Source: Acidicapsa acidisoli | Lineage (GTDB): Bacteria > Acidobacteriota > Terriglobia > Terriglobales > Acidobacteriaceae | Reading direction: 5' to 3' | DNA length: 64,000 nucleotides | NCBI RefSeq assembly: GCF_025685625.1 | Contig: NZ_JAGSYI010000002.1 | Location: forward strand, 992,001-1,056,000 | Shown here: in pieces, positions 1-64,000 of the stretch | How the letters are laid out: each line of letters begins with the position of its first letter | How positions within the stretch are numbered: the first letter of the stretch is position 1 | Made by a program: the position numbers and the translations under genes | The notes under the pieces: generated by a model | Database searches by the model: none | Told to the model about the DNA's origin: nothing | What the model saw: only the letters and a program-made list of their open reading frames with translations

Positions 1-440
1 TCCTGGACCGCTCTAAGAACCAAGTAATCAGATTCCCTGGGCGGGAAGCGGCAAACCAACTCGAATTTGGGCCAATTCGTCAGCACTCCACCTTGCAAGG
101 GATTCCGATTAAGGTTGGCGGGGAAAAGGCAGATGTGCCCATACATCTCGAAGACGGCGACCTGAACCATATCGTTTATGCCCCTAGACGGATTGCTAAA
201 CAGATTAGTCAATACTTGTTTACTACCGTTGTTCGAATCGAGGGAATGGGTAGATGGTTTCGCAATCGATTAGGAGAGTGGGAACTAAGGGAACTGTACG
301 CTGAGACCATTCACCCGCTTAGCGAAGGAAATCTTAAAGGCGATATTGCGCGTCTTCGGGCAATTCCCGCCGATTGGAAACAGATGGATGATCCAATCGG
401 CGAACTGATGGCCCTTAGAAGTGGAGAAGGATCTAAATAA
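1..440 (+). CDS. Hypothetical protein, 3' end only (5' end outside window)
   Basis: The reading frame is open from base 3 to the TAA at 438-440, so the gene begins upstream of the window and only about 145 C-terminal residues are seen. The first in-window start-like codon (TTG at 93) is probably internal. The visible part is charged and hydrophilic, with no membrane segment or recognisable catalytic motif. Its stop overlaps the ATG of the next gene by one base (TAATG), which suggests translational coupling to the PIN-domain gene. By position it could be the antitoxin or regulatory partner of that gene, but nothing in the sequence proves it, and I do not recognise the family. Confidence 0.6.
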   Translation, partial: LDRSKNQVIRFPGREAANQLEFGPIRQHSTLQGIPIKVGGEKADVPIHLEDGDLNHIVYAPRRIAKQISQYLFTTVVRIEGMGRWFRNRLGEWELRELYAETIHPLSEGNLKGDIARLRAIPADWKQMDDPIGELMALRSGEGSK

Positions 441-985
441 TGGTGTCTATCGATACCAGCATACTGAGCCTGCTACTTCATCCGTCGGCAAAGCCGCCGA
501 TCGACCCCGCGACCAACAAGCCTCTGGAAAAAGCGCACGAGCGGGTAGACCAACTCGTCGACGACTTGGATTCAGCCAAGGAGAGGATCATAATTCCGGC
601 ACCTGCATTATCGGAATTCTTGGTGATTGCCGACGCTGCTGGACCTCAGTACCTCGCGGAAATATCCAATTTGTCGCATGTGTACATTGAGCCGTTCGAT
701 CAACTTGCGGCCATTGAGTTAGCTGCCATGGAGTTGCTTGCGCGTAAGACGGGAAACAAGCGACACCCCCTTCCCCCAGATGTTCCTTGGCAAAAGGTCA
801 AATTTGATCGCCAGATAGTTGCGATTGCAAAGCGTATCGGATGTAGAGCGATCTATTCGGACGATGAACATGTGCGACGTATTGCAGAGGATATAGGAAT
901 GAAGGTTACATCCTCGTGGGAATTACCGTTTCCACAGAGCAAGACGCCACTATTGGACGCTTCGGGAAATCCGATAATTCTTTAG
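440..985 (+). CDS. PIN-domain protein, putative ribonuclease (VapC-like)
   Basis: This 181-residue protein has the spaced acidic residues of a PIN nuclease: D5 in the first strand (VSIDTS), E59 in a SEF motif, D123 (KFDRQ) and D141/D142 after IYS. PIN domains are Mg2+-dependent single-strand RNases and are often the toxin of VapBC modules. At 181 residues it is longer than a typical VapC (about 130), with an extra charged stretch at about 15-45 and a tail after residue 160. Its ATG overlaps the stop of the upstream gene, so the two are probably translated together. Toxin activity is inferred. A housekeeping or orphan PIN protein is the alternative. Confidence 0.75.
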   Translation: MVSIDTSILSLLLHPSAKPPIDPATNKPLEKAHERVDQLVDDLDSAKERIIIPAPALSEFLVIADAAGPQYLAEISNLSHVYIEPFDQLAAIELAAMELLARKTGNKRHPLPPDVPWQKVKFDRQIVAIAKRIGCRAIYSDDEHVRRIAEDIGMKVTSSWELPFPQSKTPLLDASGNPIIL

Positions 986-1062
986 GCCATTGAGTTAGCC
1001 AACGTAATTATTGCCTGTATTTCTGATAGACGGCGAAGTCATGAAACGAGTGGCTGTAAGGC

Positions 1063-1803
1063 TCAGATCGACTGAACTGGGATCAGTGTCAGGTCGTCGA
1101 CCAGCCCTACTTCGCGTTGCACAAAGGGTTCGCCGTATCGCACTCCGGCGAGGAGGCCGTAGTGTCTGGCTTCGGCGAAGGTCCGCTCGCGAATCTCTTC
1201 TTCCGGAACGAACAATCCCCCGCCCTGCGCCTGATTTGCATACTGCGACTTGTAGGCCATCAGCGAGGCGTGGCGCTGCTCGATGAATTGTGTAATATCC
1301 ACTATGAAGCTGGGGCGCACGTCGGCGTAGAGGCTGGCGTAGACGATCTTGAAGGGACGATGCGGCGGCAAAGCCTCTACGCCCATCCCTTGCAGGCGGG
1401 AAAGTCCCGCTAGAAAACAGGCTTCGTAGCCGAGCGTGGAGCAGGTGGCGTGGTCCGGATGGCGGGCTTCCCCATACGGCAGAATTACTACCCTGGGCCG
1501 TAATTCGCGGACGACTCGCGCAATCTTGAGGCGATTTTCCAAGGTGTTCGAGACTGCGCCGTCGGGTAAGTCCAGCGCCTGCCGGTGGGTTACGCCGAGG
1601 ATTCGGGCTGCCTCTTCGGCTTCAGCAGCGCGTTCCGTGGCGCTGCCACGGGTGCCGGATTCGCCTTGCGTCAGATCCAGAATTCCGGTGCGGAGGTTGC
1701 GCGCGGCCATGCGGAGGAGCGTGCCGCCGCAGGTCTGTTCGACATCGTCGCGGTGAGCTGCGATGGCCAGCACATCGACGGAAGGATCGGATGTGCTGGT
1801 CAT
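1063..1803 (-). CDS. bshB1: BshB1-like LmbE/PIG-L family deacetylase
   Basis: The product is a 246-residue LmbE/PIG-L-fold zinc deacetylase. It carries the metal-binding AHxDDxE signature at residues 16-22 and the second HPDH signature at 115-118. The length and the pattern through the centre resemble BshB1, which removes acetate from GlcNAc-malate in bacillithiol synthesis in the cytosol. The first signature reads AHRDD where the family normally has AHPDD; the proposed metal ligands H17, D20 and H118 are kept. The ATG at 1803 has no strong Shine-Dalgarno. bshA and bshC are not in this window, so the pathway role rests on family resemblance. Other PIG-L deacetylases with different substrates remain possible. 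Confidence 0.75.
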   Translation of the reverse strand: MTSTSDPSVDVLAIAAHRDDVEQTCGGTLLRMAARNLRTGILDLTQGESGTRGSATERAAEAEEAARILGVTHRQALDLPDGAVSNTLENRLKIARVVRELRPRVVILPYGEARHPDHATCSTLGYEACFLAGLSRLQGMGVEALPPHRPFKIVYASLYADVRPSFIVDITQFIEQRHASLMAYKSQYANQAQGGGLFVPEEEIRERTFAEARHYGLLAGVRYGEPFVQREVGLVDDLTLIPVQSI

Positions 1804-1836
1804 CTGCTGGTCATGTGTAGCTCAGTCTGCATTGCC

Positions 1837-3333
1837 TTAGTAGACCGTGTTGTCTCCGTCTGTGATCGCGTCCATGTAGGCCACGTCGTAGGCGGTACCG
1901 GTGACGGTGACGTAGAAGTTGTTGATCGCCGATCCGTCGGTGGTCGAGTAGATATACACCTGGCCGCCTTCGGCGATGTAAACCTTGTTCAGACTGGTCA
2001 CTGCGGCGATTCCCGTCAAGTCCCCCTGATACGGTTCGATCAGGGACACCGTGTTGGTGGACGTGTTGAACATTGTGAGACAGCCGTAGGGCTGGCCGGT
2101 CGCGTATCGCTCTCCCTCGGTGCAGCGAATGCCTCCGAGCCAGAGCGTGTTGTTATCGGCCAGAACCATGCGCGTCCGCTGACCTGGGGAGCTGTCACTG
2201 ACGGAAATCGGGCTTCCGGCGGTGCTATTGGTGAGATTGATCGGGGTGAGATATCCGGAGAACAACTGGCCTGCCGCCAGAGTGCCGGTGGGAGATCCCT
2301 CTCCTAATACGTAGAGCGTGTCGACGTTGTCCGGACCGCCCGTCGCTTCCAGGGCGTTGCTGGCGCCGCCGGGCACCGCGATTGTGCTCTTTGTGAGAGC
2401 AGACGTGGTAGGAAGCGAGCCTTCCTGCTGGCCATCTGTCACGTTAAAGGGACCGGTCGGCAGAATGCTGACAGAGGAGGCGTTGCCGCCGCACTCGGGA
2501 CCGCAGTTCAGGATGTAGATCGAGCTGCCGTCTTCGGAGAAGACGCCTTTGACCGGCCGATCGAAGCTCAACGGCGCACCGTAAGCGACGTTGAACTGCG
2601 TATTCATATTGTCCGGGCTCTGCATCTGCGCCAGGCACATGCCGGGTTTATTCTTCGGTTCGCAATCGACGTAGGGAGCCGGCCAGGTTTGATTCGTCAG
2701 GTAGAAGGCGGCGAGCGCGGCGGAGTCGGCGGAGGTCAGTTTCCGCGGATAGTAGGCGTAGTTGGAGTTCTGAACGAAGGCCAGCATGATCGTCCCGCCG
2801 GGATTCATCGAGACGTGGTTCACGCCGGGCAGGCTCAGGGCGTAGGTATTGCCCCCGGCCTTGTCCACTACCGTGAGCACGTTGGCCGACTGGCTGGCAG
2901 CAATGACCCATAACTGATTGCGTGAGACGAAGACGCTGGAGGAGAGTCCAGCGAGGGTCGCGGCGGAGCCGATTACGGACTCCTTCGCGTAGTTGATCAG
3001 GGTGAAGCTTCCGTCGCCCGATCCGTACACGGCGCCGATCTGCTCTTCGGGCATGTTTTGAATGGTGCTGGGCAGCGCGCCGCTATAGCCGCTGATGCTG
3101 AACGAAGGGACCTTGTCGTTGAAGCTTTGACGGATGTCGTAAAACGCGTCTACGAACTGAAGCAAGCCCTTGCTTGCCGCGCTGGGGTTCTGAATCGCGA
3201 TGAGCACCCGATTGGCTATGCCGCTGGGTGGCAAAACACGGCCATCAAAATAGAAATTGTTTCCACAGCCCGCCAGTACACCCGCGGTGACAATCGCCGC
3301 CAAGGCGCAAATCACGAGACTTCTCTTCTTCAA
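1837..3333 (-). CDS. Lipoprotein with predicted beta-propeller-like repeats
   Basis: I start this at the TTG at 3333, which gives MKKRS followed by a hydrophobic stretch and an LAGC lipobox (lipidated Cys about residue 23). A GAGG lies about 9 bases upstream. An in-frame TTG at 3348 is an alternative, and the longer open frame to 3519 adds an implausible N-terminus. The mature part, about 475 residues, is rich in Gly, Ser, Asn and Val. It contains repeated strand-turn segments such as VSMNPGG, DGSSIYILN and TLYVLGEG that resemble YncE/YVTN-type propeller blades. It is probably anchored in an envelope membrane facing the periplasm or surface. The function is unknown. It is transcribed away from the HMT/MTHFR gene, whose start is 185 bases off. 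Confidence 0.7.
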   Translation of the reverse strand: MKKRSLVICALAAIVTAGVLAGCGNNFYFDGRVLPPSGIANRVLIAIQNPSAASKGLLQFVDAFYDIRQSFNDKVPSFSISGYSGALPSTIQNMPEEQIGAVYGSGDGSFTLINYAKESVIGSAATLAGLSSSVFVSRNQLWVIAASQSANVLTVVDKAGGNTYALSLPGVNHVSMNPGGTIMLAFVQNSNYAYYPRKLTSADSAALAAFYLTNQTWPAPYVDCEPKNKPGMCLAQMQSPDNMNTQFNVAYGAPLSFDRPVKGVFSEDGSSIYILNCGPECGGNASSVSILPTGPFNVTDGQQEGSLPTTSALTKSTIAVPGGASNALEATGGPDNVDTLYVLGEGSPTGTLAAGQLFSGYLTPINLTNSTAGSPISVSDSSPGQRTRMVLADNNTLWLGGIRCTEGERYATGQPYGCLTMFNTSTNTVSLIEPYQGDLTGIAAVTSLNKVYIAEGGQVYIYSTTDGSAINNFYVTVTGTAYDVAYMDAITDGDNTVY

Positions 3334-3517
3334 AATCCTATACCTCAAATCAACAGGCTGACTGGCAAAGTATAACAAAGCGGGCATTGTACCCGCGCCC
3401 GGCCCAAGGGGCCGACTCGATATCCCGCTCGAACTGCTGTGAAAGAGAGTCTCGAATCCGTCTCCGCATTGGACGCAAATCAATGAACAAGGACAGCCGA
3501 CTTGCAAACGCGATAGC

Positions 3518-5443
3518 ATGATTTGTAACGTGCGAACCTTGAAGGAAATTTTTGCCGACCGGCCGGTGCTCTGTGACGGAGCGATGGGAACCGTCCTCTA
3601 CGCTCGCGGAATCTTTATCAATCGCTGCTACGACGAGCTGAATCTCTCCGATCCCTCGCTGATCCTCTCGATTCACGAGGAGTATTTGCAGGGGGGAGCT
3701 GAAATTCTGGAGACGAACACCTTCGGGGCGAATCGCTTTCGCCTTGCCCGGCATGGATTGGCGAGCCGGACTGCGGAGATTAACGAAGCCGGTGTCCGTC
3801 TTGCGCGGCAGGCTGCCGAGCATCTCAAAGACAAGCAGGCGGGCGACGCCTGGGTAGCCGGATCGGTCGGCCCGCTTGGAGTGCATCTGGAGCCGCTGGG
3901 AAAGACCGGGCTGGAAGAGGCCCGCGCGGCATTTGCCGAGCAGATTGCCGCCCTGGCGGCGGCAGGCGCGGACATGCTGATGATTGAGACGATGCCCGCC
4001 CTGAACGAGGCTCGCGAGGCTCTGCTGGCGGCGAAAGAAACCGCTCCGGGATTGCCGGTCTTTGTGATGGTGACGGTGGATGATGACGGCAACTGCCTGG
4101 ACGGATCATCCCCGGAACATGCGGCGACGATGTTCACCGAACTGGGAGCCGATGCGATTGGCTGCAACTGCTCTACGGGACCGGCTACCGTCCTGACGGC
4201 GATTGAGGCGATGCGGGCGGTTACTTCCCTGCCGCTGGTTGCGATGCCCAACGCCGGAATGCCGCGGGCTGTCGAGGGGCGCAACATCTATCTGTGTTCG
4301 CCAGAGTACATGGCGAGTTTTGCGCGCAAGGCCATCAAGGCCGGGGCGCAATATGTGGGTGGCTGCTGCGGAACTACGCCGAACCATATCCGGGCAATGA
4401 AATCGGCTATCCGCGCAATCGATGCTCAGAATCGCAATGAATCTCGCGATCAGGCGAATCCTAAGAGCGGGGTCGAGGTTCTTGGAGGCGCTTCTTCGGC
4501 GCTCAATGCAGAGATCCCGCCTGCGCCGCTTGCCGAGCGCTCCCAGATCGGCTCACTTGTGGCGGAAGGGACGTTCGTTACGCTGGTGGAGATCGTTCCG
4601 CCGCGCGGCATCGATTGCCATAAGGAGATCGAGGGGGCGCGGCTACTGGCTTCGCTTGGCGTACATGCGATCAACGTGCCGGATTCGCCGCGCGCTTCGG
4701 CTCGCATGAGCGCGCAGAGCCTGTGCATTCAGATTCAGCAGCACACCGGGATCGAGACGGTGCTGCACTATACCTGCCGCGACCGCAATGTTCTCAGCAT
4801 TCAGTCGGACCTGCTCGGAGCATCGTCAATCGGATTGCACAATATTCTGTGCCTGACCGGCGATCCGCCCAAGCTGGGTAATTATCCCGATGCGACGGCG
4901 GTGTTTGACGTGGATGCGATTGGTCTGGTGAACATCGTGCGGAAGCTCAATTATGGCTTCGACATTGGCGGCAACTCGATCGGTGCCTCCACCAACTTCA
5001 CCATCGGCGTTGCAGCCAACCCCGGCGTGCCGGACATTGAGCAGGAATTGCGCCGATTTGCCTGGAAGGTGGAGGCCGGCGCGGAATATGCCATTACCCA
5101 GCCGGTCTTTGACCTGCGATTGCTGGAGACATTCCTGCGCCGTATTGAGGAGTTTCGAATCCCGGTGATTGCGGGAATCTGGCCGCTGACCAGCTTGAGG
5201 AACGCCGAGGTGCTGCGCAATGATTTGCGTGTTTCGGTGCCCGAATCTGTGATGCTGCGCATGGCCCAGGCGGATTCGCCCGAAGCTGCCCGTGCGGAGG
5301 GCGTAAGCATCGCACGTGAGATGCTGATGGAAGCCCAGCCGATGGTGCAGGGCGTTCAGGTCAGCGCACCTTTCGGCCGGTACGCGCTGGCTGCCGAGGT
5401 CATTGCATCGGTCCTGCCGGAAGCAACAGGGCCGACACGCTAA
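3518..5443 (+). CDS. Bifunctional homocysteine S-methyltransferase / 5,10-methylenetetrahydrofolate reductase
   Basis: This 641-residue protein fuses two one-carbon enzymes. Residues 1 to about 300 form a homocysteine methyltransferase barrel, with CDGAMGT at the start and zinc-binding cysteines in NC (C218) and GGCCGTTP (C283, C284). Residues about 340-641 form an FAD-dependent methylenetetrahydrofolate reductase, with HYTCRDRN and ITQPVFD motifs. The family is known (YitJ-type fusion in Bacillus). It would make methyl-THF and transfer a methyl group to homocysteine in methionine supply or recycling, in the cytosol. The ATG at 3518 gives a natural N-terminus. No other met genes flank it, and xseB follows 41 bases downstream. 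Confidence 0.92.
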   Translation: MICNVRTLKEIFADRPVLCDGAMGTVLYARGIFINRCYDELNLSDPSLILSIHEEYLQGGAEILETNTFGANRFRLARHGLASRTAEINEAGVRLARQAAEHLKDKQAGDAWVAGSVGPLGVHLEPLGKTGLEEARAAFAEQIAALAAAGADMLMIETMPALNEAREALLAAKETAPGLPVFVMVTVDDDGNCLDGSSPEHAATMFTELGADAIGCNCSTGPATVLTAIEAMRAVTSLPLVAMPNAGMPRAVEGRNIYLCSPEYMASFARKAIKAGAQYVGGCCGTTPNHIRAMKSAIRAIDAQNRNESRDQANPKSGVEVLGGASSALNAEIPPAPLAERSQIGSLVAEGTFVTLVEIVPPRGIDCHKEIEGARLLASLGVHAINVPDSPRASARMSAQSLCIQIQQHTGIETVLHYTCRDRNVLSIQSDLLGASSIGLHNILCLTGDPPKLGNYPDATAVFDVDAIGLVNIVRKLNYGFDIGGNSIGASTNFTIGVAANPGVPDIEQELRRFAWKVEAGAEYAITQPVFDLRLLETFLRRIEEFRIPVIAGIWPLTSLRNAEVLRNDLRVSVPESVMLRMAQADSPEAARAEGVSIAREMLMEAQPMVQGVQVSAPFGRYALAAEVIASVLPEATGPTR

Positions 5444-5484
5444 ACTGCTGCGGATCGGGCCACAAAAAGGAGCAAAGAGCCTGT

Positions 5485-5706
5485 ATGGCTAACTTCGAAG
5501 ACTCGCTGAAGAAGCTGGAAACGATTGTCGCGCAACTGGAGCAGGGCGATCTGGCTCTCGAAGAGTCCCTCAAGTTATTTGAAGAAGGCGTAGGCCTGTC
5601 GGCTGCCTGCAAGCAGGAGCTGGACGCTGCGGAAGGTAAAGTTCAGATGCTGGTGAAACAGCGCGACGGCAGCCAGAAACCTGAACCATTCCTGGCGGAG
5701 AGCTAG
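5485..5706 (+). CDS. xseB: Exodeoxyribonuclease VII small subunit
   Basis: This short acidic helical protein of 73 residues matches the XseB pattern: an N-terminal FEDSLKKLE segment, then EQGDLALEESLKLFEEG, then a polar tail. XseB subunits bind the XseA catalytic chain to form exonuclease VII, which degrades single-stranded DNA to oligonucleotides in the cytosol. A Shine-Dalgarno AAAGGAG precedes the ATG by about 11 bases. xseA is not adjacent, which is not unusual. The gene may be co-transcribed with the upstream methyltransferase/reductase, which ends 41 bases earlier. Confidence 0.93.
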   Translation: MANFEDSLKKLETIVAQLEQGDLALEESLKLFEEGVGLSAACKQELDAAEGKVQMLVKQRDGSQKPEPFLAES

Positions 5707-5806
5707 CCCGGCTGCTTCTAGGGCCATCGTTCAACTGGCCGTCAGCATGTATGATTTTTTGAACAGGATTGCCTGCTCTCAGGGAAGGCCTGTTCTAATT
5801 ACTTCG

Positions 5807-6643
5807 ATGCCTGAATCCAATCAAGACACAATTTCCAAATCCGAAGCCGCAGATTCGACGGCGCCTACCTCAATCCATGAAACGGCAGTGCGCGAGCCTT
5901 TTCGGCTAGACGGCCTGCACGCGCTCGTCACCGGCGGGGCAAGCGGCATCGGCGAGGCAACCTCGCGGGAGCTTGTTCGCGCAGGCGCGTTCGTCTGGAT
6001 CGCGGACATCAACCTGACCGCGGCGAAGGCGCTTGCCTCCTCGCTGGGCAACGCTCAGGCCGTTTCCATGGATGTAACCTCAGCACAGTCCATAGAAGAG
6101 GCCGCTCTGCAACTGCCGCAACTCGATATTCTAGTGAACAATGCCGGGATCGGACATGTGGGCGGCATCGCAACGACACAGGCCGAGGATTTTGACCGGC
6201 TCTTGAACGTCAATGTCCGATCGGTTTTTCTGGTTACGCAGCGATTGCTGCCGCTGCTGCTGGCAAGCCCCGCAAAAGGCTCGATTGTGAACATCGGCTC
6301 GGTGGCCGGAATGATCGGAATCCGGCAGCGCTTTGCCTACTGCACTACGAAGGGTGCGGTGCTGGCCATGACGCGGCAGCTCGCGGTCGAGTACCCCAAG
6401 GAACTGCGGGTTAACGCCATCTGTCCCGGCACCGTGGAAACACCCTTTGTCGAAGGCTATCTGGACAAGTACCACGCGCATGAGAAAGAGAAGATTCGCG
6501 AAGAGTTGCGCGCGCGCCAGCCGATGGGACGCCTGGGACAGCCGGAAGAGGTTGCATCAATGGTGCGATATCTGAGTTCTCGCGAGGCCAGCTTCATCAG
6601 CGGTTCGCTATTCACAATCGACGGCGGTTGGACTGCCGCTTAA
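5807..6643 (+). CDS. SDR-family NAD(P)-dependent dehydrogenase, likely sugar-acid pathway
   Basis: This is a classical short-chain dehydrogenase with the cofactor motif TGGASGIG (about residues 42-49 from the ATG at 5807), NNAG, a catalytic Ser in NIGSVAG and YCTTK as the Tyr-x-x-x-Lys pair. The C-terminus has the usual SGSLFTIDGG. The frame is open to an ATG at 5747, which would add 20 residues; neither start has a convincing ribosome site. It sits 27 bases before an FAH-family hydrolase and near a FucP-type symporter and a lactonase. A 2-keto-3-deoxy-L-fuconate dehydrogenase, or an L-fucose dehydrogenase, fits that context. The substrate cannot be read from sequence alone. Confidence 0.8.
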   Translation: MPESNQDTISKSEAADSTAPTSIHETAVREPFRLDGLHALVTGGASGIGEATSRELVRAGAFVWIADINLTAAKALASSLGNAQAVSMDVTSAQSIEEAALQLPQLDILVNNAGIGHVGGIATTQAEDFDRLLNVNVRSVFLVTQRLLPLLLASPAKGSIVNIGSVAGMIGIRQRFAYCTTKGAVLAMTRQLAVEYPKELRVNAICPGTVETPFVEGYLDKYHAHEKEKIREELRARQPMGRLGQPEEVASMVRYLSSREASFISGSLFTIDGGWTAA

Positions 6644-6670
6644 GCCTCTGTAACTCGAACGGGAGTTGGC

Positions 6671-7519
6671 ATGAAATTAGTTTCCTTTTCTGAATTGAAT
6701 AGACCTGCTGGTCCCGGTTCGATCCGTCCCGGAGTCCTGTTGGACGAGGGCAGCCGGGTAATTGATCTCACCACAGCCGGCCACGCCGATGCGCTGGCGG
6801 CAATCACCGCCGGAGTGACGGCGCTCACGAATGGCGGCGCGTATCGCGGCTACGCTGTCGACGAAATCAAGCTGCATGCGCCGCTCTCGAATCCGCCGCG
6901 CATCTTCTGCATCGGGCTCAACTATCGCGACCACGCCATCGAGTCCGGCATGGAGATCCCCAAGTTTCCGGTGGTCTTCTTCAAGATGGTGCCGTCGATT
7001 GTCGGGCCTGGCGACACAATCGTGATCCCGGAGATTACGAAAGAGCCGGATTATGAGGCCGAGTTTGCGTTCGTGATCGGAAAAGGGGGATTTCAGATTC
7101 CCGCGAGCAAGGCGATGGATCACGTCTACGGCTACACGATCATCAATGACGTTAGCGCTCGCGACATTCAGTTCTCGACGTCGCAATGGTCGCTCTCGAA
7201 GAGCCTGCCCACATTCTGCCCGATGGGGCCATCGATTGTGACTGCGGACGAGATTGCCGACCCGCATGCGCTCGATGTGCAACTCGCAATCGACGGCGAG
7301 GTGCTGCAGCACTCCAACACGCGCGAGCTGATCTTCAAGATTCCGGAGTTGATCGAATACATCTCGTCGATCACGCCGCTGTTGCCGGGAGATATCGTCT
7401 CCACCGGGACTCCTTTTGGCGTGGGGCTGGGGCGCAATCCGAAGCGCTGGCTTAAGGCGGGCGAGACCGTGACCATCACCATCGAAGGCCTGGGACAACT
7501 GACAAATCCAGTTGCCTAG
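6671..7519 (+). CDS. Fumarylacetoacetate hydrolase-family protein (2,4-diketo-3-deoxy-L-fuconate hydrolase candidate)
   Basis: This 282-residue protein has an FAH-fold C-terminal domain. Signatures include FCIGLNYRDHA, the metal-binding acidic residues in PDYEAEFAFVIG, the NDVSARDIQ motif and DIVSTGTPFGVG. Members cleave C-C bonds of beta-diketo acids with a divalent metal. In the known non-phosphorylative fucose route, a member splits 2,4-diketo-3-deoxyfuconate into pyruvate and lactate. The upstream SDR, convergent fucose symporter and lactonase support that assignment by context. GGGAG lies 6 bases before the ATG. Its TAG stop and the symporter's stop share the same CTAG, so the two convergent genes overlap by four bases. 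Confidence 0.85.
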   Translation: MKLVSFSELNRPAGPGSIRPGVLLDEGSRVIDLTTAGHADALAAITAGVTALTNGGAYRGYAVDEIKLHAPLSNPPRIFCIGLNYRDHAIESGMEIPKFPVVFFKMVPSIVGPGDTIVIPEITKEPDYEAEFAFVIGKGGFQIPASKAMDHVYGYTIINDVSARDIQFSTSQWSLSKSLPTFCPMGPSIVTADEIADPHALDVQLAIDGEVLQHSNTRELIFKIPELIEYISSITPLLPGDIVSTGTPFGVGLGRNPKRWLKAGETVTITIEGLGQLTNPVA

Positions 7520-8829
7520 GCCGCGGTTGTCTTCGCGGGACGCGCTCCGAACCAGGCGTAGAGCGCGATGCCGAGGAAGCATGCACCGGGCACACTGTAG
7601 GCGACATTTACGCTCATCGCGTCGGAGATCTTGCCCATGACAGGCGTGAGCGCGGCTCCGCCGATGATGGCCATCACCATCAGCGATCCGCCTGTCTTTG
7701 TTCGCGATCCGAGGCCATGAATCCCCAACGCGAAGATCGTCGGGAACATCATCGACATGAAGAAACTGCTGCACAGCAGGCAGATCACACCGACCCAGTT
7801 GAGCTGAGTAATCGCCATCAGCACCAGAAGGACGTTGCAGGCGGCAAAGATGCTGAGCAGCCGATCTGGGCGAACGTATTTCAGCAGCCACGCTGAGAGG
7901 AAGCGGCCAATGGCGAAGGCTGCGAGGGTTCCGGTGAGCATGTACCCGGCGACGCGCTCGGGCACTCCGGCATACGACTGCACATACTGGATGAAGTAGC
8001 TCCAGGTGCCTACCTGCGCGCCGACGTACAGGAATTGCGCCACGACGCCAAGGATAAAATGCCGCTTGAGCAATGTTCCAAGGCCGTCGCCGGTGCTGCC
8101 CTCTTCGTGCTCCTCTTCGACGTCGAGCGATGGGAACTTAGTGCGAGCGATGAGAAAGGCCAGGACCAGCGCTGCTATCCCGAGCACGAGATAGGGCGTC
8201 ACGACGCGGATGATCTCTGAGTGCAGGTAGGCGGAGTATGTGCCATCCGCCTTCTTCGCTGCGATTTGACCTGCCGTCAGTTCCACGCCGGAAAAAATAA
8301 AAACCGTGCCGACCAAGGTGGCCGTGATGCTGCCTAACGGATTGAATGCCTGGGAGAAATTGAGCCGCTGCTCGGAGTTCTCCGGCGCACCCATCCGCAC
8401 GATGATTGGATTGGCCGCCGTCTCAAGGAAAGACAGGCCGGAAGCGATGACGAACAGAGCCAACAGGAAGAAGCTGTAACTTCCGGCATTGGCTGCCGGC
8501 CAGAAAAGAAAGGAGCCGCTCGCGAGCAGGCACAACCCGGTCAGAATACCGAGCTTGTATCCGAAGCGCCGCATCAGGATTCCCGCCGGAATCGCCAAGC
8601 CAAAGTATCCCAGATAGAATGCCGTCTGAATGAATCCAGCCTCGAATCGCGTCAGGGCGAAGGATTTCATGAACTGGCGAATGAGGATGTCGTTCAGGTT
8701 GTTCGGAATCGCCCACATATAGAACAACGCCGTGACCAGCACAAAAGGCACCATGCGACCCGGCGGGACAATGGGCTGGTTCGACTCGCGCATCGGGTGA
8801 GTCTGCGAACTGGGAACAGTAATGTTCAA
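7516..8829 (-). CDS. fucP: L-fucose:H+ symporter-like MFS permease
   Basis: This 437-residue protein has about twelve hydrophobic segments and strong resemblance to the FHS (fucose:H+ symporter) branch of the major facilitator superfamily. The N-terminal FYMWAIPNNLNDILI and ETAANPIIV segments are characteristic and contain the acidic and Asn residues used in proton and sugar binding. It would import L-fucose or a related hexose across the inner membrane. I accept the TTG at 8829 because GAGGTGG lies 8 bases upstream; an ATG at 8793 lacks a ribosome site. It follows the lactonase gene by 17 bases on the same strand, so the two form an operon. Confidence 0.88.
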   Translation of the reverse strand: MNITVPSSQTHPMRESNQPIVPPGRMVPFVLVTALFYMWAIPNNLNDILIRQFMKSFALTRFEAGFIQTAFYLGYFGLAIPAGILMRRFGYKLGILTGLCLLASGSFLFWPAANAGSYSFFLLALFVIASGLSFLETAANPIIVRMGAPENSEQRLNFSQAFNPLGSITATLVGTVFIFSGVELTAGQIAAKKADGTYSAYLHSEIIRVVTPYLVLGIAALVLAFLIARTKFPSLDVEEEHEEGSTGDGLGTLLKRHFILGVVAQFLYVGAQVGTWSYFIQYVQSYAGVPERVAGYMLTGTLAAFAIGRFLSAWLLKYVRPDRLLSIFAACNVLLVLMAITQLNWVGVICLLCSSFFMSMMFPTIFALGIHGLGSRTKTGGSLMVMAIIGGAALTPVMGKISDAMSVNVAYSVPGACFLGIALYAWFGARPAKTTAA

Positions 8830-8846
8830 GTTAGTTCCACCTCGTC

Positions 8847-9707
8847 TTAGTAACTTGATTCGTCGAGCCTGTAGAAGCGCACGGCATTGCGGCCAAAGAT
8901 CATTTCCTGCTCGTTCCGGCTAAGCTCTGATACAAAATCCTTTACAACATTGGCCCATCGCACATAACCACAAGCTGCGGCGCAGACAGGCCAGTCGGAA
9001 CCAAAGAGCAACCGCTCCGGCCCGAAGGCCTCCAGCGCTGTCTCGACATAAGGCCGTAAATCGTCAACTGTCCATTCGTCGAAGTCGGCTTCGGTTACCA
9101 TGCCGGAGAGCTTGCACGAAACATGAGGCCTTCGCGCAAGCTCGCGGATATGGGTTCGCCATGGCTCCAGTTCGCGGACGGCGATCAATGGCTTTGCGAT
9201 GTGATCCAGGACCATCGGCTGCTCTGGGTGTTTGTCCACAAACCGGATCGCGGCGGGCAACTGGCGCTCGAAAATCAAGACATCGTATGTCAAGGAGTAG
9301 CGTTGCAGCAGTGCGATGCCGGAATTGAAATCATCGCGGGCCATGTATTCATCGGGCTCGCCCTGCAGCACGTGCCGCACTCCCTTCAGCTTCGGGTTTG
9401 CAGAGAGTGTATCGAGGGTCCGTTCGACATTCGGATCAATCAGCGGCACCCAGCCGACTACGCCCGCGATCCTTGGCTCTTTGTCAGCTAATTCGAGCAG
9501 CCATTCAGTTTCCGCCAGAGACTGGCAGGCCTGCACGGCAACCGTCGCGTCGATTCCTGCCTCGTCCAGCAAGGGCAGCAAATCCGCAGGCAAAAAATCC
9601 CGCCGGATGGCCGCCATCGAATCGTTGATCCAGCCAAATTCTTCGCGGGTATATTGCCAGAAATGCTGGTGCGCATCGACACGCATCGGTTTCGTTTCTA
9701 TAGACAT
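8847..9707 (-). CDS. Amidohydrolase-family sugar lactonase (L-fuconolactonase/L-rhamnonolactonase type)
   Basis: This protein of about 286 residues belongs to the COG3618-type amidohydrolases. It has the N-terminal metal motif DAHQHFW, a VLDHIAKP segment and the C-terminal LFGSDWPV. Enzymes of this group open L-fucono-, L-rhamnono- or L-galactono-1,4-lactones to the acid in deoxysugar catabolism. I use the ATG at 9707; a TTG two codons upstream is also open. The fucP-like gene lies 17 bases downstream on the same strand, which supports a fucose-type substrate. A 4-sulfomuconolactone- or gamma-lactone-hydrolase role is less likely in this setting. Confidence 0.85.
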   Translation of the reverse strand: MSIETKPMRVDAHQHFWQYTREEFGWINDSMAAIRRDFLPADLLPLLDEAGIDATVAVQACQSLAETEWLLELADKEPRIAGVVGWVPLIDPNVERTLDTLSANPKLKGVRHVLQGEPDEYMARDDFNSGIALLQRYSLTYDVLIFERQLPAAIRFVDKHPEQPMVLDHIAKPLIAVRELEPWRTHIRELARRPHVSCKLSGMVTEADFDEWTVDDLRPYVETALEAFGPERLLFGSDWPVCAAACGYVRWANVVKDFVSELSRNEQEMIFGRNAVRFYRLDESSY

Positions 9708-9817
9708 AGGCAACGCAATCGTATCCGCTCACACACAGGGTTGGCTATGGTATTCTCCGCGATGGTGGTCCCTGTCCGGAACCGTTTGTCATGGGACGAG
9801 CATCCAAGAGTGAAGTT

Positions 9818-11023
9818 ATGAAGCCGATTTACATCGCCGCCTATTCTCAGTCCAAATTTGGCAAGTTGCTGGCCGTCACACAGGAGCAGATGATCGCGTC
9901 CGCTGTCGCAGGCGTCTGCGCCGAGATCGGGGTCACTGCTGACCAAATCGACTCCGGTTCCATCGCCGCTGCGTGCAACTTCTCGCTGCACCAACAGGGG
10001 TTGATGGCTGGCCTACTCGCTGGAGTTCCGGGGATGGCTGCGAAGCCCCTTGAGGCCGTCGAAAACGCTTGCGCCTCGGGAGGACAGGCGGTGCTTTCGG
10101 GCATCTACAAACTCCAGGCGGGGATTGGAGAAACGGCAATCGCTGTCGGGCTCGAAAAGATGCGCGATGACCAAGGCCGTGCCGACGGGGTTCGCGTCGG
10201 CGCTGCGCTCGGATATTTCTCCGACCCGGCCGAGCGGGGAGGCAAGACCTTTGTCTTTCCGCATATTTTTGCCGAGATCATGCAGCAATACATGCAGCAT
10301 TGGTCGGTTTCGGAAGCCGAACTTGCGGCAATCGCCGTGCAGGAATACGCCAATGCCAGGCACAATCCGTTTGCGCAGATGCAGAAGGTCGAGGTGACTC
10401 TGGAGCAGGCCACAACGATAGGCGGAAACAATCGCTATCTGATCGATGGCTTGCCGCTCAAGACGTACGATTGCTCGCAGATTACGGATGGCTACGCCGC
10501 CATGATCCTTGCGACGGAAGAGGGCCTGAAGCGGCTCGGAGTCGACCGGCATAGCTGTGTGCAAATTGCAGGCTGGGGGCAGGCCGTCGACCCGCTGCAA
10601 CACCAGCAGCGCCATGTGCTGGAACCGGCTGGTGCGTACCGGGCGATGCGCGGCGCATATGCCATGGCGGACATCACGCCGGCGGAGATTCAGGCTGCCG
10701 AGATTCACGATTGCTTTACGGTGATGGGCGCGCTGGGCACGGAGATCCTGGGCAAGGCCAAGCCCGGCAAGGGTGCGGCTTATTGGGCCGACGGCAACGC
10801 CGGCCCTGACGGGGATTGCGGTATTAACACTTCGGGCGGTCTCATTGCGAAGGGACACCCGGTTGGCGCAACGGGCGTTGCGATGATTGGCTGGGCGGCC
10901 TGGCAATTACTGAGCAAGGTACCGGCTCCGTTGCAGGTAGGCAACGCGGAACACGCGGCGACCTTTAACATCGGTGGACCGGTCTGCGCTTCGGTCTGCA
11001 CGGTGCTGCGCGGCCCGCAATAG
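9818..11023 (+). CDS. Thiolase-family acetyl-CoA acetyltransferase (SCPx-like)
   Basis: This 401-residue thiolase has its nucleophilic cysteine in NACASGG (C85), an EIHDCFTV motif typical of SCP2/SCPx-type thiolases, and AKGHPVGATG with the catalytic His. The C-terminal NIGGPVCAS region carries the second catalytic Cys position. Such enzymes condense or cleave acyl-CoA and acetyl-CoA. The ATG at 9818 follows a GAGTGAAG stretch; an ATG at 9791 adds nine residues. It is divergent from the lactonase, with a gap of about 110 bases that must hold both promoters. It ends 8 bases before the nuoN stop (convergent). The physiological substrate is not clear from context. Confidence 0.85.
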   Translation: MKPIYIAAYSQSKFGKLLAVTQEQMIASAVAGVCAEIGVTADQIDSGSIAAACNFSLHQQGLMAGLLAGVPGMAAKPLEAVENACASGGQAVLSGIYKLQAGIGETAIAVGLEKMRDDQGRADGVRVGAALGYFSDPAERGGKTFVFPHIFAEIMQQYMQHWSVSEAELAAIAVQEYANARHNPFAQMQKVEVTLEQATTIGGNNRYLIDGLPLKTYDCSQITDGYAAMILATEEGLKRLGVDRHSCVQIAGWGQAVDPLQHQQRHVLEPAGAYRAMRGAYAMADITPAEIQAAEIHDCFTVMGALGTEILGKAKPGKGAAYWADGNAGPDGDCGINTSGGLIAKGHPVGATGVAMIGWAAWQLLSKVPAPLQVGNAEHAATFNIGGPVCASVCTVLRGPQ

Positions 11024-11031
11024 CCTTCCAA

Positions 11032-12504
11032 TCAGCCGAGCGGAATCCAGCCACTGAGGGCGCTTGGAAATACGCCAAGCAGAGCTACTGCGAGCGCGAT
11101 GATCACGAGAGTTGCGAGTTCGACGAATGAGATCAGCAGCGGCTCGGTCTGCGCTGATTTCACCACGTACACCCGCTTCAGCACCTGCAGATAGTAGAAG
11201 AGAGAAATTGCACTGGCGCCCAACGCCAGCGCCACGAGGGGCAGACCCCAATGGCCAGCGGTTGGCGAGCGCAGCACAGAAGCAAAAAGATTGAACTTGG
11301 CCCAGAAGCCGACTAACGGCGGAATTCCGGCGAGCGACAGAAGAAAAATCAGCATCGACCCCGCCAGAAGCGGATTGCGCCGGCTTAAGCCTGCGAACGC
11401 ATCCAGCTTGTCGCTCCCTGTCGAACGCTCCACGATGGAGATTACTCCAAAAGCTCCGATGATCGTTAACGCGTAGGTCAGCGTGTAATAGAGGACCGAC
11501 GCGCTGCTCTGGGGTGTGTGGGCGGCGATTCCAAGCAGCATGTAGCCTGCGTGTGCGATTGCCGAGTAGGCGAGCAGCCTGCGAACGCTGGTCTGGACCA
11601 GCGCTGCAAGATTGCCGAGCACGATGGAAGCGAAGGCCATCCAGACCAGGACCATGATCCATGGGGGATTTTGACCGTAAGGCTGGCTTCCGAGTACGCC
11701 GTCGGTCAGCGCAATGAGCACGGAGAAGCTGGCAACCTTGGAACCGGATGCGATCAGCGCAGCGATCTGCGTGGGCGCTCCCTGGTAAGTATCCGGAGCC
11801 CAGAGATGAAACGGCACTGCGGCGATCTTGAATCCGAGACCTGCGGCGACTAGCACCAGGGCCACGACCAGCAACGGACTGATGCTCTGCGACGCGAGGG
11901 CTGTGGCGATCTCAGACAAATTCGTGCTGCCGGTGAGGCCGTAGAGATAGCTGAAGCCGAAGAGCATCATTGCGGCGGACATGCCGCCGAAGAGGTAATA
12001 CTTGAGAGCCGATTCCGCCGACTGCGCGGAACTCTTGGCGAACGCCGTCAGGACGTAAAGCGACAGGCTCAACAGCTCGAGTGCAACGAAGATGATCAGC
12101 AGATCACGCGCCGCCGTGACCAGGAGCATGCCGGTCGCGCTCAACAGCACAATGGCTGCATATTCGCCGGGATTGCGGGAGAACTCCGCTTTGACGCTTA
12201 GTAACAGCACCAAGGCTGTCAGAATCAAGATTCCGATCTGCGCTGCGGCCACGAGCGGGGTTGCCGCCAATGCGTCCGTGGCGAGGCTTGCTGTCTGAGG
12301 ATGCGCGGACAGCCAGAGGACCGACGACAGACATCCGAGCACCCCCAGCACACACGCAGCCGCCATGCGGGTCGATTGCGCGCTCTTGCGCAGCCAGCCC
12401 AGATCGACGACCAGCACGAGCAGGGAGACTATTTCCAGAATCGTCTCTGGCAAAGTGACTGCAAACAGGTTGCCGTAATTCACGCCGTTTACAAGCGAGT
12501 TCAT
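11032..12504 (-). CDS. nuoN: NADH-quinone oxidoreductase subunit N
   Basis: This 490-residue antiporter-like membrane subunit of complex I has about 14 transmembrane helices. It is the last gene of a twelve-gene operon and follows the second nuoM with a four-base ATGA overlap. Motifs such as ALELLSLSLYVL (a conserved Glu in TM5), KAAVPFHLWAPD and YSAIAHAGYM are those of NuoN and Mrp-type proton channels. In the complex it sits next to NuoK and carries one proton-translocating half-channel pair. No clear terminator is visible between its stop and the convergent thiolase stop 8 bases away. Confidence 0.95.
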   Translation of the reverse strand: MNSLVNGVNYGNLFAVTLPETILEIVSLLVLVVDLGWLRKSAQSTRMAAACVLGVLGCLSSVLWLSAHPQTASLATDALAATPLVAAAQIGILILTALVLLLSVKAEFSRNPGEYAAIVLLSATGMLLVTAARDLLIIFVALELLSLSLYVLTAFAKSSAQSAESALKYYLFGGMSAAMMLFGFSYLYGLTGSTNLSEIATALASQSISPLLVVALVLVAAGLGFKIAAVPFHLWAPDTYQGAPTQIAALIASGSKVASFSVLIALTDGVLGSQPYGQNPPWIMVLVWMAFASIVLGNLAALVQTSVRRLLAYSAIAHAGYMLLGIAAHTPQSSASVLYYTLTYALTIIGAFGVISIVERSTGSDKLDAFAGLSRRNPLLAGSMLIFLLSLAGIPPLVGFWAKFNLFASVLRSPTAGHWGLPLVALALGASAISLFYYLQVLKRVYVVKSAQTEPLLISFVELATLVIIALAVALLGVFPSALSGWIPLG

Positions 12505-14045
12505 TGCCGGCCTCCCGTGAGCAGAACGTGAGGCATTGCCTGTACCGCTGGTGCGATTACGTCGAGCAGAAGACGCGGGTAAAGACCGATCACGAGACTT
12601 GTTCCAGTGAGCAGGATTACACCGGTCTTCTCCGCCCAGGTCACGGGCTCATACTCTGGTATTGGGACGCTGGCTCCGCTTGAGTCAATCGCTGGCAGGT
12701 CGCTGAAGAAGACCCGCTGCATGGCTCGCCAGGTGTAGGCGACACCGATGACGATTCCGAGACCGGCCAGCACGGCGAACCACGGGAATGCACGCCATGC
12801 GCCAACGAGAACCTGCACTTCCGCTACAAAACCGCTAAAGCCCGGCAATCCCATCGAAGCCATTCCGGCGATGACAAAGAGCCATGCGGCAAAGGGCATC
12901 GCCTTGCCCAGTTGCAGCCTGCTCAAGATTCCCAGATCCCTAGTGTGGGTGCGTTCGTAGACGATGCGGCCGACCGTTGCGAAGAGCAGGCCGGCGAGGA
13001 TTCCATGCGAGAACATTTGCAATACCGCGCCATCGATACCGATCTGCGTCAGTGTCAGCAGGCCGAGCAGAACGAGCCCCATGTGGCTCACACTGGAGTA
13101 GCCGATGACAAATTTGAAGTCGTTCTGTACCAGGGCGACCACTGCGCCGTAGAGGATGCCGATGACGGCGAAGAGCGCGAAGACCGTGCGCCAGGAATCG
13201 ATGCCCAGGACTGAGAATCCCCATGGATCAAGGCCGTGCGGGAAAAGCGTCATCGCAACGCGCAGGCAGCCGTAGGCGCCCAGCTTCATGACTACGCCGG
13301 CCAGCAGCATGGAAGCGGCGGTTGGCGCGGCGACGTGACCTGTAGGCGCCCAGGTGTGAAAGGGCCACATGCCCGCGAGAATTGCGAAGCCGGTAAAGAC
13401 CAGCGGGAAGGCCCACATCTGGAAGCTGATAGGAAAGGGATACTGCGCGAGTGCCTGCAGATTCATCGTGTGGCTGCCTGCCGTTGCGTAAGCCGCCAAT
13501 AAGCCGATCAATACCATCGCGGAACCTGCAAACGAGTAGAGAGCCAGTTTCATTGCTCCGTATTCGCAGCGGGTCGAGCCCCAGATCGCGATGAGGAAAT
13601 ACTTGGGCACGATCGCGATTTCGTAGAAGACAAAGAGCAGAAAGACATCTACGGAAAGAAAGACGCCGTAGACGCCTCCGATCAGCGCCAGAAAGAAGGC
13701 GAAGAACTCGTTGGCGCGATCCCCTTCTTTGTCGCCGATGTTCCACGAGAAAAGAATTCCGGCGACTGCAGCGAGGCCGGTGAGCAGTACCAGAACCCGG
13801 CTGATGCCGTCGGCAGCCAGCGTGTAGCGGATGCCCATCGCCGGAATCCACGCGACATCGGCGACGGCTACCGGGCCTTGCGCTCCTGCAGCGACAAAGC
13901 TCATGAGGGCCACGGCCAGCCCGATTACGGCCACTGCCAAGGCAATGACTCGAACAATTGCCGCGGCGGCTCTCGGCATCATCGCCAACACCAGCGCGCC
14001 CGCGAATGAGATGTAAATCGTGAGGGCCAGCATCAGAATCTCCAC
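12501..14045 (-). CDS. nuoM: NADH-quinone oxidoreductase subunit M, second copy
   Basis: This 514-residue antiporter-like subunit has FYEIAIVPKYFLI in place of the canonical FWELxLIP around the essential TM5 Glu, then MWPFHTWAPTGHVAAPTAASMLLAGVVMKLGAYG and YSSVSHMG. These are diagnostic NuoM-family motifs. It overlaps the upstream nuoM by 13 bases and nuoN by 4, so all three are co-translated. It is clearly diverged from the other NuoM, so this is not a recent duplication. The presence of two NuoM genes between nuoL and nuoN matches the described '2M' complex I variants, thought to have an extra pumping module. The extra pump is inferred from gene content. Confidence 0.93.
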   Translation of the reverse strand: MEILMLALTIYISFAGALVLAMMPRAAAAIVRVIALAVAVIGLAVALMSFVAAGAQGPVAVADVAWIPAMGIRYTLAADGISRVLVLLTGLAAVAGILFSWNIGDKEGDRANEFFAFFLALIGGVYGVFLSVDVFLLFVFYEIAIVPKYFLIAIWGSTRCEYGAMKLALYSFAGSAMVLIGLLAAYATAGSHTMNLQALAQYPFPISFQMWAFPLVFTGFAILAGMWPFHTWAPTGHVAAPTAASMLLAGVVMKLGAYGCLRVAMTLFPHGLDPWGFSVLGIDSWRTVFALFAVIGILYGAVVALVQNDFKFVIGYSSVSHMGLVLLGLLTLTQIGIDGAVLQMFSHGILAGLLFATVGRIVYERTHTRDLGILSRLQLGKAMPFAAWLFVIAGMASMGLPGFSGFVAEVQVLVGAWRAFPWFAVLAGLGIVIGVAYTWRAMQRVFFSDLPAIDSSGASVPIPEYEPVTWAEKTGVILLTGTSLVIGLYPRLLLDVIAPAVQAMPHVLLTGGRQ

Positions 14046-15556
14046 CCCGCAAGCAGGTGCATCACAGTAGCATTGATTGTTCCAAGAGCCAGTTGCGGTA
14101 CAAGGCCGAGTACCGCCATCAACACAAGGGCCGGGGCAACGGCCAATCGCTCAACCGCGGTTAAATCCGGAAACGCGTTCCATCGCTCCGGCAGCGGTCC
14201 GCTGAAGACGCGCTGAATCACGGTGAGAATCACTGCCGCAGTAATCAACAGTCCCAACACAGAGACTGTCGCGGAAACCCAGCTTAGCGGGAAGACTCCG
14301 CGGAAGATGAGGAATTCACTGACGAAGCCGTTCAGGCCCGGCAAGCCGAGCGAAGAGAAGAGCGCGATGCCCATCAGTCCACAGAAGACCGGCGCGGGCT
14401 TGCGCAGTCCTCCGAAATCGTCGATTCCCAGCAACCCTCCGGAGCGCTCCTCGAGCAGAGTCAGGAACCAGAAGATGGCGGCTGCGGTCAAACCATGGTT
14501 AAACATCTGCAGCACCACGCCATCGAGGGCTGCGGTCTCGCTCAGGCTCGTCGCCCCACTCGATCCTGAGGGCAGCGCAACGGCAAAGATAGCCAACAGG
14601 CAATAGCCGAGATGATTAACCGATGAGTATGCAAAGACTCGCTTTAGATCTTTCTGAACTGCAGCGGCCCATGCGCCGGCAACCACCGTAAGCGTGGCCA
14701 GCACCAGCAATGGTGTTCGCACCTGGGCGAGTTCGTGGCCGAAGATTGGCAACGCCAGCCGCAGCAGGCCGTACACGCCCATCTTGGACATGGCTCCTGT
14801 CAGCAGCATCGTGACCGGCGTCGGAGCTTTTGAGTATGTAGCGGGAAGCCAGGTGTGGAATGGCATTAGCGGTACTTTCACAGCAAAACCAAGCAGTACG
14901 GCGAGAGCGAGCCAGAGCGTAATCGGTCCGAGATGGGCCTGAATTGCGGTAGCCAGTTCGCCGGTCGCGGCCATCTGTGTCAACACCTCAAAGTCCATGC
15001 TGCCGGTGGCGAGAAACAGAGCCAGAAAAGCTAGTAGCAGCGCGACGGAACCGACCATAGTGTAGACAAAGAACTGCGTAGCCGCCGGGCCACGTCCTTC
15101 TCCGCCCCAGAGTTTGATCAGAAAGAACGCAGGGATCAGGCTGAGCTCCCAGAACAGGAACCAGTGGAAGAAGTTGAGTGCTGTGAAGGTTCCGAAGAGG
15201 CCGGACTCCAGCAGCAGAATCAGCGCGAAATAAAGCCCTGGCTGGCTGGCGACTTTCCTTGATGCCGCGATTACCATCAGCGAAACGATTGCGGCAAGCA
15301 GGAGCATCAACGCACCCAGCCCGTCGACACCGAGGTGGTATTCGATGCCCAAGCCGGGAACCCAGTCGGCGCGCTCGGCAAACTTCATTGTGCCGTCGGT
15401 CCCAATGCCGAACCAGACCCTGGCCGCAAGCGCGAGCGAGACTGTTCCGGCAACGAAAGCCACGCTACGAGCCACTGCTGCACGATTACCTGCCAGCAGC
15501 GCGATGACTGCGGCTACCGCGGGGATTGCGGTCAAAACGGTCAGCATGGGGATCAT
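14033..15556 (-). CDS. nuoM: NADH-quinone oxidoreductase subunit M, first copy
   Basis: This 507-residue proton-channel subunit has the classical NuoM signature LFWELSLIPAFFLIKLWGG (TM5 Glu), PLMPFHTWLPATYSKAPTPVTMLLTGAMSKMGVYG and YSSVNHLGY. About 14 transmembrane helices are predicted from the hydrophobic pattern. It overlaps the nuoL stop by four bases (ATGA) and its own 3' end overlaps the second nuoM. Its length is close to that of E. coli NuoM (509). Of the two copies it looks the more canonical. Its expected position is between NuoN/second NuoM and NuoL in the membrane arm. Confidence 0.94.
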   Translation of the reverse strand: MIPMLTVLTAIPAVAAVIALLAGNRAAVARSVAFVAGTVSLALAARVWFGIGTDGTMKFAERADWVPGLGIEYHLGVDGLGALMLLLAAIVSLMVIAASRKVASQPGLYFALILLLESGLFGTFTALNFFHWFLFWELSLIPAFFLIKLWGGEGRGPAATQFFVYTMVGSVALLLAFLALFLATGSMDFEVLTQMAATGELATAIQAHLGPITLWLALAVLLGFAVKVPLMPFHTWLPATYSKAPTPVTMLLTGAMSKMGVYGLLRLALPIFGHELAQVRTPLLVLATLTVVAGAWAAAVQKDLKRVFAYSSVNHLGYCLLAIFAVALPSGSSGATSLSETAALDGVVLQMFNHGLTAAAIFWFLTLLEERSGGLLGIDDFGGLRKPAPVFCGLMGIALFSSLGLPGLNGFVSEFLIFRGVFPLSWVSATVSVLGLLITAAVILTVIQRVFSGPLPERWNAFPDLTAVERLAVAPALVLMAVLGLVPQLALGTINATVMHLLAGWRF

Positions 15557-17742
15557 AGCCGCACCTGCCCAGTTGCCGCACCTACGACCAACGCCAGTCC
15601 GGCAAGCACAAGCACTCCCAAAGTCAAGACGCGCAGATATCCCGGCGCACGGCCGGCCTGCAACCAGGCCAGCACTCCGCCGCCGGTCACGAGCTCTTCG
15701 CAGCCCTTGTCGAAGGCGCCGTCAATCCATTGGGAATCGATGGATTTGTTTGTCAGTCCAAGGCCGCGGAAGCCGCTCGAAACGGCAGCTACGATTCCGC
15801 CCCAGACGCGCCGATCCAGCCAATCTGAGAACCGCGCAAGAGCTGCATACCAACGCAGTACCGTAGCCTCATATAACTCGTCGAAGTAGAGCCGATTTGC
15901 AAGCCCCTTCCATACCACAGGTGTAGAAGATTCGAGGACGTCTCTCATATCACAAGGAGTATCTTCTGGCTCATCGCCATGCTCTTGAAGATGGTGATGC
16001 GCTGGGGCTCCCACAGGCGCCTCGATGGGCTTGCGAGCATAGAGCCACCACCCAGCACCGAGCCCAGCAGCCACCAGAAGCGTGGTAAAGCCCATAAGGG
16101 GCAGCAGCCCCGGCTCACTGAATGCTTGTATATCCACACTAAGAGATTTGCTCTCGATGAAGCTTGTAAACCACGGCCATGCAGGCGTCCCGAGAATGCC
16201 AAGACCAATTGCGAAAACAGCGAGAATTGACAACGGCAGCGTCATCACCATCGGGCTCTCGTGCGGATGGGTGTGATGCGAGCCTCGCCAGTTTCCGAAG
16301 AAGACATAAGCGACTTGCCGGGTCATGTAGAAGGCCGTCAGTAATGCGCCGATTATGAGAAGGACGAACGGGCCTTGCGAGACAGGCCAGGAGTGCGCTG
16401 CGCCGATGATTGCGTCCTTGCTCCAAAAGCCGGAGAAGAAGATCGGGAAGCCGCTCAATGCCAACATGCCGATGGAGTACGTAAGAAATGTGATGGGCAT
16501 AGCCTTCCGGAGATGGCCCATACGGCGAATGTCCTGCTCCTCGTGGCAGCCGTGAATGACAGACCCGGCGCCGAGGAAGAGCAGCGCTTTGAAGAATGCA
16601 TGCGTGATCAGATGGAACATTCCGACGGCCACGCCGCCAACGGCGAGGCCAACCATCATGTAGCCGAGCTGTGAAACTGTTGAGTAGGCGAGGATGCGCT
16701 TGATGTCGTTCTGCGCAACGGCAACGAATGCGCCAAAAAGCGCGGTCAATGCGCCAACCCAGGCTACGACGGTCAGAGACACCGTAGAGCCTCCGACTGC
16801 CGCTCCAGCCGACATAAGTGGGTAGACACGCGCGACCAGATACACGCCCGCAGCAACCATCGTTGCCGCGTGGATCAATGCCGAAACCGGCGTTGGGCCC
16901 TCCATCGCGTCCGGAAGCCAGACGTGGAGCGGCAACTGTCCGCTCTTGCCCGCTGCGCCCGCGAAGATCAACAGGCCAATCGCGGTTGCGGCTGACAGGC
17001 CGAGGGCTGCTGGCTGACTCAAAAGGATCGCCAACGCTGCCGGCTCCATTGCGCCCGCGCCGTGGTTGTAGAAGAGCAGCGTGCCTGTCTGCGCAAAAAG
17101 CCACACCATGCCTAACAGAAAGAAGATGTCGCCCACGCGCGTAGTGAGGAATGCCTTCTTCGCCGCCGCTGCCGCACTCGATTTTTGATACCAGAAGCCA
17201 ATCAGCAGATACGAGGTGAGGCCGACAATCTCCCAGCACATGAAGAGCAGGAGCAGGCTGTTGGCGATCAGCACGCCGAGCATGCCTCCGGCAAAGAGCG
17301 ACAGGAAGCAGAAGAAGCGCGTGAAGTTTTCGTCATGCGCCATGTAACCGGTGGAGTAGATGAAGATCAGCAGACCGACAAAGGTGACCATCACCAGCAT
17401 GATCGCTGCGAGCGGGTCGAGTATCCAGCCCAGTTGAAGATAGGTCGCTCCGAGATCGATCCAGTTGAAGTTGACGACCTCGCGCGTCGCGGTTCCCTGC
17501 CCCCATGCGGTCAGCACATGCGCAAAGGCGCATAGCGCGAGTAGAAGCGAAACGCTTAACCCGCCTATCGCGAGTGCTGCGGCAGTCTTACGTAGCGGCT
17601 GCTTCAACAGGGCGATCAATCCGGCGGCCAGCATGGGTACGGCAGGAATCATCCACAGATTCGCCACGATCCACGATGGTGAAATCGGAGGCAGGTCTTG
17701 AGGTATCTGGGCAGCTAAAAGGGATGCACTACAAGCAATCAT
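15553..17742 (-). CDS. nuoL: NADH-quinone oxidoreductase subunit L
   Basis: This 729-residue distal membrane-arm subunit shows FMCWEIVGLTSYLLIGFWY (TM5 Glu), LPLHVWLPDAMEGPTPVSALIHAATMVAAGVYL and YSTVSQLGYM, all NuoL hallmarks. It is longer than E. coli NuoL (613 residues). The extra length is mainly near the C-terminus (about 560-700). There a His/Glu-rich loop precedes the NRLYFDELYEA region and the lateral helix that runs along the membrane arm. An elongated lateral helix would suit a complex with two NuoM subunits, but that is inference. AAGGG lies about 10 bases before the ATG, and nuoK ends 7 bases upstream. Confidence 0.94.
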   Translation of the reverse strand: MIACSASLLAAQIPQDLPPISPSWIVANLWMIPAVPMLAAGLIALLKQPLRKTAAALAIGGLSVSLLLALCAFAHVLTAWGQGTATREVVNFNWIDLGATYLQLGWILDPLAAIMLVMVTFVGLLIFIYSTGYMAHDENFTRFFCFLSLFAGGMLGVLIANSLLLLFMCWEIVGLTSYLLIGFWYQKSSAAAAAKKAFLTTRVGDIFFLLGMVWLFAQTGTLLFYNHGAGAMEPAALAILLSQPAALGLSAATAIGLLIFAGAAGKSGQLPLHVWLPDAMEGPTPVSALIHAATMVAAGVYLVARVYPLMSAGAAVGGSTVSLTVVAWVGALTALFGAFVAVAQNDIKRILAYSTVSQLGYMMVGLAVGGVAVGMFHLITHAFFKALLFLGAGSVIHGCHEEQDIRRMGHLRKAMPITFLTYSIGMLALSGFPIFFSGFWSKDAIIGAAHSWPVSQGPFVLLIIGALLTAFYMTRQVAYVFFGNWRGSHHTHPHESPMVMTLPLSILAVFAIGLGILGTPAWPWFTSFIESKSLSVDIQAFSEPGLLPLMGFTTLLVAAGLGAGWWLYARKPIEAPVGAPAHHHLQEHGDEPEDTPCDMRDVLESSTPVVWKGLANRLYFDELYEATVLRWYAALARFSDWLDRRVWGGIVAAVSSGFRGLGLTNKSIDSQWIDGAFDKGCEELVTGGGVLAWLQAGRAPGYLRVLTLGVLVLAGLALVVGAATGQVRL

Positions 17743-17749
17743 TCCTCGT

Positions 17750-18073
17750 TCATCCCTTCATCCGCGTCATGGCATCCAGATCGGTCGTTTTCGTATGGCG
17801 ATGATATGCGATCACCAAGCCAAGGCCTACTGCGGCTTCCGCAGCGGCAACGGCAATCGAAAAAATTGCGAACATCATGCCGGTGAGTCCATCATTGTGC
17901 CCGTTTGCGTGTGGAGTAAATCGCCAGAATGCGATCAGGTTCAGATTGGCGGCATTCAACATGAGTTCAATGCCAATCAGCACCAGGATGGCGTTGCGTC
18001 GTGTGAGCGCGATGGCCAGGCCAATCGCGAAAACGAGCGCCGCAACAATCAGGAAAGCTGCCAGTGGAGTCAT
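17750..18073 (-). CDS. nuoK: NADH-quinone oxidoreductase subunit K
   Basis: I place the start at the ATG at 18073, giving a 107-residue protein with three transmembrane helices. This is the standard NuoK size; the longer open frame upstream lies inside nuoJ. GIELMLNAANLNLIAF contains the conserved membrane Glu of NuoK, with a second acidic position in AAAEAAVGLGL. The start overlaps the nuoJ stop by four bases. The subunit forms part of the E-channel joining the quinone site to the antiporter-like subunits. Confidence 0.95.
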   Translation of the reverse strand: MTPLAAFLIVAALVFAIGLAIALTRRNAILVLIGIELMLNAANLNLIAFWRFTPHANGHNDGLTGMMFAIFSIAVAAAEAAVGLGLVIAYHRHTKTTDLDAMTRMKG

Positions 18074-18633
18074 TTGCCGCTGCTCGTTTCTGCGCCGGAC
18101 GTGTCTGCGCCGATCCTGGGCGTGCGCGTTTCCGGCATCGCTACGATTACGGCTCCAATAAGTGCGACTGTAAGTACGACCGCGACGATTTCCAAGGGCA
18201 GCACATAGGTGCTCATCAGCGCGGCTCCGATCGACTGGACAGAGACAGCGGGGACGGCGGGCGCTACGCTCGTTGCGATATTCGCGGGAAGGCTTCTGAT
18301 TACAGACCACGCAAGCAGTGCGAAAACTGCGGCTGCAATCACCAGACAGGCCAGCCAACTGGAAGAGAAGCCGCGATACTCTGGGATGCCCGCGCCGCGA
18401 GTAAGCAAGATGGCGAAGACGACAAGGATCGCGACTGCTCCGATATAGACAAGAATCTGCGAAAATCCGGCGAACTGCGCATCAAGCTGCAAATACAGGA
18501 GCGCAAGGCCAGCAAAAGTAACCGTCAGGCTGAGCGCGCAATGCACGAGATTCTTGAGCAGAGCTGCCGCGAGTGCGCCTGCAACCGTAAGGGCAGCCGT
18601 CAACAAAAAGACGGCGCTTAGTCCGAAGATCAT
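18070..18633 (-). CDS. nuoJ: NADH-quinone oxidoreductase subunit J
   Basis: This 187-residue protein has five hydrophobic helices. It includes the NLVHCALSLTVTFAGLALLYLQLDAQFAGFSQILVYIG-type region (given in part), in which the pi-bulge helix of NuoJ lies, and AILVVFAILLT. GAGGAG precedes the ATG by about 10 bases; nuoH ends 33 bases upstream. The C-terminal tail, including the stop, overlaps nuoK by four bases. In complex I, NuoJ couples quinone-site changes to the membrane arm. Confidence 0.93.
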   Translation of the reverse strand: MIFGLSAVFLLTAALTVAGALAAALLKNLVHCALSLTVTFAGLALLYLQLDAQFAGFSQILVYIGAVAILVVFAILLTRGAGIPEYRGFSSSWLACLVIAAAVFALLAWSVIRSLPANIATSVAPAVPAVSVQSIGAALMSTYVLPLEIVAVVLTVALIGAVIVAMPETRTPRIGADTSGAETSSGK

Positions 18634-18666
18634 AGGTTCGTACTCCTCACCGGAGTTATTTCAGAG

Positions 18667-19848
18667 CTACTCCGCATAGCGATAGCTCCTCGGGCCGAGA
18701 CGCTGATGGCGCATTAGAATGCGGCCAAGCAGCACGTAGGCACACAAAAGTACGAGACTGCAAATCACCCAGCGCGACCAGCCTTCGCCGAGGAACCGCC
18801 AGGCGCCGGCAACGAGGATATTCAGCAGCGTCATGGGCAGCATGAACTTCCAGGCGAAGTTCATCAGTTGGTCCTGACGCAGGCGGGGCAAGGTTCCGCG
18901 TAGCCAGATAAAGAAGACGATTGCTGCCAGAAGCTTGAAGAAGAACCACGCCCAGGACGGCACGAAACCCAGGAAGGAAAACGGTGCGCCCCATCCTCCA
19001 AGAAACAACGTGATTGCGAAGCCGGCAATCGAAAACATGCCGAGATACTCGCCCAGGAAGAAGAGCGCGAACTTGAAGCCTGAGTATTCGGTGAAGTAAC
19101 CGGCGACCAGCTCCGATTCGCCCTCGGGCAGATCGAATGGCGAGCGGTTGGTTTCAGCTAGCGCGGCGATGACGAATAAGACGAAGCCCGCGAATCCCCA
19201 TGGCGTGAACACGTACCAGTGAGGAAAGATGCCGGTAAATCCACTCTGCGCTTCCACGATCTTGACGGTCGAAAGCGAGCCGGTGATCATCACCGCGACC
19301 ACGCTGGAAAGCAGCAGCGGAACCTCATAGCTGATCATCTGCGCCACGGCTCGGAGTGCGCCAAGAAGCGAATACTTGTTGCGGCTCGACCATCCAGCCA
19401 TGAAAATCGAAAGCTCGGTCGACGCGCCAATGGCGAAGAAGAACAGGAGTCCCGCGTCCATGTTCATCAGCACCATATTGCGCCCGACCGGCAGCACTGC
19501 GTAGCCCAGGAAGATGGCTACCACCAACACGACCGGCGCGAGGAAATGCACGACTGCATCGGCGCTGCGCGGCACAATGTCTTCCTTGGTCAGGGACTTG
19601 ATGCCGTCGGCGACGGGCTGCAGGATACCCAACGGCCCTACACGATTCGGCCCGAGGCGATTCTGAATGCGGCCCAGGCCCTTGCGCTCAAGCACCGTGG
19701 TGACGGCAAAGATAGCGGGGAAGGTCGCGACGATTGCGACCACGGCGACCACCGCTCCCACCGCTGGCTGCAGTGACTGCGGAAAGAAGCCTTCGATCCA
19801 GTGTTGCAGGAGCACGAATATCTGATCGAATTGCGAGGAAAGGCTCAC
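18667..19848 (-). CDS. nuoH: NADH-quinone oxidoreductase subunit H
   Basis: This 393-residue membrane subunit forms the quinone-access tunnel with NuoB and NuoD. Motifs include ERKGLGRIQNRLGPNRVGPLG, GIKSLTKEDIVP, YEVPLLLSS and FDLPEGESELVAGYFTEYSG, which carries the conserved acidic loop. Eight or so transmembrane segments are visible. Its ATG overlaps the nuoI stop by four bases. Nothing is missing relative to functional NuoH proteins, which argues that this complex reduces a quinone. Confidence 0.96.
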   Translation of the reverse strand: MSLSSQFDQIFVLLQHWIEGFFPQSLQPAVGAVVAVVAIVATFPAIFAVTTVLERKGLGRIQNRLGPNRVGPLGILQPVADGIKSLTKEDIVPRSADAVVHFLAPVVLVVAIFLGYAVLPVGRNMVLMNMDAGLLFFFAIGASTELSIFMAGWSSRNKYSLLGALRAVAQMISYEVPLLLSSVVAVMITGSLSTVKIVEAQSGFTGIFPHWYVFTPWGFAGFVLFVIAALAETNRSPFDLPEGESELVAGYFTEYSGFKFALFFLGEYLGMFSIAGFAITLFLGGWGAPFSFLGFVPSWAWFFFKLLAAIVFFIWLRGTLPRLRQDQLMNFAWKFMLPMTLLNILVAGAWRFLGEGWSRWVICSLVLLCAYVLLGRILMRHQRLGPRSYRYAE

Positions 19849-20495
19849 GCGCCGGGCTCCTTTGCGGGAGCAACCTTTGCGACGGGAGCGGCAGCAGGAG
19901 TTGGCGGCGCGGCCGCAGCAGCCGCAGCTTTCGCAGCAGCCGCCTCTGCCGCGGCTTTGGCCTTCGTCTCAGCCTTGGCCTTTTCTTCAGCGAGCCGCGC
20001 GTCGACTTCCGCTGCTTCCGTCGGATGAATCTTGTGATAGTGCTCGTTTGACTTGGAGAGCTGCTCGCGATCGTACAGAAGACCGCCAAAGCGATCGGTC
20101 GTGCTCAACTCGAACTCCGTGTCCATCTTGATCGCCTCAAAGGGACAGACCTCGACGCATATCTGACAGCTCATGCAGACGGAGATATCAATGTCGAATC
20201 GGGTCGGATAGATCTGCATCTTGCCTACAAAATCCGGCTTCTTATCGGTGGACTTTACGATGTAAATGCATTTAGGCGGGCATTCTTTTTCGCAGATTTG
20301 GCAGGCTACGCAGCGCAGCCCGGCCATCGGGTCATTGCCGTCATAAATCAGAATCGGGAAATCGCGGGTGTTCTCGATCGGCGCGATCCGCTCTTCGGGA
20401 TATTGCACCGTGGTAAGCCGTTCTTTCGAGACAAAGCTGCCGGCGAAGTTCTTCGCCGTCTCTGCCAGTCCCTGCAGAATTCCTTCGCCTAACAT
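19845..20495 (-). CDS. nuoI: NADH-quinone oxidoreductase subunit I (2 x 4Fe-4S)
   Basis: This 216-residue peripheral-arm subunit has two 4Fe-4S motifs: CVACQICEKECPPKC, and CMSCQICVEVCPFEA further on. These hold clusters N6a and N6b, which pass electrons to N2 in NuoB. After about residue 165 the protein has an unusual Ala/Pro/Lys-rich low-complexity tail of about 50 residues, rare in NuoI and perhaps an interaction tether. AAAGGAG lies 10 bases before the ATG. nuoG does not precede it in this operon; nuoD does. Confidence 0.95.
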   Translation of the reverse strand: MLGEGILQGLAETAKNFAGSFVSKERLTTVQYPEERIAPIENTRDFPILIYDGNDPMAGLRCVACQICEKECPPKCIYIVKSTDKKPDFVGKMQIYPTRFDIDISVCMSCQICVEVCPFEAIKMDTEFELSTTDRFGGLLYDREQLSKSNEHYHKIHPTEAAEVDARLAEEKAKAETKAKAAAEAAAAKAAAAAAAPPTPAAAPVAKVAPAKEPGA

Positions 20496-20520
20496 CGGGC
20501 GTACTCCTTTTGTACGGCCA

Positions 20521-21678
20521 TTATCTGTCTACCTCGCCCAATACAATGTCCACGCTGCCAAAGATCAGGACCACGTCGGCTACGTTCCGGCCGAGGCACA
20601 TGTCCTCGAGCACTGTCAGATTGATCAACGATGGTGGCCGAACGCGATATCGATATGGATTGGGGCTACCATCGCTGATGAGATAGAAGCCAAGCTCGCC
20701 TTTTGGAGCTTCGATGCGCCCATAAGCTTCGCCGGCCTTGGGTCGAAAGCCGCGAATCTTCGATTTCGGGTCCATGATCGGGCCTGCGGGAATATCCTTG
20801 ATTGCCTGCTTCAGAATTTCAATGGACTCGCGCATTTCCAGTATGCGGATCATGTAACGGTCATAGATGTCGCCGTGATCGCCGAGCGGCACGCGGAATT
20901 TGAAACGGTCATAAATGCCGTAGTGATCGACCTTGCGGATGTCGTAGTTCACGCCGGTGGCTCGCAGCATCGGCCCTGTCACTCCGGCGTTCACTGCCAG
21001 ATCCGGTTTGAGGATGCCCACTCCCTGCGTGCGGGCCATCAGGATTTCATTCCCGGTCAAGAGCGCTTCCGTTTCGTCGATGAACTCCGGCAAGCCATCG
21101 ACGATCTTGCTGACCTGTTCGAGCCAACCCTTGGGAAGTTCGACGCGGCATCCACCGAAGCGCATGTAGTTGCACATCATGCGCGAACCGGTGAGCGCCT
21201 CAAACAAATCGAGGATTTTCTCCCGCTCGCGGAAAGCGTACATCAGCGGAGTGCCGCTGGCGCCCATCTCCTGCAAGAGAAAGCCGATGGCGCTGGCGTG
21301 GTTCTGAATGCGGGTCAGTTCCGCCGTGATGACGCGAATGTATTGTGCGCGCTCCGGAACTTCCATCCCGGCGAGCTTTTCAACCGCGATGGCATAGGCC
21401 CAGTTATTGGTCAGCGAGCAGAAGTAGTCGAGCCTGTCGGTATACGGCATCGACGCGAGATAACTGGTTGTCTCGGCAATTTTTTCGTGATTGCGATGCA
21501 GATAGCCGAAGACCGGCTTGAGCCGTACGACCCGCTCGCCATCGAGCGCGACATCCATGCGAAAGACCCCGTGGGTCGAGGGATGGTGCGGTCCCATCGC
21601 CACTTCAAGCAGTTCATCGCCTTCCTCGGAGAGTTCGATGACGGGCGGCCGGTAGCTTTTGAGATCAGTCGCGGTCAT
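20521..21678 (-). CDS. nuoD: NADH-quinone oxidoreductase subunit D
   Basis: This 385-residue 49-kDa-type subunit lines the quinone pocket. [13 protein letters not shown] near residue 28 holds the conserved His of the quinone head-group site, and YDRYMIR and the C-terminal VLGEVDR are also typical. It lacks the NiFe-hydrogenase cysteines, as expected for complex I rather than a membrane hydrogenase. The ATG overlaps the nuoC stop by four bases. NuoC and NuoD are separate proteins here, unlike the fused form in E. coli. Confidence 0.96.
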
Positions 21679-22325
21679 GCCGTCACCCCGGTATTGGCCT
21701 TATGTTGTTCCGCGCGTTTCAGGACCTCGTCGTGCGGCGTCGGTTCGTATTCAAAGTCGTCCGGGTCCACATAGTCGCGGCGCATGGGGTGGTCTTCGAA
21801 GCCGTCCCACATCAGAATTCGCCGCAGGTCCGGGTGCCCGGTGAATACGATTCCAAAAAGGTCGAAGATCTCCCGCTCCTGAAACTCCGCGGAGCGCCAT
21901 ACCGGCGTCAGCGACGGCAGTTCTACCTGATCGGTCCGGTTGACCGTGCGCATTCGCAACACGACTGGACCGGCGATCTCCCGGTGCGCGTGTTTCATGG
22001 AATAGAGGTGATACACGGCCTCCAGGTAGCCCGCCTGGACGCGCTTGACGGTCTCTTCCACAATGGTCTCAACACCGTCGACGACCTTGGTCACCTTCAC
22101 CTTTTCGGTGATTTCCTTACCCGGCCAGTCAACGCCTGTTGCGTTGGAGCAGTAGTCCAACGCCAGCTCCGGATCATTGCGCAGAAAACTTGCGACAGCC
22201 AGAGCATGAGCCGGATCAAGCCGCAAAGAGTGCTGCGCGGAGGGACTGGGATTCGGCACCAGTTCCACGCCCGCTTCCGGCAACGCCGTCTTGATTGCGG
22301 CGAGGATTTCTTCGGCGGACTTCAT
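21675..22325 (-). CDS. nuoC: NADH-quinone oxidoreductase subunit C
   Basis: I choose the ATG at 22325, which overlaps the nuoB stop by four bases and gives 216 residues; a longer frame runs back into nuoB. The 30-kDa-subunit signature [36 protein letters not shown] (quoted in part: [18 protein letters not shown]) is intact. An insertion of charged residues (about 80-100, [19 protein letters not shown] in part) precedes the core. The subunit stabilises NuoD in the peripheral arm. Its gene order between nuoB and nuoD is normal. Confidence 0.94.
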
Positions 22326-22963
22326 TCGCAACTCCCTGTTGGCTTGCCGCTGGTCGATGGAGCGGGCAGTGGCCACACCAGCCGGTTCACGGGTGGCTCC
22401 AGATCGTGGGCGCCCTGCTCCGGAACGGGAAACAGGCCCTGCGCGTCGGCGTCCAGATGGCGCGGCCTGTCGCCGCCGGTCAATGGCTGGGCGTCGATCC
22501 TGGCTTGCAGCGTCATGAAGGCATGAATCAGCGCTTCCGGGCGCGGTGGGCAGCCGGGAATGTGCACATCGACCGGAATGTAGCGGTCGATCCCCTTGAG
22601 CACGTTGTAACCCTGCTTGAAGGGACCGCCGGAGATGGCGCAGGCGCCCATCGCAATCACGTATTTCGGCTCGGCCATCTGGTTGTACAGGCGAACGACC
22701 TGCGGAGCCATCTTCTTGGTGATCGTTCCGGAGATGATCATCAAATCCGCCTGACGCGGCGAGGGTCGAAAGACCTCTGCGCCAAAACGCGCCAGATCAT
22801 ACCGGGCCATAGTCGTGGCGATCATCTCAATGGCGCAGCAGGCGAGTCCAAACTGCATGGGCCAGACAGAGTTCTTGCGCCCCCAGTTATAAATCTCGCT
22901 AATGGTCGTCACGAAGACGCCTTGTTTGCCGAGTTCGATCTTCAAGTCAGGCTCAACCGCCAT
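22322..22963 (-). CDS. nuoB: NADH-quinone oxidoreductase subunit B
   Basis: The start at 22963 is supported by AAGGGAG 6-7 bases upstream and gives MAVEPDLK; the open frame reaches a GTG at 23002 immediately after nuoA. The 213-residue product has the four cysteines of cluster N2: C42 and C43 in the ACCAIEM motif, C108 in [11 protein letters not shown] and C138 in [12 protein letters not shown]2 passes electrons to quinone at the NuoD/H interface. The C-terminal 40 residues or so are polar and variable. All residues needed for activity are present. Confidence 0.96.
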
Positions 22964-23002
22964 CCATTGCTCCCTTAATTCGCAACACTCGGAACCCGAC
23001 AC

Positions 23003-23380
23003 TCAGGCCCAGGTCAGTACGCCTTTGGCCCAGGCCCACGCCAGCCCCTCGGCCAGCAACAGGACAAAGACCAGCATTGCAACGCATGCGCCCACGCCCA
23101 GCCCGGTAAAAGCTACCGCAAACGGAAGCAGAAAGACCGCCTCCACATCAAAAATGAGAAAGATGATCGCGTACAGGTAATAGGCCGATCGGAACTGCAC
23201 CCAGGCGTCGCCGCGCGACTCAAGTCCGCACTCGTAAATCGCGTTCTTGATAGCGTTCGGCTTGGCGGGCGAAACGAGCCGCGCCCAGGCCCAGGCCAGC
23301 CCCAGCGGAGCCAACCCGAATCCCAGCGCCGCTATGAACAAAACTGCCAGTGGAAGATAAGGATTTGAGGCCATCGTCAT
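23003..23380 (-). CDS. nuoA: NADH-quinone oxidoreductase subunit A
   Basis: This is the first gene of the complex I operon: about 125 residues with three transmembrane helices. The NuoA signatures YECGLESRGDAWVQFRSAYYLYAIIFLIFDVEAVFLLPFA are present (quoted in part: YECGLESRGDAW and FDVEAVFLLP). I choose the ATG at 23380; an upstream in-frame TTG at 23404 and an ATG at 23374 are also possible, and no start has a clear ribosome site. nuoB begins 39 bases after its stop. The promoter must lie in the 354-base gap shared with the divergent cytochrome gene. Confidence 0.93.
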   Translation of the reverse strand: MTMASNPYLPLAVLFIAALGFGLAPLGLAWAWARLVSPAKPNAIKNAIYECGLESRGDAWVQFRSAYYLYAIIFLIFDVEAVFLLPFAVAFTGLGVGACVAMLVFVLLLAEGLAWAWAKGVLTWA

Positions 23381-23734
23381 ATCGAGTAAAAGTCTTGCGG
23401 ACAACGTTTTGGATATCCTGGCTGCTTACTGCCGAGGTGGGCAGCTGGAAGTTTCCCCCATCCCAAACCAGACCCGCATTTTGCAGTTCATCGTACTTTA
23501 TTTGCCATTCGCTGCGCTATATGGCGATTGGGCAAAGCGCGCCGAAGTCCCACATCATGGCCCATGGCTCGCTTGAGAACCGCGCACGACCTCCATCAAA
23601 GCTGTCAGAATCTCCATCTTCCGGTGGATGACAGTCGACGCCTCGGTGCTGCTATCGTTCGCAATGGAGATTCCGGCGTCAATTCTTCCCCATTCCAGCG
23701 CCAGGCTCTCCATTTCCGGGGGGACGCGAAGCTG
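23381..23734. other. Divergent intergenic region between nuoA and cytochrome-TPR gene
   Basis: This 354-base stretch separates the complex I operon from the divergent multihaem cytochrome gene and must hold both promoters. The cytochrome reading frame stays open back to 23528, so part may be coding, but the translated stretch has no signal-peptide character. GGGGGGA at about 23718-23724 serves as a ribosome site for the ATG at 23735. I see no convincing paired -35/-10 boxes or terminator. Confidence 0.5.
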
Positions 23735-26224
23735 ATGCACGACAAACTTTTCCGCCAATTGGCCAACTGTCCAGCTCGCCGATACCGCCAGGCCCGTCAC
23801 GTTGCGACATCGAGGCGTTTCCGGATGCTGGGTGCGTCTTTCGGCCTCGCAGCTTTTGTCTTCGCGCCGGTTGGATTGGTTCGCGCAGGCACCGGTTTGC
23901 CATCAGCCCAACAATCGGCGGCTCAGACCCAGGCGGCTCAGGCTCAGACCCAGGCTCAGACTCCAGCTTCCTCGCAAACTCAGCAGCCCGCAGCAGTCCC
24001 CGCCGACGAAGGCACCTTCGGCAGCGCACCCGGAACTCCCAGCACCACCCCAACCGTAGCCCCGTGGATGACGGTCCCGCCGACCGAGTACCATACGCAC
24101 GTCGCCTCCAAGTACAACTATGCTTTTGGAAAAGAATCGCCGTTTTTGCCCTCGAACGCGACCTCGTACAACGGCGAGTTCATGAGTCCGAAGAGCTTTC
24201 CCACCGCGCAATATTGCGGCCATTGCCACCAGGAGAGCTACCGCCAGTGGCGCCAGTCCGCGCACTCCAATAGTTTTCGTGCGCCCTGGTATCTCAAGAA
24301 CGTAAATCTGCTCATCGAAGAGAAGGGCGTGCAGTTCTCGCGGCATTGCGAGGGTTGCCACAATCCGGTGGCGCTGCTCTCCGGCGATCTCTCGCAAGGC
24401 ATGCCGCGCAAACGGCCCTTTGAAGACGAAGGCCTGACATGCATGACATGCCATGCCATCACTTCTACGACCACCTACGGGACGGGCAGCTATGTCATGG
24501 GCTATCCGGCGGTGATGGTCGACGAGAACGGTCAGCCAATCACGCATTCCGTGCCGGACAGCGAGATCCTTGCGCACCTAGACCGTCATTCGAAAGCCGT
24601 TATGCGGCCGCTACTGCATACATCGGAATTTTGCGCCGCCTGCCACAAGGCCGCGATCCCGAAGTCTCTGGATGACTACAAGTGGCTGCGCGCCATGACG
24701 CCGTACGATGAGTGGCAGGCAGCCAGCTTCACCAAACAGTCGCCACTTCCCTTCTACCGCAAGGAGATTGTCTCCACCTGCCAGACCTGCCACATGGTCA
24801 AAGAGGCCCTCCCGGCAAGCTCGTCCGACTACGGAGCAAAAGAAGGCAAGCTGGTCAGCCATCGCTGGCTTGGCGCGAACACACTGATTCCTCAGTACTA
24901 CAAGTTCGATGAACAGGCCGAAAAGACTGCGGCCTTCCTGCGCAACGGCGTCTTCAACGTCGATATCTTTGCTTTAGAGACGGAAAGCTCCGGGGGGACC
25001 TCTGCCGATTCCGTTCTGATTGCCCCGCTCGGCCTGACCGGCTTCTCGCTAGCCTCAGGTGAAACCCTGACCGCCGACGTCGTCATCCAGAACAAAGGGG
25101 CTGCGCACTCGCATGTGCCGGAGCAGCGCGACTTCTACGAGTCGTGGGTCGATTTCACCGTGAAGGATGCAAGCGGCAAGACGCTTGTCGAGAGCGGATT
25201 CCTCAAACCTGACGGCTATCTGGATGAATCGGCCCACTCATTTACCAACCGCATCATCAATAACAAGGGCGAGTTCAACGATCTTCACCAGATCTGGCAC
25301 AACCGCGTGCTTGCCTACAACAACACGATCCAATCGGGGCGAAGCCAGTTGGTGCGCTACCGTTTCCGCATTCCGAAGGACCTTACCGGCTCCTTCAGCG
25401 TCACAGCAACCGTCAAGTATCGCCGATTCAATCAGCGCTTCATCGATTACGCGATGAAGGAGAAGCACTACCCCGAGCCGGTGATCGAAATGGCTGGCCA
25501 GACGCGCACCTTCGCAATCGGTGAAAACGCGCCCGTGAAGCCCGGCCCCGACGAGAACAAGGAATGGATGCGCTGGAACAACTACGGCATCGGCTTGCTG
25601 GATGCTCAGCAATACGCCGCCTCGGTCCATGCCTTCGAACGGGTTGCGGCCCTCCGGCCCGATTACGCCGACGCCTTCACCAACATGGCTATCGTTGAGA
25701 TTCTGTGGGAAAAGTACGACGACGCCCGGCCAAATCTCGCCAAGGCGCTATCGTTGCTGCCCGACGATCCTCGCGCGCTCTATTACCGCGCACTGGTTGA
25801 GCGCAACGGAGGGCAGGTCAAGGAGGCCATCACGGACCTCGAAGCCGTGCTGATCAAATATCCACGCTCCCGCGATGCACTGCGCGAGCTTGGCTTCAGC
25901 TATTACCAGCAGCACAATTACCCGCGCGCCCGCGACATCTATGAGCAGTTACAGGGCGTCGACCCGGACGATCTGGCCGCGCACTACAACCTGGCTATCC
26001 TCTACCGTCGTCTAGGTCAAAAGGACAAGGCCAGTTACGAGGCGGCTCGTTTCGCCGATCAGAAAGATGACCCGACAGCCTCCGTTTATGCGCTTGAATT
26101 CCTGCGCAAGCATCCTGAGGTTGCGAATGAAAGCGTCGTCTGGCATGCGCATGACTTGACCGGCGATCCAATCAAGCACTCCGACAAGATCCAGTACACC
26201 TATATGTCAGGCGGAGGCGAGTAA
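23735..26224 (+). CDS. Pentahaem c-type cytochrome with C-terminal TPR repeats
   Basis: The likely start at 23735 follows GGGGGGA by about 10 bases and gives 829 residues. A hydrophobic export segment (GASFGLAAFVFAPVGLVRAG) is followed by a Gln/Ala-rich linker. The next 300 or so residues contain five CxxCH haem sites: CGHCH, CEGCH, CMTCH, CAACH and CQTCH. A beta-rich middle region follows, and the last 200 residues are TPR helices (for example ALRPDYADAFTNMAIVEI and LGFSYYQQHNYPRARDIYEQL). It is probably periplasmic or surface-located and carries electrons, with the TPR domain binding a partner. It is divergent from complex I, which suggests, but does not prove, a respiratory role. Confidence 0.82.
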   Translation: MHDKLFRQLANCPARRYRQARHVATSRRFRMLGASFGLAAFVFAPVGLVRAGTGLPSAQQSAAQTQAAQAQTQAQTPASSQTQQPAAVPADEGTFGSAPGTPSTTPTVAPWMTVPPTEYHTHVASKYNYAFGKESPFLPSNATSYNGEFMSPKSFPTAQYCGHCHQESYRQWRQSAHSNSFRAPWYLKNVNLLIEEKGVQFSRHCEGCHNPVALLSGDLSQGMPRKRPFEDEGLTCMTCHAITSTTTYGTGSYVMGYPAVMVDENGQPITHSVPDSEILAHLDRHSKAVMRPLLHTSEFCAACHKAAIPKSLDDYKWLRAMTPYDEWQAASFTKQSPLPFYRKEIVSTCQTCHMVKEALPASSSDYGAKEGKLVSHRWLGANTLIPQYYKFDEQAEKTAAFLRNGVFNVDIFALETESSGGTSADSVLIAPLGLTGFSLASGETLTADVVIQNKGAAHSHVPEQRDFYESWVDFTVKDASGKTLVESGFLKPDGYLDESAHSFTNRIINNKGEFNDLHQIWHNRVLAYNNTIQSGRSQLVRYRFRIPKDLTGSFSVTATVKYRRFNQRFIDYAMKEKHYPEPVIEMAGQTRTFAIGENAPVKPGPDENKEWMRWNNYGIGLLDAQQYAASVHAFERVAALRPDYADAFTNMAIVEILWEKYDDARPNLAKALSLLPDDPRALYYRALVERNGGQVKEAITDLEAVLIKYPRSRDALRELGFSYYQQHNYPRARDIYEQLQGVDPDDLAAHYNLAILYRRLGQKDKASYEAARFADQKDDPTASVYALEFLRKHPEVANESVVWHAHDLTGDPIKHSDKIQYTYMSGGGE

Positions 26225-26259
26225 TTTCCGTTGCCGCCGCCGGGAGACTGCGGCGCAAT

Positions 26260-27258
26260 TTAATCCACCGCCACAATCCCGTACTTCCGATCCAGAAACT
26301 CCCGCAATGGCTCTGGTAGCAGCGCCGCCAGCTCCTGCCAGGTCAACACCTTACACCGCACGCGCATCTCCGCGCGCCGGACCGCCGTTATCACTCGAAA
26401 CCAGGCCTCCCGCAGATCCGGCCTGCGCTGGTCGTGCATCACGCAAAAGCTGCATCCAGTAGCATAGGCCGCCAGTACATTGCGAATGAGTTGATAGCCC
26501 GCGTAGCCCGGCTCCACCGGCTGTTGTGCTACTCCCTTCGCCACAATTGCCTGCTGATATGCTTTCGCCGCTGCGGCCCTCACATTCCTCTCGTCGTCTG
26601 GCGCGTCCGAAGCCTCCCACTCCTGCGAAAACTCCTCTGGAAACTCCGCCGCGGCCTTCTGTCTTAAAGTCCTAAGCTTCACCCTCGGGAGCAAATCCCG
26701 ATCAAAAACCTCATCAAAATCCCGGTACGCCTCGACGACGGTGGCAGAGCGCGTCTGGAAATCCGCCTCGGTCAACTTCGCTTCAACCAGCAGCCCGCCC
26801 CATCGCATATCGACTTCAGTCCGGTCTTCGCGGGCGTTCCTGAGCGGCACACGCGCCTTCCATCCGAAGACAGGCGGCTCATAGCCGGCGACTCCCAGCG
26901 CGCGATGCACTCTTGCCGATTCCACTACCCCTGGCGTACAAAATACATTCATCAGCAGCGCATCCGAGCTGGTCGAGGAGTCCAGCTCACGCCAGAGCCG
27001 GCCCGTCTCATGCCTGGGCAACGACTGCCTGGCCTGGGCGTGAATTTTTGTCAGCCGCCGCATCCATTCCGGCCGTGCGCAAATGGCCGCATAGGCGTCG
27101 TCGAAAAAGTTCCCGTGCCGCCCGCCATCCGGCGCGTACACAATCACCGGCTGGCTCCCGTAACTCTCAACATGCACCCATCCGGTCGCGTATTGCCGGT
27201 TGCGCTGGCAAAGCTCGTGCCGCAGTCGACTTGCGTAGCTGTAGTTTTCCTCCGCCAT
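26260..27258 (-). CDS. Hypothetical protein with PD-(D/E)XK nuclease-like motif
   Basis: This 332-residue soluble protein has no signal or membrane segment. The central segment EVDMRWGGLLVEAKLTEADF contains D150 and E159-A-K161, the spacing of a PD-(D/E)XK nuclease active site. A downstream patch (YQLIRNVLAAYATGCSFCVMHD, quoted in part) resembles the helical region seen after the core in putative restriction-endonuclease-like orphans. No methyltransferase or other defence gene is adjacent: a cytochrome gene lies on one side and a TonB receptor on the other. Function unknown; nuclease activity is inference from the motif alone. Confidence 0.6.
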   Translation of the reverse strand: MAEENYSYASRLRHELCQRNRQYATGWVHVESYGSQPVIVYAPDGGRHGNFFDDAYAAICARPEWMRRLTKIHAQARQSLPRHETGRLWRELDSSTSSDALLMNVFCTPGVVESARVHRALGVAGYEPPVFGWKARVPLRNAREDRTEVDMRWGGLLVEAKLTEADFQTRSATVVEAYRDFDEVFDRDLLPRVKLRTLRQKAAAEFPEEFSQEWEASDAPDDERNVRAAAAKAYQQAIVAKGVAQQPVEPGYAGYQLIRNVLAAYATGCSFCVMHDQRRPDLREAWFRVITAVRRAEMRVRCKVLTWQELAALLPEPLREFLDRKYGIVAVD

Positions 27259-27373
27259 ACCGAGAGCCTATAGCGGTTCGGCTTCCTTCACAAACGCCGA
27301 AAGCCCCCTCGATGACGCCTCGCCCGTCGCCGGGTCCGGTCTCATCGAAGAGGCCTTCGGTTGATTCCGCGAA

Positions 27374-29902
27374 CTACCTTCCCTTCGAACCGAACCCAAG
27401 TTGGAAGGTAACCATCACGCTGCGCCCTGGAACCAGCGTCAGTATGTCACCGCCGTTGGGAGCATATGGATTCGCAGCCGTACCTGGATTCGCAGCCGTC
27501 GTTAAGGTGTTGTTGTTGTTGTTGAACAGGTTGTTGACGCTGAACCGGATCTTCGACTGATCCCACTTGGAACCATTCTTGAGCGTATAGTTCAGAAACA
27601 GGTTGGCCACCGAGAACGGAGCAATCGGAATCGCCTGATGCAACAAGTTGCCGTTCGCATCGGTGTTGTCGTTCCACTGCGAGCCGACACGTTTGTTAAA
27701 GAAGCCCAGACTCCAATTCCTATCCTGGTACGTCACGCCTTCCGTTTCCGTGTCGTGCGGAGCGCCGGCTACCCAGAGCGAAGGCGTTGCAGGAGCGCCC
27801 AGAACCGGATTCGCCGCTGCTGCCACGTACTTCGCCGAAGCCAGGGTGCCGTTCAGGAAGACGCTCAGCTTGTGAGTCACAGCGATGTTGCCCTCAGCCT
27901 CGACACCAGTCGTATTGGAGGGTGGAGTCGCGGTGTAAGTGTAGCTATTTGCCACCGGAGCCGCAACATAGGAGTTCTCGAAGTGGATGTAGTAATAGTC
28001 CGCATCAAAGCTGACACGATCCAGCTTCACCACTGTTCCGCCCTGGTAGGTCGAAGAAACCTGCGGCTTGGGCAACACCGTAACTCCAGACGCCCCCGAT
28101 CCCGAAGTCTGGTTTATGTCATAAACTGAGCTCGGCGGAATCTGACTACCCATGCCGTACTGGACATACGCCGACCAGTTAGGCTTGATCCGGTAGTTGG
28201 CCTCAAAAGAGGGCAGCCACGAATTAAAGTTTCCGTCGTTGGTTACGTAAGGCGCGCCGTTCAGGTTGCCCACAATATGACCGTTATCGGCATACTGCTT
28301 CAGGCTCATGTTGTAATAGGCATCCTTCAGGCCCAGCGTGATCGTCCATTTCGGAATCGCCACCAGTTGATATTCGGCAAAGGGCTGCGCCGAATTCGTC
28401 CAGAAGTTCTCGTGGAAGTTGATGCCCGCGATACCGGCCTCATCTAACTCATTAACCGGGTTGGACTTGATCTGAAAGCGGTTGGTGCTCGCATATTCAT
28501 ACCAGAATCCCGTTCGGAACACACCGTATTTCGACGCTGAACTCGCCGAGACGACTTCACCGAACTTGAAGTACTGGTTCATCTTGTCGATGGCGCTTGT
28601 ATCCGTCACCGTATCCGAATTCTGGTAGTACTGATGGTTTGAATAAGCGTAGACGTACGGCTTTACATCCAGCTTCCAACCATGCCCAAGGTCCTTGTTA
28701 AGGTCCACGTACTCGAAATCTGTCGGGATGTGGTTGAAGTAGAACTTGTAGTAGAAGGGGTCGTAAGTGGTCGTACCTGGAAGGAACTCCGTGTTATCCA
28801 TCAGGTAGTTATTGCCGTGCTGGGCGATCTGCGCAGCCGTCACATTATTGTTTGGAGTATTGGCATCGAGAATTACCGAGTTGCCATCGACCGTCAGGTA
28901 AGTCTTGTCAGAAAACTTGTAAGTAAATTTCAGCGCCTCGGCTGTCCGCGTCTGATAGTTGAAGGTCTGATAACCGTCCGAACTCATGTGGTGAGCGTCG
29001 AACCAAAGATTGGCCTTGGGATTTTTCCCGCCGAACAGCCCCGAGTTAAACTCGCCGTCGATCAGATTCGTATTCCACGAACCGTATGAATCCGACAGCC
29101 TGTAGAGCCGGTCCGGCGGCAACTGCGGCGATAGGAAGTGGATCGATCCGCCATAATTCGCCGGCCCGATGTCCGACGCGGTGCCCGGGCTGCGGTCGAA
29201 GTCCACGCCGCCAATGCTCGGCCCAGGGAAATAAGCCCACGAGTGATGCGTAGGGTTGTTGGTGTCCTCGAACGGGATACCATCGTAGGTCACGGTGTAG
29301 TCGCCATCGATGAATCCGCGAAATGAGGTGTCGCTGTCGCCCAGGCCCACGCCGTTCGGGCTCACGCTGAATGTGCCGGGCGCCGTCTGCATGATCTCAG
29401 TAAAGTCCGTCACGGGCGACGTGAATTCACGGATGAATTGGTTGGTGATCTCCGTCCGCGCCGAGCCGGCATCCAGCAGCGCCTTTACCGGCGACAGTTG
29501 GGCTGCCAGTGAGGTGTTGTCTTCCGCGCTCACCGTCACTTCCTCGGCCACCGATGCCAGTGTCAGAGTGACGGAGAGACTTGGACTTGCATCCGCACCC
29601 ACACGAACATGACTGCGGGTAGCGGGAGCAAAACCTGGCGCCACGATCTCGACCGTGTAGCTTCCGTCGGCGAGTCCGTTTATCGAGAAGCGACCCTCGT
29701 TGTTCGTAGCCACCCTGTGGATCGCCGTATTACTTTCGTTATGGACGATGATCGCCGCACCCGCAAGCGCCTGCCCTTTGGGGTCAACGACCGCACCTTG
29801 CAGGGTTCCCGGTGCATTCGATTGAGCCCTCATAAATGGCGACCAAGTCGCCACCAAAATCATCAATAAGCTGTTAAAGACAACGTGATGCCAACGCTTC
29901 AA
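27374..29902 (-). CDS. TonB-dependent receptor with carboxypeptidase-regulatory-like N-domain (copy 1)
   Basis: This 842-residue outer-membrane receptor starts at a TTG at 29902, with GGAGG 7 bases upstream. A signal peptide ending near MRAQS is followed by a carboxypeptidase-regulatory-like (Ig-type) domain (GTLQGAVVDPKGQALAGA, quoted in part), a plug domain (about 130-240) and a 22-strand-type barrel. Such receptors import siderophores, cobalamin or sugars using TonB energy. It is closely related to the next gene; the N-terminal half is nearly collinear. No transporter or substrate-specific enzyme is adjacent, so the ligand is unknown. Confidence 0.9.
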   Translation of the reverse strand: MKRWHHVVFNSLLMILVATWSPFMRAQSNAPGTLQGAVVDPKGQALAGAAIIVHNESNTAIHRVATNNEGRFSINGLADGSYTVEIVAPGFAPATRSHVRVGADASPSLSVTLTLASVAEEVTVSAEDNTSLAAQLSPVKALLDAGSARTEITNQFIREFTSPVTDFTEIMQTAPGTFSVSPNGVGLGDSDTSFRGFIDGDYTVTYDGIPFEDTNNPTHHSWAYFPGPSIGGVDFDRSPGTASDIGPANYGGSIHFLSPQLPPDRLYRLSDSYGSWNTNLIDGEFNSGLFGGKNPKANLWFDAHHMSSDGYQTFNYQTRTAEALKFTYKFSDKTYLTVDGNSVILDANTPNNNVTAAQIAQHGNNYLMDNTEFLPGTTTYDPFYYKFYFNHIPTDFEYVDLNKDLGHGWKLDVKPYVYAYSNHQYYQNSDTVTDTSAIDKMNQYFKFGEVVSASSASKYGVFRTGFWYEYASTNRFQIKSNPVNELDEAGIAGINFHENFWTNSAQPFAEYQLVAIPKWTITLGLKDAYYNMSLKQYADNGHIVGNLNGAPYVTNDGNFNSWLPSFEANYRIKPNWSAYVQYGMGSQIPPSSVYDINQTSGSGASGVTVLPKPQVSSTYQGGTVVKLDRVSFDADYYYIHFENSYVAAPVANSYTYTATPPSNTTGVEAEGNIAVTHKLSVFLNGTLASAKYVAAAANPVLGAPATPSLWVAGAPHDTETEGVTYQDRNWSLGFFNKRVGSQWNDNTDANGNLLHQAIPIAPFSVANLFLNYTLKNGSKWDQSKIRFSVNNLFNNNNNTLTTAANPGTAANPYAPNGGDILTLVPGRSVMVTFQLGFGSKGR

Positions 29903-29977
29903 AAAAAGCCTCCATGGATTGACTCTCTTCCGGCCATCGTTCAGAAACCCGGCGATGAATCGACGTGCAGAGTTAAG

Positions 29978-30028
29978 TTAAGAACTGATTGCTAACGGCT
30001 GTTAACAATCCTGTTAAAACCGTTTAAT
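29978..30028 (-). promoter_or_regulatory. Conserved noncoding block upstream of TonB receptor copy 1
   Basis: This 51-base block matches 32830-32880 at 43 of 51 positions without gaps. Each block ends exactly 75 bases before its receptor's TTG start. It is AT-rich and contains TTAAGAA, TGATTGCTAAC and GTTAAAACC elements. It probably contains the promoter or operator, or the start of the leader. Confidence 0.6.
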
Positions 30029-30151
30029 AGAAAAATGCATAGAAATTAATAAAGGGCGTAATCAAGGTCGATTTGTCTCACTCAGCATGACTTGCCTGAA
30101 GGATTTTGCGGCCATCGGCGTCACCGGCACATGCCCCAGCGCCGATGGAAA

Positions 30152-30205
30152 AGCCCCGCATCTGGCGGAATCCCGATGCCCTGGGACTTTTCCAAATGCG
30201 GGGCT
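30152..30205 (-). terminator. Possible intrinsic terminator for TonB receptor copy 2
   Basis: Fourteen-base arms (30152-30165 and 30192-30205) pair with one mismatch around a 26-base loop. On the minus strand the hairpin is followed by TTTT. It lies about 40 bases beyond the stop of the 30244-32754 gene. The loop is long and the U-tract short, so efficiency is uncertain. Confidence 0.5.
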
Positions 30206-30243
30206 ATGGTTGAATTGCGTTCAGTTCAGATAAGAGGCTTCAA

Positions 30244-32754
30244 TTACCGTCCCTTCGGGCCAAGACCCATCTGGAAGGTAACCATCACGCTCCGCCCGGG
30301 CAGAAGCGTTAAGGTATCCGCACCATTCTCGGCAAAAGGAGTTGTTGATGTCGCGGCATTTGCCGGGGTGATGGCGGTTACGTTGTGATTGTCGAACAGG
30401 TTGTTGAAGCTGAGTTTGATCTTCGACTCGTCAAACCGTGAGCCGTTGTGCAGCGTGTAGTTGAGGAAGAGGTTGGAAACAGAGAAAGAATCGATCGGTA
30501 CCGCTTGATGCACGGACCCGTTGTCATTCCACTGCGAACCGATCCGCTTGTTGAAGAAACCCAGGTCCCAGTGCCTGTCCTGATAGGTAAGCCCTTCGCT
30601 CTCCGTATCATGCGGCGTGCTCGCCACCCATGCTGAAGGAGTAGCCGCAATGGCCGGCGTAGTGCTTGTGGCGGCCTGTGCCGGAGCCGCAACGTACTTC
30701 GCGGTGGTCACAGTGCCATTGAGAAACACGCTCAAGCCGTGAGCCAGATACAGGTTGCCTTCGGCTTCAAAGCCCTTCGTGCGGGAATCAGGGCTCAGGT
30801 ATTCGTAGCTGATGCCTTCGTCCGGACCAGAGGTTGGAGTAAACGAAGAGTATGCATTCTGGAATCGGATGTAGTATCCATCCGCATCCAGGCTGAGCCG
30901 GTTGAGCTTGAGCACCGTTCCGCCCTGGTAGGTCGAGGCTTTGGTCGGATTCGGCAGGCCCTTCACTTCAGCGTTCGTCACGTCAAAGACACTACTCGGC
31001 GGAATGATGCTTCCCTGGCCGAACTGTCCATAGACGGACCAGTTTGGCCGCACACGGTAGTTCGCCTCAAAGGACGGAAGCCACGAGTTATAGCCGGCGT
31101 CGTTCGTCACATACGGAGCGCCGCCAAGGTTTCCAACGATCTTGCCGTTGTCCGCATACTGCTTCAGGCTCATGTTGTAGTATGCGTCCTTGATACCGAG
31201 GGTAATGGTGAGCTTCGGTATCGCAACGTATTGGTATTCGGCAAACGGCTGCACCGAGTTGGTCCAGAAGTTCTCGTGGAAGTTCGGCACTGTTTGGTCA
31301 ATCCAGTCGGTTGGATTGGCAGGAGTCTGATACCGGTTGGTGTACGACCACTCATACCAGAGACCCGCCCGGAAAACTCCATACTTCGAGGCCTGGCTGA
31401 CCGTAAGTGTGTCGCCGAGCCTGTTATAGGAATTCAATTTGTCCGTCGCGCTGGTTGCCGAGATTTTGGTTCCGCTGCCGTTGTAGTGCTGATGGTTGTA
31501 GTAAGAGTAGGTATACGCCTTCGTATCCAGTTTCCAGCCGTGCCCGAGATCTGAAGTCAATCCGGCGTACTCGAAGTCCGTCGGCACATGGTAGAAGAAG
31601 TACCGGTAGTAGTTAGGGTCCAGGTTTCCATTCGCCAGATACTGCGTGCCATCCAGTAGGTAATTATCGCCAAACTCAGCGATCTGGGCCCTTGTCGGAC
31701 TTGCGTTGGGCGTATTGCTATCCAGGATAACTACGCTGCTGAACAGGGAAAGCACAGTCTTATCGGAAAACTTGTAGTTGAACTTCAGCGCGCCTGAGGT
31801 TCTTCTCTGATAATTGAAGGTCTCATAGCCGTCCGAGCTCATGTGATTGCCTTCAAACCACAGGTTGGCCTTCTTGCCCGAGCCGATGAGGCCCGAGTTG
31901 TATTGACCGTCGATCAACTGAGTATTGAAGGAACCGTACGAGTAATCGAGTATGTATCCCTTTTCAATCGGGAGTTGCGGGGAGAGCAGATGGATCGATC
32001 CGCCGAAGTTGGTCGGCCCGATGTCGGAAGCTGTACCGGGGCTGCGGTCGAAGTCCACTCCACCAATGGTCGGCCCAGGAAAGAATGCCCACGAGTGATG
32101 CGTGGGGCTGTTGGTGTCCTCGAAAGGAATTCCGTCATAAGTGATCGTGTAGTCGCCGTCGGCAAAGCCGCGGTAAAAGGTGTTGCTTTGGCCAAGACCG
32201 ACGCCGTTGGGGCTCACGCTGAAGGTGCCGGGCGCCGCCTGCATGATGTCGGTGAAGTCGGTTACCGGCGAGGTGAATTCACGGATATAGGAGTTCGTGA
32301 TCTCCGTGCGTGCCGAACCGGCGTCGAGCATCGCCTTCACCGGCGATAATTGCGCCGCTTCGGAAGTTACGTCCTCCGCGGTTACCGTGACCTCTTCGGC
32401 CACTGAAGCTACTGCTAACGGGATCGACAGAGCCGGAGTTGCGTCCGCGCCTACCCGCACGTGATTGCGCGTAGCCGGAGCAAAACCGGAAGACGAAATC
32501 ACGACAGTATAGCTCCCATCTGCAAGTCCGGTAACTACGAACCGACCTTCGCTGTTGGTAGCTCCTTTGTGGATCTCATCCTTGCTTTCACTCTGTACGG
32601 TGACAACTGCTCCAGAGACTGCCTGCCCTTTCGGGTCTACAACGGAACCTTGCAGAGTCCCAGGCTCATTCGATTGCGCTGCCAAAGGTAACGGCAAGGC
32701 CGCCACCATCATCAACGATATATTTGCGATAACTACGGAAAGCCAGCGTTTCAA
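30244..32754 (-). CDS. TonB-dependent receptor with carboxypeptidase-regulatory-like N-domain (copy 2)
   Basis: This 836-residue paralogue of the preceding receptor starts at a TTG at 32754 behind GGAGG. A signal peptide ends at LAAQS, then comes the regulatory-like domain, then a plug with SPVTDFTDIMQAAPGTFSV, nearly identical in both proteins, then a beta-barrel. The C-terminal region again has GRSVMVTFQMGLGPKGR. Divergence is concentrated in parts of the barrel, likely the surface loops, which fits two receptors for related ligands. The shared upstream block suggests co-regulation after duplication. The ligand is not evident. Confidence 0.9.
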   Translation of the reverse strand: MKRWLSVVIANISLMMVAALPLPLAAQSNEPGTLQGSVVDPKGQAVSGAVVTVQSESKDEIHKGATNSEGRFVVTGLADGSYTVVISSSGFAPATRNHVRVGADATPALSIPLAVASVAEEVTVTAEDVTSEAAQLSPVKAMLDAGSARTEITNSYIREFTSPVTDFTDIMQAAPGTFSVSPNGVGLGQSNTFYRGFADGDYTITYDGIPFEDTNSPTHHSWAFFPGPTIGGVDFDRSPGTASDIGPTNFGGSIHLLSPQLPIEKGYILDYSYGSFNTQLIDGQYNSGLIGSGKKANLWFEGNHMSSDGYETFNYQRRTSGALKFNYKFSDKTVLSLFSSVVILDSNTPNASPTRAQIAEFGDNYLLDGTQYLANGNLDPNYYRYFFYHVPTDFEYAGLTSDLGHGWKLDTKAYTYSYYNHQHYNGSGTKISATSATDKLNSYNRLGDTLTVSQASKYGVFRAGLWYEWSYTNRYQTPANPTDWIDQTVPNFHENFWTNSVQPFAEYQYVAIPKLTITLGIKDAYYNMSLKQYADNGKIVGNLGGAPYVTNDAGYNSWLPSFEANYRVRPNWSVYGQFGQGSIIPPSSVFDVTNAEVKGLPNPTKASTYQGGTVLKLNRLSLDADGYYIRFQNAYSSFTPTSGPDEGISYEYLSPDSRTKGFEAEGNLYLAHGLSVFLNGTVTTAKYVAAPAQAATSTTPAIAATPSAWVASTPHDTESEGLTYQDRHWDLGFFNKRIGSQWNDNGSVHQAVPIDSFSVSNLFLNYTLHNGSRFDESKIKLSFNNLFDNHNVTAITPANAATSTTPFAENGADTLTLLPGRSVMVTFQMGLGPKGR

Positions 32755-32829
32755 AAAAGTGCCTCCATGGATTGATACACTTCGGGGTAGAGTTCTAGAC
32801 CCACGAATGACTTGAAGTGCTAACTTACC

Positions 32830-32880
32830 TTAAGAATTGATTGCTAACATCTGTTCACATTCTCGTTAAAACCCTTTAAT
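32830..32880 (-). promoter_or_regulatory. Conserved noncoding block upstream of TonB receptor copy 2
   Basis: Counterpart of 29978-30028, 43 of 51 bases identical, ungapped and at the same 75-base distance from the start codon. Differences fall mostly at isolated positions, so the block is under constraint or very recently duplicated. The divergence of the two coding regions makes the first option more likely. Confidence 0.6.
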
Positions 32881-33014
32881 CAATTAATGTTTAAGTTTTA
32901 ATAGAGAATCTCTCACGATCCGAGACGGTTCGGCATGCCAGAGGCCGACATTCAAGTCTGCTAACCCACCGTGAGATGGAGGAAAAGCCCTTCGAATAAT
33001 GAGAAAATGATTCT

Positions 33015-33401
33015 GTGATCGTGCTCAAAGTGCAGCATCTGCGTCTGTCTTCGGCTCTGGCTCTCGCCTTCTTCTTCCTGATCCTCTCTCAAATGGTTCT
33101 CGCCGCGGGGCCCAAAGACGCGGAAGCGGCAGGCGCAACGCTTTTTCGCGATAAGGGATGCTCCTACTGTCATGGGGCGACCGCTCAGGGCACGCAAAAG
33201 GGCCCCTCGCTGGCCAACGTTCGCAAGAAATTGAAGCCTGCCCAGATTGCAACTCAGATTGAAAACGGCGGGCAGAAGATGCCTAGTTTCGAAGACTCGC
33301 TTTCCAAAGACGAGGTGGCGCAACTGGTCGCGTTTCTACGCGCGAAACATCGGCCTGAGCCGGCTCCCATAGCGCCCAAGCCGCAAACTCCTGCCCCGTG
33401 A
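33015..33401 (+). CDS. Small exported monohaem cytochrome c
   Basis: This 128-residue protein has a signal peptide (hydrophobic residues 12-30, ending LAAG), a haem site CSYCH (C49, C52, H53) and a likely axial Met in GGQKMPSF (M89). That is a class I cytochrome c fold. A Pro-rich tail follows from about residue 113. It would shuttle electrons in the periplasm. The start is a GTG at 33015 with no strong ribosome site; an upstream GGAGG at about 32980 is too far. It is divergent from TonB receptor copy 2. The terminal oxidase it serves is not in this window. Confidence 0.85.
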   Translation: MIVLKVQHLRLSSALALAFFFLILSQMVLAAGPKDAEAAGATLFRDKGCSYCHGATAQGTQKGPSLANVRKKLKPAQIATQIENGGQKMPSFEDSLSKDEVAQLVAFLRAKHRPEPAPIAPKPQTPAP

Positions 33402-33498
33402 TCAATCCGGGTCAGTAAGGATAGAGCCGGTCTGTCACTATCATCTCCGCGCCCTTCCCCGGGGTCGATCCCATATCAGGGAAGACAAGGAGAACGAA

Positions 33499-33648
33499 AT
33501 GCTTTGGACGATTTTTGTAATTCTGCTGGTGTTGTGGCTTCTGGGATTCACGCTCCATGTTGGCGGCGCGTTGATTCACCTGATCCTGGTCGTGGCAGTG
33601 ATCATGCTCATCTACAACCTCATTGTTGGACGTCGGCCCGTCCTTTAA
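33499..33648 (+). CDS. Small hydrophobic membrane protein (lmo0937-like)
   Basis: A 49-residue protein, MLWTIFVILLVLWLLGF at its start, forms two short hydrophobic helices linked by HVGGALIHL and ends in GRRPVL. This matches the widespread lmo0937-type family of tiny membrane proteins, whose function is unknown although several members are stress-induced. AAGGAG lies 6 bases before the ATG, strong support for translation. It stands alone between the cytochrome c gene and a convergent regulator whose stop is 23 bases away. Confidence 0.85.
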   Translation: MLWTIFVILLVLWLLGFTLHVGGALIHLILVVAVIMLIYNLIVGRRPVL

Positions 33649-33671
33649 TCAAGAAGACGGTCCTGCGGGGA

Positions 33672-34892
33672 TCACCTGTCCGGATTCGTGCTCGGATTCG
33701 TGTCCAGATGCGCACCGCACGACCGTCGCACCACCAGCTTCGTAGGCACCAGAATATCTCTTGTCGGCAGATCCGGGTGTTCCAGTCTTTCCAACATGGT
33801 AGCCATCGCGATCACCCCAATAGCCGGGCAGTTCTGGTGCATCGTGGTCAAGGGAACCGGTAGCAGGCTGGCGTATTTCACGTCATCGATGCCGACTATT
33901 CGCACATCCTCCGGAATCCGCCGTCCCATCGCCAGCAACGTCTGCATCAGGCGCGCGGCTGTTACATCATTCGCGCAAACGATACCTTTCGCCTGCGTGA
34001 TTTCCAGCGCTTTTTTCACAAATTCCTGATCCTGCGCGCTGCCTCGCCACGCCGGTTCCACTTCCGGACGAATTCCGTGTCGTCTCAGCGCCTCATGGAA
34101 ACCCGTGATGCGCGCATCAACCGTCGAGGCTGAGTGGTCTTCGGCGAGGAACGCCAGTTCTCTGACTCCGAGCTGGATCAGGTGTTCCGTTGCCAGAAAG
34201 CCGGTGCGCCGGTTGTCGATGCCCACCAGATCCAGAGATGAACGCTCTGGGTAGGGCAGATAGCACCGGTCCAGCAGCACGATTGGAATCTTCATCCGCT
34301 CCAGCATGCGGACAATGCGCCGGTTCGCAGCATCCTTGTCCGGAATCAGTTCCAGAGGCGCAAAAAATATCCCGGAGACCTTTCGAGCGATGAAATGCTG
34401 CGCCATGTGCTCAGCTTCTTCCGCAACCTCCCGACGCGAGCCGGAAGCTCCCGCTCCGGAAGCGTTGCCCCAGACAAGCGCGTCCGGTCTCGCAAACGGC
34501 GAGCGCATCATGCCGTGGCAGATCGGCTCGAAGATCTCGGTCAGCCCAAGCTCTGGAATCAGCAACCCAAAGGTGTGCCCGTCCACCTGCTGCCTGGTTT
34601 GGACGTGCGTCCCGGCGCCCGGACGTCGCGTCACAAGATTCATGCGCTGTAGTTCCAGCACCGCCTTCGCCACCGTAATGCGCGAGGCGTCGAACATCTT
34701 GCCCAATTCCGCTTCACTCGGCAGCCGGTCGCCCGGTTTGAGCACTCCGGATTGGATACTGCCGTGCAAATAGTCGAAAACTACCTGATGCTTGGGGATT
34801 TTTTTCGAGGACTCGGGGTGCGACGCCTCCGAGATTACAGTCGAGATCGCAGCCGCGTCCGCCGCAGGTATAGTCTTTCCGTGCTTAGCCAT
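33672..34892 (-). CDS. GntR-type transcriptional regulator with LacI-like ligand-binding domain
   Basis: This 406-residue regulator combines an N-terminal GntR winged helix (about residues 32-100: GDRLPSEAELGKMFDASRIT, quoted in part) with a C-terminal periplasmic-binding-protein-like sugar sensor typical of LacI/GalR. This domain pairing is known in AraR-type regulators of sugar catabolism. The ATG at 34892 follows AAGG by 7 bases. Repeats at 34922-34983 just upstream are the likely operator, so it probably controls itself and the divergent aldo/keto reductase. The inducer would be a sugar; the nearby PfkB kinase hints at a ketose. Confidence 0.88.
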   Translation of the reverse strand: MAKHGKTIPAADAAAISTVISEASHPESSKKIPKHQVVFDYLHGSIQSGVLKPGDRLPSEAELGKMFDASRITVAKAVLELQRMNLVTRRPGAGTHVQTRQQVDGHTFGLLIPELGLTEIFEPICHGMMRSPFARPDALVWGNASGAGASGSRREVAEEAEHMAQHFIARKVSGIFFAPLELIPDKDAANRRIVRMLERMKIPIVLLDRCYLPYPERSSLDLVGIDNRRTGFLATEHLIQLGVRELAFLAEDHSASTVDARITGFHEALRRHGIRPEVEPAWRGSAQDQEFVKKALEITQAKGIVCANDVTAARLMQTLLAMGRRIPEDVRIVGIDDVKYASLLPVPLTTMHQNCPAIGVIAMATMLERLEHPDLPTRDILVPTKLVVRRSCGAHLDTNPSTNPDR

Positions 34893-34921
34893 TCACCAAC
34901 CTTGCAATTTCGATACTCGTT

Positions 34922-34983
34922 TGTTCTCTTGATTTCCTGTTCTCTTGATTTCCAATCCCGATGAAACGGAGATCAAGAGAACG
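34922..34983. promoter_or_regulatory. Three-copy 16-bp repeat, probable operator
   Basis: A 16-base motif, TGTTCTCTTGATTTCC, occurs twice in perfect tandem (34922-34937 and 34938-34953). A third copy lies inverted at 34968-34983 with 14 of 16 matches. The cluster sits 30-91 bases upstream of the regulator start and 160 bases before the divergent reductase. That arrangement fits cooperative or looping binding by the GntR/LacI-type protein. The core TTCTCTTGA is kept in all copies. Confidence 0.6.
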
Positions 34984-35144
34984 GTACACGAATGTATCAT
35001 CTTTTGTCGATAGATTGACGATACGATCCATTTTGATTGACTACTCATTACCCTGCGGTGCAATTTTCGAAAATGCGCCATCTGATGGCTCAACCTCATC
35101 TCTGGCAAAGGCTGCAAAACACAAGAAAGGAATTTACCCTTCCA

Positions 35145-36143
35145 ATGGAACATCGTCTTTTTGCCCAAACAGGCATCTCAGTTTCCCGCATGGGACTCGG
35201 CTGCATGGGCATGTCCGAGTTTTATGGTTCCGGACACGCCGACAGCGATCCGACTGAGTCGATCGCAACCATTCACGGCGCGCTCGACCTCGGTGTCAAT
35301 TTCCTCGACACTGCCGACGTTTACGGCGTGGGCCGCAACGAAGAACTGGTTGGCAAGGCCATCGCAGGTCGTCGCAACGAGGTCTTTCTCGCAACAAAAT
35401 TCGGCAATGTCCGTTCCGCTGAGGGTCAGTTCCTCGGTCTTAGCGGCAAGCCGGACTACATTCGGCGGGCATGCGAAGCCAGTCTCAGACGTCTCAATGT
35501 CGATGTGATCGACCTTTACTACCAGCATCGCGTCGATCCCACCACGCCAATCGAAGAAACCGTTGGCGCCATGGCCGATCTGATCAAGGAAGGAAAAGTC
35601 CGATTTCTGGGGCTCTCGGAAGCGGGACCGAACACCATCCGGCGCGCCCATGCGGTCCACCCGATCGCCGCCCTCCAGACCGAATACTCCCTCTGGACGC
35701 GCGATCCCGAAGCTGAAATCCTCGGCGTGACCCGCGAACTGGGCATCGCCTTTGTCCCTTATAGTCCGCTTGGCCGTGGATTTCTCACCGGTCGGTTCCG
35801 CACAATCGATGATCTGGACCCGGCCGACTGGCGGCGCAACAATCCCCGGTTTCAAGGCGAAAACTTCCAGCGCAACCTGGAACTCGTCAAGCTGATTGAA
35901 TCGCTGGCTGCGGCGAAGGGCTGCACGGCGTCGCAACTTGCTCTCGCGTGGCTTCTCTCTCAGGGAGAGGATGTTTTTCCGATCCCGGGCACTACTAAGG
36001 TCCACCGTCTCAAGGAAAACATCGACGCTGTGAAGGTCACACTCACCGCCGATGATCTCGCCGAGATCGACCGCTGCTTCCCTCCCGATGCCGCAACCGG
36101 CACCCGCTATCCCGAAGGCGGGATGCGTGTCCTCAACGGCTGA
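35145..36143 (+). CDS. Aldo/keto reductase
   Basis: I start at the ATG at 35145, behind AAAGGAA, giving 332 residues; the longer open frame to 35037 adds an unlikely leader. It is a (beta/alpha)8 NADPH-dependent reductase of the AKR family with GLGCMGMS, the catalytic Asp and Tyr in DTADVYG, the Lys in ATKFG and the His in YYQHRVD. The C-terminal [16 protein letters not shown] binds the cofactor phosphate. Members reduce aldehydes and sugars. It is divergent from the GntR/LacI-type regulator across the repeat cluster, so a sugar or sugar-derived aldehyde is a reasonable guess. Confidence 0.9.
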
Positions 36144-36158
36144 AGTAGTTGAGGTTCG

Positions 36159-36208
36159 GTTATCCCAGGTCTCGATATGATGCTCTCGTGCCGAGAACCT
36201 GGGATAAC
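36159..36208. terminator. Hairpin between convergent aldo/keto reductase and sugar kinase
   Basis: Arms at 36159-36174 and 36192-36208 pair over 16 bases with a single bulged base around a 17-base loop. There is no uracil tract on either strand. It lies 15 bases after the reductase stop and 4 before the kinase stop, so it may terminate both transcripts or protect their 3' ends. Confidence 0.55.
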
Positions 36209-36212
36209 TGAT

Positions 36213-37115
36213 TCAGCCCTCGATCTCTCGAGTGATCCGCTGCAAGGTTTCAGGCCCGATCTCAGGCATCGCGCCCGACTGCGAGGCGACATAGCTCCCC
36301 CAGCGGTTCCCTGCTTCGTTGAGCACGCTCAGGGAAGCGCCACGCAGCAGGTAGTGCGTCATGGCCGCTGTAAACGCGTCTCCAGCCCCGATTGTGTCCG
36401 CAACCTTGATCGGAATCCCGGGGTGTTCGTTCCATTCCGAACGGCCCACCAGCAAACTCCCCGTACCGCCCCTCGTAATTGCAACCAGCGCCAGACCAGT
36501 AAAGTGTTCCAACAACCGCTCAGCGCCCCCGCGCAAAGAAGCGGCAGTGGGAAAGCCGAGCAAATCCAGCACCAATTGGACTTCGGCATCGTTCATCTTC
36601 ATGACAGACGCCAGTTCCAACGATTCCCGCACAATCTCCGCACTGTAAAACGGCGCTCTCAGGTTCACATCGAAGATTCGCTGGCACTGCGGGCGCGTGG
36701 CCTTCACGAGCGCATGAATGGTCTGTCGCGACTGCTCGCTTCGTTGAGCAAGGGAGCCAAAGCAAACCGCGTCCGCCTGCGCCGCCTCGTTCAGCCAGCT
36801 TTTTGTCAGTTCAAAGAAATCCCACGCAACGGGTTGGTGGATCGTATAGCTCGGTTGACCGTCCTCCAGCTTCACAGTCACGCGGCCGGTTGCCTGCTCC
36901 GGGTCCACTTGCAACCGCGTGCAATCCACAGGAAACGGACGTAGCATTTCGAGCGCCCGCTCGCCCAATCCATCGCGCCCGATGCGGCTCAGAACTGTCG
37001 CGTGATTCCCCATACGCCCGGCCATGACGCTGTAGTTGGCCGGCGCTCCGCCCAATTGCGGACCCTCCGGCAGCATATCCCAAAGTAGTTCGCCGATCCC
37101 CAGGATGGTATACAC
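36213..37115 (-). CDS. PfkB-family carbohydrate kinase (fructokinase-like)
   Basis: The GTG at 37115, 7 bases after AAGGAAG, gives a 300-residue protein beginning MYTILGIGELLWDMLPEG; the open frame to 37172 is less likely. GGAPANYSV near residue 22 and DTIGAGDAFTAA toward the C-terminus are the two PfkB signatures, with the catalytic Asp in the second. Such kinases phosphorylate fructose or related ketoses with ATP. It is convergent with the aldo/keto reductase and near the GntR/LacI regulator, in keeping with a small sugar-use region. 2-keto-3-deoxygluconate or ribose remain possible substrates. Confidence 0.85.
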   Translation of the reverse strand: MYTILGIGELLWDMLPEGPQLGGAPANYSVMAGRMGNHATVLSRIGRDGLGERALEMLRPFPVDCTRLQVDPEQATGRVTVKLEDGQPSYTIHQPVAWDFFELTKSWLNEAAQADAVCFGSLAQRSEQSRQTIHALVKATRPQCQRIFDVNLRAPFYSAEIVRESLELASVMKMNDAEVQLVLDLLGFPTAASLRGGAERLLEHFTGLALVAITRGGTGSLLVGRSEWNEHPGIPIKVADTIGAGDAFTAAMTHYLLRGASLSVLNEAGNRWGSYVASQSGAMPEIGPETLQRITREIEG

Positions 37116-37220
37116 AAAATCTTCCTTGCAGCGTTCCGTGGCCGGAAGCGTCCTCAAGATTGTACGACCCAACCCTAAGCTTCAATCGGATTCCCACCTC
37201 AGAGCCATAACATCAAGAAA

Positions 37221-37240
37221 ATGACAAGCAAGCTTGACAT
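37221..37240. promoter_or_regulatory. Inverted repeat over a -35-like TTGACA
   Basis: ATGACAAGC (37221-37229) and GCTTGACAT (37232-37240) form an inverted repeat with 8 of 9 matches and a two-base centre. The right arm includes TTGACA at 37234-37239, with a possible weak -10 (TAAAGC) 17 bases on. It lies about 50 bases before the membrane-protein/XRE operon and may be the XRE operator. Confidence 0.45.
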
Positions 37241-37292
37241 GTCTAATCTTTTTATGTAAAGCTCAATTGTCATAAAGGAAAGGAAACACGTC

Positions 37293-37700
37293 ATGCAACT
37301 CTGTCGAAGGAATCTCAGTACCTACCAACGGCGCTCAATGCGCACCATCGAAATTCTGATGGGACTTTGTATCGCCCTCAGTATCGTCCTCCAGGCCATA
37401 CTGGAGCGACACAACCTCTCCATGGTCACGCGATACGGAATCGCAGTTCTTTCCATCGCCCCGGTGATCGCGACCATCATCGTTGTAGCCCGCTATCTAC
37501 GAGGCGAAAACGACGAGTATCTTCGCAACCTTGTCGTTGAGTCGATGCTGTGGGGACTGGGCATTGTGCTCGTCGCCGATACATTCTTCAGCTACGTTCA
37601 GCCCTACTCGTCCCTGATTCCCTTCGGCAACATCAGCCTGGATATCTTTATCGTTACCTCTTCCATCACCCTGGAAGTCAAACTTTGGGGGAACCGGTGA
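37293..37700 (+). CDS. Small multi-pass membrane protein of a membrane/XRE pair
   Basis: This 135-residue protein has three to four hydrophobic helices (around residues 20-37, 46-70, 85-103 and 112-128). AGGAAAGG precedes the ATG by 7 bases. It overlaps the XRE-type regulator by four bases (GTGA), so the two are translated together. Two-gene modules of this shape, a small membrane protein plus a YozG/Xre-like DNA-binding protein, are widespread, and the membrane protein often acts on its partner or as a sensor. The specific role here is unknown. Confidence 0.7.
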   Translation: MQLCRRNLSTYQRRSMRTIEILMGLCIALSIVLQAILERHNLSMVTRYGIAVLSIAPVIATIIVVARYLRGENDEYLRNLVVESMLWGLGIVLVADTFFSYVQPYSSLIPFGNISLDIFIVTSSITLEVKLWGNR

Positions 37701-37903
37701 AGAACCGACTTCGCGTCCTTCGCGCTGAGCGGCAATGGAGCCAGGCCGACCTTGCTCAAAAGCTAGAAGTCTCGCGACAGAGTGTCAACGCCATCGAAAC
37801 CGGCAAATTCGATCCCAGTTTACCGCTGGCATTTCGTTTGGCAAGACTCTTCGAAACCAGCATCGAGTCGATCTTCTCCGACGAACCAGAAACTATCTCA
37901 TAG
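37697..37903 (+). CDS. XRE-family HTH regulator (YozG-like)
   Basis: The GTG at 37697 overlaps the previous stop and yields 68 residues. The helix-turn-helix covers almost the whole protein: LRAERQWSQADLAQKLEVSR then QSVNAIETGKFDPSL, with the end at ESIFSDEPE typical of the small YozG-type group. It should bind DNA as a dimer and repress its own operon, possibly through the inverted repeat at 37221-37240. Co-translation with the membrane protein suggests a functional pair. No toxin-like protein is adjacent. Confidence 0.88.
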   Translation: MKNRLRVLRAERQWSQADLAQKLEVSRQSVNAIETGKFDPSLPLAFRLARLFETSIESIFSDEPETIS

Positions 37904-38055
37904 CAACCCAACCGGTCTATCGGAGTTGGCGTTGGCGATGATACAGACTTGATTCGTTTTGATTCGGGAATTAGGCAGGTATTGGTGACACTCCGCCCCG
38001 CTTCGCGATACTCTAGACAGTATTCTTGAAGTAAGACAAGAGAGGTACTCTAACG

Positions 38056-39000
38056 ATGCCAATCCAGCCTACGGAAAAAATCTGGCGTAATGGCCAGCTC
38101 ATTCCCTGGGAACAGGCGAATATTCACGTGATGAGCCATGTCGTGCACTACGGCTCCAGCGTATTTGAAGGAATCCGTTGCTACGGCCAGCCCTCGGGAG
38201 CAGCAGTCTTCCGTCTGCCTGAGCACATGCAGCGCCTTATCGATTCCGCGAAGATCTACCGTATGACCCTGCCCTACTCGCTCGATGAGCTCTGCGCAGC
38301 CGTCGTCGACGTCATCGAGAACAATGGCGTCGCCCCCTGCTACATTCGTCCCATCGCCCTGCGCGGATATGGCGAGATTGGCGTCAACCCCACAGGCTCG
38401 CCGATCGATGTTTTCATCGCCAACTTCCCCTGGGGCAAATATGTTGCAGGTGGACACGGCGGAGCGGACGTCTGCATCAGCAGCTGGAACCGGCTTGCGC
38501 CAAACACCATGCCCGCTCTGGCCAAGGCCGGCGCGAACTATATGAACTCGCAGCTCATCCGCATGGAAGCCGATATCAACGGCTATGCGGAGGGCATCGC
38601 TCTGGACGTCAATGGCCTGGTTTCCGAGGGCTCCGGCGAGAATGTTTTCGTAGTACGTAACGGCGTGCTCTACACCCCGCCGCTGGCCAACTCGGCGCTT
38701 TCCGGCATCACCCGCGACTCGGTGCTGACCATCGCCCGCCATCTTGGCCTGCCTGTGTTCGAGCAGTCGATTCCGCGTGAGCTGCTCTACATCGCCGACG
38801 AAGTCTTCTTCACCGGCACGGCTGCGGAGGTTTCGCCAATCCGCTCGATCGACCGCATTGTGATCGGGGACGGCAACCCAGGCGCTCTCACCAAACAGAT
38901 CGCCGATGAGTTCTTTGGCATCGCCAACGGACTCAAGCCCGACCGCTTCGGCTGGCTGACGCCGGTCAAGGTCGACGCCGTAGAACCTGTCAGTGCATGA
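38056..39000 (+). CDS. ilvE: Branched-chain-amino-acid aminotransferase
   Basis: This 314-residue fold-type IV PLP enzyme begins KIWRNGQLIPWEQANIHVMSH. It has HYGSSVFEGIRCY, the PLP Lys in AKAGANYMNSQ, the GLVSEGSGENVF substrate motif and FFTGTAAEVSPI near the end. These are IlvE hallmarks: it exchanges amino groups between glutamate and the 2-keto acids of valine, leucine and isoleucine. GAGAGGT lies about 12 bases upstream of the ATG. A strong terminator follows, so the gene is probably monocistronic. Confidence 0.95.
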   Translation: MPIQPTEKIWRNGQLIPWEQANIHVMSHVVHYGSSVFEGIRCYGQPSGAAVFRLPEHMQRLIDSAKIYRMTLPYSLDELCAAVVDVIENNGVAPCYIRPIALRGYGEIGVNPTGSPIDVFIANFPWGKYVAGGHGGADVCISSWNRLAPNTMPALAKAGANYMNSQLIRMEADINGYAEGIALDVNGLVSEGSGENVFVVRNGVLYTPPLANSALSGITRDSVLTIARHLGLPVFEQSIPRELLYIADEVFFTGTAAEVSPIRSIDRIVIGDGNPGALTKQIADEFFGIANGLKPDRFGWLTPVKVDAVEPVSA

Positions 39001-39023
39001 GCTTCTTGACAGATATCAAGTCG

Positions 39024-39056
39024 CAAAGGGATGAGCCATGGCTCATCCCTTTGTTT
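39024..39056 (+). terminator. Intrinsic terminator after ilvE
   Basis: A perfect 30-base palindrome (39024-39053) is centred on CCATGG. Its right arm runs into TTTGTTT, giving a strong GC-rich stem with a U-rich tail 24 bases after the ilvE stop. Confidence 0.85.
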
Positions 39057-39097
39057 CAAGGTAAACCCTGTCCAAATTATCTTCTCTGGAATATGGA

Positions 39098-39700
39098 ATG
39101 GCCAAGCAGCTTCATTACAACGCAGCCGAACACATAGCCGCGGATACCGCCGAGGACCCTTATCTTCGGCCGGCGTTCTCAATTCAAAACCGGATCATGC
39201 GACTGACCTGGAATATCTGCTGGCTACTCTTGTACCGGATTTCCCCACGTCCGTTCCATTCCTGGCGATCCATGCTGCTGCGGCTCTTTGGAGCGCAGAT
39301 GGGCCCGAACTGCCATTTCTATCCCGGCTCCAAGATCTGGGCCCCATGGAACCTGATCTGCGCCGATCAGGTCACTGCCGGCGATGGCGCAGAGATCTAC
39401 AATCCAGCACCCATGCACTTTGGATCGCATGCCATCGTCTCTCAGGGAGCCTACATCTGCGGGGCAACTCACGACTTCGATGATCGTGCATTTCCGTTGT
39501 TGGCGTACTCAATGGTGATCGGTTCCTATGCCTGGATATGCGCCCGCGCCTGCGTAGGTCCGGGAGTGCAGGTCGGCGAGGGAGCGGTACTTGGACTCGC
39601 CTCTGTCGCCTCCCGTGATCTGGAGCCATGGACAGTCTACGCGGGTGCTCCGGCGGTCAAGGTAAAGGACAGGAAGCAGTTTCTTCAGAATGAGCGTTAG
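39098..39700 (+). CDS. WcaF-like hexapeptide acetyltransferase
   Basis: This 200-residue protein has an N-terminal segment (SIQNRIMRLTWNICWLLLY) typical of colanic-acid-type acetyltransferases. The left-handed beta-helix follows from about residue 85, with imperfect hexapeptide repeats (IWAPWNLICAD, IVSQGAYICGATHD with its catalytic His, VGPGVQVGEGAVLG). WcaF-type enzymes O-acetylate polysaccharide units using acetyl-CoA. It lies before a bidirectional terminator and near nucleotide-sugar genes, in keeping with exopolysaccharide decoration. No strong ribosome site is seen before the ATG at 39098. Confidence 0.85.
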   Translation: MAKQLHYNAAEHIAADTAEDPYLRPAFSIQNRIMRLTWNICWLLLYRISPRPFHSWRSMLLRLFGAQMGPNCHFYPGSKIWAPWNLICADQVTAGDGAEIYNPAPMHFGSHAIVSQGAYICGATHDFDDRAFPLLAYSMVIGSYAWICARACVGPGVQVGEGAVLGLASVASRDLEPWTVYAGAPAVKVKDRKQFLQNER

Positions 39701-39738
39701 TCTCTCGCCCAATTCAACCCAATCTGTTCCCCCCAAAA

Positions 39739-39775
39739 AGAAACCGGCTCCAGAAAGCATCTGGAGCCGGTTTCT
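39739..39775. terminator. Bidirectional intrinsic terminator
   Basis: Perfect 15-base arms (39739-39753 and 39761-39775) enclose a seven-base loop. An A-run flanks the left arm and T-rich sequence the right, so it can end both the acetyltransferase transcript and the convergent BON-protein transcript. Confidence 0.85.
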
Positions 39776-39804
39776 ATTAACTTACGCAACTTGGGGCCGC
39801 GAGA

Positions 39805-41073
39805 TTAGTAGGGGCGATAGTAATAGCCCGGAGGCGGAGGTGGCGGAGGATATCCGTAAGGGTAGTATCCGCGACGATAGAGCGTTGGCCGCTGCGACGG
39901 TGGAGGAGCATTCGCCGCAAGGCGCATTGCCTCCTGCGAACTGACCGGAGTTACCGTCAGCGGATTGTTCAGGTGGAAGTCCATGAGCGCTTCCGCAGGA
40001 ATCCAGACCTGAGGTCCGGGAGTAGCGGCCGAGGCCGCCGTTCCGCCGACCGCGCCAGCTCCGGCACCGATGGCAGCACCGCCACCGCCGCCCACCGCGC
40101 CACCAATAATCGCACCGAGAAGCGCGCCGCCAAAGGCGTTACCGACTGTTCGCCCAGCTTTATTGGGGCCTTTCACGCTGAAGGGGTCTGAATCTAGCGC
40201 GTAGTTCCTGCCGCCAAGGTCGAGCGAATCAAGCTTCAGAGCCAGCTCGGGGCTGCCACCCAGCGCGCCAGATTTCTTCACATCGAGCACTTCCCCGTGG
40301 ATCGTTGCGCCGCGAGGAATCGCCAGCACTCCCGCCGCGTAGACATCGCGCACCACGGTGAACTCGATGGCCGTTCCATCCTTGGCCTTCTTGCTGCTCA
40401 ATGGTTCGCTGGTGCGAACCTTCAACAGAGTTCCTTTCACCAGAGTAACTGGCTCATGAGGAGGCTCCGGCATCTGCGCCACTTGGGGCTGTGGCTGCGC
40501 GTAGCCGCCTTGCGGAGGCGGCGGGTATCCGGGTTGAGCCTGTTGGTAGCCGGGTTGAGGTTGTTGATAGCCGGGCTGATAAGCCGGCTGCTGCGGAGCG
40601 GGCGCATTCTGTTGCGGGGCCTCGTTCCCATAAGCTGGAGCCGGTTGTCCCTGATCCGCATAATCGACCTGATCTTGGGGCTGCCCCTGTCCGTTCTGGG
40701 CAGTCTGCGGGTCACCGACTTTGAGATTGTTGACGACTTTGGTTACGCCAGGAACCTTCCCTGCGATCGACTCAGCCAATTGCCGGTTCGCAGCGCTGGC
40801 CGAGGTGCCGGACAGCGTTACTTCTCCCTGCACTGTCCCTGCGGTAATCCAATCGTTTTGGAGCGACGGCGCCGCATCCAGCGCATGCACGACGTCCATC
40901 TCGATCTGTCCATCGGTGCGTTGCCCTGCTGCGGCCGTATCCTGGGCCGCAGCTCCGCCATCCTGGGCCATCGCTAAGGGGCCGCTCAAAGTCATCAAGC
41001 CACCAAAGCTCCCAATCACGATAACCGCAGGCCAAATATTGCGAAACGTCTGGTTGGTCCCAATTCTGGTCAT
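39805..41073 (-). CDS. Secreted BON-domain protein with glycine-zipper and Pro/Gln-rich linker
   Basis: The ATG at 41073, behind GGAGGAACAGG, gives 422 residues; an ATG at 41130 is less likely. A hydrophobic export segment (WPAVIVIGSFGGLMTLSGPLA) ends near MAQDGG. A BON domain follows (about 55-115: QIEMDVVHALDAAPSL and VTKVVNNLKVG), then a Pro/Gln/Tyr-rich repeat, a beta-rich domain with KGTLLKVRTSEPLSSKKAKDG in part, and a glycine-zipper segment GGALLGAIIGGAVGGGGG. A Pro/Tyr-rich tail ends the chain. BON domains bind phospholipid membranes; the protein is probably periplasmic or outer-membrane associated. Its job is unknown. Confidence 0.75.
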   Translation of the reverse strand: MTRIGTNQTFRNIWPAVIVIGSFGGLMTLSGPLAMAQDGGAAAQDTAAAGQRTDGQIEMDVVHALDAAPSLQNDWITAGTVQGEVTLSGTSASAANRQLAESIAGKVPGVTKVVNNLKVGDPQTAQNGQGQPQDQVDYADQGQPAPAYGNEAPQQNAPAPQQPAYQPGYQQPQPGYQQAQPGYPPPPQGGYAQPQPQVAQMPEPPHEPVTLVKGTLLKVRTSEPLSSKKAKDGTAIEFTVVRDVYAAGVLAIPRGATIHGEVLDVKKSGALGGSPELALKLDSLDLGGRNYALDSDPFSVKGPNKAGRTVGNAFGGALLGAIIGGAVGGGGGAAIGAGAGAVGGTAASAATPGPQVWIPAEALMDFHLNNPLTVTPVSSQEAMRLAANAPPPSQRPTLYRRGYYPYGYPPPPPPPGYYYRPY

Positions 41074-41236
41074 GGTTTTTCCTGTTCCTCCGTCCCATGC
41101 TTCCGGAACGATCTCCACTGCTCTTGCCATTACTCTTAAATAGCGTACTTGGGCAAGAACCGCCAGTCTCTTAGACCCAGCTCAAATCGAAAAGTTCCGG
41201 CGAAAAATCCCGAAGTTGGAAAAGAAACAACTTGAC

Positions 41237-41992
41237 CTAAAGGCTCCCGATCGGCAAACGATCCCGATACTTCAACAGCAACCGAGCCAGATGCCGCGCG
41301 TCCCAGTAGCGCGGAAAAAACCGCTTGGGATCTGCCACGGTACGGTAGAACCATCCTAACCCCAGCGTATCCGCCCAGACCGGGATGCGCACCTGATCGC
41401 CGCTGAGAAATGCAATTGCGGCGCCAATGCAATGAATAGCCGGCCGGTACGACAGTTGCTGTTTCAAATACAGCCCCAGCCGCTCCTGCGTTCCCCCGCC
41501 GACCCCCAGAACAATGTGCCGGGGCCTTCGCTCCTCGATGCGCCCAAGCAGCTCTTCGTCACTGATCGTCTGGCCGTAGAGAGGCGCAAGATAGACGTCT
41601 TCGTTGGCGACATTCACGCCATTCTCGCGCAGCCAGCTTATATTCCGCTGCGCGCTCACAGCGGTGGGCATAACCCAGAATGTGCTCCCGCTCGCCTTGA
41701 AATCCGGCTCCTGCACAAGCGCCCGGAGGTACTTGAGGCCAGAAAGTTTGGGAATGCGATTGCGATCGATCAGGTTCCATAACAGCACCATGAAAGCGCT
41801 GTCGGCAATGGCGAAATCCGCCCCCAACAGCGCTTCCCGATAGCCCTTGTCAACAGCCAGATTCTTCAACGCCGGTGCGGCAGGCACAACTACGAGACCG
41901 CCGCACTGCGACACCTCATCAATTGCACCCTGGGCGTCGCCCACAAAAAAGCGAACGCCCAGAATCTGCTGGAACTGCGGAGTTGAACTCAT
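41237..41992 (-). CDS. WecG/TagA/CpsF-family glycosyltransferase
   Basis: I start at the ATG at 41992, behind TAGGAG, giving 251 residues; the open frame to 42076 is inside the upstream gene. The WecG-type fold is shown by a LGADFAIADSAFMV acceptor motif, VYLAPLYGQ, and HIVLGVGGGTQERLG with the following IGAAIAFLSG. Members transfer a sugar such as ManNAcA to a lipid-linked intermediate at the inner membrane. The gene lies 10 bases after the epimerase-like gene on the same strand, so both likely form an operon for a surface polysaccharide. Confidence 0.85.
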   Translation of the reverse strand: MSSTPQFQQILGVRFFVGDAQGAIDEVSQCGGLVVVPAAPALKNLAVDKGYREALLGADFAIADSAFMVLLWNLIDRNRIPKLSGLKYLRALVQEPDFKASGSTFWVMPTAVSAQRNISWLRENGVNVANEDVYLAPLYGQTISDEELLGRIEERRPRHIVLGVGGGTQERLGLYLKQQLSYRPAIHCIGAAIAFLSGDQVRIPVWADTLGLGWFYRTVADPKRFFPRYWDARHLARLLLKYRDRLPIGSL

Positions 41993-42002
41993 GGAAAGGC
42001 TC

Positions 42003-43004
42003 CTACTTGGTAGCAGTTGTAGCAACGCCGGCAAGCATTTGCTGTTCAATCCAGGCCATAGTTCTTTCCAGCCCATCGCGGAGTTTGATGCTGGGCTCCC
42101 AGCCTAAATACTGTTGGATTTTGGTGTTGTCGCTATTGCGGCCATTCACGCCCTTCGGCGCGCTCAAGTTATAGTGGCGCTTCAACTTGACGCCAGCCAG
42201 ATCTTCGGCTACGTCGACCAGTTGGTTGATGGTTACCAATTCGCTGGATCCGAGATTGATGGGCTCCAGGATGTCGCTGTGATAGATATCGACGACCCCC
42301 TTCGTGCAATCGTCGACATACATGAAGCTGCGAGTCTGATTTCCGTCGCCCCAGATTTCGATTTCATGCTTTCCCGAAATTTTGGCTTCCAGAACCTTGC
42401 GGCAGATGGCCGCCGGAGCCTTCTCGCGACCGCCCGTCCAAGTCCCGAGTGGGCCATACACGTTATGAAAGCGCGCCACACGCGTCTCCAGACCGTAGTC
42501 CTCGCGGAAATGCCGGCACATACGCTCGCTGAAGAGCTTCTCCCATCCGTAGCCATCTTCCGGCAGCGCCGGATATGCGTCTTCTTCCTTGAGCGCCACT
42601 ACGTTGGGATCTGTCTGCTTGTCACCGTTGTACACGCACGCCGAGGAAGAATAGAAGAATCGCTTCACACCCTGTTCACGCGCTGCCAGCAGCATGTGCG
42701 TGTTGGTCAACACACTGAGCATGCACAGAGCTTTGTTGTTTTCGATGAATCCCATGCCGCCCATATCCGCAGCCAGTTGAAACACTGCGTCAATTCCTTT
42801 TGCGGACTTCAGGCAGGCTTCTTTCTCCTGAAGATCCAGCACGAGACTCTCCGCAGCTGGATTTGTCTGGTACCACTCATCCAGAGGCTTCAAATCTACT
42901 GCACGTACACTCGCTGCTCCGTCTTCCAGGAGTTTGTTGACAAGATGGCCTCCGATGAAGCCGCCAGCTCCACAAACCAGAGCGCGCGCGCCACGAATCT
43001 GCAT
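42003..43004 (-). CDS. GDP-mannose 3,5-epimerase-like NAD-dependent epimerase
   Basis: This 333-residue extended SDR has GAGGFIGGH for NAD, and from LAADMGGMGFI to the NSDN motif it is collinear with plant GDP-mannose 3,5-epimerase. The plant catalytic residues C145, Y174, K178 and K217 align at a constant offset of 22 with C123, Y152, K156 and K195 here. GGREKAPAA, QTRSF and GRNSDN motifs are also kept. Such enzymes make GDP-L-galactose and GDP-L-gulose. manA lies 1.7 kb away and GDP-mannose is the expected substrate. AAAGGA precedes the ATG by about 11 bases. A related GDP-sugar specificity cannot be excluded. Confidence 0.88.
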   Translation of the reverse strand: MQIRGARALVCGAGGFIGGHLVNKLLEDGAASVRAVDLKPLDEWYQTNPAAESLVLDLQEKEACLKSAKGIDAVFQLAADMGGMGFIENNKALCMLSVLTNTHMLLAAREQGVKRFFYSSSACVYNGDKQTDPNVVALKEEDAYPALPEDGYGWEKLFSERMCRHFREDYGLETRVARFHNVYGPLGTWTGGREKAPAAICRKVLEAKISGKHEIEIWGDGNQTRSFMYVDDCTKGVVDIYHSDILEPINLGSSELVTINQLVDVAEDLAGVKLKRHYNLSAPKGVNGRNSDNTKIQQYLGWEPSIKLRDGLERTMAWIEQQMLAGVATTATK

Positions 43005-43255
43005 AGGCTAAGTAGTCCTTTCTTAGGTACAAGTGCTTAAGAATTTCTTATCCCCGGCGGCTTAGAGACACACAAGCGCTGGAGACGATCAGGCATAGTC
43101 GCGGAGGCAACTCAAAACCAAATTCCATGCCAAGGTACCTTTAAGTATACCAATTGACCAGAAAGCGGAATCCGGAACTTAGATACCTCAGAGAGCGTTA
43201 TGCGTTCAGTCCACGTATCGGCGGTTGAGAGCAATCGAAATCACTTCACCGCACA

Positions 43256-43828
43256 TCAGCGGTGAGCATGAATGCCGCGCAGATAGTATGTCGCGCCTAT
43301 CGTGAAGCCATTGGGATTGAGCGTATTTCTACCGAAATACTGGTCCACGAACTGGTACTCGTAGTCCCCGCGCGCGTACAGGGTCTTCCAGATTTTGTAC
43401 TCGCCTCCACCGCCAAACGCGTACATGGTGAAAGTGTCGTGCGTATAGAAAGGATTGCGTGAGGGAAAGTCGATACTGGCGATACCTATCAGCCCCTTGA
43501 CATACGGGCGAATTCCAAAAATAGGATGAGTGCGGTAAATCGCGCCACCCTTGATTGTGTCCTGGCGCATTCGCTGTAGCTCAGAAGGTTTGTCGGCAAA
43601 AATCGACGTGCCTTCTGCCTCCACGCCCAGACCGTGAAAGAGGTTGTAGTCCGCCCAGGCGGATACGCCGATCATTCGGCGACCCGAGCCATAATCCACA
43701 CTGTAATCTGAAACACCAGCGCCTACACCCAGGGGAAGGCCACCGATCTTGACCGCAGGGGCTACCTGGGCAAAAACGGGTAGGGTGGAGAGGGTTAAAA
43801 GTGCTGCCAGGACAAGCTTCGATCGCAT
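43256..43828 (-). CDS. Outer-membrane beta-barrel protein
   Basis: The ATG at 43828 follows AAGGAG by 7 bases and gives 190 residues: a clear signal peptide (KLVLAALLTLSTLPVFA, then Q), then alternating aromatic and hydrophobic strands. Segments such as MIGVSAWADYNLFHGLGVEAEG and GFTIGATYYLRGIHAH (ending near the C-terminus) fit an eight-strand OmpA/OmpX-type barrel. Many Terriglobia genomes carry such small barrels of unknown function. Helically phased TGCAAAGA repeats lie about 80 bases upstream. The open frame to 44041 is an artefact. Confidence 0.8.
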   Translation of the reverse strand: MRSKLVLAALLTLSTLPVFAQVAPAVKIGGLPLGVGAGVSDYSVDYGSGRRMIGVSAWADYNLFHGLGVEAEGTSIFADKPSELQRMRQDTIKGGAIYRTHPIFGIRPYVKGLIGIASIDFPSRNPFYTHDTFTMYAFGGGGEYKIWKTLYARGDYEYQFVDQYFGRNTLNPNGFTIGATYYLRGIHAHR

Positions 43829-43909
43829 TCGACGTCTCCTTGTGATTGCAGACCTCCTCCCCCGAGGCCGATCTTGGTAGAAGTGTACAACGACCCCTCC
43901 CGAATCCAA

Positions 43910-43938
43910 TGCAAAGAAATTGCAAAGACTTGCAAAGA
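43910..43938. promoter_or_regulatory. Three phased TGCAAAGA direct repeats
   Basis: TGCAAAGA occurs at 43910-43917, 43921-43928 and 43931-43938, at centre spacings of 11 and 10 bases. That is one helical turn each, so all copies face the same side of the DNA. They lie 82-110 bases upstream of the beta-barrel gene start. An activator or repressor site is possible, unconfirmed. Confidence 0.45.
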
Positions 43939-44057
43939 AAAGGGCTATGCCACATTTATCGGTAAAAATACATACAAAACTGCACACAATTTTATTTATT
44001 ATTCCCATTTTGGGAAACGCCATAACCGGAAGGATTTGCACGATCTGAGGTACAGTT

Positions 44058-44675
44058 TCAGTACAAATTTTGCCCTGCCTCTTCGTAGATAGCAGTCAGG
44101 AGGGCTGCAAGCGCTCGCACCCGGCCTTGTGCCAGATCTCGGGACCGGTTGAGCTGTAGTTTGCCGGGAAGAACCTCCAATGCCCGTTCCAGGACGGGAA
44201 CCACGTCCGAATAGGTTGCGAACCGGGTGTCTCTTCCAACCTTGACGAACGCTCGCAAAGCTCCGATTGCGCCCAGCTGTTCGAGAATATCGGCATCCCG
44301 CAGGACTACGGCCTCCGGAAGAATGGCGTGGTCGTTGGATTGATGCGTTCGGATCGACTCGGCCACCGCAGCCAGCTTTTCGCTAGGAAAACCCCAGCCA
44401 GACAGCAGTTCCCTGCTTTTTTCAATGGTGTAGGGGACATGATCCCATGCGGCGAGTTGGACAGGATCAGCGGGCCGGTGCCCAAGAAACACTCCCAGAT
44501 CGTGCATCCATGCAGCAGCGAAGAGCACGTCATCGTCGCAGTCTTCGCCTTCGGCAATTTGCCGCGCCAGCGCATATAGCCGCGGCTGATGGCCAAACTT
44601 GTCCGTTGGCGTTGCCTCCGCCCGGATGTATGCAATTACGGATTCGCGCCAACCGCCGCCCACCGGTTTCGTCAT
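44058..44675 (-). CDS. HD-domain protein
   Basis: This 205-residue protein has the HD signature: WMHDLGVFLG supplies the metal-binding His-Asp, a following RTHQSNDH region supplies further His residues, and DADILEQLG supplies the last Asp. It is similar to small stand-alone HD hydrolases with nucleotide or phosphate-ester substrates. Its ATG lies 10 bases after the manA stop on the same strand, so the two are probably co-transcribed. The substrate cannot be told from sequence. Confidence 0.85.
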   Translation of the reverse strand: MTKPVGGGWRESVIAYIRAEATPTDKFGHQPRLYALARQIAEGEDCDDDVLFAAAWMHDLGVFLGHRPADPVQLAAWDHVPYTIEKSRELLSGWGFPSEKLAAVAESIRTHQSNDHAILPEAVVLRDADILEQLGAIGALRAFVKVGRDTRFATYSDVVPVLERALEVLPGKLQLNRSRDLAQGRVRALAALLTAIYEEAGQNLY

Positions 44676-44685
44676 CTCAGCTCCA

Positions 44686-45726
44686 TTACGCCGTGTGTGT
44701 CACTTCGGTTGCGGGAAAGCGCGGTGTGATCCGGATCAGTTCCAAGCCGCCGCGATCCTCGATCTGCCAGGCAGGCGAGGTTGCAGGAACAGCCACCATG
44801 CCCCGGGGAGCCAACTCCACACCCTCAAATGCCTCTGATCCCGCGGACGAAATCCAGCCTGAGCCGCTGGCAGCGAAAAGATATGTCAGCCCTGGATCAC
44901 CACCAGCCTCCGTGCCCTCAGTCGCAATCATGGAAGAGCCAGTCCTTACTCCGCTTACGATCATTTTCTCGACGCAGAAGTACTCCCGTTCCACGAGCAC
45001 AGCCCGGTCTGTCAACTCCACTGGCGCAATCTTTCCAGCCGCGGTCTGGAGCCGGATTGCTTCCAGAGCCTTCGCCACGTGCAACTCGCGCGGCCTCCCA
45101 TAGTCGAATAAACGGTAGGTGATATCGGAGTTCTGCTGGGTCTCCAGCAGCACCGATCCGGGCCAGATCGCGTGCACAGTCCCGGCATCCACGTAAACCA
45201 GATCTCCTGCCGTCACCTGCACAACCTCCAGGCATTGTTCCAGCGAACCGTCGGCAACCCCGCTCTCCACCTGTTCCAGGGTTGTACCAGGCCTGAGCCC
45301 TGCCGCAACCTCCGCGCCCGGCTCCGCCGCCAAGGCATACCAGCACTCTGTCTTACCGCGAGGCTGGCCATACTTCTGCGCGAGACGATCATCCGGATGC
45401 ACCTGTACGCTCAACTTCTCGCGCGCGAAGATCACTTTCATCAACAAGGGAGATGCGCCATGGATTGAGTCCGGAACCGCAGACCCCAGCATCGCCCCGG
45501 AGTGCGCAGCGAATACCTGCCCCAGCGTCATTCCCGCCAGACTACCGGTTGAAACCTTGCACTCATCGCCGGTCAGCCACACTTCACCGATCGGGTTGTG
45601 ACCTGGCTCTGCGCTGGACACATAGTTGTACCAGGGCCTGAGATCGGCCGTGCCCCAGATCCGTTCCACAAACAAAGGGTCCAGCCGAAACGGCGCTAAC
45701 GTTGCGATTTCAGACTTCGAATTCAT
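44686..45726 (-). CDS. manA: Mannose-6-phosphate isomerase, class I-like
   Basis: The ATG at 45726, with GGAG 5 bases upstream, gives 346 residues; the open frame to 45915 adds a basic, unlikely leader. The protein is a cupin-type ManA with VQVHPDDRLAQKYG (zinc-binding His), KTECWYAL (Glu) and YVDAGTVHAI (His) ligands. It interconverts fructose-6-phosphate and mannose-6-phosphate in the cytosol. This supplies GDP-mannose for the epimerase-like enzyme 1.7 kb downstream and for glycans. The HD-domain gene follows 10 bases later. Confidence 0.92.
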   Translation of the reverse strand: MNSKSEIATLAPFRLDPLFVERIWGTADLRPWYNYVSSAEPGHNPIGEVWLTGDECKVSTGSLAGMTLGQVFAAHSGAMLGSAVPDSIHGASPLLMKVIFAREKLSVQVHPDDRLAQKYGQPRGKTECWYALAAEPGAEVAAGLRPGTTLEQVESGVADGSLEQCLEVVQVTAGDLVYVDAGTVHAIWPGSVLLETQQNSDITYRLFDYGRPRELHVAKALEAIRLQTAAGKIAPVELTDRAVLVEREYFCVEKMIVSGVRTGSSMIATEGTEAGGDPGLTYLFAASGSGWISSAGSEAFEGVELAPRGMVAVPATSPAWQIEDRGGLELIRITPRFPATEVTHTA

Positions 45727-46258
45727 CTCACTCCACGCTTCTGAGCGCAAATCCTGCTCGATTCCAACACTGTAGCAAAGTGACGTTCGACCCCGTTGTT
45801 CGACGCTTGTCCTGCGGTTGTTCCGGGGGCAAATCCTGCGCCGCGATCTCCCTACAGACCGGCGTTCTCTGCTAACCGGGCTCGCGATTTCGAGGGTCGC
45901 GAGCTGCAAATCCAAGCCAGCGATTCACTTATGAGTAACAATTAAAACTTAAAAAAGAACCGCATCGATTTCCGCGAATGAGAGAAAACATTGCTTGCAA
46001 GCCTCCCTTGCGGATAACCTGAGTGTGACAGGCGACGTCGAAGTCCGATGACGAAGCGATCGCCAGGAGATCAGATTTTCCTCAGGGACGCGCTCAACCC
46101 CTATTGACTGCACCCGAACCGCCATTAGAACCTTCCCGGCCTCAATTCCGGGCCTGGCGGTCCGGTCGTCGCAAGCCGGGCCCCCTGCCAACCATGAACC
46201 CACGGGTAGGCGCGACCCGCCGACCTGTCGCCTGAAACGGCTTAGGAGAGCCCTACGC
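45727..46258. other. 532-base divergent region between manA and ugd
   Basis: This is the longest gap in the window. The first 220 bases are unremarkable, with an A/T-rich patch near 45940-45960. From about 46000 to 46258 it is GC-rich and has self-complementary parts: GGCGA/TCGCC arms at about 46031-46064, and AGGCG/CGCCT arms at about 46208-46232. This could be a long 5' leader for ugd. I found no match to a riboswitch consensus I know. GGAGAG at about 46243 is the probable ugd ribosome site. Confidence 0.4.
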
Positions 46259-47677
46259 ATGACGAATCAAGTTTCCATCTGTGTGCTTGGATCCGGGTAT
46301 GTCGGCCTTGTTGCTGCTGTTTGTTTTGCTGAGATTGGCCACAGGGTCATCTGCGTTGACAACAATGAAGCCAAGGTAAACATGCTCAACGAAGGCGGTG
46401 TTCCGATCTACGAACACCACCTGCCCGAATTGCTGGGCAAACACCTCAACCGCGGCGTCGAATTCACTACCAATCTCGCTTACGGCGTCGAGGAGTGCGA
46501 GGCTATCTTCATCGCGGTAGGCACTCCCCAGGGCAGCACGGGATCGGCTGATCTGTCCTACGTCGAAGCCGTTGTCAGCGAGATCGCCCGCGCCGTCAAT
46601 GGGTACAAAGTGCTGGTGGAAAAGAGCACGGTTCCGGTCTATACCAACGAGTGGATCACTCGTTGCATGCACCGGCACGGCGTTGAGCCGGGTACATTCG
46701 ACGTCGTTTCGAATCCCGAATTTCTGCGCGAAGGAACGGCAATCGGTGACTTCCTGCATCCCGACCGCATTGTCGTAGGAGCCAATAATGATCGTGCTGC
46801 GGATGTGCTTCGCAGCATCTACGCGCCGCTCACCGACGGCAGCTACTTCGCAAAGTCCGACTCGCTTCCTGGTCCGCTGTCGCAGGAGAATCCGGCCAAG
46901 CTGCTCGTAACCTCCGCTCAGAGCGCGGAGATCATCAAGCATGCCTCCAACGCTTTCCTGGCGCTTAAGATCTCCTTTATCAACGCCGTATCCAATCTCG
47001 CCGAATCAGTGGATGCGGACATTGAAGACATCGCAGCCGGCATGGGGCTGGATTCGCGTATCGGGCCGAAATTCCTGCGGGCCGGCCTGGGATACGGCGG
47101 TTCCTGCTTCCCGAAGGATGTAGCGGCATTTTACTGGGTTGCGCAGCAGCAGGGTGTCGACTTCCAGCTTCTTGAAGAGGTGCGCAAGATCAACGCCACT
47201 CAACAGGAAATCTTCTTCAACAAGGTTCGCTCCGCGCTTTGGACGCTTCGCGGCAAGAAACTGGCTGCTCTCGGACTGGCTTTCAAGGGAGATACGGACG
47301 ACATTCGCGACTCTCCCGCAATCGACGTGATCAAGAAGCTGATCGCAGCGGGAGCGACGGTGACCGCTTACGACCCAGCCGCGATTGAGAAGGCAAAGGG
47401 CGTACTTCCTGCTTCGGAAAGCATGAGCTACGCTGCAAGCGCTTATGAAGCTGCCGAGAACGCAGACGCGGTTCTGATCCTGACGGACTGGGCGGAGTTT
47501 GCGGAGCTTGACATGGTCCGCCTGGATCAGGCGCTTAAGTTTCCCATTGTCATTGACGGCCGCAACCTGTACAAACCGGCGTACATGCGGGAACAGGGCT
47601 TTACCTACGTCAGCGTCGGCCGACCGGCTGCCTACACGGCTCAACAGGGCAAGCCGAAGCGGCTGGTTTTATCCTAG
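46259..47677 (+). CDS. ugd: UDP-glucose 6-dehydrogenase (UDP-glucose/GDP-mannose dehydrogenase family)
   Basis: This 472-residue protein has the N-terminal NAD site LGSGYVGLVAAVCFAEIGH, KSTVPVYTNE, NPEFLREGTA and the catalytic Cys in GYGGSCFPKD (about residue 280). The C-terminal domain carries LAFKGDTDDIRDSPA. It oxidises UDP-glucose to UDP-glucuronate with two NAD+. The next gene encodes a UDP-glucuronate decarboxylase-like enzyme, which makes UDP-glucose far more likely than GDP-mannose as substrate. AGGAG lies about 13 bases upstream of the ATG. Confidence 0.93.
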   Translation: MTNQVSICVLGSGYVGLVAAVCFAEIGHRVICVDNNEAKVNMLNEGGVPIYEHHLPELLGKHLNRGVEFTTNLAYGVEECEAIFIAVGTPQGSTGSADLSYVEAVVSEIARAVNGYKVLVEKSTVPVYTNEWITRCMHRHGVEPGTFDVVSNPEFLREGTAIGDFLHPDRIVVGANNDRAADVLRSIYAPLTDGSYFAKSDSLPGPLSQENPAKLLVTSAQSAEIIKHASNAFLALKISFINAVSNLAESVDADIEDIAAGMGLDSRIGPKFLRAGLGYGGSCFPKDVAAFYWVAQQQGVDFQLLEEVRKINATQQEIFFNKVRSALWTLRGKKLAALGLAFKGDTDDIRDSPAIDVIKKLIAAGATVTAYDPAAIEKAKGVLPASESMSYAASAYEAAENADAVLILTDWAEFAELDMVRLDQALKFPIVIDGRNLYKPAYMREQGFTYVSVGRPAAYTAQQGKPKRLVLS

Positions 47678-47716
47678 CTGGTCTTGTCCTAGCTGGAACG
47701 GTGAGCGATTTCGCTT

Positions 47717-47746
47717 AACAGCCGGGAATTCTTTTTCCCGGCTGTT
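47717..47746. terminator. Hairpin between ugd and UDP-xylose synthase gene
   Basis: Perfect 12-base arms (47717-47728 and 47735-47746) enclose a six-base, T-rich loop. No U-run follows, so it may be a weak terminator or an mRNA 3'-end stabiliser that lowers read-through into the next gene. Confidence 0.55.
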
Positions 47747-47818
47747 GCATGCCGATCTGCTTACAAACGATTCCGAAACGGATTCCGATAAAACATTCCG
47801 GAGCGTAACTCTTTGACT

Positions 47819-48745
47819 ATGCGTGTACTTGTTACCGGCGCTGCCGGTTTTCTGGGTTCTCACCTTACCGACCGCCTGCTGGGCGAGGGCCACTCGGTGC
47901 TCGGCGTCGACAATCTTTCGACCGGCGACCTTGGCAACATTGCTCATCTTGCGAATGAGCCGCGATTTGTGTTTGAGCAAAAGGACATCTGCCAGAGCTT
48001 CGACCCGGGCAAGGTGGATGCGGTCTTTAACATGGCTTCGCCGGCCAGTCCGCCGGAGTATCTGAAGCTGGCGATTGAAACGCTGCGTGTCGGCTCGGTT
48101 GGCACAGAAAATACGCTGGAAATTGCTCAGAAATATGACGCTGCCTATTTGCATGCTTCTACTTCAGAGTGCTACGGCGATCCGCTGGAGCATCCGCAGA
48201 CGGAGAGCTATTGGGGCAATGTGAATCCGGTTGGGCCTCGGTCGGTTTACGACGAAGCAAAGCGTTACGCGGAGTCGCTGACGATGGCTTACCACCGATA
48301 TCGCGGGGTCAACACGCATCTCGTCCGCATCTTCAACACCTACGGGCCGAGGCTGCATCCGAGCGATGGGCGCGTCATTTCCAACTTCATGATGCAGGCA
48401 CTGCGCGGTGAGCCGCTTACGGTTTATGGCGACGGGCAACAGACGCGCAGTTTCTGCTTTGTCTCGGACCTGATCGATGGCATCGTGCGGCTTTCGCGGT
48501 CGGACGAACATCTGCCGGTCAATATTGGCAATCCTGTAGAGTTCACCATTCTTGAGTGCGCTCAGGCGGTGCTTGAGGTGACGGGTTCGAAGAGCGAGTT
48601 ACTCTTCAAGCCGCTGCCGCAGGATGATCCTACGCGGCGGAAGCCGGATATTTCCAAGGCGAAGGCGATTCTCGGTTGGGAGCCGAAGATCAGTCTTCGC
48701 GAAGGGTTAGAGCTTTCGCTGGATTTCTTCAAGTCGAAGGTCTAA
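47819..48745 (+). CDS. uxs: UDP-glucuronate decarboxylase (UDP-xylose synthase)
   Basis: This 308-residue extended SDR has GAAGFLGSH for [46 protein letters not shown] (Tyr144 and Lys148 catalytic, Glu117 for decarboxylation) and QQTRSFCFV. This set is characteristic of UDP-xylose synthases. It converts UDP-glucuronate to UDP-xylose and CO2, the step following Ugd. I use the ATG at 47819; an in-frame TTG two codons earlier is also possible. It ends in an exopolysaccharide-type nucleotide-sugar block. Confidence 0.92.
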
Positions 48746-49141
48746 TGGACCTTCGACTGGCGGGTCAAATTTGGCGAAGATACGACAAATAAAATAAGAG
48801 GGAGGGTAGGGGGTGGGCATTTTTCTCCTGTATCCCCCACATTCCAGATTGGTTAGATGATATTTAGGGTGCGTTAAAACGCCACTTTTGGGCTGTTTTA
48901 GTGACGTTTTTCGGCGTATTTTTCTTCTCCTGAAGACATCGATTGGCCAAAGTTTCCGGCCTTCTTTATTGTGGGCTTTTGCGGGGTAATTCTGCGCAAT
49001 TTGGGATTCGGTTTTTCGCTGGCGAAATGCCCGCGGCTGAAGCCGCTTTGCTCTTGAGCGGGCATTTCAGGGGCATGAATGCCTCTGCTCCCTCCGGAAG
49101 TGACGGATTAGCCCTTTGCTTGAGCGAGCTATACTCGGGCG
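48746..49141. other. 396-base intergenic region with a REP-like palindromic element
   Basis: After the UXS gene come G- and T-rich stretches with a small GCGTT/AACGC hairpin near 48872 that may end transcription. The distal part contains the palindromic element listed separately. No open reading frame with coding character is visible, and no clear promoter for the BNR-repeat gene was found. Confidence 0.5.
49025..49084. repeat. REP-like palindromic element
   Basis: Nested inverted repeats: outer arms AAATGCCCGC (49025-49034) and GCGGGCATTT (49058-49067), an inner GCGGCT/AGCCGC hairpin, and an adjoining GGGGCAT/ATGCC half. The shape is that of an extragenic palindromic element dispersed in bacterial genomes. 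Only one copy is visible here, so the repeat status is an inference. Confidence 0.5.
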
Positions 49142-50290
49142 ATGACTTTCCACTATTGCAATCGAATTCTGATCGCTGGTGCGATCTTATCTTCTTGCTG
49201 TGGCGCAATTTTTGCGCAGACGCATGAGGCTGGCGACGCGGTGTCTCAATCGCTTCGTTGGGTCATGCAGGATTCGGGGACGACGGCTGGGTTGCGCGGA
49301 ATCTATTCAGTTGATGGCAGGATCGCGTGGGCCAGTGGAACTGGCGGAACGGTGTTGCGGTCCACTGATGGTGGTGAGCATTGGACTAAGTGCGCGGTGC
49401 CCGATGCAGATAAAGATGGCGCGGCGTTAGACTTTCGCGGAGTACAGGCTTGGGATTCTCAGACGGCCATCCTGATGTCATCTGGCCCGGGCGACAAAAG
49501 CCGGTTGTACAAGACAGTTGACGGCTGCAAATCTTGGATGCTGGCATTGCGCAATGAAAATCCCGACGGCTTCTGGGATGCAATTCGCATGTGGACGCCG
49601 ACCGATGGTTTTCTGGTTGGTGACCCCGAGGCAGATTCTGACTCTGACCACCCAAAAACTAAATTCTTATACCTTTCGGAATTCACTTCCTGGAATGGCA
49701 TCGTAGATGATTCCGTCTTTAGTGAGAGCGTCGAGGCTAAACCCGGAGAATCGTCCTTTGCCGCTAGTAATCGCTGCCTCGCCATAGGTCCTTTCCGAAA
49801 CAAGGATGGAGAAGCGAGGGAAGCTTGGCTTGCTACTGGAGGCCCAAGTGGTTCGCGTGTGCTCCATTACTCACATTTTCTGGGTGGAGAACCGGAACGC
49901 CAAGCGAGCAACGAAGTGGAACTTCCGATGTTTCCGAAAACTCCCAGTGGTGGTATTTTCTCTCTTGATCTTCACGGCTCATTGGCTCTAGTCGCCGTAG
50001 GCGGAGACTACACCAAGCCTAATGACAGCATTGGCACAGCCGCTTACTCCCTTGACGGCGGGCTGCACTGGACGGCGGCAGCAAAGCCCCCGCATGGCTA
50101 TCGGTCTTCGGTAGCGTGGAGAGATGAACTGAAAACCTGGATCACGGTTGGGACGAATGGAAGTGACATCAGCCGCGACGACGGAAAGACATGGCAGCCA
50201 TTGGACGACGGCAATTGGAACGCGATTTCGCTGCCCTTTGTTGTCGGACCGAAGGGGCGGATTGCGCGGCTCGTTGTCGGGCTGAAATGA
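49142..50290 (+). CDS. Exported BNR/Asp-box (YCF48-like) repeat protein
   Basis: This 382-residue protein has a signal peptide (ILIAGAILSSCCGAIFA, then Q) followed by repeated beta-hairpin segments. Asp-box-like motifs include STDGGEHWT, TVDGCKSWM, SLDGGLHWT and SRDDGKTWQP, the pattern of sialidase/YCF48-type propellers. It is probably periplasmic or secreted. Such proteins act as glycosidases, assembly factors or binding modules; catalytic sialidase residues are not obvious. No strong ribosome site precedes the ATG. Confidence 0.75.
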   Translation: MTFHYCNRILIAGAILSSCCGAIFAQTHEAGDAVSQSLRWVMQDSGTTAGLRGIYSVDGRIAWASGTGGTVLRSTDGGEHWTKCAVPDADKDGAALDFRGVQAWDSQTAILMSSGPGDKSRLYKTVDGCKSWMLALRNENPDGFWDAIRMWTPTDGFLVGDPEADSDSDHPKTKFLYLSEFTSWNGIVDDSVFSESVEAKPGESSFAASNRCLAIGPFRNKDGEAREAWLATGGPSGSRVLHYSHFLGGEPERQASNEVELPMFPKTPSGGIFSLDLHGSLALVAVGGDYTKPNDSIGTAAYSLDGGLHWTAAAKPPHGYRSSVAWRDELKTWITVGTNGSDISRDDGKTWQPLDDGNWNAISLPFVVGPKGRIARLVVGLK

Positions 50291-50444
50291 ACAACGAAGG
50301 CTGGAAAATGGATCTCTGTATAGACAGAGCGGAGGGCTTCTGCTTCCATTCGCTCTGCTGCCGCATCCAACTAAAGTGGCATTTCCTCTTTTCGCGGCGA
50401 ATGGGGCGCACCGAAATTCCCGCGTTAGGATATGAGTCATAGGA

Positions 50445-51257
50445 ATGAAAGAATCGTTCCCCACCCCGATCTCCTATGGCGGCAGTGTAACCTTCCCGCT
50501 GCCGGAACCGGGGATGCGTCAACTTCCACATTCTGAAGATCAAGAGCCGTTGCTCCGCGTGGAGGGGTTGTCGAAGGAGTATCCAGGCAACAGCAGGAGC
50601 GGCCGCGGAGCTCTTCGATTGTTCGACGGACTCGATCTGGAGGTCCGGCGCGGCGAACTGGTGGCCATCGTGGGCCAGTCCGGAAGTGGGAAAAGCACAC
50701 TTTTGCACATGCTGGGCGCTCTTGATACCCCTTCGGCGGGAGAGATATACTGCGCCACAACTCAGGTAACGAATTTGAGCGTTCGTGAGGCGGCCCGGTT
50801 TCGCAATGAACAAGTCGGGTACGTGTGGCAATTTCACTATCTGCTGCCGGAGTTTACGGCGCAGGAAAACGTGGCCATGCCGCTGCTGGCGCGAGGCGTT
50901 GAAAAGCGGAAGGCGATGCAGGACGCAGCTGCGTGGCTCGCGGAAACGGGCCTTGCAGACCGGGCGGCGCACAGACCCGGCGAGTTGAGCGGCGGAGAAC
51001 AGCAGCGGGTGGCACTGGCGAGGGCGCTGGTGACGAATCCGCAGCTTTTATTGGCAGACGAGCCGACCGGCGATCTGGATAACGATTCGGCGGACCTGGT
51101 ATTTGGCTTGATTGAACGGCTGCATGAGGCGCACGGACTGACCTCCGTGCTGGTAACGCACAACCTGGAACTGGCCGGGCGATGTACCCGGACGCTACGT
51201 TTGGCGGGGGGCAGGCTGTTGGAGGTTCCCCGGAGCATGTCAAATGCAGAGAAATAA
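50445..51257 (+). CDS. ABC transporter ATP-binding protein, LolD-like
   Basis: This 270-residue ATPase has Walker A GQSGSGKST, Q-loop VWQFHYLLPEFTAQENV, signature LSGGEQQR and Walker B LLLADEPTGDLD. The Q-loop and overall pattern match the LolD/MacB/FtsE group. LolD drives lipoprotein release to the outer membrane together with LolC/E permeases. No permease gene is adjacent, so the partner is elsewhere. The ATG at 50445 has no well-spaced ribosome site; an ATG at 50514 is an alternative start. The protein begins with 37 residues before the ABC core. Confidence 0.85.
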   Translation: MKESFPTPISYGGSVTFPLPEPGMRQLPHSEDQEPLLRVEGLSKEYPGNSRSGRGALRLFDGLDLEVRRGELVAIVGQSGSGKSTLLHMLGALDTPSAGEIYCATTQVTNLSVREAARFRNEQVGYVWQFHYLLPEFTAQENVAMPLLARGVEKRKAMQDAAAWLAETGLADRAAHRPGELSGGEQQRVALARALVTNPQLLLADEPTGDLDNDSADLVFGLIERLHEAHGLTSVLVTHNLELAGRCTRTLRLAGGRLLEVPRSMSNAEK

Positions 51258-51393
51258 GAACGAGCAAAGGCGAGCGTTCACCCACCACAGTAACCCGCGG
51301 TAAGTCTTATCTGAAGGTTGGAACGTAGATCGGATTGGAATTTCGTTCCGTACTTCAGCCACCGCAGCCGATAGTTATCAGAAAAGGAGCACC

Positions 51394-53859
<2,466 letters not shown>

Positions 53860-53880
53860 AGTTCGATCCATCACAAAACC

Positions 53881-53916
53881 AAGGGCCTCCGCAGACAATG
53901 CCGAGGCCTTTCTTTT
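53881..53916 (+). terminator. Intrinsic terminator after clpC
   Basis: Arms AAGGGCCTC (53881-53889) and GAGGCCTTT (53903-53911) pair with one mismatch. The stem is followed by TCTTTT on the + strand, 22 bases after the clpC stop. Confidence 0.7.
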
Positions 53917-54005
53917 GCTATGACGCAAGTGGAATCAGGGGCGTGATCCACGAGCAACGCCGCGATGATACGATGTTTTGAATCTTCTTTGTGGGGAGCA
54001 ATGCG

Positions 54006-55364
54006 ATGAGCGACACGGTCCAGATAGCGGGTCTCACGTCAGAGCAAGTCACAGGCATTACGCGCGAGTATAACTACGGCACATGGCGCATTCAGAAGAC
54101 GTGGAAGCCGTTGCATGTGGTGGATGCCGAGGGTTGCTATTTCATGGATGCTGCGGGCAAGCGGTATCTGGATTTTTCATCGCAGTTGATGTGCGTGAAC
54201 CTCGGGCATAAGAATCCGCGGGTGATTGAGTCGATTGCGGAGCAGGCGCGCGAATTGCCTTACGTTCTGCCGGGGTATGCGACAACGTCGCGCGCGAGGC
54301 TCTCGCAGAAGCTGCTGGAAGTGCTGCCGGAGGGACTGGAGAAGTTCTTCTTTGCGACTTCGGGGACTGAGGCGAACGAAGCGGCTTTCAAGATTGCGCG
54401 CATGTATACGGGCAAGACCAAGATCATCTCGCGGTATCGCAGCTATCATGGCTCGACTTCGGGGTCGATTGCGGCTACTGGCGATCCGCGGCGCTGGGCA
54501 ATGGAGCCGAGCGGCAAGGGGCAGGGATTTGTTTTCGCGCCGGAGACGAACTGTTACAAGTGCCCGATCAAGCATACGTATCCGAGTTGCGGCATTGCGT
54601 GTGCGGACTATATCGAGCATATGATTCGCAATGAATCGGATGTTGCGGCTGTAATTGTGGAACCGGTGGTGGGAACCAATGGAGTTCTCGTTCCGCCGAA
54701 GGAGTATCTGCCGCGGCTGAAGGCTATCTGCGAAGAATATGGCGTGCTGCTGATTGCCGATGAGGTTATGACTGGGTGGGGACGCACGGGTAAGTGGTTC
54801 TGCGTGGATCACTGGGGAGTTAAGCCAGATATTTTGGTTACTGCCAAGGGAATAACTTCGGCGTATGTTCCGCTGGGGCTGTGCGCGACCACGATGAAGA
54901 TTGCGGAGTACTTTGAGGAGCACTATTTCTCGCATGGGCACACGTATGAGGCGCATCCGATGACGCTGGGGCCGGCGGTGACCACCATCGAAGAGATGGA
55001 GCGGCTGAAGCTGGTGGAGCGGGCTGCTTCGCTTGAGCCGTATGTACGCACGAAGCTGGAGGCGCTGAAGGAAAAGCATCCGTCAATTGGCGATGTGCGC
55101 GGGCTGGGGCTTTTCTTTGGCGTTGAGCTAGTGAAGAATCGCGAGACCAAGGAACCGTTCAACACCATGCGCGATAAGGTGGAAGGCAAGCCGCTGGTGG
55201 TCGATCTGGTGGCTGCCAAGATGATGGGCCGGGGTGTGGCGTTGCAGGCTTGGGTGAGCCACTTTGTGATCGCTCCGCCGCTGATTGTGACTGAGGCGGA
55301 GTTGGATGAGGGCATCAATGCGCTGGATGAGGCGCTGGCGATTGCGGATGCGTTGGTCGAATAG
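54006..55364 (+). CDS. Class III (omega) aminotransferase
   Basis: I start at the ATG at 54006, behind GGGGAG (7 bases), giving 452 residues; the GTG at 53991 is not needed. It is a fold-type I PLP enzyme with TSGTEANEAAFK for the phosphate, ADEVMTGWGRTG (Asp252) and the PLP Lys at 281 in TAKGITSAY. Class III enzymes act on omega-amino acids such as beta-alanine, taurine or 4-aminobutyrate. A Cys-rich segment (NCYKCPIKHTYPSCGIACA, residues 182-200) is found in one omega-aminotransferase branch. The nearby NCS1 permease hints at pyrimidine or hydantoin-derived amino acids; the substrate is unproven. Confidence 0.88.
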   Translation: MSDTVQIAGLTSEQVTGITREYNYGTWRIQKTWKPLHVVDAEGCYFMDAAGKRYLDFSSQLMCVNLGHKNPRVIESIAEQARELPYVLPGYATTSRARLSQKLLEVLPEGLEKFFFATSGTEANEAAFKIARMYTGKTKIISRYRSYHGSTSGSIAATGDPRRWAMEPSGKGQGFVFAPETNCYKCPIKHTYPSCGIACADYIEHMIRNESDVAAVIVEPVVGTNGVLVPPKEYLPRLKAICEEYGVLLIADEVMTGWGRTGKWFCVDHWGVKPDILVTAKGITSAYVPLGLCATTMKIAEYFEEHYFSHGHTYEAHPMTLGPAVTTIEEMERLKLVERAASLEPYVRTKLEALKEKHPSIGDVRGLGLFFGVELVKNRETKEPFNTMRDKVEGKPLVVDLVAAKMMGRGVALQAWVSHFVIAPPLIVTEAELDEGINALDEALAIADALVE

Positions 55365-55379
55365 CAGTGGAATACGATA

Positions 55380-56507
55380 CTACTGCTGTGTCTGTGATAC
55401 CAATCGTTTCAACGATGCGTCGTACTCGGCCTTCGTCGGTTTGGGATTGGTATTTAACCACCCTTCTCCTTTGGGATTAAATGTGTAGTATTCAGTCAAA
55501 TATTTTAGAAGCTGAGGACTTATGCGATGGGCGCGCCACCACGCACACCAACTAAAATTCGCGCCTTCAAACTTTGTGATGCCGCTAAAATCGGCGCGGT
55601 CAACGACATTGTTGGACAGGTTGACCGACGTGATGTCAGCCCCATTCAGATTGACTCCAGTAAGATCGCAGCTAGAGAAGCTAACAGACGCCAGATTCAG
55701 GTTTAGGTGAGCGTCATGGGTCGATTTCAGCAGTGGGAGGATCTCGGTGCAGGTGTACGTAATTTCATTTGATAGGTTGTTCAAGGCTGTTCGATCACCA
55801 TCTGAAAGCTTTGATTCAATAAAAATATCCCTTTTCTTATCCTGTCCCTTATTTAGTAAGATGTCTGCCTGCGATCCGAGATGAATGTTCAATGCCACAA
55901 TCTCGGGAATGGAGTCCCAACTGATCGGCTCAAACGTCGACTTAAAAATATCTTCGAAAGAGGCGGGATCATTCGCTTTCTGAGTTAGGAGTTTCAACAT
56001 TTCCTGATGCGCAAGTTCTTTGTAAGCTGGAGTGGTAAAGCTTTGCAGAAGAGCCTCGGCAGGAGAAAGTTTCTCCGACTCAGATATGAGCTTCAATGCC
56101 TCAGTCCAACGCGTTTTTTCTTCCGCTTCTACCTGACGCTGCATATCTACCGCTTTGTCTTGTTCTGACTTACGGAATGAATACGTCTGAAATACGAGTG
56201 TGCATGCCAGTACAAGGGTAGTGAGAAGAGGGGTCACCGAAGAAACGAGGTCTCGCCACACGCCGCGGTTCTCTTTTTCTCGATTTCGCTGAATCTCCTT
56301 CTCTTCTTCCAATATCTTGATTGTGTTCGCTCGTTCTCCTTCTATCTCATCGAGAGTCTTAATGAAGCTTGCGACCTGATCGAAGTCCGTATGATTTTTT
56401 GCTTCTGACAACAGCTTAGTTGCATAGTCTCTTAGGGACGATATGTCTACAGTCACGCAGGTCTCCGTTGCGATTTTCAAGAGTAGTTTAGGTTTATGGT
56501 AAAACAT
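55380..56507 (-). CDS. Membrane-anchored coiled-coil protein with pentapeptide repeats
   Basis: This protein is not recognised as a known family. It has an N-terminal helical part (about 20-85), one transmembrane helix (about 86-110), a coiled-coil stretch (about 113-140, DKAVDMQRQVEAEEKTRWTE) and a C-terminal right-handed pentapeptide-repeat region (about 265-320). It ends with a Trp-rich segment. Base composition is visibly lower in GC than in its neighbours. The ATG at 56507 has no ribosome site; a GTG at 56456 with GGAG 6 bases upstream is a good alternative. It follows the NCS1 gene by 8 bases. The low GC suggests recent gain, but the function is unknown. Confidence 0.65.
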   Translation of the reverse strand: MFYHKPKLLLKIATETCVTVDISSLRDYATKLLSEAKNHTDFDQVASFIKTLDEIEGERANTIKILEEEKEIQRNREKENRGVWRDLVSSVTPLLTTLVLACTLVFQTYSFRKSEQDKAVDMQRQVEAEEKTRWTEALKLISESEKLSPAEALLQSFTTPAYKELAHQEMLKLLTQKANDPASFEDIFKSTFEPISWDSIPEIVALNIHLGSQADILLNKGQDKKRDIFIESKLSDGDRTALNNLSNEITYTCTEILPLLKSTHDAHLNLNLASVSFSSCDLTGVNLNGADITSVNLSNNVVDRADFSGITKFEGANFSWCAWWRAHRISPQLLKYLTEYYTFNPKGEGWLNTNPKPTKAEYDASLKRLVSQTQQ

Positions 56508-56515
56508 AATACGAA

Positions 56516-57946
56516 TTACTTCGAAACGTCAAGGTCAATTGACTCTCCGATTAACTTAGCCCTATTCATCAGCAAAAGATACACAAAGCCTGCTAAAAAG
56601 AAGCCTACGAACCAGGAATAGTCATAGACGAAATGCAGTGACGGTACGAAGAGTCCAACCAGTGCGACGGCTACGCCTGTTACCAATGCTGCTATAGCGC
56701 GGGGATTGATGCCTTTGGTGTAGTGGTAGATGCCTTCGCGGTGATAGAGCGAGTAGATAGACAGTTTTGTTCGGCGGATGAAGAAGTAATCGCAGATCAT
56801 GATGCCTGCGATTGGGCCCATCAGGCCTGCGTAGCCGCTGAGCCAGCCGAAGATGTAGGCGTCGGGAGTCGCGAGTAGCTTCCAGGGCTGCATGGCGAGG
56901 CCGAGGACGCCGGTGATCATGCCTCCTGTGCGATAGCTGATGAGTCGCGGATATAAGTTGGAAAAGTCGTTCGATGGAGATACGACGTTGGCGCCGATGT
57001 TTACGTTGAGCGTGGCAACGAGAATTGCGATCATTGCCACGAAAGCCACGAATGGTTGATGGAAGCGGCCCAGAAGATCGATGGGGTTCCAGATGGGCTC
57101 GCCGAAGAGAACTACGGACGCAGATGTGACGGCGATGCCGACGAAGGTATACAGCGTCATGGCAACGGGCAGGCCGAAACCCTGGCCGACGATCTGCGCG
57201 CCTTGCGACTTCGAATAGCGCGTGAAGTCGGGGATATTGAGAGCGAGTGTTGCCCAGTAACCGACCATGCCGGTCAGGGTTGGAAAGAATACGGGCAGGA
57301 AGTCATGCCAGCTTTGAAATTTGCTCGGCGTGGATAACATCGTGCCGAAGCTGCCTGCCTTGATTCTGACCCAGATGAGCAGAGCGGCGGCCATAACGAA
57401 CATGAAGGGCGCAGCGAAGCCTTGCAGGAAGCGGATGGATTCGACGCCACGCCAGACTACAGCCATGTTCAGCAGCCAGAAGCCGAGAAAGCAGGCCCAG
57501 AGCGCCCATTCCACATGCCCGACCGAGGGCCATATCACGACGAGCATGGAATGGATGGCCTGGCCGCCGATCCAGGATTGAATGCCGAACCAGCCACAGG
57601 CTACGAGCGCGCGCATGATGGCGGGGATGTTTGCGCCGCGTACGCCGAAGGGCGCGCGGATGAAGACGGGGAACGGGATGCCGTATTTTGCTCCGGCATG
57701 AGCGTTCAACAGCATCGGAATGAGCACGATGAGGTTGCCTATGAGCACCGTTCCAACGGCTTGCTTCCAGTCCATGCCTTTGGCAATGAGGGAGCTGGCG
57801 AGCTGGTAGGTGGTGATCTCCATGGACATGGAAAACCACAGCGCGATGTAGTTGTAGGTGCCCCAGGTGCGATGCGCGGGCGTGGTTGGAGCAAGGTCGT
57901 CGTTGATGAGGGACGAGTCTTTCCCGGTCAGGATCGCTGTGCCCAA
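56516..57946 (-). CDS. NCS1-family nucleobase/hydantoin cation symporter
   Basis: I use the TTG at 57946, 5 bases after GGAGG, for 476 residues; the frame is open to a TTG at 57958. The protein has about twelve transmembrane helices and NCS1 hallmarks: TWGTYNYIALWFSMSMEIT (motif in TM1), GANIPAIMRALVACGWFGIQ and NIPDFTRYSK. The family imports cytosine, allantoin, hydantoins or similar N-heterocycles with Na+ or H+. It is near the class III aminotransferase on the other strand, suggesting a shared nitrogen-compound pathway. Confidence 0.88.
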   Translation of the reverse strand: MGTAILTGKDSSLINDDLAPTTPAHRTWGTYNYIALWFSMSMEITTYQLASSLIAKGMDWKQAVGTVLIGNLIVLIPMLLNAHAGAKYGIPFPVFIRAPFGVRGANIPAIMRALVACGWFGIQSWIGGQAIHSMLVVIWPSVGHVEWALWACFLGFWLLNMAVVWRGVESIRFLQGFAAPFMFVMAAALLIWVRIKAGSFGTMLSTPSKFQSWHDFLPVFFPTLTGMVGYWATLALNIPDFTRYSKSQGAQIVGQGFGLPVAMTLYTFVGIAVTSASVVLFGEPIWNPIDLLGRFHQPFVAFVAMIAILVATLNVNIGANVVSPSNDFSNLYPRLISYRTGGMITGVLGLAMQPWKLLATPDAYIFGWLSGYAGLMGPIAGIMICDYFFIRRTKLSIYSLYHREGIYHYTKGINPRAIAALVTGVAVALVGLFVPSLHFVYDYSWFVGFFLAGFVYLLLMNRAKLIGESIDLDVSK

Positions 57947-58258
57947 AAGGTCCTCCAATTGGGGAATGAGAATTTGAAAATAGCCGAAAGCTGCTGATAC
58001 GGCAATGAATTTCTTTGGCTGAGCGCGACGGCGATGTAGGTCACTTACAGGGCACGGGCTGGACGACAGAATCGCAGATAGAAAACACGGCTACGTTGAC
58101 TGGCCGATGCCGGAAGAGAATGTTTGCGAGTTGCGCAATATCGCAAATTGCGCGACAATTATGCCCGAAATGCGTGGAGAGACTTACAAGCCGATTTCCC
58201 TGCACTGACTTGAGCCTGACTACGCCAACCTGGGTCGGAAGCCGATTGAGGAGGCAAT
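57947..58258. other. 312-base divergent region with inverted repeat
   Basis: This holds the promoters of the NCS1 gene and the divergent unknown gene. A 7-base inverted repeat GCGCAAT/ATTGCGC (58133-58139 and 58147-58153) with a seven-base spacer is the only clear structure and could be an operator. GGAGG at 58249-58253 is the ribosome site of the next gene. I see no coding potential. Confidence 0.45.
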
Positions 58259-58972
58259 ATGGCACATGTTATAGAAAAGCCGCTCGGTTCAATTCAATCG
58301 AGTACTCCTGAAAAAGATAAGTTGCCCGCCGGTGAGCCTGTGATGCCCGTCAGCCAGCCGTCATGGGCTGACAACCCGGCGCCCGGTGAAGAAGCGCCCG
58401 GTGGCCGTAAGTATTTTGGAATGCCTTCCGGGGCCGCTGTCGTGATTGGCATCGTGGTGCTGGCAGCCCTGGTCGCAGTTGGCATCTATTTTGCGGGCTT
58501 CAGCCAACGCTCCGCAGAATCGACCGTCGCGTCGGGAGCGCCCCCAGTCTCCCAGGCCGCAACTCCGGCAGCGGCCGCTCCCACATCCAAGGTTCAATTG
58601 AGCGCCTCGGATATCAAGGAGATGAAGGCTCGCGACGACTACGCAGCGAACCTCTCCAAGTTTCTTCACGTCAAAATGCCGGACTACAAAAACGTAAAGA
58701 TCTACGCCGACAGTTGGGCAGGAACGAAAGCTCCGGCGAAGACGCCTCTGGCCGATATCAAGTCCAGAACCGGCGACAATCTGATGCTGGTGTTCTGGTC
58801 GCCGGAAGCGGGGACGGCGCGAAGCCTGGCGGCCTTTACCAAGTCTCAGGGCGCGCAAGAGGCCGTCAATGCGGGATTTGCGGAGTTCCAGTTCGTCGAT
58901 CCCGACACCTATTGCTATGCAACGGTTGTGCCGGTAACTGGGGTGGGCGGAGTGGTCTGCGGAATTCGGTGA
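58259..58972 (+). CDS. Hypothetical single-pass membrane protein
   Basis: This 237-residue protein starts at an ATG with GGAGG 5 bases upstream. A Pro-rich N-terminus (about 50 residues) is followed by a single transmembrane helix (about 60-80: AAVVIGIVVLAALVAVGIYFAG), an Ala/Pro linker and a globular C-terminal domain of about 130 residues. The domain has a DNLMLVFWSPEAGTARSLAAF stretch (residues given in part) and two Cys residues near the end. The topology implies a cytoplasmic N-terminus and periplasmic C-terminus. I do not recognise the family. Confidence 0.7.
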   Translation: MAHVIEKPLGSIQSSTPEKDKLPAGEPVMPVSQPSWADNPAPGEEAPGGRKYFGMPSGAAVVIGIVVLAALVAVGIYFAGFSQRSAESTVASGAPPVSQAATPAAAAPTSKVQLSASDIKEMKARDDYAANLSKFLHVKMPDYKNVKIYADSWAGTKAPAKTPLADIKSRTGDNLMLVFWSPEAGTARSLAAFTKSQGAQEAVNAGFAEFQFVDPDTYCYATVVPVTGVGGVVCGIR

Positions 58973-59068
58973 TGGTCCGAGGAAAAGACAGACCTGATTG
59001 TGAAATGAAATTGGGGTCAACCTTTCGGTGGAAGTGTTCCTTGCTTTCGCCTTGGTAGGCTTCTGCGC

Positions 59069-60133
59069 ATGACGATTCCTACCGAAGCGATTGGCAGCAT
59101 TCCCCGTCCTCCGGAACTGATTGAGGCAATTACCTCCTTTCATCTAGGCAAGTTTGCGCCGGTAGAACTGGAAAGCGCATACGATGCTGCGCTTCGAGAT
59201 ACCATTGGCCGGCTGGAACAGACTGGTTCGCCGGTACTGACGGATGGCGAACAGACCAAGCCAAGTTTTGCAACTTATCCACTGAGCGGCTTGACCAACC
59301 TTGCCTCCGACGGAGTCGTTATCCCGTTTGCCGACGGGCACCAGCGGCAGTTGCCACGACTGACAAGCGGACCATTCCACTACGGAGTTCATGCGGCAAC
59401 GTATCTCAGGGCAGCGCGCACATACACGAAGCGTCCGATGAAGCAGGCAGTCATCTCTGCCTCCGCGTTGAGCCTGCTTTATCCCCCGGACGGAATTGCG
59501 GATTATTCGCGCGAAGCGTTTGTTGCCGACTTACTGGACGATGCTGAGGAGGATATTCGCGGCGCGCTGAATGCGGGCGCGGCAAGTGTCCAGATTGACT
59601 TTACTGAAGGACGGCTTTCGCTGAAGCTCGACCCTTCGGGTGGCTTATTGCGCAGTTTTATCGCTCTGAACAATCAGGTGCTTGATCGTTTTTCCGCATC
59701 CGATCGGCAGAAGATCGGAGTGCATGTTTGCCCCGGCGGCGATCATGATTCGACGCATTCCGCAGATGTGGACTATGCCGCATTTCTGCCTGATTTATTC
59801 AAGATGAATGTTGGGCGTTTCTATCTGCAATTGGCCAGTGAGCCGGATAGGAAGCGTGTCTTGCGATTGATCAGCAAGTTGAGGCAGCCGGATCATCTTG
59901 TGTTTATCGGCGTAATTGATCCGATCAATCCCAGGATAGAGAGCGCGGAAGAAGTTCGCGACCGCGTTCTTGAAGCGGCGGCGTATTTACCGATAGATCG
60001 CCTTGGCACTACGGACGATTGCGGTTTTTCGCCGTTCGCCGACGACATTTCAACCGCTCGCGAAACTGCGTTTCGGAAGATTCAGGCAAGAGTTGAAGGG
60101 ACTGCGCTCGCAGCGAAAGAGCTGGGGCTTTGA
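59069..60133 (+). CDS. MetE C-terminal-like (cobalamin-independent methionine synthase) protein
   Basis: This 354-residue protein matches the catalytic C-terminal half of MetE, not the full 750-residue enzyme. HVCPGGDHD supplies a zinc-binding His and Cys, and TTDDCGFSPF supplies the last Cys. Stand-alone MetE-like proteins in bacteria and archaea use varied methyl donors, so homocysteine methylation with methyl-THF cannot be assumed. The window also encodes a separate HMT/MTHFR fusion. A TAGG about 12 bases upstream is the only ribosome-site candidate for the ATG. Confidence 0.85.
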   Translation: MTIPTEAIGSIPRPPELIEAITSFHLGKFAPVELESAYDAALRDTIGRLEQTGSPVLTDGEQTKPSFATYPLSGLTNLASDGVVIPFADGHQRQLPRLTSGPFHYGVHAATYLRAARTYTKRPMKQAVISASALSLLYPPDGIADYSREAFVADLLDDAEEDIRGALNAGAASVQIDFTEGRLSLKLDPSGGLLRSFIALNNQVLDRFSASDRQKIGVHVCPGGDHDSTHSADVDYAAFLPDLFKMNVGRFYLQLASEPDRKRVLRLISKLRQPDHLVFIGVIDPINPRIESAEEVRDRVLEAAAYLPIDRLGTTDDCGFSPFADDISTARETAFRKIQARVEGTALAAKELGL

Positions 60134-60196
60134 CGCTGCGAGCAGGTGGTTTCCAGTTGCAACAATTACGGCTCATCGCGCTCCAGGTGATAAGGG

Positions 60197-60745
60197 CTAC
60201 TCGAAATACTTCTGGAGAGTATTCAAGTAGTGCTCGTGCCATCCTGAGTCGAGGTGATCAGCCAGGCCTTCAGGGAAACCTGTGTGGTCCAGCACCAGCG
60301 TCGCCCCCCCGCCGTTCGATTTCAGTTCGAACTTCACGATCGAGTAAATGCCCGGGCTCCATGACGCTGGCCGCCAGGCCTGCACGATGCGCTGGTTGGC
60401 GATCAATTCGATATTTCTTCCGACAATCTGCCCGCCGAAGAGAGAAAAGGCGCCGCCAGCCTTTGCATCGATCTCCGCCGGCATGCCGGAAAAGGCAGCG
60501 AATTGCTTTGAATCCAGCAGCGCCTCGTAGATACGCTGAGGTGCGGGTTTGAAATCGACCTCATAATGCAGGGATGTTCGCGTCTTATTGGCGGCAGAGC
60601 TGGGTATCTCCTTCATCGTTGATTGAGGCGTCCCTCCCCAGGCCTTCGAAACGCCAAATGCAGCCAACACAATGGCCAGTCCCTTGACCAGTTGCCTTCG
60701 GCTCTCAAGTTCAACCGCCGGGTACGAACTCAGAATTTCTTTCAT
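60197..60745 (-). CDS. SRPBCC-domain protein
   Basis: The ATG at 60745, behind GGGGAG (8 bases), gives 182 residues; the open frame to 60793 is less likely. A basic leader and a hydrophobic segment (LVKGLAIVLAAFGVSKAWG) suggest export or anchoring. The rest is an AHSA1/SRPBCC fold: YEVDFKPAPQRIYEALLDSK, then a beta-sheet cavity and a C-terminal WHEHYLNTLQKY. SRPBCC proteins bind hydrophobic ligands or act on them; the ligand here is unknown. It is divergent from the TetR regulator with about 134 bases between. Confidence 0.8.
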   Translation of the reverse strand: MKEILSSYPAVELESRRQLVKGLAIVLAAFGVSKAWGGTPQSTMKEIPSSAANKTRTSLHYEVDFKPAPQRIYEALLDSKQFAAFSGMPAEIDAKAGGAFSLFGGQIVGRNIELIANQRIVQAWRPASWSPGIYSIVKFELKSNGGGATLVLDHTGFPEGLADHLDSGWHEHYLNTLQKYFE

Positions 60746-60879
60746 CGCATTCTCCCCAAAACGATGGCATCGACCACCACTGCATCGGAACACGCAAGTG
60801 AATTATGTTCAAGATCATATTTTGGGCGGTAGAATGCGTTGGAATTCTGATAGCACGTTGCAAGAGGCAAGGAGCTTTC

Positions 60880-61503
60880 ATGCCCTATCCGGCCGGTCAT
60901 AGCGTTGAAATCAGAGGCAAGATCGTTCAAAGCGCGCGAAGACTGTTCAATCGCCACGGCTTCGACAATGTCTCCGTGGACCAAATCATGTCCGGCGCAG
61001 GACTAACGCGCGGCGGCTTCTACAACTACTTCCAGAGCAAGAGTGATCTCTATACGGAGGTCCTCGGCTGCTTCTTCACCGACCCGGAATGGAAGAACTG
61101 CTGGGAGGGAGTAGAGGTCGACTTATCGTCTGCCGATGTAGGACAACAAGTGGTTCGCGCTTATCTGTCGCGCCAGCACTTCGAAGATGTGGAGAACTCC
61201 TGCCCCATGGTTGCGCTGCCCTCCGACGTTACGCGCAGCAGCGACAGCGCGAAGTGCGCTTTTGAAAATGTCTTCAGCGCGATGGTCAGCATATTGGAGC
61301 GAAGCATGGCCAGAGAAAGTTCTATCGAGGGCCGGTCTGGACGACGCGACAGAGCCAGTGCCGTCGCTGCGCTGTGCATTGGTGGAATGGTCGTTGCTCG
61401 TGCCATGGGTAATCGCACGAGCGCGGACCAGTTGCGCGATGGATGCCTAACCGTGGCCCTCGAACTTGGAGGCTGGCAAGAAGTTGCAAGCGGAAAGACA
61501 TGA
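60880..61503 (+). CDS. TetR/AcrR-family transcriptional regulator
   Basis: The ATG at 60880, with AAGGAG 7 bases upstream, gives 207 residues. The N-terminal HTH (about 15-60) includes LFNRHGFDNVSVDQIMSGAGLTRGGFYNYF (given in part: VDQIMSGAGLTRGGFYNYF), the TetR signature. The C-terminal ligand domain has FENVFSAMVSILERS and other helices. Such repressors respond to small hydrophobic compounds. It is divergent from the SRPBCC gene and convergent with the two AhpD-like genes, so any of these may be its targets. Confidence 0.9.
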   Translation: MPYPAGHSVEIRGKIVQSARRLFNRHGFDNVSVDQIMSGAGLTRGGFYNYFQSKSDLYTEVLGCFFTDPEWKNCWEGVEVDLSSADVGQQVVRAYLSRQHFEDVENSCPMVALPSDVTRSSDSAKCAFENVFSAMVSILERSMARESSIEGRSGRRDRASAVAALCIGGMVVARAMGNRTSADQLRDGCLTVALELGGWQEVASGKT

Positions 61504-61515
61504 TTGGCCTTTCCC

Positions 61516-62073
61516 TCAATCCGCTGCGCTTGGACGGACTGAGGGGGTTCGATAGCCTTCGCTTGCGAGATGCCGGCCCATCTGCGCGTACATGGATTCC
61601 TCCTGCGGCTGCCAGGTAGCCAATCCATCGACATAGCGGTTGTACATGCAAAAGGCTGCCGCGATAAGAACCGTGTCATGGATTTCAAGGTCGGTGGCGC
61701 CCTGCTGGCGCGCCGCCTCTATATCTTCCGCAGTAACATGTTTTCCGCCCTGCTGAACCTTGCCTGCAATGACCAGGAGGTGCTTGAGTTTTTCGGAGAT
61801 TGGCGCCTGCATGAAGTCGGTCTTTACCTGCTTTACCGTGGCCTCATTTCCCAGATGACATGCGGCGGCGGCTCCGTGGCTGGTCTGGCAGAAGTAACAA
61901 TCATTTCGCGAAGACACATAGGTCGCAATCAGCTCTCGCTCACCGGGAGTAAGGCTGTTTGGCTCGTGCAGCAGTATGTGAGCGAGTTCGCGCATGGGCT
62001 TCGCGGTTTCCGGACGGAAGGCAAAGCCGGAGCTGATTCCGGGAAGCCCCCGGGGAAGATCGATATGCGGCAT
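61516..62073 (-). CDS. AhpD-like carboxymuconolactone decarboxylase-family protein (copy 2 of pair)
   Basis: This 185-residue protein has the AhpD-type redox motif CYFC (C59, C62) followed by His66, and EIHDTVLIAAAFCMYNRYVDGL at the end of the core. AhpD-type proteins carry peroxidase or decarboxylase activity with redox cysteines. AAGGAG lies 8 bases before the ATG. It is a close tandem paralogue of the next gene and lies 3 bases from its stop, so they are co-translated. Confidence 0.9.
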   Translation of the reverse strand: MPHIDLPRGLPGISSGFAFRPETAKPMRELAHILLHEPNSLTPGERELIATYVSSRNDCYFCQTSHGAAAACHLGNEATVKQVKTDFMQAPISEKLKHLLVIAGKVQQGGKHVTAEDIEAARQQGATDLEIHDTVLIAAAFCMYNRYVDGLATWQPQEESMYAQMGRHLASEGYRTPSVRPSAAD

Positions 62074-62076
62074 AAG

Positions 62077-62658
62077 TCAGGCTCCTTGTGTTTCTAACTC
62101 GGGTTGAGGTAGATATTCGCGGCTCATGGTCACATAGCCATCTCTGGCGGTCTTTTTGCCGCGCTGGCGATAGAGTTCTTCGTCCTCCGGCTGCCAGGTT
62201 GCGAGACCATCCACATAGCGGTTGAACATGCAAAAGGCTGCAGCGATCAGCACGGTGTCATGAATTTCGATATCGGTCGCTCCCGCCTGGCGCGCCTCTT
62301 CGACATCGCTCGCTGTCACATGCTTGCCGCCGCGCTGCACTTTGGATGCAATGACCAGCAGCGCCTTCAGCTTGGCGGATATGTCTGCGTGCTGGAAATC
62401 CGCCTTCACCCGTCGCACCAGGTCTTCATCGCCATCCAGATGAGCGGCGGCAATCGCACCGTGTACGGTTTGGCAGAAGTAACAGTCGTTGAGATGTGAG
62501 ACATAGGTTGCGATCAGTTCGCGCTCACCGGGCGCGAGCGAGTTAGGCGCGTGCAGAAGGATCTCTGCCAGTTCGTTAAGCGGCTTTGCGGTCTCAGGAC
62601 GAAAGGCCATGGGTCCGCGAATGCCTTGCAGACCTTCGGGAAGTTGAATATGGGGCAT
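62077..62658 (-). CDS. AhpD-like carboxymuconolactone decarboxylase-family protein (copy 1 of pair)
   Basis: The ATG at 62658, behind GGGAG (11 bases), gives 193 residues, with CYFC at 59-62, a His at 66, and strong similarity to the adjacent paralogue over most of its length. The longer open frame to 63627 overlaps the permease gene in another frame and is not used. It lies 8 bases after the permease stop. Tandem duplication with both redox cysteines retained implies both are active. Likely a stress or aromatic/fatty-peroxide related role; the substrate is unknown. Confidence 0.9.
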   Translation of the reverse strand: MPHIQLPEGLQGIRGPMAFRPETAKPLNELAEILLHAPNSLAPGERELIATYVSHLNDCYFCQTVHGAIAAAHLDGDEDLVRRVKADFQHADISAKLKALLVIASKVQRGGKHVTASDVEEARQAGATDIEIHDTVLIAAAFCMFNRYVDGLATWQPEDEELYRQRGKKTARDGYVTMSREYLPQPELETQGA

Positions 62659-62666
62659 GGTGGCTG

Positions 62667-64000
62667 TTAACTCCCTTCTGTAACTTCGGATATGTGTGGC
62701 GTGGCAGCATGTGGTGTGGCGAATAGTCTGCGCAATGGAAGACCGCAGAGCACGATGGCGACCCCAGCCAGCGCCGGCCAGGGATCGTGCATGAGAATGA
62801 GGAGCGCAATCATGACAGAAATGACGATGAAGAGGATGGGCGCAATGGGATACCACCATCCACGCACTGGCGTTTGCACACGGAACAGCGTGGAAGCGGC
62901 CAGCGCAAGGAACAGCACCGCCGAGAAGATGATGTAGGACAACACGCGATCGAATGCGCCCAGCAGGAGCACTGCAAGCGAGAGGCCTGTTTGCAGAAGG
63001 ATGGCGTTTGCGGGTGTTCCCCAGCGCGGATGCAGTTTGGCGAATGCGGGAAAGAACGCGCCGGACTGCGCCATTGCGTAGCAAACGCGAGGAGCAGCCA
63101 TCGTAAGCGCGGCCATCCCGCCGCAGACGCAGATCAGCACGCAGATGGAGAGAATACGCGCGCCGAGAGATCCAAAAAGCACCTGACCGAACTGAGCGAC
63201 GAATGCGGTGTTCGAAGTGAGGCGCTCGATGGGCAAGACAGAGAGAAACGCTGCGCTGATAAGCAGGTAGACGGCTGTCACAACGGCAACGCCGCCGATA
63301 AAGGCTAGCGGCAATGTGCGCCTCGGGTTGCGAACTTCGCCTGCGATCTTGCTCGCCTCCCACCATCCGCCAAAGCTGAAGAATGCACTCACCACGCCGC
63401 CTGCAATGGCGGGAAAGATCGCCTCCGAACCGGGCCTGCGCACGGTGAATGGCATCAAGTTGCTCAGGTGCGCGTGGCCGGAAACGGCCGCCCAACCGAC
63501 GAGTGCGAAGAGGATGACCAGCTTGAGGATGTTCACGAATGACATGATCGAGCCGCTCAATCGCGTGCCAAGCAGGTTGATTCCACCGAAGAGGCAAAGC
63601 AGCACGACGGGCATTGCGCTCAGCCACGCCGAACCGATGGGAAGAACCTGGGCCAGATAGGGAACCGATCCGACAGCCAGCGCTGCCGCCACGCCCGGAT
63701 ACATGACGATGGAACTCATCCAGCCGTAGAGAAACGCTACCGGTTCACCGTAGCCCGCCCGCAGATAAACATACTCGCCGCCTGATTCGGGAAATCGAAT
63801 CGCGAGTTCGGAGTAGCAAAGTGCGCCGCACATGGCCATCAGTGCGATGACCAGCCAGACGAGCAGAAGCAGGAGCGGCGATCCAAGAGACCTGGCCATG
63901 GCTGCCGGGGTAAGGAATATGCCCAGCGCGATGGATTCGCCGGTGACAACGGCAATGGCCGCTGCCAGACCGAGTTGCCTCTGAGGGCGCGAGGAATTCG
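62667..64000 (-). CDS. APC-family amino acid permease, 5' end beyond window
   Basis: The frame is open past the apparent ATG at 63899 to the window edge. The extra residues (QLGLAAAIAVVTGESIALGIF) are the normal TM1 of APC permeases, so the true start lies outside. About 443 residues are visible, with ten to twelve helices, SGGEYVYLRAGYG, FSFGGWWEASKIAGEVRNPRRTLP (quoted in part) and typical TM6-7 motifs. It would import amino acids or related amines. It is upstream of and probably co-transcribed with the two AhpD-like genes. Confidence 0.88.
   Translation of the reverse strand, partial: NSSRPQRQLGLAAAIAVVTGESIALGIFLTPAAMARSLGSPLLLLLVWLVIALMAMCGALCYSELAIRFPESGGEYVYLRAGYGEPVAFLYGWMSSIVMYPGVAAALAVGSVPYLAQVLPIGSAWLSAMPVVLLCLFGGINLLGTRLSGSIMSFVNILKLVILFALVGWAAVSGHAHLSNLMPFTVRRPGSEAIFPAIAGGVVSAFFSFGGWWEASKIAGEVRNPRRTLPLAFIGGVAVVTAVYLLISAAFLSVLPIERLTSNTAFVAQFGQVLFGSLGARILSICVLICVCGGMAALTMAAPRVCYAMAQSGAFFPAFAKLHPRWGTPANAILLQTGLSLAVLLLGAFDRVLSYIIFSAVLFLALAASTLFRVQTPVRGWWYPIAPILFIVISVMIALLILMHDPWPALAGVAIVLCGLPLRRLFATPHAATPHISEVTEGS

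Follow-up and report, generated by a model that had tools for sequence, protein, structure and literature searches.

The nuo operon of the window

The window analysed here is a 64,000-nucleotide stretch of the Acidicapsa acidisoli genome, and its positions 11032-23404 carry, on the minus strand, twelve genes in the order nuoA-B-C-D-I-H-J-K-L-M1-M2-N. This order had been given in a preliminary description of the same DNA, and all twelve genes were found in it. In an NCBIfam scan, ten of the proteins each matched their own Nuo family, some of them below the cut-off; NuoK was identified by Pfam (PF00420), and NuoN by a PF00361 match together with 33% identity, upon alignment, to the NuoN of the genome's other operon.

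The first gene, nuoA (23003..23404), starts either with a TTG at 23404 or with an in-frame ATG at 23380. It is followed by nuoB (22322..23002), whose product scores above the PRK14819 cut-off and has Cys55-Cys56, Cys121 and Cys151, which fit the ligands of N2 and which we take to have that role. NuoC (21675..22376) and NuoD (20521..21678) are encoded separately, and nuoI (19845..20495) specifies two CxxCxxCxxxC motifs and a C-terminal tail rich in Ala, Lys and Glu. Next come nuoH (18667..19848), nuoJ (18070..18633) and nuoK (17750..18073), and then nuoL (15553..17742; 729 residues, 627.7 bits to NF005141 with a cut-off of 556), nuoM1 (14033..15556), nuoM2 (12501..14045) and nuoN (11032..12504). 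M1 and M2 both exceed the NDH_I_M (TIGR01972) cut-off, with 422.1 and 416.1 bits versus 263.8. With the starts as called, 4-base overlaps occur at five of the 11 junctions (C/D, I/H, J/K, L/M1 and M2/N), where the earlier remark had spoken of many junctions.

No nuoE, nuoF or nuoG was found within 11032-23404. The operon thus differs from that of the 14-subunit NADH:quinone oxidoreductase, in which nuoEFG accompany the other genes; EFG lie in another operon of the genome (L009). Two nuoM genes lie between nuoL and nuoN, which is the mark of 2M complex I, a known kind of enzyme whose architecture has already been described. M1 keeps all four key charged residues, namely the TM5 Glu, TM7 Lys, TM8 Lys and TM12 Glu (E137, K227, K258 and E414), whereas M2 keeps the TM5 Glu, TM8 Lys and TM12 Glu (E142, K254 and E409) and has Leu (L223) at the TM7 Lys position. 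Both NuoM had been credited with the TM5 Glu and the channel Lys residues, and this holds in full for M1 and, the TM7 Lys excepted, for M2.

When the two NuoL proteins of the genome were aligned, that of the 2M operon exceeded that of the ordinary operon in length at the C-terminal lateral helix; compared with one-M complexes, this helix of the window NuoL has about 26 additional residues. We expressed the difference as the number of residues separating the last hydrophobic segment from a conserved DELY-type motif, in a sample composed of the window, seven relatives and 26 of the first 80 loci obtained in the scan described below, the later 38 loci being left out. The spacing was 75-85 (median 82) in 34 of 34 NuoLs from 2M operons; among 17 one-M NuoLs, 11 were measurable and gave 51-62, the other six having motif variants or a cut end. 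Within the latter group it was 51-58 in 8 of 13 NuoLs accompanied by a NuoM lacking the TM7 Lys, three of the eight (L135, L139 and L181) coming from loci cut on the N side, and 60-62 in three of four ordinary ones. A stricter motif allowed the spacing to be read in 31 of the 34 and nine of the 17 NuoLs, again with no overlap. In an AlphaFold model of the window NuoL (mean pLDDT 82), which matches NuoL/NdhF chains structurally, helices span residues 617-672 and 674-693, and pLDDT is below 50 at 672-701. For a related subunit, the available text of PMC9040806 describes an HL helix with an insertion of 26 residues, which resembles in length and position the insertion known from Nitrospira 2M NuoL. 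The lengthened lateral helix is thus a 2M hallmark of this NuoL. The suggestion that its 729 residues might accommodate an extra subunit is borne out to that extent, and the helix and the two nuoM genes together uphold the 2M reading of the preliminary description.

Distribution of 2M operons and their coexistence with ordinary complex I

The same gene order was found in the loci of seven relatives (L063-L069) and in three Verrucomicrobiota loci (L237, L238 and L240), a fourth (L239) having no nuoA match. Among 41 genomes, the window's own and 40 relatives, M1 is present in 14 of 14 genus mates at 70-86% identity, G002 having it as two partial matches. Two further genera have it at 69% and, as a partial match, 74%; in the rest, identity is 41% at most. 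Of the 398 genomes sampled within the family, 131 match the M1 profile, and they represent 17 of 79 genera. Among 395 genomes sampled across the phylum, the M2 profile exceeds 760 bits in 15, every one within Acidobacteriaceae, and 12 more genomes match at 372-389 bits with the single, Lys-less NuoM of other families.

Scanning the DNA of named genomes with a pattern aimed at the Lys-less class of NuoM yielded at least 118 loci. Because the pattern begins seven residues after the TM7 Lys site, it did not select directly for the residue there; because it is aimed at one class, it would pass over any 2M complex with a second M from the other class. The 118 loci listed comprise 74 2M loci, 16 one-M loci with a whole L-M-N, six with L-M cut towards N and 22 that are undecidable, including L114, where the second M match is on the opposite strand. 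In L192, M1 occurs in two pieces. Among the matches listed, the 2M loci belong to Verrucomicrobiota (45, including Akkermansia), Acidobacteriota (22) and Chloroflexota (6), with one bearing no taxon label. The named rows nearest to the window M1 and M2 are from Acidobacteriaceae or Acidobacteriota, including Terracidiphilus, at 72-73% identity, a proximity that by itself would place the window there. We found no paper on 2M complexes of Acidobacteria or Verrucomicrobia in the part of the open literature that was covered.

The genome of the window (7.11 Mb, 18 contigs, 99% complete) encodes seven antiporter-module proteins (PF00361), four in the 2M operon and three about 0.9 Mb away. The latter are part of locus L009, which contains nuoA, C, D, E, F, G, H, J, K, L, M and N; a second nuoB is on contig 7, and a second nuoI, above the cut-off, is at C2:1346841. 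An ordinary complex I is thus fully encoded beside the 2M operon, with EFG in the ordinary operon. A genome search for nuoEFG and a second nuo operon had been proposed earlier, and both were found. The statement that NuoE/F/G are absent stands for the operon and fails for the genome, which encodes one NuoF, with nuoE and nuoG in the same other operon; a loss of EFG from the genome is ruled out by that NuoF match. Sharing of NuoB and NuoI by two operons, one of them lacking these genes, is likewise ruled out by the separate nuoB and nuoI. The ordinary operon was present in all three relatives checked for it (L061, L062 and L070). Single matches had given the impression that genus mates with small genomes carry the 2M complex only, and this was ruled out in the two that were checked (L061 of G008 and L062 of G013). 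According to the available text of PMC12361115, most Acidobacteriota possess a complete complex I.

With EFG encoded in the same genome, the NuoEFG of the ordinary operon could dock on both complexes, and the 2M enzyme would then be an alternative NADH dehydrogenase with four pumps. NuoF was found in 14 of 15 genus genomes, and NuoF-type proteins (PF01512) in 37 of 39 genomes reached via M2-bearing loci, 33 of these loci being securely 2M. Since PF01512 also covers segments of other enzymes that resemble NuoF, some of the 37 do not represent complex I. Sharing of nuoG has been suggested for Chloroflexus with a duplicated nuoM, in the portion of PMC3150298 available. However, EFG lie in an operon with the A, C, D, H and J-N of an ordinary complex I that has its own nuoB and nuoI elsewhere, and one genome with a secure 2M locus (G788), a MAG of unknown completeness with a second set of antiporter modules, has no NuoF match. 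A nuoEFG set assembling with the window operon had been named as the observation that would overturn the earlier reading; the set that exists belongs to the ordinary operon, whose complex I is complete in this genome, and we regard docking on both complexes as unlikely.

All five Verrucomicrobiota genomes searched have further antiporter modules beyond the four of the 2M operon. Together with the NuoF-type proteins, these place 2M and ordinary complexes side by side in the same genomes, which fits two electron donors but is no proof of them. Ferredoxin has been hypothesised as the partner of both the Nitrospira 2M complex (PMC6606698) and the 11-subunit enzyme (PMC11238625), as stated in the available parts of these papers. 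The genome of the window encodes two POR_N proteins, both far from the 2M operon: one of 616 residues, adjoining a protein judged by eye to be korB-like, and one within a 1610-residue open frame, which may be a PFOR. The presence of POR_N alone says little, since 10 of 14 control genomes had it as well as seven of eight further 2M genomes. In an Opitutae genome (G769), the operon is flanked by a POR alpha gene immediately before nuoA and by a PFOR past nuoN, the latter two being separated by an NAD(P)H-oxidoreductase-like gene. Among five Verrucomicrobiota genomes searched, POR_N is on the contig of the 2M operon in G769 and on other contigs in three, and had no match in one. The earlier caution over the donor, with ferredoxin and a NuoEFG encoded elsewhere both named, was justified, and ferredoxin is the better guess.

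NuoM with and without the TM7 lysine

The TM7 Lys corresponds to K234 of E. coli NuoM, the position being counted on our alignment and the name taken from the available text of PMC3046159. In the 74 2M loci among the matches listed, M1 has Lys at this site in 70 and is cut there in four, and M2 has Leu in 73 and Met in one; the single NuoM of all 16 one-M loci with a whole L-M-N, among the same matches, has Leu. An alignment of 80 NuoM contains 40 with Lys and 40 with Leu, and the residue preceding the TM5 Glu is Trp in the 40 Lys-type and Tyr in the 40 Leu-type proteins. Thirteen of 13 further NuoM of relatives, taken as best M1 matches, carry the Lys.

In a tree of 66 NuoM, a branch with 100/100 support splits 33 Lys-type from 33 Lys-less rows. 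Of the first 49 2M loci, 25 were submitted to alignment and 18 to the tree, rows below 430 residues having been dropped, and L149 and L169 are labelled single-M though cut on the upstream side. The M1 sequences all fall together (100/99), as do the M2 of Acidobacteriaceae and Verrucomicrobiota (100/100). The window NuoM group with Verrucomicrobiota 2M, and Acidobacteriaceae are nested within Verrucomicrobiota in both the M1 and the M2 group, which suggests, as far as the NuoM tree can indicate it, that the operon may have been transferred between the two phyla. A recent tandem duplication of nuoM is ruled out by the 33% identity between M1 and M2 and by their placement in different halves of the tree. 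The preliminary description had named a recent duplication lacking key residues as evidence against it; the lineages proved old and separate, while M2 does lack the TM7 Lys. By our own expectation, four equal pumps would each keep all four key charged residues. Since M2 is without one of them, there is no firm case for regarding it as an extra pump of the ordinary type.

The missing TM7 Lys is unexpected under current models of complex I. Replacing this residue in NuoL, M or N of E. coli led to loss of function (earlier work as summarised in PMC3046159), and in the available text of PMC10212512 a TM5-TM7 ion pair is assigned to each antiporter-like subunit, with the TM12, TM8 and TM7/TM5 sites forming the minimum set for the proposed mechanism. 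One could therefore suppose that M2, which lacks the Lys in 74 of 74 cases among the matches listed, is a spacer or modulating module and no proton pump, and that the complex pumps as a three-module enzyme. Yet M2 retains the other three charged residues and also His230, 321 and 347. Moreover, a Lys-less NuoM is the sole NuoM in the 16 whole one-M loci, and the same holds for 12 loci belonging to other families within the phylum, among them one that is cut towards N, so this lineage seems to act as a normal M subunit; either the residue is dispensable in it or those complexes couple differently. An M2 that does not pump seems to us quite improbable. The structural model of M2 (mean pLDDT 87) has TM-scores of 0.88-0.90 to the NuoM of Paracoccus, E. 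coli and Mycobacterium.

Six residues past the TM5 Glu, M2 has a lysine, K148, that is invariant in 22 of 22 Acidobacteriaceae and Verrucomicrobiota M2 (24 of 24 in alignment A6). Met occupies the site in two of two Chloroflexota M2, in 16 of 16 single Lys-less M and in 14 of 14 ordinary M; 26 M1 carry Ala, Val or Ser there. We tentatively propose, as a possibility rather than a firm expectation, that NuoM comprises two ancient lineages, with and without the TM7 Lys, and that the 2M complexes, both of Acidobacteriaceae with Verrucomicrobiota and of Chloroflexota, joined one of each. The Lys-less M, encoded beside NuoN, would then move protons without the Glu-Lys pair, and K148 may substitute in the M2 of Acidobacteriaceae and Verrucomicrobiota. 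In the part of the open literature covered, we found no paper on Lys-less NuoM. Two natural NuoM lineages differ at a residue deemed essential for coupling, and a 2M complex holds both; models that require a TM5-TM7 ion pair in each module become testable on natural enzymes.

Proposed function and relation to known complexes

We consider it probable, at roughly two chances in three, that the operon encodes a 2M complex I of twelve subunits acting as a ferredoxin:quinone oxidoreductase with four antiporter-like modules. NuoB, C, D and I would form the Q module and NuoA, H, J and K the membrane foot, beside the four modules in the presumed order N-M2-M1-L, held by a NuoL lateral helix that is longer by about one module. 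Reduced ferredoxin, from the genome-encoded 2-oxoacid:ferredoxin oxidoreductases, most likely gives electrons at NuoI, and they would pass via N2 to quinone. The larger redox span could pay for a fifth proton per two electrons, a stoichiometry we infer, and the enzyme could presumably also run backwards, making ferredoxin. That it is mainly a reverse enzyme, in which proton motive force drives ferredoxin reduction from quinol, has been proposed for Nitrospira 2M (available text of PMC6606698 and PMC12342949), but that proposal concerns CO2 fixation, and for the window operon we consider it very improbable. 2M complexes would shift more protons per electron pair, with consequences for the energetics of Acidobacteriaceae and of Verrucomicrobiota, Akkermansia among the latter.

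Several known systems resemble the window operon in part. The green complex I of rhizobia shares with it a fourth antiporter-like subunit; there, however, two MrpD-like subunits replace NuoL (PMC9040806, text available in part), whereas the window NuoL is above the NuoL cut-off (627.7 bits to NF005141 versus 556), which rules out a green complex I. The 11-subunit complex I of Desulfitobacterium and the cyanobacterial NDH-1 likewise have no NuoEFG, and NuoI is their likely entry point for ferredoxin, as described in the available part of PMC11238625. The window operon agrees with them in having no EFG and a NuoI with two 4Fe-4S motifs. It departs from their single NuoM and eleven subunits (nuoABCDHIJKLMN in Desulfitobacterium, PMC11238625), having two NuoM and twelve genes. 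In cultured Chloroflexi, nuoBCDI lie apart and nuoCD are fused (available text of PMC7117926), unlike in the window operon. The Chloroflexota 2M loci share with it the L-M1-M2-N order, an equally long NuoL (L146 and L164) and a TM7 Lys that is present in M1 and missing from M2. Their M2, unlike that of the window, occupies a different part of the Lys-less half of the tree, and K148 is missing in two of two cases.

Chadwick et al. reportedly described in 2018 the 2M complex I that Nitrospira possesses (CI_1, 'clade 3'). Compared by description, in the available text of PMC6606698 and PMC12342949, the Nitrospira 2M complex shares with the window operon two NuoM, separate NuoC and NuoD, a longer NuoL, no NuoE/F and an ordinary complex I in the same genome. 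NuoH, said in the accessible part of PMC6606698 to be absent from N. moscoviensis CI_1, is kept in the window operon.

Genes flanking the 2M operon

Beside the complex I operon with two NuoM subunits (2M operon), and divergent from its nuoA, lies a plus-strand gene (window 23528-26224) whose product matches cytochrome c554/MtrC-like domains weakly and contains TPR repeats. It is followed on the minus strand by a putative restriction endonuclease of the REase-ARP family (window 26260-27258).

Split nuoM frames and taxon labels

Among the matches listed, nuoM2 was broken into two frames in two Verrucomicrobiota MAGs (L127, L140) and nuoM1 in one Acidobacteriaceae MAG (L192); these may represent either frameshifts or assembly errors. 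In the pair of scan loci L130 and L095, the NuoM on an Acidimicrobiia-labelled contig was identical to that of a genome from the window's phylum, probably owing to an error in this label or in a bin. Among the matches listed, a single NuoM lacking the TM7 lysine also occurs on a Bacillota-labelled contig (L201, Aneurinibacillus sp. MAG).

Ordinary complex I genes and further NuoB-family proteins

The genome to which the window belongs (G000) also carries an ordinary complex I operon (L009, contig C2). Between its nuoF and nuoG sits an ORF (L009:10521-10838) whose product has a HicB-like antitoxin domain. The gap between nuoD and nuoE holds two ORFs (L009:13028-13794), neither with a Pfam match, the smaller of which has matches in the ordinary operons of relatives (L061, L062 and L070). 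The nuoB and nuoI genes of ordinary complex I are located away from their operon, at G000:C7:69017 and G000:C2:1346841, respectively; a NuoI scored above the cut-off in 11 of the 15 genus genomes. Two more proteins of the NuoB family, encoded at G000:C2:851918 and 855755, are possibly [NiFe]-hydrogenase small subunits. An additional complex I-like cluster with weak matches was observed in the genus mate G008 (L077, G008:C5:880000-897438), and possibly encodes a membrane-bound hydrogenase.
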